Shown piece after piece: positions 1 to 29,689 of a stretch of DNA of 29,689 nucleotides. The DNA is taken from positions 1 through 29,689 of IMG/VR virus record IMGVR_UViG_3300025131_000279; one strand, given 5' to 3'. Source of the stretch: a virus. Position numbers and translations under genes: made by a program. How positions within the stretch are numbered: position 1 is the first letter of the stretch; each line of letters starts with the position of its first letter. Under the pieces are notes generated by a model. That model did not search any database and was not told the origin of the DNA. It saw only the letters and a list, made by a program, of their open reading frames with translations.

Positions 1-1
1 T

Positions 2-124
2 AGGGATGAGTTGCTTGAGGATGTAGATGTGTTGCGTAAGGATGCAGACGCAAGAGATGATGTGTTAAGTTCAACAGATGATATACTGAACAGAATGGAG
101 AAAATTTATGGCATGGCAAAATAG
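2..124 (+). CDS. C-terminal fragment of an acidic protein of unknown function
   Basis: The frame starting at base 2 is open to a TAG at 122-124 and encodes about 40 residues; the start lies left of the window. The fragment is rich in Asp, Glu and Arg and looks helical, with a repeating Leu/Val spacing typical of a coiled coil. It overlaps the next gene by 17 bases, as most genes on this strand do, which supports it being real. No domain is recognisable in so short a piece and no function can be given. A chance open frame is the alternative. Confidence 0.5.
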   Translation, partial: RDELLEDVDVLRKDADARDDVLSSTDDILNRMEKIYGMAK

Positions 125-971
125 CTCATATGATATGGGTTACAGTGAGTACGGTGATTACAAAAAGATTAATGACCATTATAATACTGAGATAAATCTA
201 GTAAGGATGGGTCATGATTTTAATCTAGTAAAAAGTAATCACGGCGATCTACTTTTCCAGATGGAGACTCAGACATGGGAGAACGAGGAGAGTGTTACTG
301 TCGCAGACACTGTAATTACATATAAGAAAGATGGCGATATTTACTTAGACGTTCCAACTAAGGAGCGCTTCGGTATGTATCGGCATCAGCAGGCAAGAAG
401 CATGGAAAGAATGTTATCATATTTACCGGAGTCAGTAGGTATATATGAAACAAATTCTAATAATAAAATGTACCTGATGTATGATCCAGGTAGTAATGTT
501 AGGCGACACAACTATAGCCCTAGGACTGTATGGGATATAACTAAGACACGTAATATAAAGTTGAGACCATGCGGTAAGGTAGAAGGCGGGAGAAAGATAG
601 AGAGAGGCGTGAAAAAATTCGCTGAAAACAAATCCTTACAAGAACAACTTGAAGGAAAACATTACAAGGAAATGACAAAGGCTAGGCTTAAGTCTGACCT
701 GGAACTAGACTACGTTACACAGTACGCCACATTCAGAGGCCAAACTACAGATACCAAGCACTATGCTATTGAGATGTACAAGCCATCTTGCTATGGTCTC
801 AAAGGTCCTAATGATGGGTTGATCAGAAGGTTGTATGTTGGTAGGTTCATGGAGGATCATTCAGATGCAGCGGCATGTAAGAAGTTAGCACTAAGTATAG
901 CTAAAGACTTGCCTGATAGTTGTCTTTCTACACAGTTTGCGAGAATGAGAAGTGAAGCAACGCCAGGCTAA
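108..971 (+). CDS. Conserved-looking phage protein of unknown function, 287 aa
   Basis: The ATG at 108 is preceded by GGAG at 97-100 with a 7-base gap, a good ribosome site that fixes the start. The product is soluble, mixed in charge and rich in Tyr, Lys and Arg, without signal peptide, membrane segment or recognisable motif. The central part (about residues 150-200) is lysine- and arginine-rich. It is the first complete gene of the replication operon and lies upstream of the primase-helicase, so an early or replication-linked role is possible, but nothing in the residues shows it. I do not recognise the family. Confidence 0.8.
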   Translation: MAWQNSSYDMGYSEYGDYKKINDHYNTEINLVRMGHDFNLVKSNHGDLLFQMETQTWENEESVTVADTVITYKKDGDIYLDVPTKERFGMYRHQQARSMERMLSYLPESVGIYETNSNNKMYLMYDPGSNVRRHNYSPRTVWDITKTRNIKLRPCGKVEGGRKIERGVKKFAENKSLQEQLEGKHYKEMTKARLKSDLELDYVTQYATFRGQTTDTKHYAIEMYKPSCYGLKGPNDGLIRRLYVGRFMEDHSDAAACKKLALSIAKDLPDSCLSTQFARMRSEATPG

Positions 972-1089
972 GCCAAGGTATAATTATCCTATACTTAAGA
1001 AAGGTGGGAAGCATCTTAAATCTAGGAAACGTGAGAGAAGGGAAGCTAAAAAGGAGATAAGATACGATGAGACAAGCGGAGATGTTTAA
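952..1089 (+). CDS. Small very basic protein, 45 aa, GTG start
   Basis: A GTG at 952 opens a 45-codon frame ending in TAA at 1087-1089. It overlaps the gene before by 20 bases and the gene after by 23, which matches the packing of this operon and fills a gap that would otherwise be empty. About half the residues are Lys, Arg or His. A YPxLKKGGKH segment is followed by a charged helix containing RERREAKK. That composition suits nucleic-acid or ribosome contact, but this is inference. The start is tentative: only a weak GAGA sequence lies 8-11 bases upstream. Confidence 0.5.
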   Translation: MKQRQAKPRYNYPILKKGGKHLKSRKRERREAKKEIRYDETSGDV

Positions 1090-1285
1090 GTCAGAGTTAT
1101 ACATGACACCGGAAGATCATGACATAGCAATAGAAGTAATGGACTGGTCAAGCTTTTACATTGATGATAGTAATGAGTGTGTTATAATGAGAGACTGTGT
1201 TAGGTTATCTAATAGAGGGTTTATTCCAGAAGAAATAAATATTATATTAGATAAGACAGATAATAGACCCTTCAGTATGGTATAA
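1067..1285 (+). CDS. Small acidic protein of unknown function, 72 aa
   Basis: The ATG at 1067 follows AAGGAG at 1051-1056 with a 10-base gap, a clear ribosome site lying inside the preceding small gene. The product is acidic, with Asp and Glu throughout, and has no cysteine motif or membrane segment. Only 16 bases separate it from the next gene. I do not recognise it. Small acidic early phage proteins are sometimes inhibitors or DNA mimics, but nothing here establishes that. Confidence 0.65.
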   Translation: MRQAEMFKSELYMTPEDHDIAIEVMDWSSFYIDDSNECVIMRDCVRLSNRGFIPEEINIILDKTDNRPFSMV

Positions 1286-1301
1286 TATATAGGAGAGAAT
1301 T

Positions 1302-1583
1302 ATGTTAGACCTTGATTGGCGAGAAGATGGGACAGATAAGGGGTTGGATTTACACTGGTGCGGAGAAGGTTATCTCTTTAAGGAAGATGAGTTTCAAGAT
1401 GAGGTTATATTGCATTTAGATTGGGATGAGGTTGATGCTTTGATATCTTTAGCCCTTGCATATAGAGAACTTAAAAGCACTAAGGCTAGATTAGGACTTC
1501 CACTTTTAAGGGAAGGTGGCGGAGGTGGTGGTGGTAACGAAGGTAACGAAGAATTAGATTCTAACTATGGAGGAACTAAATGA
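1302..1583 (+). CDS. Small acidic protein with a glycine run, 93 aa
   Basis: The ATG at 1302 is preceded by AGGAGA about 6 bases upstream. The first 65 residues are strongly acidic (many Asp, Glu and Trp), then a run of seven glycines near residues 72-78 leads to an acidic tail. The stop overlaps the start of the primase-helicase as ATGA at 1580-1583, so the two are probably translationally coupled. The glycine run looks like a flexible linker between a folded N-terminus and a short tail. The family is unknown to me; a link with replication is inferred only from the coupling. Confidence 0.7.
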   Translation: MLDLDWREDGTDKGLDLHWCGEGYLFKEDEFQDEVILHLDWDEVDALISLALAYRELKSTKARLGLPLLREGGGGGGGNEGNEELDSNYGGTK

Positions 1584-3343
1584 AAACATTTGAGGACTTT
1601 GGTATTAAACTAGGCAGAGCAACGTCTGGCCAAACCCATACCCAATGTCCTAGTTGTTCTTCTCAGAGAAAAAAGAAGAAAGCTGCATGCCTGTCTGTTA
1701 ATATAGACGAGGGGATTTGGTTGTGTCATCATTGCGGATGGGCTGGCACCCTGGCTAATGGTAAGGATAATGTTGGGCCATCAGCGCTTCACTGGCGTAA
1801 GCCTAAGTACGTTAAGCCTGATCCATTGCCCACAACTAACTTGAAATCCACTATAGTTAAGTGGTTTAAGGATAGGGGTATAAGTGAAACTACATTAGTT
1901 GAAACTGATGTAAGCGAGAAGAAAGTGTACATGCCACAGTTAGAAGATTTTACTATGGCTATTGCTTTTCCTTACTATAAGAATGGGGAGTTAATTAATG
2001 TTAAGTATCGGGATCATAAGAAAAACTTTCGACTAGAGGCTGGTGCACAGCGATGCTTCTATGGTATAGATGATATAGAAGGTGAGAATATTAATGTTGT
2101 TATAGTAGAGGGGGAGATAGATAAGTTATCTTTATGGGAGGCTGGTATTAGAACCTGTCTTAGTGTGCCAGACGGTGCTCCTCCTGTTAACAGCACAGAC
2201 TACTCATCTAAATTTGATTACTTGAATGACCCTTGGCTACACTCAGAAAAATTTAAGAGTGTAGATAAATTTATTATAGCCGTTGATAATGACGAGCCTG
2301 GAAATAAACTGGAGGAAGAATTATCTAGGAGATTGGGTAAGGACAGATGCCACAAAGTTGTGTGGCCTGAAGGATGCAAGGACTCTAATGATGTTTTAGT
2401 AAAGTATGGAAAAACAGTTTTGTCTGAGTGTATTGAACACGCCAAGCCTTACCCCATAGCGGGTACTTATAATGCTGACAACCTCACAGAATCAATAGAT
2501 AGGTTATATGATGGTGGTGTAGAGCGAGGCGTAAGTACAGGATGGACAACGATTGATCCATATTATTTAGTTAGGCCTGGGGCTTTCACTGTTGTTACTG
2601 GTATTCCTAGCAGTGGTAAATCAAACTGGATGGATGCGGTAATGGTAAACATAGCTAAAAAACATGGCTGGAACTTTGCTATATTCTCACCAGAGAACCA
2701 GCCATTAGAAGATCACATGGCTCGAGTGCTAGAAAAATATATAGGGCAACCGTTTACTGATGGGCCAACACCACGAATGAGTAAGGAAGATTTAGCTAGG
2801 GGAAAGAGCTGGCTTACTAAACATTTTACTTGGATACTTCCTAGTGATGATAAAGAGTGGTCTATTAATGTAATTTTAGAGGCAGCGAAGAGGCTCGTCT
2901 TAACTAAGGGTATACGTGGTTTAGTTATTGATCCTTGGAATGAGTTGGAACACACAAGAGAAGGAAATCAAACAGAAACAGAGTATATTTCTATAGCATT
3001 AAAGAGAATAAGACAGTTCGGCAGAAGGTATGGTATACACATATGGGTTGTTGCTCACCCCGCTAAGTTATATAGGGACAAGAATGGAAAGTATCCCATC
3101 CCTACTCTGTATGATATTAGTGGGTCAGCAAGATGGAGAGATAAATCGGATAATGGGATAGTAATCTGGCGTGATCTTCAGAAGGAAGAAGGGTGTTCTA
3201 TCGAAGTTCACGTAGAGAAGATTAGGTTTAGACAAGATGGTAAGCGTGGGACAGGCGAGCTAACATACAACTGGAGAATGGGAACTTATCACCTGCCACT
3301 TAATGCTACAAAGGAAATACCTCCTCAATTTTACAGTGGATAA
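1580..3343 (+). CDS. Primase-helicase, T7 gp4 / TWINKLE type
   Basis: This protein would unwind the replication fork and prime the lagging strand. An N-terminal zinc-binding domain has C23-x2-C26 and C49-x2-C52. A TOPRIM-like primase core follows, with E177-G178-E179 and D236-N237-D238. The C-terminal RecA-type hexameric helicase domain has a Walker A GIPSSGKS at 341-348, a Walker B-like LVIDPWN at 448-454 and an H-containing segment (VVAHPAK) near 490. The length of 587 is close to T7 gp4 (566). The start is fixed by the ATGA overlap with the gene before. No replicative polymerase gene is seen in the window, so it presumably lies to the left or the phage uses the host enzyme. Confidence 0.93.
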   Translation: MKTFEDFGIKLGRATSGQTHTQCPSCSSQRKKKKAACLSVNIDEGIWLCHHCGWAGTLANGKDNVGPSALHWRKPKYVKPDPLPTTNLKSTIVKWFKDRGISETTLVETDVSEKKVYMPQLEDFTMAIAFPYYKNGELINVKYRDHKKNFRLEAGAQRCFYGIDDIEGENINVVIVEGEIDKLSLWEAGIRTCLSVPDGAPPVNSTDYSSKFDYLNDPWLHSEKFKSVDKFIIAVDNDEPGNKLEEELSRRLGKDRCHKVVWPEGCKDSNDVLVKYGKTVLSECIEHAKPYPIAGTYNADNLTESIDRLYDGGVERGVSTGWTTIDPYYLVRPGAFTVVTGIPSSGKSNWMDAVMVNIAKKHGWNFAIFSPENQPLEDHMARVLEKYIGQPFTDGPTPRMSKEDLARGKSWLTKHFTWILPSDDKEWSINVILEAAKRLVLTKGIRGLVIDPWNELEHTREGNQTETEYISIALKRIRQFGRRYGIHIWVVAHPAKLYRDKNGKYPIPTLYDISGSARWRDKSDNGIVIWRDLQKEEGCSIEVHVEKIRFRQDGKRGTGELTYNWRMGTYHLPLNATKEIPPQFYSG

Positions 3344-3653
3344 GACATGGAAAAAATTTGAGCGGTGGGTTGGTACTTTTTTAAGTGAGCTGGGGGATCG
3401 AGCGCTTAGAGTTCCAGTAACAGGAAGAACAAGAGGAGATTCGCCAGACGTAACAAGTGATTATCTTTCTATTGAATGTAAGTATAGAAAGCAAATACCT
3501 CTATGGATTAAGGATGCAATGGACCAGGCTGTCGCTTCATCAAGAGAAGGGAAGACTGCAGTTGTGTTCTTAAAGGAAAAGGGTTCTTCATTTGAAGATA
3601 CATTAATAATATTTAGAGCAAAGGATTTTATGGATAAACTTAAAGATGAATAG
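3303..3653 (+). CDS. Putative Hjc-like PD-(D/E)XK nuclease
   Basis: The protein has the layout of Holliday-junction resolvase/Hjc-type nucleases: a Glu in the first helix (E20 from the ATG), a beta-hairpin with SPD (D49) and the strand IECKYRK giving E58-x-K60, then a helix with a Gln (about residue 70). Such enzymes cut branched DNA, which fits a phage that replicates and packages through recombination. The start is unsure: the ATG at 3303 has no ribosome site and overlaps the previous gene by 41 bases, whereas the GTG at 3336 would overlap by 8 and still retain the core. Another small DNA nuclease or a VRR-NUC relative is possible. Confidence 0.65.
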   Translation: MLQRKYLLNFTVDKTWKKFERWVGTFLSELGDRALRVPVTGRTRGDSPDVTSDYLSIECKYRKQIPLWIKDAMDQAVASSREGKTAVVFLKEKGSSFEDTLIIFRAKDFMDKLKDE

Positions 3654-3873
3654 ACAAATGTTTAATTTAGTTAGGGCTATAAAGGCAGAAGAACCTCCTT
3701 GTACTAAGTGCAACTGGTTCAAAAGGTGCTCCCTTAATAGGGTAGCATGTGTAATGTTTAAAAACTATGTTGAGTTAGGAGACTCTATAGGAGATAACAA
3801 ACCAACAACAGAAATATACAAGGGGTTATTTAAAGATGTCGGGTTTAGAATCTCTGAAATCTCTTACAGTTAA
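3646..3873 (+). CDS. Small four-cysteine protein of unknown function, 75 aa
   Basis: The start overlaps the previous stop by 8 bases. Four cysteines are arranged C19-x2-C22-x5-C28-x6-C35, followed by an F-x2-Y segment; the pattern suits a zinc or iron-sulfur site. The C-terminal half is hydrophilic with no further motif. Small proteins with this PCxxC...C...AC layout occur in many phage early regions, but I cannot name a function. The last 38 bases overlap the next gene, which has its own AAGGGG ribosome site. Confidence 0.65.
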   Translation: MNRQMFNLVRAIKAEEPPCTKCNWFKRCSLNRVACVMFKNYVELGDSIGDNKPTTEIYKGLFKDVGFRISEISYS

Positions 3874-4378
3874 ATCTCCTAGCATTTGGGGGCCTGCTAA
3901 TAGAGTTCCTTGGACTGACGTGTGTATGATATTATCTACAGTTAGCAACGAGGCCTCAAGATATGGAAGGCTAAAGTATTCTATGGAGCATTGGCAAAAG
4001 CCACATATTTTTAGGAGCCTTTTAAAGGCAGCATCAAAGGTCGAATGGAATAAAGTTATAAGTAATAAAGACTTATATAACATAATTTCTTTAGCCCTAG
4101 AAGAATCTTTAAGCCCTGCTATATGCCCTAAATGCAATGGAAGAAAGCAAGTGATAGTTCAGAGTAGTATATATAAATGTGATGTTTGTTTAGGTGTAGG
4201 TACTAGATCACTTAGTGACAGCGTAAGAGCAAGATATATATTTAAAGATATAGATAGTACTCATGCATATAGACATAGGTATATTAAATATATTAAGTAT
4301 AATTATTTTAATACTCTTGTAGCTACTACACAAGAATGGGAGATGGAATTACATAAAGCCTTTAAGAGAATAAGATGA
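3836..4378 (+). CDS. Lambda Q-like antitermination protein (putative)
   Basis: The central zinc motif is C97-P-K-C100 ... C115-D-V-C118-x-G-V-G, with fourteen residues between the cysteine pairs, followed by an SDSVRARY segment and a C-terminal helical part with conserved aromatics. This resembles the zinc-binding part and C-terminal region of lambda Q and its relatives, which bind DNA near the late promoter and let host RNA polymerase read through terminators. The length of 180 is near Q (207). AAGGGG lies upstream. No late promoter or Q binding site was recognised. A DnaJ-like zinc protein with another role cannot be excluded. Confidence 0.5.
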   Translation: MSGLESLKSLTVKSPSIWGPANRVPWTDVCMILSTVSNEASRYGRLKYSMEHWQKPHIFRSLLKAASKVEWNKVISNKDLYNIISLALEESLSPAICPKCNGRKQVIVQSSIYKCDVCLGVGTRSLSDSVRARYIFKDIDSTHAYRHRYIKYIKYNYFNTLVATTQEWEMELHKAFKRIR

Positions 4379-4638
4379 AATCAAAAAAATATTTGAAGTG
4401 GGTTGCAGACCAGCCATGTATTTATTGCGGCAAGGATTCTCAAGCCCATCATCTTAGGATACTAGCCCTGGGCTCTGGTATGAGTAAAAAAGTTCCTGAC
4501 TATTTTACTCTACCAGTATGCTACGAACATCATGCAGAATGTCATAACGGTACAATAGATAAGGAGACGCAAATGAGATGGTGCTTACAAACTATAGATA
4601 GGGCGTTCAAGTGTGGTATAATAGAAGGTAAGTTTTAA
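4375..4638 (+). CDS. HNH nuclease-like protein, Ref/DUF968 type
   Basis: The protein has C15-x2-C18 near the N-terminus, a His pair H25-H26, a GSGMSKKVPDYFTLPVC stretch and then H52-H53-x3-H57. This order (HH, then a G-rich loop, D-x-F-T-x-P-x-C, then HHxxxH) is that of the HNH fold in the phage P1 Ref nuclease and related DUF968 proteins, which cut DNA in recombination. The start overlaps the Q-like gene by ATGA, and the stop overlaps the NinB-like gene by one base. Position next to a NinB-like gene recalls the lambda nin region and supports a recombination role. Confidence 0.7.
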   Translation: MKSKKYLKWVADQPCIYCGKDSQAHHLRILALGSGMSKKVPDYFTLPVCYEHHAECHNGTIDKETQMRWCLQTIDRAFKCGIIEGKF

Positions 4639-5039
4639 TGAGTATCATAACCAAGAATAAACAATTTAAGATAGATAATCTAGAATCTAAAAGTGATTGC
4701 TGTAAATATATAGATTCTTTAGACTTGACAAGTGGTAAGGTAGAGGTTATAGTTAGACCTTACAGCAACAAGAATCAAAGGTCAATAGATCAGAACAATA
4801 GATACTGGCATATGATAAGGCAATCATCTAATGAATCTGGATACACTGTTAATGAGCTACATACCATAATGATTATGGAAGTTTTAGGTATGCAGGAAGT
4901 TACTAGCCTTAAAGGAGAGACGCGAGAAGTACCAATACAAACATCTAGTTTAACTGTATCACAATTCGGAGAGTATATGGACCAGGTTGAATCAGTTTTA
5001 ATAAACGCTGGTATATACTACCCTCAACCGGAGATGTAA
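4638..5039 (+). CDS. ninB: NinB-like recombination protein
   Basis: The segment RSIDQNNRYWHMIRQ (near residues 48-62), then LH at about 74, and VPIQTSSLTVSQFGEYM followed by acidic residues, match the lambda NinB (Orf) family. Those proteins bind single-stranded DNA or SSB and act as recombination mediators in place of host RecFOR. The length of 133 is close to the family (about 146). It lies directly after an HNH gene and shortly before a Rad52-like annealing protein, so it likely loads or regulates that protein. The gene symbol reflects family resemblance only. Confidence 0.8.
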   Translation: MSIITKNKQFKIDNLESKSDCCKYIDSLDLTSGKVEVIVRPYSNKNQRSIDQNNRYWHMIRQSSNESGYTVNELHTIMIMEVLGMQEVTSLKGETREVPIQTSSLTVSQFGEYMDQVESVLINAGIYYPQPEM

Positions 5040-5040
5040 T

Positions 5041-5214
5041 ATGTCTGACTATAAAATGAACTACCTTCCAGATGAAAGTGATGAACAGCAACAAAGGGAT
5101 AACGAAGAAAGAGAACAGTACGAACAAGAGTATGAACAATGGTTGGATAACCTAGAGAAGAAGTCTAAACTTCAAAGAGAGGAACAAGATGACTCAAACC
5201 ATAAAGGAAATTGA
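5041..5214 (+). CDS. Small Glu/Gln-rich protein of unknown function, 57 aa
   Basis: GGAG at 5030-5033 lies 7 bases before the ATG, a good ribosome site, and the frame runs to a TGA at 5212-5214. The product is almost entirely charged or polar (Glu, Gln, Asp, Asn, Lys) and should form a single helix or coiled coil. It overlaps the Rad52-like gene by 26 bases. Without it there would be a 149-base gap in an otherwise gapless operon. No function can be assigned; a role as an accessory to the annealing protein would be a guess from position. Confidence 0.6.
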   Translation: MSDYKMNYLPDESDEQQQRDNEEREQYEQEYEQWLDNLEKKSKLQREEQDDSNHKGN

Positions 5215-5671
5215 GCGCCAGCTTAAGAGACCTTTCCCTGTTGTTAAAATTAAATGGAGAAAGGGTGGCGGCAATAAAGAACTAGCTTATATAGATGCAA
5301 GAGATGTGATGGATAGGCTAGATTCTGTCTTTGGTATAACTGGTTGGCAAACTGGCTATGATTTTATAGGAGACAGAATGATATGTAGTCTAGTCTGTAA
5401 GATAGGAGAAGAGTGGGTTGCTAAATCAGATGGGGCTGATGATACTAAAATAGAATCGGCGAAAGGTGGAATAAGTGACTCATTAAAAAGAGCAGCAGTT
5501 TTGTGGGGAATCGGGAGATATCTCTATCATCCAAGAGCATTTGATAAAGATAAGAACCCTGCATCCTGGGCTACACCAGAAGGATTTGATGCTCTGATGG
5601 CAAGTAAAGCATCAGTAACTAAACTGCATACAACGGAGAAGATAGATGGCAGCAAAAAAGAAAGTAGTTAA
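5189..5671 (+). CDS. Rad52/Rad22-like single-strand annealing protein
   Basis: Residues 33-60 (AYIDARDVMDRLDSVFG followed by GW) and 78-113 (KSDGADDT, then KGGISDSLKRAAVLWGIGRYLY) match the Rad52/Rad22 fold of phage annealing proteins such as Sak. These proteins form rings on single-stranded DNA and anneal complementary strands. The length of 160 suits a phage version lacking the eukaryotic tail. GAGGAA lies upstream of the ATG. The exonuclease gene follows after one small gene, giving the usual annealing-protein/exonuclease pair, with SSB just after. Confidence 0.85.
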   Translation: MTQTIKEIERQLKRPFPVVKIKWRKGGGNKELAYIDARDVMDRLDSVFGITGWQTGYDFIGDRMICSLVCKIGEEWVAKSDGADDTKIESAKGGISDSLKRAAVLWGIGRYLYHPRAFDKDKNPASWATPEGFDALMASKASVTKLHTTEKIDGSKKESS

Positions 5672-5861
5672 AAAGAAAGTTAGAACACAAGAAGATATTA
5701 AACTTATAACTTTTCTTAATAAAGTAGCAAGAATGTGTAGGGATTGTCATGAAGTTGGCTCTCCACTAACGCATGAAGTTGTAGAGATGGAGAGCATGTT
5801 ATGGCGCTTTGCTGATGATAGAGGTTATAACAGAGAGCATTTCTATGGCGACTTTGAATAG
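5646..5861 (+). CDS. Small protein with lysine-rich N-terminus, 71 aa
   Basis: The frame overlaps the annealing protein gene by 26 bases. The first twelve residues are nearly all Ala, Lys and Val (MAAKKKVVKKKV), like a DNA- or RNA-binding tail. The rest is a mixed-charge helical stretch with a CRDC pair near residues 31-34. It sits between the two partners of the recombination pair, which suggests a DNA-associated job, but no domain is recognised. Confidence 0.65.
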   Translation: MAAKKKVVKKKVRTQEDIKLITFLNKVARMCRDCHEVGSPLTHEVVEMESMLWRFADDRGYNREHFYGDFE

Positions 5862-5870
5862 GGGAAGGTA

Positions 5871-6653
5871 ATGCATTGGTATGATAAAGAAGGAAACCCT
5901 CAACACTTTGTACCTAGTAAGAGCGGAAAGCTTAGGGCTTCTACTCTACGGGATGCTAGAAAACATGGGTGGATGCCATCAGTTACATCTGTATTAGATA
6001 TAATGGCTAAGCCAGGGCTGGATCAATGGAAAATTAACAAGGCTATTAGTGCGGCTCTATCATTAGATAGGTATGAAGCGGAAACAGATGAAGAATACAG
6101 AAAAAGAATCTTAGAACATTCTAGAAAAGAATCTAAGGAAGCCTCTGAGAGAGGGACTAGAATCCATAGCATGTTAGAGAAATCTTTTAAACAGGAAGAA
6201 AAACCTGAAGGAGAAAATGAAGCTATCTTTAACTCTGTTAAGTCACTGTTAGATATAAACTGTGGTGAACAAGAGTGGGTGTCAGAGGTAACATTCTCTG
6301 AGCCGCTTTTAGGCTATGGAGGAATGGTAGATTTAATCTCAGATGAGTGGGCTATAGATTTTAAAACAAAAGAGTTTGGAGCTGACCATAAACAGTTATC
6401 TTATGAGTCTATGGCTTACCAACTAATTGCCTATGCAGTAACAGGATTAGATAAGAGTTACAGAGATACCGGAGAAGCAAACGTTAGGAGAATGGCTAAT
6501 ATATTTATTAGCTCTACGAACCCAGGACTATCGGTGTTCCATGAATGGAAGAAGGAAGACTTTGAAAGATACTGGGAAGTTTTTAGTTCATCATTAACAT
6601 TATGGAAAAATGTTAAACAATACTGGCCGGAGAAACACAATGAAGGGAATTAA
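5871..6653 (+). CDS. RecB/Cas4-type PD-(D/E)XK exonuclease
   Basis: The nuclease core is visible in order: G95-T-R-I-H99 (the His before the core typical of RecB/Cas4-type nucleases), GYGGMVD with D154, then the strand AIDFKTKE giving D163-x-K165, and a later QLIAYA helix with the conserved Gln and Tyr of the family. These enzymes resect double-stranded ends. The gene is paired with a Rad52-like annealing protein upstream and SSB downstream, which fits a phage end-resection and annealing pathway. The start follows GGGGAAGG. The length of 260 is normal for phage versions. Confidence 0.87.
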   Translation: MHWYDKEGNPQHFVPSKSGKLRASTLRDARKHGWMPSVTSVLDIMAKPGLDQWKINKAISAALSLDRYEAETDEEYRKRILEHSRKESKEASERGTRIHSMLEKSFKQEEKPEGENEAIFNSVKSLLDINCGEQEWVSEVTFSEPLLGYGGMVDLISDEWAIDFKTKEFGADHKQLSYESMAYQLIAYAVTGLDKSYRDTGEANVRRMANIFISSTNPGLSVFHEWKKEDFERYWEVFSSSLTLWKNVKQYWPEKHNEGN

Positions 6654-7071
6654 TAAAGCTATTATATTAGGGTATGTTTGGAAGGAGCCCACAATACGTG
6701 CTACTAAAAATGGCAGCAAGATAGCGCAAGTAGACATGGTAACAGAGTCAGGTTACGGGGAGTATAAAAAATCTGATTGGCATAAAGTAATCTTCTATGG
6801 CAAACAAGCCGATGTGGTGGATTCTTATGTAACTAAAGGTACTAATTTATATGTCGAAGGATCAATTGATTACAGAAAATACACTGGCAAAGATGGTATT
6901 GAAAAATATACTACAGATATAAAAGGTTTTATATTACAGATGATCAATAGTCCTGACGCTTACAAGGAGGTGGAAACTCCCCCCGAATATAAGAAAGAAG
7001 TTTCTACAGGTATGAAAGAAGCTATGTCTGATATATCTAATCAGGTAGTAGCTGATGACGTACCATTCTAA
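6640..7071 (+). CDS. ssb: Single-stranded DNA-binding protein
   Basis: The protein coats single-stranded DNA and recruits partners through its C-terminus. The OB fold begins with KGINKAIILGYVWKEP, continues through KIAQVDMVTE, SDWHKVIFYGKQADVV and a TNLYVEGSIDYRKY segment, as in bacterial SSB. The tail ends in ADDVPF, the acidic tip that binds recombination and replication proteins. An upstream ATG at 6610 is in frame, but the ATG at 6640 has GGAG at 6629-6632 and begins at the conserved residues, so 6640 was chosen. The product is then 143 aa. Confidence 0.93.
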   Translation: MKGINKAIILGYVWKEPTIRATKNGSKIAQVDMVTESGYGEYKKSDWHKVIFYGKQADVVDSYVTKGTNLYVEGSIDYRKYTGKDGIEKYTTDIKGFILQMINSPDAYKEVETPPEYKKEVSTGMKEAMSDISNQVVADDVPF

Positions 7072-7267
7072 AGGCGAACTATTTGATGAGGTAATGTATA
7101 AACTCGCAAGAGAAATATACAAAACAAGACTGGAGGGCTCAGAAGAAAGTACCAAATCTTGGGAGGAAACATTTCTAAAGCACTCCGGCGTAACAATAGA
7201 TGAGTATATAAAGTACGCTCAAGAAAATAACCTTAAAGAGAAATACATAAATGCTGAAAGAACATGA
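7055..7267 (+). CDS. Small helical protein of unknown function, 70 aa
   Basis: The gene overlaps ssb by 17 bases and dut by 17 bases, so it is part of the same transcript. The product is charged and mostly helical, with no cysteine motif or membrane segment. The segment GVTIDEYIKYAQENN looks like a small helical bundle. I do not recognise the family. Confidence 0.6.
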   Translation: MTYHSKGELFDEVMYKLAREIYKTRLEGSEESTKSWEETFLKHSGVTIDEYIKYAQENNLKEKYINAERT

Positions 7268-7733
7268 TAGATATACAGATAAAGAGGGCACTGTTATAAT
7301 AGAGATAACAGAAGATAATTTTTCTTTACCTAAAAGAGCTACTAGAATGGCAGTAGGGTATGATCTCTTTGCTACATCAGATAACGTCATAAGGCCATTA
7401 GATAGAAAGCTAATAGGTACTGGAATCAAACTACATATGCCAGAAGGAATTGAAGGACAGATAAGGTCGAGGAGTGGGCTAGCACATAAGTATGGAGTGT
7501 TTGTTTTAAATTCACCAGGAACAATAGACCCAGATTATAGAGGAGAGGTAAAGGTATTACTATGCAACATGGGTCACATGCCTTTCGACATATCAGAAGG
7601 AGATAGAATAGCTCAACTTGTATTTAGCAAATACGAAACACCATCATTTAACCACACATCAATCTCTCATTATGAAAGAGGTGAAAAGGGATTTGGTAGC
7701 ACAGGTATCAGCAAGGAAGATATTAATGAATGA
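7251..7733 (+). CDS. dut: dUTP pyrophosphatase (trimeric dUTPase)
   Basis: The enzyme hydrolyses dUTP to dUMP, keeping uracil out of phage DNA and feeding dTMP synthesis. All five trimeric dUTPase motifs are present in order: AVGYDLFA (34-41), RSRSGLA (72-78), NSPGTIDPDYRGEV (87-100, with D93), GDRIAQLV (117-124) and RGEKGFGSTG (143-152, the P-loop-like tail). The length of 160 is normal. The stop overlaps the ribonucleotide reductase start by 8 bases, tying the two nucleotide enzymes together. Confidence 0.96.
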   Translation: MLKEHDRYTDKEGTVIIEITEDNFSLPKRATRMAVGYDLFATSDNVIRPLDRKLIGTGIKLHMPEGIEGQIRSRSGLAHKYGVFVLNSPGTIDPDYRGEVKVLLCNMGHMPFDISEGDRIAQLVFSKYETPSFNHTSISHYERGEKGFGSTGISKEDINE

Positions 7734-9384
7734 ATTTAATACAGAGCTAGGAGCAACAACATTTAGAAATAAGTATGCATCTAATACTTTTGAGACATGG
7801 AGGGATAGAGCGCATACTATTGTAGACGATGTCTGCGGAACACGCAACGGCAAAGACATGCCGGTTATGTCCAAACAAGATAGAGATTATCTAATAAAGA
7901 TTATAACAGAATTAAAATTTCTCCCTGGTGGGCGTTATATATACTACGCAGGTAGGGATGCAAGCTTCTGGAATAATTGCTACCTACTAAGATTAATGGA
8001 GGACTCAAGAGAGGAATGGTCAGCCGTAACACAAAGAGCAATGTCATGCTTGATGACAGGAGGTGGTATTGGTATAGATGTAAGTATTGCTCGCCCAAGT
8101 GGGAGACCACTACGAAGGACAGGTGGCGTAGCTTCAGGTCCGCTTCCGCTCCTAAATGTTATAAACGAAGTGGGTCGCAATGTTATGCAAGGGGGGTCGA
8201 GGCGGTCAGCTATGTACGGTTCCTTAAACTGGCAACATGAAGATGCTCAAGATTTCCTAAAGATTAAAAACTGGCACGATTCTAAAGTACCTGGAACAGG
8301 ACTATCATTAGCAGAGGTCAAGCGTAATAATTTTAATTACCCAGCCCCTCTTGATATGATGAACATCTCTTTAAATTACGACGATGAATTCCTTAAAGAA
8401 GTAAGTAATGGTAGAATGCCTGACATATTTATAGAAAACTGTAAGCAGGCAATGATGACGGGAGAGCCAGGGTTTAGCTTTAACTTTGGAGACAAGCAAA
8501 ATGAAACCCTGCGTAACGCCTGCACAGAAATAACATCAAGCGATGATTCTGACGTGTGTAATTTAGGAAGTATCAACATGGGTCGAATAGAAAACATAGA
8601 AGAATTTAAGGATGTTGTTAACGTGGCTTCTAAATTTCTAGTATGCGGGACTATAAGGGCACACCTACCTTATACAAAGGTAGAAGAAGTTAGGCAAAAG
8701 AATAGACGCCTGGGTCTAGGCTTAATGGGAATGCATGAATGGTTACTTAAGTCTGGATATAAATATGAGATGAATGATGAGCTAAAGAAATGGCTTAAGA
8801 TATACAGAGATGAATCCGAGAAGGCTGCTAACGAGCACTGTGATAGGTTCTTCTTAAGCAGACCTAAAGGATACAGGGCTATAGCCCCGACAGGTAGCAT
8901 CAGCATCCTCGCTGGCACCACCTCTGGAGTGGAACCAATCTATGCTGTGGCTTATAAAAGAAGATACTTACAGGAAGGAACCAAATGGAAGCATCAGTTT
9001 GTAGTAGATGGGGCTGCCCAGAATCTTATAGACCAGGGAATTAAACATACGGATATAGAATCAGCTATAGATTTAGCGGCTGATCCGGAAAGAAGGATAA
9101 AGTTTCAATATGAATTACAGAAGTATGTAGACCACGCTATTAGTTCTACCCTTAATCTCCCTACTTATGGCACCGAACTAAACAACGAAGGAACGTTGGA
9201 AAAATTCTCGAAGATAGTATCTAAATATGCGCATGGTCTTAGGGGCCTCACACTCTACCCCGAAGGTAGTAGAGGAGGGCAACCAATAACCGCCTGTGAT
9301 TATGAAGAGGCTCACTCAAAGAGAGGCGTTATCTATGAAGATAACAGCGATGAGCAATGTATGACAGGGATTTGTGGGGTATGA
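7726..9384 (+). CDS. nrdJ: Adenosylcobalamin-dependent (class II) ribonucleotide reductase
   Basis: The enzyme reduces ribonucleotides to deoxyribonucleotides using a B12-generated thiyl radical. Visible residues: C85 (WNNCYLL) and C278 (DVCNLGSINM) as the active-site redox pair, C266-T-E268 as the likely thiyl cysteine and catalytic Glu, APTGSISILAG in the phosphate-binding part, GLRGLTLYPEGSRGGQP near the end, and C545/C550 as the C-terminal shuttle pair. There is no ATP-cone. The open frame extends up to 7618, but the N-terminal extension there lies inside dut; the ATG at 7726 has AAGGAAGA upstream and gives 552 aa, short for the family but usual in phages. The host or its surroundings must supply B12. 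Confidence 0.92.
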   Translation: MNEFNTELGATTFRNKYASNTFETWRDRAHTIVDDVCGTRNGKDMPVMSKQDRDYLIKIITELKFLPGGRYIYYAGRDASFWNNCYLLRLMEDSREEWSAVTQRAMSCLMTGGGIGIDVSIARPSGRPLRRTGGVASGPLPLLNVINEVGRNVMQGGSRRSAMYGSLNWQHEDAQDFLKIKNWHDSKVPGTGLSLAEVKRNNFNYPAPLDMMNISLNYDDEFLKEVSNGRMPDIFIENCKQAMMTGEPGFSFNFGDKQNETLRNACTEITSSDDSDVCNLGSINMGRIENIEEFKDVVNVASKFLVCGTIRAHLPYTKVEEVRQKNRRLGLGLMGMHEWLLKSGYKYEMNDELKKWLKIYRDESEKAANEHCDRFFLSRPKGYRAIAPTGSISILAGTTSGVEPIYAVAYKRRYLQEGTKWKHQFVVDGAAQNLIDQGIKHTDIESAIDLAADPERRIKFQYELQKYVDHAISSTLNLPTYGTELNNEGTLEKFSKIVSKYAHGLRGLTLYPEGSRGGQPITACDYEEAHSKRGVIYEDNSDEQCMTGICGV

Positions 9385-9387
9385 TTC

Positions 9388-10188
9388 ATGAAAAAGAAAG
9401 AACCAAAAGACTTACTGATAATACCAGATTGTCATGCTGCGCCTGAGTATGATAACAAAAGATTCTCAGCGCTTGGCAACTTTATAATAGAACAACAACC
9501 AGGAATAATAGTTTGCTTAGGAGACTTTGGGGATATGCCTAGCCTATCATCTTATGATAAAGGCACCAAAGGATTTGAAGGCAGGCGATATAAGAAAGAT
9601 ATACTATCGGTTATAGATGCACAAGAAAAACTCTTTGCGCCTATAAAGAAATTTAATGATGTGAAAAGAAAAAGAAAGGAGAAGCAATATAAACCAAAAC
9701 TACACATGTGTCTTGGTAATCATGAAGATAGGATAGAGAGAGCTGTCAACTCGGCACCGGAATTGGAAGGAGCAATAGGATTAAGCGACTTACAATATGA
9801 AAAGTTTGGATGGAAAGTAACACCTTTTAAGAGCTGTTTATCTGTAGATAATATCATGTTCTCTCATTACTTTACATCTGGTGTAGCAGGCAGACCAATA
9901 AGTTCAACCCATGTAGGGTTTCACTTGGTATCTAAACTGCACTGCTCAGCGGTGCAAGGACATTCGCACTTGTATAATCACGCAGAACAAACTAGACCAG
10001 ACGGGCAGAAAATCTTCGGATTATCTGCAGGGTGCTATTCACATCCACACTATTCTGAAAGTTGGTGTAGAGATACAGAGTATAACTGGTGGAGGGGAGT
10101 GGTTTCATTAAAGGGGTTAGATGGAGAAGGCTACTACGATGAGATTAGTTCTATAACCCAACGTAAACTAACTAGGAGTTATCTATGA
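9388..10188 (+). CDS. Calcineurin-like metallophosphoesterase
   Basis: The two-metal phosphoesterase motifs appear in order: D14-x-H16, G45-D46-x2-D49, G110-N111-H112-E113-D114 and G191-H192-S193-H194. These coordinate the two metal ions that hydrolyse phosphomono- or diesters. The substrate cannot be read from the sequence; candidates include DNA ends, nucleotides and signalling nucleotides. The gene starts 3 bases after the nrdJ stop and overlaps the next gene by ATGA. The length of 266 is usual for phage members. A lysine-rich stretch near residues 88-102 might contact nucleic acid. Confidence 0.88.
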   Translation: MKKKEPKDLLIIPDCHAAPEYDNKRFSALGNFIIEQQPGIIVCLGDFGDMPSLSSYDKGTKGFEGRRYKKDILSVIDAQEKLFAPIKKFNDVKRKRKEKQYKPKLHMCLGNHEDRIERAVNSAPELEGAIGLSDLQYEKFGWKVTPFKSCLSVDNIMFSHYFTSGVAGRPISSTHVGFHLVSKLHCSAVQGHSHLYNHAEQTRPDGQKIFGLSAGCYSHPHYSESWCRDTEYNWWRGVVSLKGLDGEGYYDEISSITQRKLTRSYL

Positions 10189-10349
10189 GCGAACTAAAGA
10201 GATGTCCATTTTGTAATGGTGTTGCTAATGCAGGGTTATTCCTGGTCGGTTGCCCGAAATGCAAGATGACATTTCCATTTGACCCACAAAAGAAAGGAGC
10301 TATGAATGAAGCAATAGATAAGTGGAATAACAGAAAGACGGATGATTAG
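10185..10349 (+). CDS. Lar-like zinc-ribbon protein
   Basis: This 54-residue frame, coupled to the gene before by ATGA, reads LKRCPFCNG near the start, has a second pair CPKC at 23-26 and ends with EAIDKWNNR. The pattern CPFCxG ... CxxC ... AIxxWNxR is that of the Lar restriction-alleviation family and related phage zinc ribbons (C7, C10, C23, C26). In Rac prophage, Lar modulates type I restriction. Whether this member does is unknown, because many small relatives are uncharacterised. Confidence 0.75.
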   Translation: MSELKRCPFCNGVANAGLFLVGCPKCKMTFPFDPQKKGAMNEAIDKWNNRKTDD

Positions 10350-10428
10350 AACAGCACTAGAGTTAGTTCTCTGGTATGCTTGTTATATTTTCATTTCTGG
10401 TTTTATTGTCTACTTGTTTTTTGGATGA
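10342..10428 (+). CDS. 28-residue single-span membrane peptide (putative)
   Basis: An ATG overlapping the end of the Lar-like gene by 8 bases opens a 28-codon frame ending in TGA at 10426-10428, ten bases before the terminator hairpin. After MIRTALE the peptide is almost wholly hydrophobic and aromatic (LVLWYACYIF, ISGFIVYLFFG), enough for one membrane span with a short charged N-terminus. It would be the last gene of the early operon. There is no strong ribosome site, so expression would depend on coupling. It also lies antisense to the end of the 103-residue minus-strand gene, so a chance frame is possible. Confidence 0.4.
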   Translation: MIRTALELVLWYACYIFISGFIVYLFFG

Positions 10429-10674
10429 GATACTTGTCGCCCCCGAAAGGGGGCGTATTTTTTTAACACACCCACGAGGAAATGCATGGGTAGCAAACCA
10501 ATCACCACTCTCATCTTTCGTACACGCAACCTTGATAGTATCCTTATCTTTATATATAAGATATCCATAAGTATAGAAAGTTGGAGGAATAACCTCCTCA
10601 AGTTTTTCCCACCCACACGTTGCAAATATATCACGCCACTCTACCTCTACTAATAAAGGCTTCTTTACTTTCAC
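10363..10674 (-). CDS. Small phage protein of unknown function, 103 aa, GTG start
   Basis: This is the last gene of the minus-strand operon. It starts with GTG, sharing one base with the stop of the giant gene upstream. Residues 1-78 look like a compact conserved domain: an N-terminal VEVEWRDI strand, a GYLIYKDKDTIKVA hairpin and an ending FPRGCVKKIRPL, a layout I associate with small phage proteins of unknown function. The last 25 residues are polar and low in structure. They are encoded across the plus-strand terminator and opposite the 28-residue frame. No function is known to me. Confidence 0.75.
   Translation of the reverse strand: MKVKKPLLVEVEWRDIFATCGWEKLEEVIPPTFYTYGYLIYKDKDTIKVACTKDESGDWFATHAFPRGCVKKIRPLSGATSISSKKQVDNKTRNENITSIPEN
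10438..10464 (+). terminator. Intrinsic terminator of the plus-strand operon
   Basis: A seven-base perfect GC stem, CGCCCCC (10438-10444) and GGGGGCG (10449-10455), closes a GAAA tetraloop and is followed by TATTTTTTT. This is a strong rho-independent terminator for rightward transcription. On the minus strand the hairpin is not followed by a T run, so it should not stop the leftward operon. It lies 9 bases after the last plus-strand frame. Confidence 0.93.
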
Positions 10675-13600
10675 TAGAATAACCTTTTAAATCTCTTGAG
10701 ACTTTCAGCCCACTTCCTATGTTCTTGTATGATTTTAAGTATATGTTCTCTGTACTCATTAGCAAGTCTTTCTCTCTTTTCTCTGCTCAGGCTTGGATCA
10801 CTCAACATCCGCTCAGCCCTCTGCTCTATTTTTCTAATCTCTCTTTCCTTAAAATACAAAGCAGTATCTACATCCTGTGGCCCCATCTTTTGAAGGCTAA
10901 CACCGAACCATGCAAGAGTGGCGTCCTTCATTGTGTACCTTGGCAGCCCATCCCTATCTACATTCCCATCAATAATATCAGCAGCCATCATGGTTTTAAT
11001 TAACGGTCCGCCTCCTGTGCTAATATCTCCCGCCTTATTGCGAGGCATAATCATTGGTGGAATCATATAACTAGCTACAAACATCATCATATCTTGATAC
11101 CTTTGATGCACTGGATCAAACTCATTATATATAGGCTGTCTAGTAAAGGGGTCCTTATTAAGTTTAAGGGCAATAGGTATTTCAGCAGGCCCTGTAAACA
11201 TCCCTATGCTCTTATAGATAGCATCACCAAATTCAGCCTTTGCTACATTCTTAGCGAGGGCTGTATGAGCGCCCCAAGGTAAGAAGAAACTTACATCCCA
11301 CGCCTTCCATCTGTTGTTCTCATCCTTATACGGAAAGACCATAGTGCTAAACTCTTTCTCCATATAGTCAGGTAAGAAATCCATCAAAGCGTCCCAATCA
11401 TCCTCATCCAGGTCATCATTCTGAGACAAGAACATTTCCATTAGCAGGTAAGGTAACGCAGCATATTTAAGGGAAGCGAATGGATGGTTCTTTATATTTC
11501 TAGCCATCTGAGCCATCACCTTTGCATTAAAGGTAATAAACGGAGAGCCTAATGGTAGGGTCCTTAGCATCCTAATGCCCTGTGAAACATTACCATAGTC
11601 TAGAAGCGCTTCATTAGCTAGCTTAGCTGCCTCGGCTTCTTTCTTGCCATGATTCTCCATGAGGTCTATCATCTTAGCAACCTTAAACAATACCTCTGTC
11701 TTCTGGTATGCCCTGCCCCCAACATCCCCATAGTCATTAAAGAATATCCTAGCTCTAGCCCACATACCCTCGAAGCTATCTCCTTTAGCCTTTACTGTAG
11801 CTAACTCCCTATCAATCTGACCCAGTTCTGTAGCTGCAAACGTAGTTGTTTCAAGACCATACTTTCTAGCAAGCTGCATGTATTTGCCATTGGTAGATAC
11901 ATCATGCATAGCTTTACTTACCGCACCTGGAATTCTTAAGAAGTTTGTTCCAGATACGTTCATTAGTATAGTGTTAGATATCATATTCCTAACCTGAGTT
12001 GGAATATTCATTGGGACTTTAGTGTACTTAAAGGTAGCTTGCGCTCGACCACTCCACTTTAGGAGCGCACCCCATGAGGGATTACCTGTTATACCAAGAC
12101 CATTTATATCATTCCATATATCCTTATGCACCCACAGCTCACGCATAGCGCCGTACCTAGGAGAGTCAGGAACCTTCCTGTAGTTATCCATGTTAAGCCC
12201 ACGCATATCTACACTAACCTGATCAGCTGCTGCATTCATTTCTGAAGAAAGTTCTAGCATTTCAGCTGCCCTTGCGGGGTCAATCCTCTTGCCAGCATTA
12301 GCTCTGGTAGATATATCCGACGCCAGATTCTTAAAATAAGCGGCTGTCCCTATCATATTTCTGAAGGTCATTATCTGACCAGGCAATACCCATTTGTTAT
12401 TACCAGGATCACTGGCTATATAGCTAAGGTATTCTATGATAGCTAAGTCACTACCTGCCATAGTAAGATACCTGCCAGCCAAGAATGCTGGATCATCTAT
12501 ACGACCAGATATAACATCATTCAGAAATTTCTCATGATCTTTTCTATGTTTAGTATACGTAAGACTTGACGCTCTAAGACCACCAATACCTATCCTATCA
12601 CGCCCACCCATTACGTGTTCCATATAAACACGGGGTAAATACTGGTTCTTCCATTCAGCATATTGAGCATCAGTAATAAGACCCGCAGCAACTAGCCTCT
12701 CCCCCATGCTAGCTATCTCTTTCTTTGTCTCTATTACCTTTTCCTTTATACTGACAGATGGAGCTGTAGGGCCAGCCCTGGTTCCTCTTACTACGGTTTT
12801 ATGTTCAGCAAACTTAACCTTTCTAGTTGGGAGTTTAGACGGGTCAGCATTCCTGGTAGTAAAGTATTTATATATGGCTTTCTTTTCTGTGGGTGTAGCC
12901 TCGTTAAGAACATCAAAAACTATCCTACCTGTGTTAGCCCATTCTCCTACCTTTCCCTTGGTAAGCATACGTTTAGCCTCTAAAAGAGAATACCCTTCTA
13001 CAGCCATCAAAGGTTCAATCCTTCTCTGCATCCACTTAAGCGCTGAGTTTGCACGAGCAGTTCCGATCCTAGACTTAACAACCTCTCTAGCTGTCTCTCT
13101 TTCTAACCTTCTAGACTCAGTTATAGCAGAGGAATTAGGTTGACTTATAACTTTCTTAGTAGAGAATATACCAGTACCAGAATCAAATGATAGATCATCA
13201 ACAGATTTATATTGGTTATCATCCAGAAGAATCCAGCTTTTACTACCAACATCTTCTGCATCATTGGTATATTCTATTGAATCGTAACCCTCTTCTTTTA
13301 AGAGCGCTCTTAATTCCCTAGAAAATTTTGCGTCCAAGCTAAACATTCCAGCTATATCACTCTCATCATGTAAATACTTCCTAGTTGTAGCATTGCTTCT
13401 AGCAAGTTTAGATATCTTCTCCCATACAACCTCTTGTGCCTCTGGGGAATTGTATGCTGCATCCCCCCTTAGAACTCTATTAGCATGAGTAAACCAAGCA
13501 GTTGGGCTACTAAAGTTTCCTAGGTCTCCAGTTATAAAAGGATTCTGTACATTTATATATCCACGCCTTATATTAGCCCCCTTCTCAAACCATGTGTAAC

Positions 13601-16600
13601 CAACCTCTTTCTGCATACCTAATGAATCAAATAAACCCTGAGCATCAGCTAAATTATCTGATGTTCTTAGTCGAAGCTTAGGGTCCCAACTAATAGCTAT
13701 CTTGTCTAGGTCACGATTAGAAATCCTAGACTCCCACCCAGGTTTCCACGCTTCCACCTCATCAGCTAACTCAGCCAAGGCTTCACTCTCTTGGATTGGC
13801 TTATCTCTAAAGTGTTCTGATGCAGATATATTAACAGCAGCAATAGAGGTCCCTACATGTAATCCAAGTTGGGTCTTCTCTATTAGAGGAGCGCTCCAAT
13901 CGCTAGGAGTTCCATGATACACAGGTTCTTTTATTATAGAACCATCTAGAAACTCCTTCCTTTTCCTATCCCTAAACCTAGACATATTCTTGGAATCACC
14001 ATGCCTTTCTAAGGCTAGTATACCAGAGTGCCAAGTAGAATAACCAATAAGATTTACAATATCATCAAGAGTTACATTTGAAACATTCATATCAGTTCCA
14101 AATACCTTATTGAAAAATGTTTTAAATGCATTCTTTATCTTATCTAGTAATCCTTTTCTAGAAGGAGAGTCTAAGGCTGGTTGCTTGATCTCTACTACAT
14201 GAGCAAGAACCTCTTCCCAGAACTCACGCCTAACGTGGAAATTAATATGCTTGGCTGCTGGGTCAAACGGTCTGCCAGTATCAGCTTTCTTATACCCATA
14301 GTTACGCATTACCCTAGCAACAGCTGTATTAACTATGTCGTCCCCATTCTGCCCTAACTTATAAAGCTCATCTAGAACTGAGTTCCATTCGCTACCGCTG
14401 AATACATCTCTACCAAAGTGTACCCCTACCTCATGGAATAACAACCCCCTTACATCTTTGGCAGTCATGTCAGAAGATATTTTATCTCGTATAAAATAGA
14501 TAGTTCCATTGCCTCTAGAAACAAAAGCCTGTGCAGTATCAGACGCACCCATATCCTTTGCTTTGTTTCTGTCTATGAAGTTTATAAACCCTATCTCTTC
14601 TAGTCGTCTTGCTCCCTTATCCCCAAAGATACTTCTAACCTGAGACCTAACTAACTTCTCTGCCTGCCCAGGAGAATGGAATGTTGTTGCCTTGTTAAGA
14701 CGCCTGCTCTCTACAACATCATCGTTCTCTTTCGTTTCAGTCAGATCATTTTTTGTGTATGCATCCTCCATAGGAGAGACGTACCACTCCATTATGGAAG
14801 CGGCAATATCTTCTTTCTTTCCTTTGGGGTTATAGTTAAAGTCGGGATTTAAAGCTTTAATATTAGCTGCTAGACTTTTAACTTCATCGACTGAATAGCC
14901 GTTTTGTGATGGTGGGGTGGTTAACTTACTGTGCAGGTCAGCTGGATTCTCATTAGCTAGAATAGAATCAACGCTTACCTTATCTGTAGACTTCCCTTTT
15001 TTTCTATCGGCTCTCTCTTTTGCATACTGACGGTCTAGAGCAGACTGTTCTTCAGCAATACTGTATCCAAACAACCTATCAAACTCTGCCTCAGACAGTT
15101 CTTTTTCTGTCTCTTTATTGTATTCGTTACGATACCCCTCAAATAATATATTTCCTTCATCGTCTAATACATCTAACGATTCATCACGAATTTCAGTTAC
15201 TCCGGCTTCATCAAGAGCGGAATACCACGCCTGTTTGGCTTGCTCGTTTAAGGAGATGGCTGCACTTTTCGCAGTTGTTGTAGAAGCGTTGTATGGCTCT
15301 ACACTAACTATATCATTAGGAGATATACTTTCTTTTCTAATTAACCACTTCTTATCTTCTCGGGTCTTCCCCCTATTGGGGTCAAGATACAACTGGCTTC
15401 CATCATTGGTTACTTTTATTATAGATACAGCCCCAATCTCATCAGCCTTCCAGCTAGCTCCAGACTTACCTATACCAGAATTAAGAAACTTGGCAAACGA
15501 TCTTGCATCTTGTATGTTGTCAGCCACATGAATAGAATCAGCAACACCTGGAGCGTATTCTAGTCCACCTCTATCTCTAGAAGATTTTATCCCTTCTTTT
15601 TTAATCTTAGCTACAAATGCTGTTGGGGTTACGTGATATAAAAACTCAGCAGGATTATTATAAGCTACTTCTTCATCTACTTTTTTTTTAGTATCTAGAA
15701 AGTCTCTGATAGGACCAGTGTCCTTACCTTTGTCATCTAGAAAATCTACCCATCTTTGGAGGCTCTCGTCAAAGTCAGCCTGGGTTGCACCTGGTACTAC
15801 AGTAGATTTATAGTTCCTTCCATCATTAGTGTTGAGGTCTTTTATCTTCTTGCGCCACCTTACTATATCATCCTTCTGTTCATCGGTAAGTCTTTTCCTA
15901 GCTGTCTCCCCACTTAGAAGTTTGTCTACCCTACGCTGATAAGACTGCTGCATTTTTAATGCTTCTTGGTCATTGATAACGCCCATGCTAACTATCTTGG
16001 GGTCAAGGCCAGCGCGAGTAGAAATTTCATTACCTAAAAATACGTGGAAGATTTCTGGGTTAGCATATATAGATGAGCTGATAGCCTGCGCTTCTTCTTT
16101 TGTCGAAACCATGAATGGAGTAAACGTGTTGAACCTTGCAATGCTTACTTCGCTCTTTCTAAAGCTAGTACTTTTCTGAGCATCCGGACTTGTAAGATCG
16201 CGCTCTTCATAAGATACCGTAATAGAATTTCCACCAAGATCAGTGGCCTCTTCTATTACTTCTCTTTCTAGTTCACTGTCTATTTTTACATTAGGATTTT
16301 TAATCTTTTTCTTTTCATTAAGAGTTGGGAGAGGCATTCCAGCGAGCACCATCCTTGGAGGTCTTATCACAACACCAGCCCTATCTGGCTGACTGGCAAT
16401 CCCTCTTTCTGTGGCTGCTGCAACTCTAGCTGCAACTCGTTCACCGCCCTCTTGCTCTTTTAATCTTTGCTTCTGTATAGCTAGTAGGGCCTTCTCAACA
16501 TCTGCATCAGTTACCCTGTTAGCAACATAACGCGCCCTATCTCTCTTGGCATACCTCTTATAAGGCTCTCCTCTAACCATCACAATGTGAGGCTTCTCTT

Positions 16601-19600
16601 TATCTAGAGTTGGATCGTAGTCTATTCTAACCGGAACACCAGCTGAGTTATCAGTATCCTCAGCCCACTTTTGTTTTTTAGGTTCAGTCTCTACAGTAGT
16701 AGTCTTGGTTTTAGCTACTGCTGCAGGCTCCCTTCCTCGAATTTTTTTCTGTTCTTGAGGGGTTCCATGAGTCTTTAATAAGCTAATCTTAGCAGCAGGT
16801 AAAGTAGTAAAAGGTACTGGATTGCTTATCTTGTCATACGTGGTGTGGTACTCACCCACCTCGTCCATAGTTATTTTAGCAGGGGCACCTGCAATTCTTG
16901 CAGTCCACGATTTACCATCCCTACTCCTTCTGAACTGCCTGAAGGTAGACTGACCCTTTTTATCAGACTTCTTTTTCTTTCGTGCGTCTGGTTGAGCAAC
17001 AACTCCCGCCTTAACAGCATCGCCAGCCTTTCCTTTAGGCTTGGCATCCTGAGTTGCAGCCACTCTTTTTGCCTCGTCTTTCACTGCAGCAGTAGTTCCT
17101 GGAGGAACTGAACCGCGCTTCTCACCAGCCTCAACCATTGCCTGATTATCTTCTTGCGTAGCTTCGTCTACAAAAGCAGATTCCGCAGCATCTCTATCAG
17201 TGTTCATTGCCTCAGCTAAAGCATCTATAGCTTGATCAGGCTCCAGCTTGCCATCCTTTACAGAGTCTATAGCATCTCTTGGGCTGCTAATTACAGGTGG
17301 CGCAGCATCTGCTAGAACTGATGGGTCTTGAAATGCTTCTCCTTGTGGAGCTTCGTCTGCTAGTACAGATGGATCAGCCCCATATTCTGTACCTTCGGTA
17401 ACGGGAGCAGTAGGCTTGTCATCAGGTTTCTTTTCAGTAGCAGGGGCAGCTTTAGGTGCGGTAGCAGCCTTAGCTTTTTCGGCTGTAGCTGCTGCAACTC
17501 TAGCGCTATCTATCTCGTTAATACCCTTCCTAACTGTATCTAAATACTCTGCCTTCGCTTCTGATGCTCCTATCCTATCAGCATCTCCTATCTTATTACC
17601 TCTAACACGCATCTGAGCCTTCATCTCAGAGATGGTTAGCGGCCTTGTTTCAAACTCAGCTATAGTTTCAGAAGCAGAGGCTTGGGCTTCTGCAACAGTC
17701 TTATTAGTTTCTCTCTTCTCAAACTCAGCCTGCTCTTTAGCATCCTCAGCTTTTCTTTTTCTTTCTGCTTCCGCTACTGCTCTCTCTTCTGCCCTTGCAT
17801 CAGCAGCTGCTTTTCTCTCGTCGTTTATTCTTGTACGTTGTTCTTGTTCTCTGCGCTGAGCAGCCTCTTCCCTCCTCTCAGCCGCCTGTTGAGCAACCTC
17901 TTCCCTCTTAATTCTTTCTGCTTCTAGCCTATCCTGTCTAGCTTTGTTTAACCTCAGACTTAAAGCGCTTTTTCTAGCCTCTTGTTGCCTGCTCCTTGCA
18001 TCAGCAAGAGCTATGTCCTGATTAGTTGTTGAAGAGCCAGGTGGTATAACATCTATTAGGGGCTTGTCTTGCACAGCAACATCACCCCATGCAGCATCAC
18101 CAAGGGCTGCTTCTTCATCAGCTATTCTCTGAGCCTCTGCTTGTGCAGCAGCAGCAGCAGCATCTTCAGCATCCGCTTGTGCTTTAGCCCGTGCCTCTGC
18201 TTGTGCGACTCCTTGCTGTTCAAGATTTTTTCTTGTCGCTTCGCTTAGGGCTAAGTCTTCCTCTTCATCCAATCTTTGATCGAGAGTCTGTTTGGGAGAA
18301 GGCTCTTGTCTAGCAACATCAGACCATGCTATCTGGTCTGGCGTTTTTTGCATAGCAAGAAGTCTGTCTCTCTCAGCCTTCTGTTCTGCTAATCTTTTCT
18401 TTAGCTGCGTAACTATTCTTCTTTTGTTAAACGCGCTAGTCTCTTCAATAGGCTGAGCTAGCTGAGCTTCAGTCTCAGCAATAGCAGCTTCTTTTTGTGC
18501 TATTTGTTCGTCTAACTGTGTGAAAAGCTCAGGCCCAGTTGGGGTATATGGCTGCTGTGCAGGCTCTTCTGGTTCAGGGGTAATTGGTGTGGTAGGAACT
18601 TGTTCATCAGTTGGTGGGGTTATAGGAGGAGCAGCTTCTGGGGTTGCTGCGGGAGCAGCAGACGCTGTCTCTTCCAGCTGGGTTGCAATCTCAATCTTTC
18701 TTGCTTCTAATGAGGCTATTTCTTCTTTAAGCCGTATAGCTTTTCTATTGGGGGCGCGTCCCCTAGGTTTTGCTACCTCAGTCTCAAGCTCTGCTTTGGC
18801 TTCTGTTAACCTCTGTTCTACAGTTCCAAGTTCTTCTTGCAAAGCTTCTGGAGTCGGGGCAGCCTCTTCTTCAATAGGCGGTACTATTTTTTCTATATCA
18901 GCAACAGTATAAGAAGTGCTTACTTTTTTCCTTTTTTTGTCTGCTTCTTTTTCTAAATCTTTTATTTTATTTTCAAGAGATACCTTTCTTGCTAATACTT
19001 TTCTCCCTCCTCCAGCTTCTGCTTGAGCTTCAAGATTTTTTATTTCTAATTTAATTGGTTCAATACTAGAATTTAAATCTGAACTTATCTGTTCTTGAGC
19101 TGCCTCTCTAGCAATAATAACTTCCTTAGCATTCCCCTTTCCAACAAAAGCGGTTGCGCCTCTTGCGGTTGCACCTAAAGCACCGCCAGCTGCAGCTGCA
19201 TCCCATATACGATTCCATTGATCCGGTGTAACTTCAAATATATTTTCTTTATCGGCCTGTATATTTACACCTATAATTATATTCCATTCTTGAAGACCTT
19301 CAGTAAATGCTTCTACCGTAAGTCCTCTTGCTCCCTCACGTAGAAATCTTGAGAGATGATTCAATCCTCCATTTCTAGAAAGCTCTTGCAAAGCTTTTTC
19401 TTTAAATTCAGCAACTCCTCCTTTAAAAAATTTCTTTGCAACCTTAAAAGGAGTTATAACATCTAAAGCCCCATTAATTCCAGCAACAGCAAGTACAACA
19501 GCTGGGTTTATATTTTCTTTTCCAAGCTCTTCTCTTGATTCCCCATATGACTCACCTAAGGCAAATGTTGAACTTGCGCCCAGAGCAAAAAGAGCTGGAA

Positions 19601-20039
19601 GAAGAGTGCCACCGCTACCAACTGAAGCAGCTAGTGTGCCTGCCGCTATTGTTAAGGTTGGAAGGCCGTCAACAATAAGAGTATCAGCAAGCCATTTTCC
19701 AAAGTTATCTCCAAATACTACCTCTCCTTTAGACATAGACTCTCTTTGGTAACCGCTTACTTCCTTATAATTTTCTTGAGCAAGAGCATATGACCAATCA
19801 GAAACCTTTTCAGCACCAAGAAAGTCGCTAACGCCAGCTGCCACATTCCATAACAATCCTTGGAAAGCATCTACTGCTGCGCTACCACGCCCATAATCAG
19901 TCTTTTCAGGAGCTGGAAGTTTAGCTTCATCTTCTCGAACAACATTACCCCATACGGCAGTAAGCTCCGCCGCAGTTGGCAGGCTCTCTTGCATTTCAGA
20001 AAGCTGTTCAGTAGTGAAAGGTTCAGTTGTCAATGCCAT
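10674..20039 (-). CDS. Giant polyvalent virion protein with zincin and ART domains, 3121 aa
   Basis: Likely injected with the DNA. Visible parts in order: a W-G-N-V motif at 30; hydrophobic segments near 115-165 and 178-197; a long Ala/Glu/Lys/Arg/Gln coiled-coil and disordered stretch (about 300-870) with W-S-D-V at 572 and W-G-D-V at 651; a decapeptide repeat at 889 and 905; an ART-like segment starting YHVTP (1468); a zincin with HEVGVH (1869-1874); an ART-PolyVal-type domain starting YHGTP (2041) and ending with GYDSIEY and QYKS near 2270; then a polyvalent-associated region (YLPR, TQVRN, TLPLGSPF). The gene takes nearly a third of the window and replaces the large ejection proteins of T7. 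It lacks an obvious transglycosylase, which is in the preceding gene. Domain functions are family inference. Confidence 0.9.
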   Translation of the reverse strand: MALTTEPFTTEQLSEMQESLPTAAELTAVWGNVVREDEAKLPAPEKTDYGRGSAAVDAFQGLLWNVAAGVSDFLGAEKVSDWSYALAQENYKEVSGYQRESMSKGEVVFGDNFGKWLADTLIVDGLPTLTIAAGTLAASVGSGGTLLPALFALGASSTFALGESYGESREELGKENINPAVVLAVAGINGALDVITPFKVAKKFFKGGVAEFKEKALQELSRNGGLNHLSRFLREGARGLTVEAFTEGLQEWNIIIGVNIQADKENIFEVTPDQWNRIWDAAAAGGALGATARGATAFVGKGNAKEVIIAREAAQEQISSDLNSSIEPIKLEIKNLEAQAEAGGGRKVLARKVSLENKIKDLEKEADKKRKKVSTSYTVADIEKIVPPIEEEAAPTPEALQEELGTVEQRLTEAKAELETEVAKPRGRAPNRKAIRLKEEIASLEARKIEIATQLEETASAAPAATPEAAPPITPPTDEQVPTTPITPEPEEPAQQPYTPTGPELFTQLDEQIAQKEAAIAETEAQLAQPIEETSAFNKRRIVTQLKKRLAEQKAERDRLLAMQKTPDQIAWSDVARQEPSPKQTLDQRLDEEEDLALSEATRKNLEQQGVAQAEARAKAQADAEDAAAAAAQAEAQRIADEEAALGDAAWGDVAVQDKPLIDVIPPGSSTTNQDIALADARSRQQEARKSALSLRLNKARQDRLEAERIKREEVAQQAAERREEAAQRREQEQRTRINDERKAAADARAEERAVAEAERKRKAEDAKEQAEFEKRETNKTVAEAQASASETIAEFETRPLTISEMKAQMRVRGNKIGDADRIGASEAKAEYLDTVRKGINEIDSARVAAATAEKAKAATAPKAAPATEKKPDDKPTAPVTEGTEYGADPSVLADEAPQGEAFQDPSVLADAAPPVISSPRDAIDSVKDGKLEPDQAIDALAEAMNTDRDAAESAFVDEATQEDNQAMVEAGEKRGSVPPGTTAAVKDEAKRVAATQDAKPKGKAGDAVKAGVVAQPDARKKKKSDKKGQSTFRQFRRSRDGKSWTARIAGAPAKITMDEVGEYHTTYDKISNPVPFTTLPAAKISLLKTHGTPQEQKKIRGREPAAVAKTKTTTVETEPKKQKWAEDTDNSAGVPVRIDYDPTLDKEKPHIVMVRGEPYKRYAKRDRARYVANRVTDADVEKALLAIQKQRLKEQEGGERVAARVAAATERGIASQPDRAGVVIRPPRMVLAGMPLPTLNEKKKIKNPNVKIDSELEREVIEEATDLGGNSITVSYEERDLTSPDAQKSTSFRKSEVSIARFNTFTPFMVSTKEEAQAISSSIYANPEIFHVFLGNEISTRAGLDPKIVSMGVINDQEALKMQQSYQRRVDKLLSGETARKRLTDEQKDDIVRWRKKIKDLNTNDGRNYKSTVVPGATQADFDESLQRWVDFLDDKGKDTGPIRDFLDTKKKVDEEVAYNNPAEFLYHVTPTAFVAKIKKEGIKSSRDRGGLEYAPGVADSIHVADNIQDARSFAKFLNSGIGKSGASWKADEIGAVSIIKVTNDGSQLYLDPNRGKTREDKKWLIRKESISPNDIVSVEPYNASTTTAKSAAISLNEQAKQAWYSALDEAGVTEIRDESLDVLDDEGNILFEGYRNEYNKETEKELSEAEFDRLFGYSIAEEQSALDRQYAKERADRKKGKSTDKVSVDSILANENPADLHSKLTTPPSQNGYSVDEVKSLAANIKALNPDFNYNPKGKKEDIAASIMEWYVSPMEDAYTKNDLTETKENDDVVESRRLNKATTFHSPGQAEKLVRSQVRSIFGDKGARRLEEIGFINFIDRNKAKDMGASDTAQAFVSRGNGTIYFIRDKISSDMTAKDVRGLLFHEVGVHFGRDVFSGSEWNSVLDELYKLGQNGDDIVNTAVARVMRNYGYKKADTGRPFDPAAKHINFHVRREFWEEVLAHVVEIKQPALDSPSRKGLLDKIKNAFKTFFNKVFGTDMNVSNVTLDDIVNLIGYSTWHSGILALERHGDSKNMSRFRDRKRKEFLDGSIIKEPVYHGTPSDWSAPLIEKTQLGLHVGTSIAAVNISASEHFRDKPIQESEALAELADEVEAWKPGWESRISNRDLDKIAISWDPKLRLRTSDNLADAQGLFDSLGMQKEVGYTWFEKGANIRRGYINVQNPFITGDLGNFSSPTAWFTHANRVLRGDAAYNSPEAQEVVWEKISKLARSNATTRKYLHDESDIAGMFSLDAKFSRELRALLKEEGYDSIEYTNDAEDVGSKSWILLDDNQYKSVDDLSFDSGTGIFSTKKVISQPNSSAITESRRLERETAREVVKSRIGTARANSALKWMQRRIEPLMAVEGYSLLEAKRMLTKGKVGEWANTGRIVFDVLNEATPTEKKAIYKYFTTRNADPSKLPTRKVKFAEHKTVVRGTRAGPTAPSVSIKEKVIETKKEIASMGERLVAAGLITDAQYAEWKNQYLPRVYMEHVMGGRDRIGIGGLRASSLTYTKHRKDHEKFLNDVISGRIDDPAFLAGRYLTMAGSDLAIIEYLSYIASDPGNNKWVLPGQIMTFRNMIGTAAYFKNLASDISTRANAGKRIDPARAAEMLELSSEMNAAADQVSVDMRGLNMDNYRKVPDSPRYGAMRELWVHKDIWNDINGLGITGNPSWGALLKWSGRAQATFKYTKVPMNIPTQVRNMISNTILMNVSGTNFLRIPGAVSKAMHDVSTNGKYMQLARKYGLETTTFAATELGQIDRELATVKAKGDSFEGMWARARIFFNDYGDVGGRAYQKTEVLFKVAKMIDLMENHGKKEAEAAKLANEALLDYGNVSQGIRMLRTLPLGSPFITFNAKVMAQMARNIKNHPFASLKYAALPYLLMEMFLSQNDDLDEDDWDALMDFLPDYMEKEFSTMVFPYKDENNRWKAWDVSFFLPWGAHTALAKNVAKAEFGDAIYKSIGMFTGPAEIPIALKLNKDPFTRQPIYNEFDPVHQRYQDMMMFVASYMIPPMIMPRNKAGDISTGGGPLIKTMMAADIIDGNVDRDGLPRYTMKDATLAWFGVSLQKMGPQDVDTALYFKEREIRKIEQRAERMLSDPSLSREKRERLANEYREHILKIIQEHRKWAESLKRFKRLF

Positions 20040-20049
20040 CTAGTATTCT

Positions 20050-21795
20050 CTATTGAAGTGGTTGTGTAATAACTTCTTGTAATTCTGACCCAGGAAGTTG
20101 TGTTATATTTCCTAGTTGATCTGAAGGTTCTCCTTTCTGTGATGTCCTTAGTGGTGGTAACCCTCTCCATATATTAGCTAGCCTTGCATGAAACTGATCT
20201 ATAGTAATACGCCCATTAAGGTAAGCATCTATACCAGCATCTTCTATTCCAAGCTCCATAAACTTATTCTGGGTTGCCTTATTAAATGGCATAGCATCCA
20301 ATTCTTTTTTGTTGTACCCAAGATATTTTTTAGCATTGTCGATTAAGAACCTTCTCTTGAATTGCCCTATACCAACAGCTTTATCCCCATACTTTTTATG
20401 AACCTCACCAATAGTCATCGAGGTAAGATTAGGATCACCTTTGGTTGATCCAGCAACAGCATTGTACCCATGAGCTGCAGACTCTGCCTTATGAATAATA
20501 GATTTAATGCCCTTCATAAGTCTATCCTTGCGCTCGTAAGAAGTCTTAGGTGGAGTTGTTCTATCTACTTCCCATTCTGTTAGGGCATCAACAGCGGGTC
20601 CGCCAGCCTCGCCAAGAGCGTCAATAGCCTGCGTCGATCCTATCCAATCAGAACCTAGTGTATCCCCATACTGTGTAGCCGAACTTGGAGGAGGCTCAAG
20701 ATTAAGTTCGCTTCTTGGTATAGCATTCTGAGCTTCCAAGTCTACTTGTGAGATACCACCTGGATAAATAGAATCACCGCTAAGTACTCCTCTAGGTGTT
20801 CCCATAAAACCTGTGCCTGTATTAGACGCGAGTGATCTCTCATTAACATCCGCGTCACCCGAAGCTGCTATTTGTTCTCCTAAATCTTGATCAGTTACAC
20901 CAGCTTGTGGCGCATCGTCTTCAGACTCTGCTGGTGGGCCTTCTGGTCCGTAGTACATAAAATCACCAACTTTCTTCCCGAACTCTTTTACTTTTGGTAG
21001 GTGCTCTTGAATAAACTCAATTGCTTTTTCCGGAGAACTTTTTATAGCTTCTATGGCAGCCTTGTTTCTTTCCATATCATTTTCAAACGCATCTTCCGAA
21101 ATGCCCAATGCTACGTCAGATAGCAGTCCTTTATCCAGAGCTATCTCATATATCCTACGCAGAGCCTGTGTATTTGTTAATGACTCGCCTTGAGAGGGTC
21201 CATTATCTGCTTTGAATGATGCCCAATCATCCATTAATTCCATACCCTTTTCACCAGAGTACTTTGACCACCAATCCCAGGCATTTGACCAAAAGCCACC
21301 CTCGCCCTCGTCTGTAACTGTGGCGGCTACTTTAGCAACTTCCTCACCCTGTTTAGTAAGATCACCATCTGGAGTAAACATACCAGCCATAAGATGACTA
21401 ATGTCTGATGCAGGGAATCCAGCCATCATCAATAACTGTCCACCATAACGCTGCATTTGTATTGCAATTTGCTCTTGATCCCTTTCAAGTTTTTTTACCG
21501 CAGCGTCGTCTGTAATTCTTGTGTATCCAGCTTCACCCCTCAATCTGTTATTAATATTTTTATATTGATCTAGCAACGTGTCAATGGTCTTACCAACAAC
21601 CTCAAACTGTCTATCAGATTTTGCGGCTGCAGTTGCCCACTCCTGCTCCTGCAGTTTATACCCCCACATCTTTTCCGCCTTCGCTTCTTCCCACGCGGTC
21701 TTTCTTGCCCAGTTCTCACTATCCGTAACTCCGGCACCAACCGCACTAAAAAATCCTCCTAATCCTGCTCCAGTCGCACCAGATAAAAGACCCAT
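20050..21795 (-). CDS. Virion protein with C-terminal lysozyme-like domain
   Basis: The last 150 residues look like a lysozyme or muramidase domain: a Glu at 438 (HKAESAAHGYNAV), then LTSMTIGEV and AVGIGQFKRRF, matching the E...YNAV...SMTIGEV...AVGxxQF order of phage GH104-type enzymes. The rest is Gly/Ala-rich at the start, helical and acidic in the middle (about residues 60-300), and Pro/Gly-rich as a linker (300-400). In position and layout it is an ejection protein that locally opens peptidoglycan during DNA entry. It shares one base with the gene before and lies 10 bases before the giant gene. The exact glycosidase family is not certain. Confidence 0.82.
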   Translation of the reverse strand: MGLLSGATGAGLGGFFSAVGAGVTDSENWARKTAWEEAKAEKMWGYKLQEQEWATAAAKSDRQFEVVGKTIDTLLDQYKNINNRLRGEAGYTRITDDAAVKKLERDQEQIAIQMQRYGGQLLMMAGFPASDISHLMAGMFTPDGDLTKQGEEVAKVAATVTDEGEGGFWSNAWDWWSKYSGEKGMELMDDWASFKADNGPSQGESLTNTQALRRIYEIALDKGLLSDVALGISEDAFENDMERNKAAIEAIKSSPEKAIEFIQEHLPKVKEFGKKVGDFMYYGPEGPPAESEDDAPQAGVTDQDLGEQIAASGDADVNERSLASNTGTGFMGTPRGVLSGDSIYPGGISQVDLEAQNAIPRSELNLEPPPSSATQYGDTLGSDWIGSTQAIDALGEAGGPAVDALTEWEVDRTTPPKTSYERKDRLMKGIKSIIHKAESAAHGYNAVAGSTKGDPNLTSMTIGEVHKKYGDKAVGIGQFKRRFLIDNAKKYLGYNKKELDAMPFNKATQNKFMELGIEDAGIDAYLNGRITIDQFHARLANIWRGLPPLRTSQKGEPSDQLGNITQLPGSELQEVITQPLQ

Positions 21796-22373
21796 TACAC
21801 TACCTCCTCTATAACCCTATTACCAGCAACCTGCCTAGGTTGTGGATCAACCCCACCCCTAAGCATTTCTTTAGTTAGTTCCAACCAAGAGTCTCTAGTT
21901 ATTTTAGTATCTTCAGAATCAATATTAGCATTAATAGCATACGTCAATGCTTCCCCCATAAAAGCTTGGGCCTCATTGTCGTCTTTAAACTTTCTTATAT
22001 CCTTCTCCGCTACAACTTCTGTTAATTGATGAACCACGCCAGACTGCATGTCAAGGTACATTTCTCTAGAAATTTCCGCACCCTCTTCTTCTGCCATCAA
22101 CATCTCATTGCTTAGCAAATTGCCAGCCATGTCCCCTACAGCCTCGGCTAGATTGTCTTTTGAGCCTTTAAGTTCTTCAATAATCTCATCCCAACCATCC
22201 CTATAAATGTACATATATATTTCAGATGTGATAGAGTCTGCCATTTGAGCCTCTTCTGGACTAGCTTCTGGAAAAGGGCTTTGTTCCATATCGCCATCAA
22301 TAACAACCTGCTCTCCTTCTGCCTCTTGTGGAACAGACGGCGGTATTGGAAATGATCTTGCTGGCTGTTTCAT
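21795..22373 (-). CDS. Acidic virion-module protein of unknown function, 192 aa
   Basis: The first 45 residues are Pro- and Glu-rich and probably disordered; the remainder is acidic and helical with regularly spaced Met, Leu and Ile. There is no signal, membrane segment or cysteine motif. It overlaps the next gene by one base and the gene before by ATGA, within the run of ejection-type genes. Small acidic helical proteins in this position often accompany internal core proteins, so a chaperone or core role is a reasonable guess, but only a guess. Confidence 0.72.
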   Translation of the reverse strand: MKQPARSFPIPPSVPQEAEGEQVVIDGDMEQSPFPEASPEEAQMADSITSEIYMYIYRDGWDEIIEELKGSKDNLAEAVGDMAGNLLSNEMLMAEEEGAEISREMYLDMQSGVVHQLTEVVAEKDIRKFKDDNEAQAFMGEALTYAINANIDSEDTKITRDSWLELTKEMLRGGVDPQPRQVAGNRVIEEVV

Positions 22374-23110
22374 GATACTTGCCTCTGTTTTGCTTGAGTT
22401 ATTAACCCTTGTTGCGGCCCACCTAGAGCGCCTCCCGCTTTCTTTCTAACTTCTGGAGTTACCCATGTATCAGCAACCTGCAATCCTTGCTCCACTCCTG
22501 TCAGTCCTTCAGCTGCAGCTGCTATTGGGTTAGTGTGGCCCATAAAAGTAGAACCTATTGCTGTCTGTCTTTTTTCTGCAGCTATAGCAGCCTCTGCTTT
22601 CATTGTTTGAAGGGCAAGCTCTTCTTCCTTTAGTCGTACATCTTCATACCCAAACTGTTCTTTAAGGTCTAAAGCTCTCTCGCTTAATTCATAGTTTGCT
22701 TTAGAGCCAAAGTACCCACCAATCCCACTAATTATATTACCAAGGCTTATCCCTGTTCCTCCCTCGCCACCGAACATTCCTCCTAATAGATTACCAAAAA
22801 ACCCACCTATCCCACCACCAGAAGCAGCTTTTAATGCTGATCCTCCGGTAGACATAACTCCTGTACTACCTGCATGATGTACTGGAACCATTGAAGCCTT
22901 GGCAGCAACTGTGCCACCCCCGAAAAGGTTTCCAAAAAGAGTGTTTGTTCCTAGCTTTATATTACTAGTCAGGCTTTGCCCTCCTCCAGAAAGACCGGCA
23001 CCATAAGCACCCATCCCACCTAGCAAGGTTGCTCCAATAATAACAGGCCACTTTATTTTCTCTACCCACTTATTTTTTGTTGGTTCTGTAGTAACAGTTT
23101 TTTGAGCCAT
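22370..23110 (-). CDS. Glycine-zipper membrane-type ejection protein, 246 aa
   Basis: A hydrophobic Gly-rich segment (residues 21-43, beginning WPVIIGATLLGG) could span a membrane. A second stretch (98-135) is a dense glycine zipper (GGGIGGFFGNLLGGMFGG and beyond). A long Glu/Lys/Ala helix follows at about 138-185, then a tail. This is the layout of small internal virion proteins that insert in the outer membrane during DNA entry, such as T7 gp14, although no sequence match is claimed. Its neighbours, a lysozyme-bearing protein and a giant polyvalent protein, agree with a trans-envelope ejection apparatus. Confidence 0.7.
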   Translation of the reverse strand: MAQKTVTTEPTKNKWVEKIKWPVIIGATLLGGMGAYGAGLSGGGQSLTSNIKLGTNTLFGNLFGGGTVAAKASMVPVHHAGSTGVMSTGGSALKAASGGGIGGFFGNLLGGMFGGEGGTGISLGNIISGIGGYFGSKANYELSERALDLKEQFGYEDVRLKEEELALQTMKAEAAIAAEKRQTAIGSTFMGHTNPIAAAAEGLTGVEQGLQVADTWVTPEVRKKAGGALGGPQQGLITQAKQRQVS

Positions 23111-23122
23111 AATATTATTCCA

Positions 23123-24205
23123 TTAAAACCATGTAGGTGTTACAGTTTTTAGAGCGTTCTCAGTAGCTTCAGTACTCATTCCCGCTGTTCTAGCTATCGC
23201 TCCTCTTTCCGCTAGGATAGCCCTCCAGTTGGCTGATCTTTCTGCAAGCTGACGTAATGTCTGGTTGATTTGTCCAGTAAGCTTTGTCATAAAAGCTTCA
23301 TAGTAGGCAGCATTCTGAGCTGCCTTAAAAGCATTGCTAGCATTCTGATTAGCCATTCTTTGTGTCAAAAATGTTTGAGCATCCTGCTGGGCTATTGGAA
23401 TTGCTACACCAAGAATAGCAGACATAACAGCTTCTTGAGCTATGGAGCTATTTGTAAGTCCTACCGAATTCATTGATTGTAATGCTTTGGTAGTAGCTGC
23501 TTTAAATAAAGGGCTATTAGTATTTATTAAGTTCTTAAGGCGCTCCTCCAAAACTTCAGATTTAGGACCTAAAATAACTATTTCTTCCAACAAGGGTTTC
23601 TCTAGTTGAGATGTATCTATAGCCTCACCTGGGCCTACATTAATACTAAAATCCTGCACTGGAGCTATTGTGGTTGCTGCTGGAGTAACTACTGTTGGGT
23701 CTGGCCCTGGTCTAGTTATTACGGGAACTTTCTCTTTAGGTTTCTTCTTTGGTTTCTTATTTGGTTTATGCGTCTTTGTAGGCTTCGGCTTCGGTTTACT
23801 TCTTATACCAAACCCAACCGGCTTATTTAAAGATTTAGCATAGGCTGCTCCAGCAGGAGTCGAATACCAATTGCTGCTTCTCTTTTTCTGGGCATCTGTA
23901 GCGCTCGTAACAAAGTTCTGAGTACCGCCTTTTGTCCTTAAAGACTTTTCTGCATTCAGCCTCTGAGTAAATTTTCTCCACTCACTCTTGCTTACACCAG
24001 CATCTGGAACATTTGAAATTCCTAACCCCTTTGCATGGGCTATAATCGCAGCTCTACTATCAGCCAATACAGGAACACCAGAGATTTCCTTTTTAGAGGG
24101 GAATCCTTTCATTGCCTCTCTTCGTTTTAATAGTTTCTTTTCAGGTTCAGATATATAGGCCAAACTAGTAGGTCCGACATTTTGCGGCAATTTAAGCATA
24201 GTCAT
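23123..24205 (-). CDS. Putative ejection/internal virion protein with Lys-Pro linker, 360 aa
   Basis: An N-terminal basic part (1-130) with a small folded region (ADSRAAIIAHAKGLGI) is joined by a Lys/Pro-rich linker (137-160) to a C-terminal helical domain (about 200-360). The C-terminal domain is rich in Ala, Gln, Asn and Ser, typical of internal virion proteins. The start shares ATGA with the stop of the hub gene, and 12 bases separate it from the next gene. By position between tail hub and membrane-type protein it is probably part of the ejection set. No family could be named. Confidence 0.65.
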   Translation of the reverse strand: MTMLKLPQNVGPTSLAYISEPEKKLLKRREAMKGFPSKKEISGVPVLADSRAAIIAHAKGLGISNVPDAGVSKSEWRKFTQRLNAEKSLRTKGGTQNFVTSATDAQKKRSSNWYSTPAGAAYAKSLNKPVGFGIRSKPKPKPTKTHKPNKKPKKKPKEKVPVITRPGPDPTVVTPAATTIAPVQDFSINVGPGEAIDTSQLEKPLLEEIVILGPKSEVLEERLKNLINTNSPLFKAATTKALQSMNSVGLTNSSIAQEAVMSAILGVAIPIAQQDAQTFLTQRMANQNASNAFKAAQNAAYYEAFMTKLTGQINQTLRQLAERSANWRAILAERGAIARTAGMSTEATENALKTVTPTWF

Positions 24206-26127
24206 CTCCTAACTCCTCGTGTAGAATAATCTACAACAACGCCTTGTAGTGTTATTGGCTTATCATATATAGAACTATTTTTTATAATCATACCCATGTT
24301 TGTACCTACGCCATTAATCTTAACTCTTTCGGAAGCAACAACGGTAACTCCCGTTGAGGAATTAAATAAATCATCTTCATTCCATTCATCAGAAGTAACC
24401 GATACACTATACTCTGTAGCAGATGGGCTAGACCGAGGGCTAAACGTTCCACCATAATCAAAAGTGGGATAAACACTTAACGTAGTAGATGTGTCTGCAT
24501 TAAGCTCTAACCCTATCTCTCTAAATCTTTTCTTAACTTGCGGGGAGCCGTAATTATGATAAGATGTTCTTATAAAGGAATCAACCGTAAGTCCGTCAAA
24601 GCTAGTCCCAGAATCTATACGTCTAACATACCCATCATCAAACCCACCATATAAAACCTCGAACCCATTCGAATCTTCTCCAGAAGCGCAGCAAGATAAT
24701 TGATGAGAAAGAGTAAAAGGCATTATCCCTACATTCTGCCTGTTCATATAAGTCATGGCTAATCCAGTTTTATCATCAAAAAATATCCTATACTGGTTTT
24801 TACCACGAACCCTAAGAGATAATATTGCATTATCTTTTTTCTTCTGTATATAAGGATCAATCTTTCCAGATGCAACTGAAGATTGGAAGTCACCATAATA
24901 CTGCACGGTAAAGATAGAGGTTATACCCCTATCATCTAGAAAGAAAGTCTGATCCATTTTCTGCATAGTATATGGAATAGCTCCGGTTCCAGTATGGAAT
25001 CTAGTCAAATTCCAATCTGCCGAAGAACTTCCATATAACATGTATGTATCATTCCTAGTAAAAATAGACATTACTTCTTTTACTTCTATTGAAAACCCAG
25101 ATACCTCATCCCCTAATGTTATCTCTGCAGCTCCAGTAATAGGACTCCACTGTAGTGGCTTAGCTATACTTGAGTGTTGAACGGATGCTCCTGGAAATGA
25201 AAAGAATAAATGTTTTTTATGGGCTATTACGTGCTGAGGAGTATCTGTCTCCATACCAGTCTGAATTTTTATAAAGGCAGTACCATCATAAGAAAACCCA
25301 TTATCTACGGTACTCACACCGTACATAGATAGAGCCGCAGAATTTCCCTTAAAGTTGTAAGTTACAAATTCGTACTTACCTCCAGGAGACAATGTCTGTG
25401 CGTACTGGGTGCCATTAGCCTTTGCTAAACCTCTAGAAGATGGTTGAGATGCTCCATTTACATCAGCTCTATTATTACCACCTACTTGTATTTTCTCACC
25501 ATCAGTCCATGTTCCAGTATTCCCACTTATAGATAGGTATCCAACTGCATCGTCCCCAGCCCAACTACCGCTAGACAAAAGAACACTTTTAACTGTAGCG
25601 GTTTTACCTGACGTAACACCAGTGATAACATCATCCTCTTTTATCTCTACAGTGCCAGCATCAAACGCTAAAGTAGGAGATGATAGGTCTTCATTATCGA
25701 CAAACGTGCCGGTTATTCCAGTTAAAACAACAACACCCTTTGCCCCAGTTTCCCATAGGCCTGAATAAGAAACAGCAGCTACAGTACCTGATGCTCCAGC
25801 AGCCCCAGTTACAACAGACCCAACAACAAACTCTCCATTTGTAGTGGTCCCATCAAAATTTAAAGCTGTTCCTAAATCTACTTCTGACCAACCAGTCGAT
25901 GTTGATTTATACATTCCAGCTGTAGCGGCACCAGACTTATTTCTAAATGCATACACATTACCACTAAATACCCATACACCTAAAACGCTACCCTCACCGG
26001 GCACTATATTAATATTGCTTCTTTGGTCTTCTATTGCTACTTTTGCTTCAGGAAGAATAGTAGAACCGCTATATTTATCCCTTAATACTGGAGTGCCATA
26101 GGAAATAGCGGTGGCAAGAAGCCCCAT
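24202..26127 (-). CDS. Tail hub / DNA stabilisation beta-propeller protein, C-terminal part
   Basis: This 641-residue beta-rich protein contains VPGEGSVLGVWVFSGNVYAF (43-62), the opening blade of the beta-propeller tail proteins that seal the portal or form the tail hub in podoviruses. Two copies of a Gly/Thr-rich module follow (103-149 and 166-216), then the propeller with HKKHLFF, a TYMLYG strand and a C-terminal VVDYSTRGVRR. What is missing is the family's usual N-terminus (FEGGIN...RYRR.DGYE.FDG), which is encoded two genes upstream. The start uses a TAATG overlap. I infer that the two parts assemble as one hub. Confidence 0.75.
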   Translation of the reverse strand: MGLLATAISYGTPVLRDKYSGSTILPEAKVAIEDQRSNINIVPGEGSVLGVWVFSGNVYAFRNKSGAATAGMYKSTSTGWSEVDLGTALNFDGTTTNGEFVVGSVVTGAAGASGTVAAVSYSGLWETGAKGVVVLTGITGTFVDNEDLSSPTLAFDAGTVEIKEDDVITGVTSGKTATVKSVLLSSGSWAGDDAVGYLSISGNTGTWTDGEKIQVGGNNRADVNGASQPSSRGLAKANGTQYAQTLSPGGKYEFVTYNFKGNSAALSMYGVSTVDNGFSYDGTAFIKIQTGMETDTPQHVIAHKKHLFFSFPGASVQHSSIAKPLQWSPITGAAEITLGDEVSGFSIEVKEVMSIFTRNDTYMLYGSSSADWNLTRFHTGTGAIPYTMQKMDQTFFLDDRGITSIFTVQYYGDFQSSVASGKIDPYIQKKKDNAILSLRVRGKNQYRIFFDDKTGLAMTYMNRQNVGIMPFTLSHQLSCCASGEDSNGFEVLYGGFDDGYVRRIDSGTSFDGLTVDSFIRTSYHNYGSPQVKKRFREIGLELNADTSTTLSVYPTFDYGGTFSPRSSPSATEYSVSVTSDEWNEDDLFNSSTGVTVVASERVKINGVGTNMGMIIKNSSIYDKPITLQGVVVDYSTRGVRR

Positions 26128-26747
26128 TACCCAACCCTAAAGACAGATAATTGACCGTAATGCATCTGGAAATTTTCAGAATTACTTGCATGACCATTCT
26201 TAACTTGAGCAAGAACATCCGTATAATCTGTATGTCCAGTAGTATCAATTATTCCAGAAGCAGATGCCATATTATCCAGTGTAGCGGCGACTTTTTGAAC
26301 TGCCGCGTCATAGCCGGGGTATGCTACCGAACCTCCGTCAGCCTGAGTTGCAATCCTAAACGTCCATATTACAGTGTCCGTTCCGGTCTGAGCAAAACTC
26401 ACACCCAAGTTAACCATAAACCATCCTTTATCGTATATCCTGATTCTGTCGTTTGCAAAATCAGCATCCGATCCTACAGTTGTTGACGATACAGTTCCAG
26501 TATCATCCGGTCCATTAGCGCCAACTGAGTCAGCATTCCAATCTATTGTTGCTGTTGCTGTTGATGCTACCGCTTGACTTGCTGGTGTTCCTGCTGGTGA
26601 ATATATAGTCGCAAACCCACCCATTCCAGACTCTGTAAATTGTCTGACCATTTGGGCAGTAATTGCGCCTGTCGTGTTATCAGCAAAACTGGTGCCAGTT
26701 AAAACTGCTCTGGTTTTCCTTAATGCTGTTGGTGTTGCATTACCCAT
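26127..26747 (-). CDS. Inserted beta-sandwich virion protein, 206 aa
   Basis: The protein is rich in Thr, Ala, Gly and Ser. The middle has the sequence RIRIYDKGWFMVNLGVSFAQ, followed by WTFRIA and AYPGYD, a pattern like jelly-roll trimers used in phage fibres, head decoration and receptor binding. It lies exactly between the two parts of the hub gene, coupled on both sides by TAATG. The likely role is a surface fibre or decoration attached to the hub. The jelly-roll reading is an inference from the strand pattern, not a recognised family. Confidence 0.6.
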   Translation of the reverse strand: MGNATPTALRKTRAVLTGTSFADNTTGAITAQMVRQFTESGMGGFATIYSPAGTPASQAVASTATATIDWNADSVGANGPDDTGTVSSTTVGSDADFANDRIRIYDKGWFMVNLGVSFAQTGTDTVIWTFRIATQADGGSVAYPGYDAAVQKVAATLDNMASASGIIDTTGHTDYTDVLAQVKNGHASNSENFQMHYGQLSVFRVG

Positions 26748-27337
26748 TATTTATACTCCACATTAAATGCGCTTCCAAAAGCGCTGTTCTTGTTTAAAAA
26801 AGATAGTGGTTCTCCATCCTGAAGCGTTCCTGTTTTAACAATAAAATACACGTACCCTTCGGCGTTTCCATCCCTACCTGAAGCTCGAAATGCTGCTGTA
26901 CTGAAAGCGGTAGAGAATGCAGTTAAAGGAAAAAACGAACCGGCAGACGAATCTCCAGTTATATCCTCCACGCTAACGCTCAATACAGAGCCTATAGCCC
27001 CACTTGTCTGGCCTTTTACCAAATCCCCCACTGACGGAATTTGCATGTCAAAAGCGGTACTAAAGGCCGCATCAAATACAGAATCTCTAGCATACCCAGT
27101 GGTAAAAGGAATTCTATATATAGTTATATCAGAAGGCAGTGTTTGACCGTCAAACCTTTCATAACCATCTAACCTTCTGTACCTTCCTCTTACATCTACT
27201 TCAAAATTATTAGCAGCAACTAACTCGCCAGGCCTCATAGATAAGGCAGGGTCGACCATATTAATCCCACCCTCGAAAGGAAAATAATTAGACTTCAAAC
27301 CAGAAGGCTTGATCTCTCTTCTAGTTAGTCTGGTCAT
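26747..27337 (-). CDS. Tail hub beta-propeller protein, N-terminal part
   Basis: Residues 19-64 contain FPFEGGINMVDPAL, RPGELVAANNFEV and GRYRRLDGYERFDG, the classical N-terminus of the long propeller tail proteins described for 24202-26127. A module resembling the two in that gene follows (103-181) with a serine- and alanine-rich insertion near 125-157. Short AF-containing repeats occur at 88-97, 139-150 and 185-191. The protein stops at 196, whereas normal members continue directly into the propeller. It is coupled to the adaptor gene upstream (ATGA) and to the inserted gene (TAATG), which argues against an assembly or frameshift error. Confidence 0.8.
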   Translation of the reverse strand: MTRLTRREIKPSGLKSNYFPFEGGINMVDPALSMRPGELVAANNFEVDVRGRYRRLDGYERFDGQTLPSDITIYRIPFTTGYARDSVFDAAFSTAFDMQIPSVGDLVKGQTSGAIGSVLSVSVEDITGDSSAGSFFPLTAFSTAFSTAAFRASGRDGNAEGYVYFIVKTGTLQDGEPLSFLNKNSAFGSAFNVEYK

Positions 27338-28029
27338 TGCGGAACTACTGTAAAATTAGATATATCCTGCGCCTTAGAAAACCTTCTATTCTTTTGCCCC
27401 GGTAACTGATCAGCCTCAAGCTTGTCTAGCAAATCCTCAAATTCCGCTAAAGCACCTGATAAAATTTCAGGGGCGTCCTCGTTCTCAGCATAATATATTT
27501 TAGCTCTAGAGGTTATTATCTTGTGGAATCTAGACGGTATCGGTGATTCACTAGAATCAGCTGACAACTCAGTTGGAGACTTCCAGTATGAAGCTGATAT
27601 TGCTGTTACAGCATCGGGTGTAGGATATACATCTATGACATTATCAGGTTTAATAGAAAAAACTTCTGGGGTTGAAGAGGCAACCACGCCTAATTTATAT
27701 TCTAGGCTGTAATCATCCCATACCATATACTCTAACTCTTGATAATCATCAGTTCCTTTGCTAAAAACAAAAGAGTCTAATTTCCAATTACCTAAATTAG
27801 ATGGTGATGTTAGTGTAGAAACACCAACGGAAGGTGTAAGTGTCGCCTCGGTCCATAGAAAATCCCAGTTAAACCACCTACTTTGTATGTCTAAATCAGC
27901 TTGTTTTACATAACGAACTACATTATTCTCCTCTTCGGAGAGAGAAGTAGAAGTGACACTGGAAGGACCAGTTCCTGGTATGCCTATATCTCTAGCCATG
28001 TTCTTACACAAAACTAAGTAAGTACTCAT
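27334..28029 (-). CDS. Head-tail adaptor protein, SU10 type
   Basis: The N-terminal stretch LCKNMARDIGI, then VVRYVKQADLDIQSRWFNWDFLW, and later SASYWKSPTELSAD and IPSRFHKII, follow the layout of the SU10/phiEco32-type adaptor (a functional counterpart of T7 gp11) that joins portal and tail. The length of 231 is typical. It overlaps the glycosyltransferase upstream and the hub N-terminal gene downstream by ATGA each. Its place directly before the hub is as expected for podoviral tails. Confidence 0.8.
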   Translation of the reverse strand: MSTYLVLCKNMARDIGIPGTGPSSVTSTSLSEEENNVVRYVKQADLDIQSRWFNWDFLWTEATLTPSVGVSTLTSPSNLGNWKLDSFVFSKGTDDYQELEYMVWDDYSLEYKLGVVASSTPEVFSIKPDNVIDVYPTPDAVTAISASYWKSPTELSADSSESPIPSRFHKIITSRAKIYYAENEDAPEILSGALAEFEDLLDKLEADQLPGQKNRRFSKAQDISNFTVVPQ

Positions 28030-29129
28030 ATCAAATTTTTCACTATTCTATTGTAAACATCGTTAGGGTTTATCTTTGCAGCGCACATTGCTCCTCCAGT
28101 CTCACTATCCCTGTTACAGGTGTCAAATCCATAATGCATTTTATGGCATGGAAAACAAAAATTATCATAATGATCAGGCTCTAAAGAGCTGGTATTATTC
28201 CAATACTTAGAAAGATTTTCTTTTGAGGAATGGGATAACATAACTATTTTATGGCATTTCATAGTTGACGCAGCATTCAGTACTCCAGTTTCTGGTCCTA
28301 TAACAATAGAGCAATGATCTAAAAACGAAAGAGTTTCTCTTATAGACCAATTTCCTGATTTTGTTATAATCCTATCCTCTTTTTCCCAACCCTGTTCAAG
28401 CAACTTACAAAGCTCATCTCCGACAGTAACAAAACAAACATCAGGCCTGTATTTTAGAACCTTATTTATTACATTATCAGTCCAAGGATATACTTTATGT
28501 ACAGACGATCCAGACAAAGACCATAAAATAACATGCTTCTCCCTGATGCTTCTTCTAAAATCCCTGGCTATTTTTTTTTCACTATCTAAAGGATAGAACT
28601 TAGGACTAAAGATATGCGGAACACCCGCTATATCATGAGTTCTTTCCATATAGTTTACATTACATTCTTCATGTAAAGTATCCTTATCTAGATTGAACCT
28701 AGGGTCCCCTTTTACTGCAATCTTATCGCCATTCCTTAGTCGTGAAACCCTGTCAGGCATAACCAATAAAGAATTTTCTATTGATTCAGAAAGCTGTATT
28801 ACCTTGTCAAATATATTATCAAAATGTTTCCAGTATTCAGTAAGCTCATTCTCTGGAATCATCTTTGTAGTTTGAAATAAAATCTCATCCACATATGGAT
28901 TGCTACTTAGTATATCTTTCCCAACCTCTGTAACATTTACACATACCCTATACCCTTGTTCTTTAAGTAAAGGCAGTATAGAACTAGCCTGTAATGTGTC
29001 CCCAAAAGCCCCGTACCTTATAACACATACGGTCTTTTCCTCTCTTATACCCCCAAAATCTTCTGGGGTATAATCACTAACTTCCCTTCCGGGAATATTT
29101 ATTGTTATCACTTTTTTTAGAAAGCCCAC
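28026..29129 (-). CDS. GT9-type (heptosyltransferase-like) glycosyltransferase
   Basis: The N-terminal Rossmann half has VCVIRYGAFGDTLQASSILPLL (from about residue 34) and the C-terminal half has SIVIGPETGVLNAAS (near 277-291), which are the GT9 signatures of ADP-heptose-LPS heptosyltransferases. The tail has spaced cysteines (CFPCH, DTCN, AMCAAK), possibly a metal site, as in other phage GT9-like proteins. The start is a GTG at 29129 with no strong ribosome site; a GTG six codons later is possible. It is an outlier in the virion operon. It could glycosylate host LPS or a virion protein; the sugar cannot be told. Confidence 0.85.
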   Translation of the reverse strand: MGFLKKVITINIPGREVSDYTPEDFGGIREEKTVCVIRYGAFGDTLQASSILPLLKEQGYRVCVNVTEVGKDILSSNPYVDEILFQTTKMIPENELTEYWKHFDNIFDKVIQLSESIENSLLVMPDRVSRLRNGDKIAVKGDPRFNLDKDTLHEECNVNYMERTHDIAGVPHIFSPKFYPLDSEKKIARDFRRSIREKHVILWSLSGSSVHKVYPWTDNVINKVLKYRPDVCFVTVGDELCKLLEQGWEKEDRIITKSGNWSIRETLSFLDHCSIVIGPETGVLNAASTMKCHKIVMLSHSSKENLSKYWNNTSSLEPDHYDNFCFPCHKMHYGFDTCNRDSETGGAMCAAKINPNDVYNRIVKNLI

Positions 29130-29347
29130 CCAGCTATGACGCCGCTTCCTCTAACCATTTCACCATTTACTCGACCTTCATTATTTGTTCTTCGCTGCGC
29201 TCGTCTATACTCCATATCTCTCTCATCAAATAATTGAGAACCACTGGTGTATCCTTTAAGCACAGCTTCCGTATGGCCATACCCAACATCAGGTGTTTCA
29301 ACCATACCACCAATAAATGCTTCGATTGAATTCATTCTTTTAGCCAT
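29117..29347 (-). CDS. Small protein of unknown function, 76 aa
   Basis: An ATG at 29347 has AAGGAG 6 bases upstream (complement of 29354-29359), so it was chosen over the in-frame ATG at 29392, which would put the hairpin at 29367-29384 inside the gene. The product is hydrophilic with a segment DMEYRRAQRRTN near residue 44-55 and a Gly-rich end GSGVIAGWAF. The end overlaps the glycosyltransferase start by 13 bases. I do not recognise it; it may be a small head protein given its neighbours. Confidence 0.68.
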   Translation of the reverse strand: MAKRMNSIEAFIGGMVETPDVGYGHTEAVLKGYTSGSQLFDERDMEYRRAQRRTNNEGRVNGEMVRGSGVIAGWAF

Positions 29348-29384
29348 TCTAATCTCCTTTGGATTAGGGGCGGTTTCCCGCCCC
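29347..29384 (-). promoter_or_regulatory. GAAA-tetraloop hairpin and possible RBS-masking stem
   Basis: Read on the minus strand, a seven-base perfect stem GGGGCGG / CCGCCCC closes a GAAA tetraloop (29367-29384). Directly after it, CTAATC and GATTAG can pair around CAAAGGA, placing the AAGGAG ribosome site partly inside a stem before the ATG at 29347. No T run follows the first hairpin, so it does not look like a simple terminator. It may protect a processed 3-prime end, cause partial termination or tune translation. The same loop occurs in the terminator at 10438-10464. Confidence 0.6.
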
Positions 29385-29398
29385 GTCACCAATTTATT

Positions 29399-29581
29399 TT
29401 AGCACCATTCAAACTTTCCACGATCAGTGGAGATGTTTGATTTAGCTATACCCTGTGGCATCTGGTTCTTACCTACACTGTCCATACCTAGAGATTTTAA
29501 AGACTCTCCGGATATGTCCTTTTTTTCGATAAGACCGTTCTGATTAACCGTTGGGTGATTATTTGCAGTATCTTTAGCCAT
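29399..29581 (-). CDS. Small hydrophilic protein of unknown function, 60 aa
   Basis: AGGAGG lies 5 bases before the ATG at 29581 (complement of 29587-29592), the strongest ribosome site seen in the window, suggesting abundant translation. The site overlaps the stop of the gene upstream. The product is polar and probably unstructured (Asn, Lys, Ser and Gly rich), ending in KFEWC. High expression next to a structural gene fits a small virion protein or scaffold, but nothing identifies it. Confidence 0.62.
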   Translation of the reverse strand: MAKDTANNHPTVNQNGLIEKKDISGESLKSLGMDSVGKNQMPQGIAKSNISTDRGKFEWC

Positions 29582-29590
29582 AATATCCTC

Positions 29591-29689
29591 CTAGTACCAT
29601 TCGACTTCAGCGTATGCATAACCCTTTCCAGCAGCCGTGCCAGAATCAGTCGCCTGAACATAGGTAACTTCAATCTGAGTATCGGCAGG
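29591..29689 (-). CDS. C-terminal fragment of a virion protein
   Basis: The minus-strand frame is open from the window edge to a TAG at 29591-29593 and encodes the last 32 residues of a protein ending GKGYAYAEVEWY. The alternating strand-like pattern with Thr, Val and Tyr suits a beta-rich structural protein, such as a capsid or decoration protein, given the high-expression neighbour and the position ahead of the tail genes. The start is outside the window, so identity cannot be settled. Confidence 0.6.
   Translation of the reverse strand, partial: PADTQIEVTYVQATDSGTAAGKGYAYAEVEWY

Follow-up and report, generated by a model that had tools for sequence, protein, structure and literature searches.

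The window, by which we mean the whole stretch of DNA analysed, is a 29,689-base IMG/VR virus record. A leftward virion cassette fills its right half and closes with a giant ORF of 3121 codons, which takes up 31.5% of the record, nearly the third given in an earlier note made from this sequence alone. The genes to the left of the giant ORF run rightward, convergent with it, and are replication genes (Rad52 family, DnaB-like helicase with Toprim, ribonucleotide reductase). The features discussed below are the following:

10674..20039, minus strand: gene for the giant polyvalent, ejection-type protein, 3121 aa; intact ORF
10677..13052, minus strand: conserved helical C-terminal core, residues 2330–3121, LPD38-like and related to N4 virion RNA polymerase (vRNAP) C2 (model, profiles)
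13110..14075, minus strand: second, fixed ART-PolyVal-like domain, residues ~1989–2310, with an insertion (PF18760; present in relatives)
14160..14687, minus strand: zincin-like metallopeptidase domain, residues ~1785–1960 (motifs, AlphaFold2 model, PHROG)
14199..14216, minus strand: EEVLAH, candidate third zinc ligand, residues 1942–1947 (invariant in alignment A3)
14418..14435, minus strand: HEVGVH, a HEXXXH variant, residues 1869–1874 (motif, alignment)
15108..15665, minus strand: exchangeable cassette slot, residues 1459–1644, here holding ART-A (breakpoints common to seven contigs)
16140..18905, minus strand: charged, low-complexity linker, residues ~379–1300 (composition)
18906..20039, minus strand: N-terminal domain (NTD), residues 1–378 (divergent allele in contig L003)
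20050..21795, minus strand: 581-aa gene with a lysozyme/endolysin-like C-terminal region, likely ejection partner (PHROG, tblastn)
21795..22373, minus strand: 192-aa gene, candidate small ejection partner (gene order; weak match to an unknown PHROG)

The giant ORF is a gene and not a chance reading frame, since the frame stays open in near relatives on other IMG/VR contigs, the seven marine contigs L002–L008, with 95–99% amino acid identity over residues 1645–3121. All close relatives are metagenomic contigs, of which the majority are incomplete and several are cut by contig ends.

HEVGVH at residue 1869 is the sole HE-motif of the protein and is of the HEXXXH type, not the canonical HEXXH, as in a subset of the metallopeptidases of polyvalent proteins (Iyer et al. 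2017, PMC5512222). Its H, E, G and H do not vary across 12 aligned relatives, and neither does the EEVLAH further downstream. In the AlphaFold2 model, which spans residues 1442–2337 (pLDDT 51.7 overall, ~60–80 around the zincin), the elements follow the zincin order, namely a helix, three short strands, the HExxxH helix and the EExxAH helix. The zinc protease motif reported in the earlier note is thus well founded, in its HEXXXH variant. The zincin slice matches a PHROG head-and-packaging family (E 6e-5); no peptidase family was found for it in the Pfam or PHROG scans, and a sequence search of solved structures with profiles A3 and A4 returned nothing credible.

The ART-PolyVal-type domain proposed for this protein is found as well: PF18760 matches residues 2151–2282 with E 0.014 for the whole protein and E 2e-4 for a 336-aa slice, the slice score (22.6 bits) being below the Pfam gathering cut-off of 31.2 bits. 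In this fixed ART (ART2), the strand-1 H is present and strand 2 reads GLHVGT in all aligned members, with H, on a by-eye reading, at the place where the H-Y-D type has Y. The other ART-like segment (ART-A, YHVTP..., residues ~1465–1600) matches the PHROG RNA 2'-phosphotransferase family at E 0.0045 and has no Pfam match; KptA is the best PDB match found by Foldseek for the 1442–2337 model (probability 0.98, E 0.19, query range not printed). Due to the weak scores and the low-confidence model, we grade ART-A as a probable, not proven, KptA-like ART. The zincin that had been predicted was recovered by motif alignment and structure model, and the ART-PolyVal-like domain by profile search, while the N-terminal ART stands as probable only.

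At least two disparate domains are hence present, the zincin motif set and an ART-PolyVal-like domain that scores below the Pfam gathering threshold, and the gene is a late virion gene, which closes a cassette whose PHROG matches include tail and endolysin families. Both properties agree with the earlier assignment to polyvalent proteins of the injected kind, which are predicted to enter the host (Iyer et al. 2017, PMC5512222), and an ADP-ribosylation-based host takeover by the giant protein is plausible. The idea that the mix and order of domains are new, by contrast, finds no support: the combination of a zincin with one or more ARTs in a single phage protein is already catalogued in the same survey (PMC5512222). 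One sequence could not reveal that the N-terminal ART and the NTD are replaceable, nor the relationship between the C-terminal third and N4 vRNAP.

What defines the family is the C-terminal stretch of 792 residues, for which relatives in viral contigs range from 77% down to ~24% identity. One further relative lies in a named phage record, and profile A4 identified five distant ones in genome/MAG contigs; an earlier scan of genome contigs with profile A2 had yielded no relatives. The model of this C-core (pLDDT 68.8, pTM 0.66) matches 36 viral models at E≤1e-3, among them large polyvalent proteins by name, with the names LPD38, ART-PolyVal, RelA/SpoT and Zeta toxin represented. The Foldseek match to an LPD38-named model has E 1.8e-7, and there is no Pfam sequence match to LPD38 in the giant protein. 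N4-like vRNAPs match the C-core model more weakly (E 1e-3 and 4.5e-3). N4 vRNAP is an ejected protein, and N4 gp50 is organized as NTD, RNA polymerase, HExxH domain C1 and helical domain C2 (PMC12633501). Comparison of A4 (21 relatives) with ten N4-like vRNAP C-terminal domains using hhalign gave a score of 55.1 over 244 colinear columns (probability 73%), against a maximum of 30.2 in 30 column shuffles and 17.5 for the reversed profile, placing the core with the N4 C2-type helical domains. Only the profile–profile comparison worked, single-sequence N4 comparisons being uninformative; the N4 zincin (HELVH), used as a single sequence, gave no hhalign alignment with the zincin of the window. In both N4 vRNAP and the window protein an HE-motif lies ahead of the core.

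The N-terminal relation to vRNAPs is visible through relatives: searches with the NTDs of L014, L009 and L003 hit the N-terminal part of the PHROG virion RNA polymerase family with E 4e-14, 4e-9 and 9e-4, respectively. For the NTD of the window protein itself, no family was matched directly; it is 37% identical to that of L003 over 441 alignment columns, part of which is supplied by the conserved ends. In nucleotide terms, the near-twin L003 falls to ~56% identity between residues ~37 and ~378 and is back to 89–100% beyond, a pattern which marks the NTD, as judged from the alignment, as a second exchange site of the giant protein besides the slot. A single-subunit RNA polymerase domain was not detected in the protein by Pfam, PHROGs and NCBIfam scans. 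Because the C2 match and, through relatives, the NTD match are of N4 type and no polymerase domain was detected, the giant protein resembles an ejected protein of vRNAP type that lacks the polymerase, and is not itself a vRNAP. The gene order (small protein, ~580-aa lysozyme-like protein, giant protein) also resembles that of the N4 16.5 kDa, 66 kDa and vRNAP genes. The 581-aa product matches endolysin/lysozyme-like PHROGs (E 4.7e-6) and, by tblastn, lysozyme-like proteins of Rhizobium phages. Residues ~300–1250 consist to 65–89% of A/E/K/R/Q/D/P/S/T and are low in hydrophobics, consistent with the long disordered stretches that had been noted earlier. A further break in colinearity with near relatives occurs in the linker near residues 867–992.

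Wherever a contig aligns to both flanks of the slot, its DNA alignment with the window ends at amino acid 1459 and restarts at 1643–1645; L006 begins just before the slot, and its right edge matches those of the other contigs. Apart from ART-A, three states are found. L002 and L003 have a 44-bp linker (gap state) instead of ~551 bp, with flanks of ~98–99% DNA identity. L004, L005, L006 (right side) and L008 carry ART-B, which is 25% identical to ART-A, and L007 carries a cassette that we call module C. None of the three cassettes was found in 50,697 phage records, and no second copy of ART-A was found among the viral contigs searched. ART-A, being seen in the window contig only, may thus be an assembly artefact. 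Extending this suspicion to the entire polymorphism, as a product of metagenome assembly or strain mixing, would fit the metagenomic origin of every sequence and the singleton status of ART-A, but the other states recur in separate metagenome records (gap in two, ART-B in four, module C in five), their ORFs are open and their breakpoints are common, and we regard such an origin as highly improbable. We found no mobile-element mechanism that would account for the slot; similar GATGAGGCAG stretches beside the L007 module C are too short to support one.

The slot states also bear on the idea that we are dealing with a fixed multi-enzyme takeover protein, in which the zincin and both ARTs form a stable, co-adapted toolkit. 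Indeed, the zincin and ART2 are kept both in near relatives and in lineages that are ~50% identical in the core. However, phages that are otherwise 96–99% identical lack the N-terminal ART or have something else in its place, and therefore ART-A does not belong to a fixed set. The idea is contradicted for ART-A and survives only for the zincin and ART2; for the protein as a whole, we give it little credence.

Module C is present not only in L007 but also in L026, L027 and L054, which represent one lineage, and in L052, from a third lineage; L025, otherwise similar to L026, L027 and L054, is without it. Between lineages, module C has dS values of 0.21–0.54, whereas in the same comparisons dS of the carrier is 3.06, infinite and 3.14 for the C-core and infinite, 2.34 and infinite for the zincin (Nei–Gojobori). 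Since vertical descent under protein constraint would not lower dS in this way, module C has most likely been transferred horizontally between lineages. Its docking point differs: in L007 it occupies the slot, whereas the L027 copy is N-terminal to a conserved patch (window residues ~1118–1182) which precedes the slot. Profiles of ART-A/B and ART2 gave no support for module C being an ART. The corresponding region of L014 has a GGDEF domain (E 2.4e-10), implying that the cargoes are biochemically diverse.

These data can be set against a mainly structural role, in which the giant protein is a conduit or motor for DNA ejection, the ART and zincin segments have decayed or act as packing domains, and changes of cassette reflect neutral drift within a disordered linker. 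The short relatives L034–L042 (~990–1170 aa) keep the core without an HExxH motif, the linker tolerates insertions, and ART2 apparently has H (by eye) instead of the expected Y, all of which would agree with such a role. On the other hand, different in-frame modules sit at the same breakpoints, two of them are related ART-like domains, L014 has its GGDEF domain, and dN/dS of module C is ~0.3–0.46, suggesting that the cassettes are selected, folded domains. We consider the structural role unlikely, although less so than the fixed toolkit.

Given that slot states swap at common breakpoints and that module C moves between lineages, the sequence comparisons suggest that the giant protein combines a conserved chassis for ejection with a bay, between the NTD and the zincin, in which effectors are exchanged. 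In the explanation that we favour and hold to be reasonably probable, it is a polyvalent protein built on a chassis related to N4 vRNAP, in which recombination replaces an exchangeable cassette and delivered ARTs hit the host. The chassis would comprise the NTD, a long flexible linker, the zincin and the helical C-core, and the interval between NTD and zincin, the position of the polymerase in N4, would here be taken by the linker with an exchangeable cassette of ~190–290 aa. The giant protein would be packaged and then ejected with the DNA, the zincin may process the polypeptide or help to deliver it, and both ARTs, that of the cassette and the fixed one, would modify host targets in the first minutes, while recombination between phages would replace the cassette and leave the chassis in place. 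Cassette turnover on a stable chassis is what would be expected if the payload were under host-specific selection. A broader possibility, which we put forward more tentatively and think somewhat doubtful, is that the N4 vRNAP-type chassis is a general payload carrier with a true docking bay, which would take the RNA polymerase in N4-like phages and an ART, GGDEF or other cassette in the phages described here, with cassettes circulating among marine phages on an arms-race timescale. If so, the cassette type would predict the host defence or target addressed.

Like the phage polyvalent proteins (PMC5512222), the window protein is a giant multidomain late-gene product with a zincin, of a kind that includes HEXXXH, an ART and an LPD38-like fold. 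Unlike those proteins as described there, its family shows exchange in one slot between near-identical genomes; the passages of Iyer et al. 2017 (PMC5512222) that were consulted contain no single-slot domain exchange of this sort, and there recombination as a source of cassette variability is considered for a kinase locus. Polyvalent proteins have so far been known mainly from static domain architectures. Natural populations here provide direct evidence of one domain slot turning over while the delivery chassis is kept, and of cassette movement between diverged phages. The gap, ART-A, ART-B and module C states in the same phage background amount to a natural experiment on ARTs that are presumably injected, and the findings connect the N4 ejection apparatus with effector delivery in general. 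Relative to the open-licence PMC literature, the new element is the dynamics, slot turnover in near-identical phages, which may nonetheless have been described earlier.

With N4 gp50 (PMC12633501), the protein shares the order of NTD, payload, HExxH-type domain and helical C2, the C2 profile match, the N-terminal match through relatives and the neighbouring small and ~66 kDa virion genes; it differs in that no RNA polymerase domain was detected and the bay holds ART-like cassettes. The T-even proteins Ip1–Ip3, which inhibit different type IV restriction systems (PMC12373910), are a variable, head-packaged and injected set directed against diverse host defences. Ip1–Ip3 are separate small genes with a packaging signal, whereas in the window case domains are swapped inside one giant protein. 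The pairing of a constant delivery frame with changing cargo recalls these T-even proteins and would be expected if the cargo follows host defences. MuF polymorphic toxins of temperate phages (PMC5576092) are also phage head-module proteins with variable effector domains. They are defined by the MuF domain, for which the giant protein gave no match in Pfam and PHROG scans, and the variable part of the window protein is an internal slot.

T4 Alt is an ART that presumably reaches the host together with the DNA. It belongs to the R-S-E class (PMC5512222), whereas both ARTs of the window look H-type and a separate R-S-E-like candidate is present in the relative L052. The segment in question (L052:1117-1680), a second module beside module C, matches the PHROG RNA polymerase ADP-ribosylase family at E 0.04 and two unknown families at E 2e-5 and 1.5e-4, and its VFRAG, FISVTT and SEKEFLV segments read like an R-S-E class ART.

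Further segments were noted ahead of the zincin or core in other relatives. The incomplete L013 protein (L013:2-12367, at least 4122 aa) has helicase- and methylase-like sequence followed by a HEVYGH zincin motif and the same C-core. L033:6206-12277 displays, by eye, GGDEF-like and NPPF adenine-methylase-like segments ahead of the core, and an HExxH motif was not found in it. The 75%-identical relative L011 (L011:2-796) has yet another, different segment ahead of the zincin, without a family assignment. A ParB-like assignment of the L024 segment GHEGRGRA had no profile support.

Elsewhere in the virion cassette of the window, a 367-aa ORF (28026-29129) reads glycosyltransferase-like, with no Pfam match. 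In the left half, ~200 bp over a 71-aa lysine-rich ORF (5666-5869) drop out of the alignments with L004 and L008, whose sequences on either flank are 97% identical to the window. At 9387-9397, between the ribonucleotide reductase and metallophosphoesterase genes, L002–L004 and L006–L008 have ~264 extra bp; in L003, an ORF of ~102 codons (15513-15818, minus strand) spans the extra 264 bp, and the flanking alignments overlap by 11 bp.
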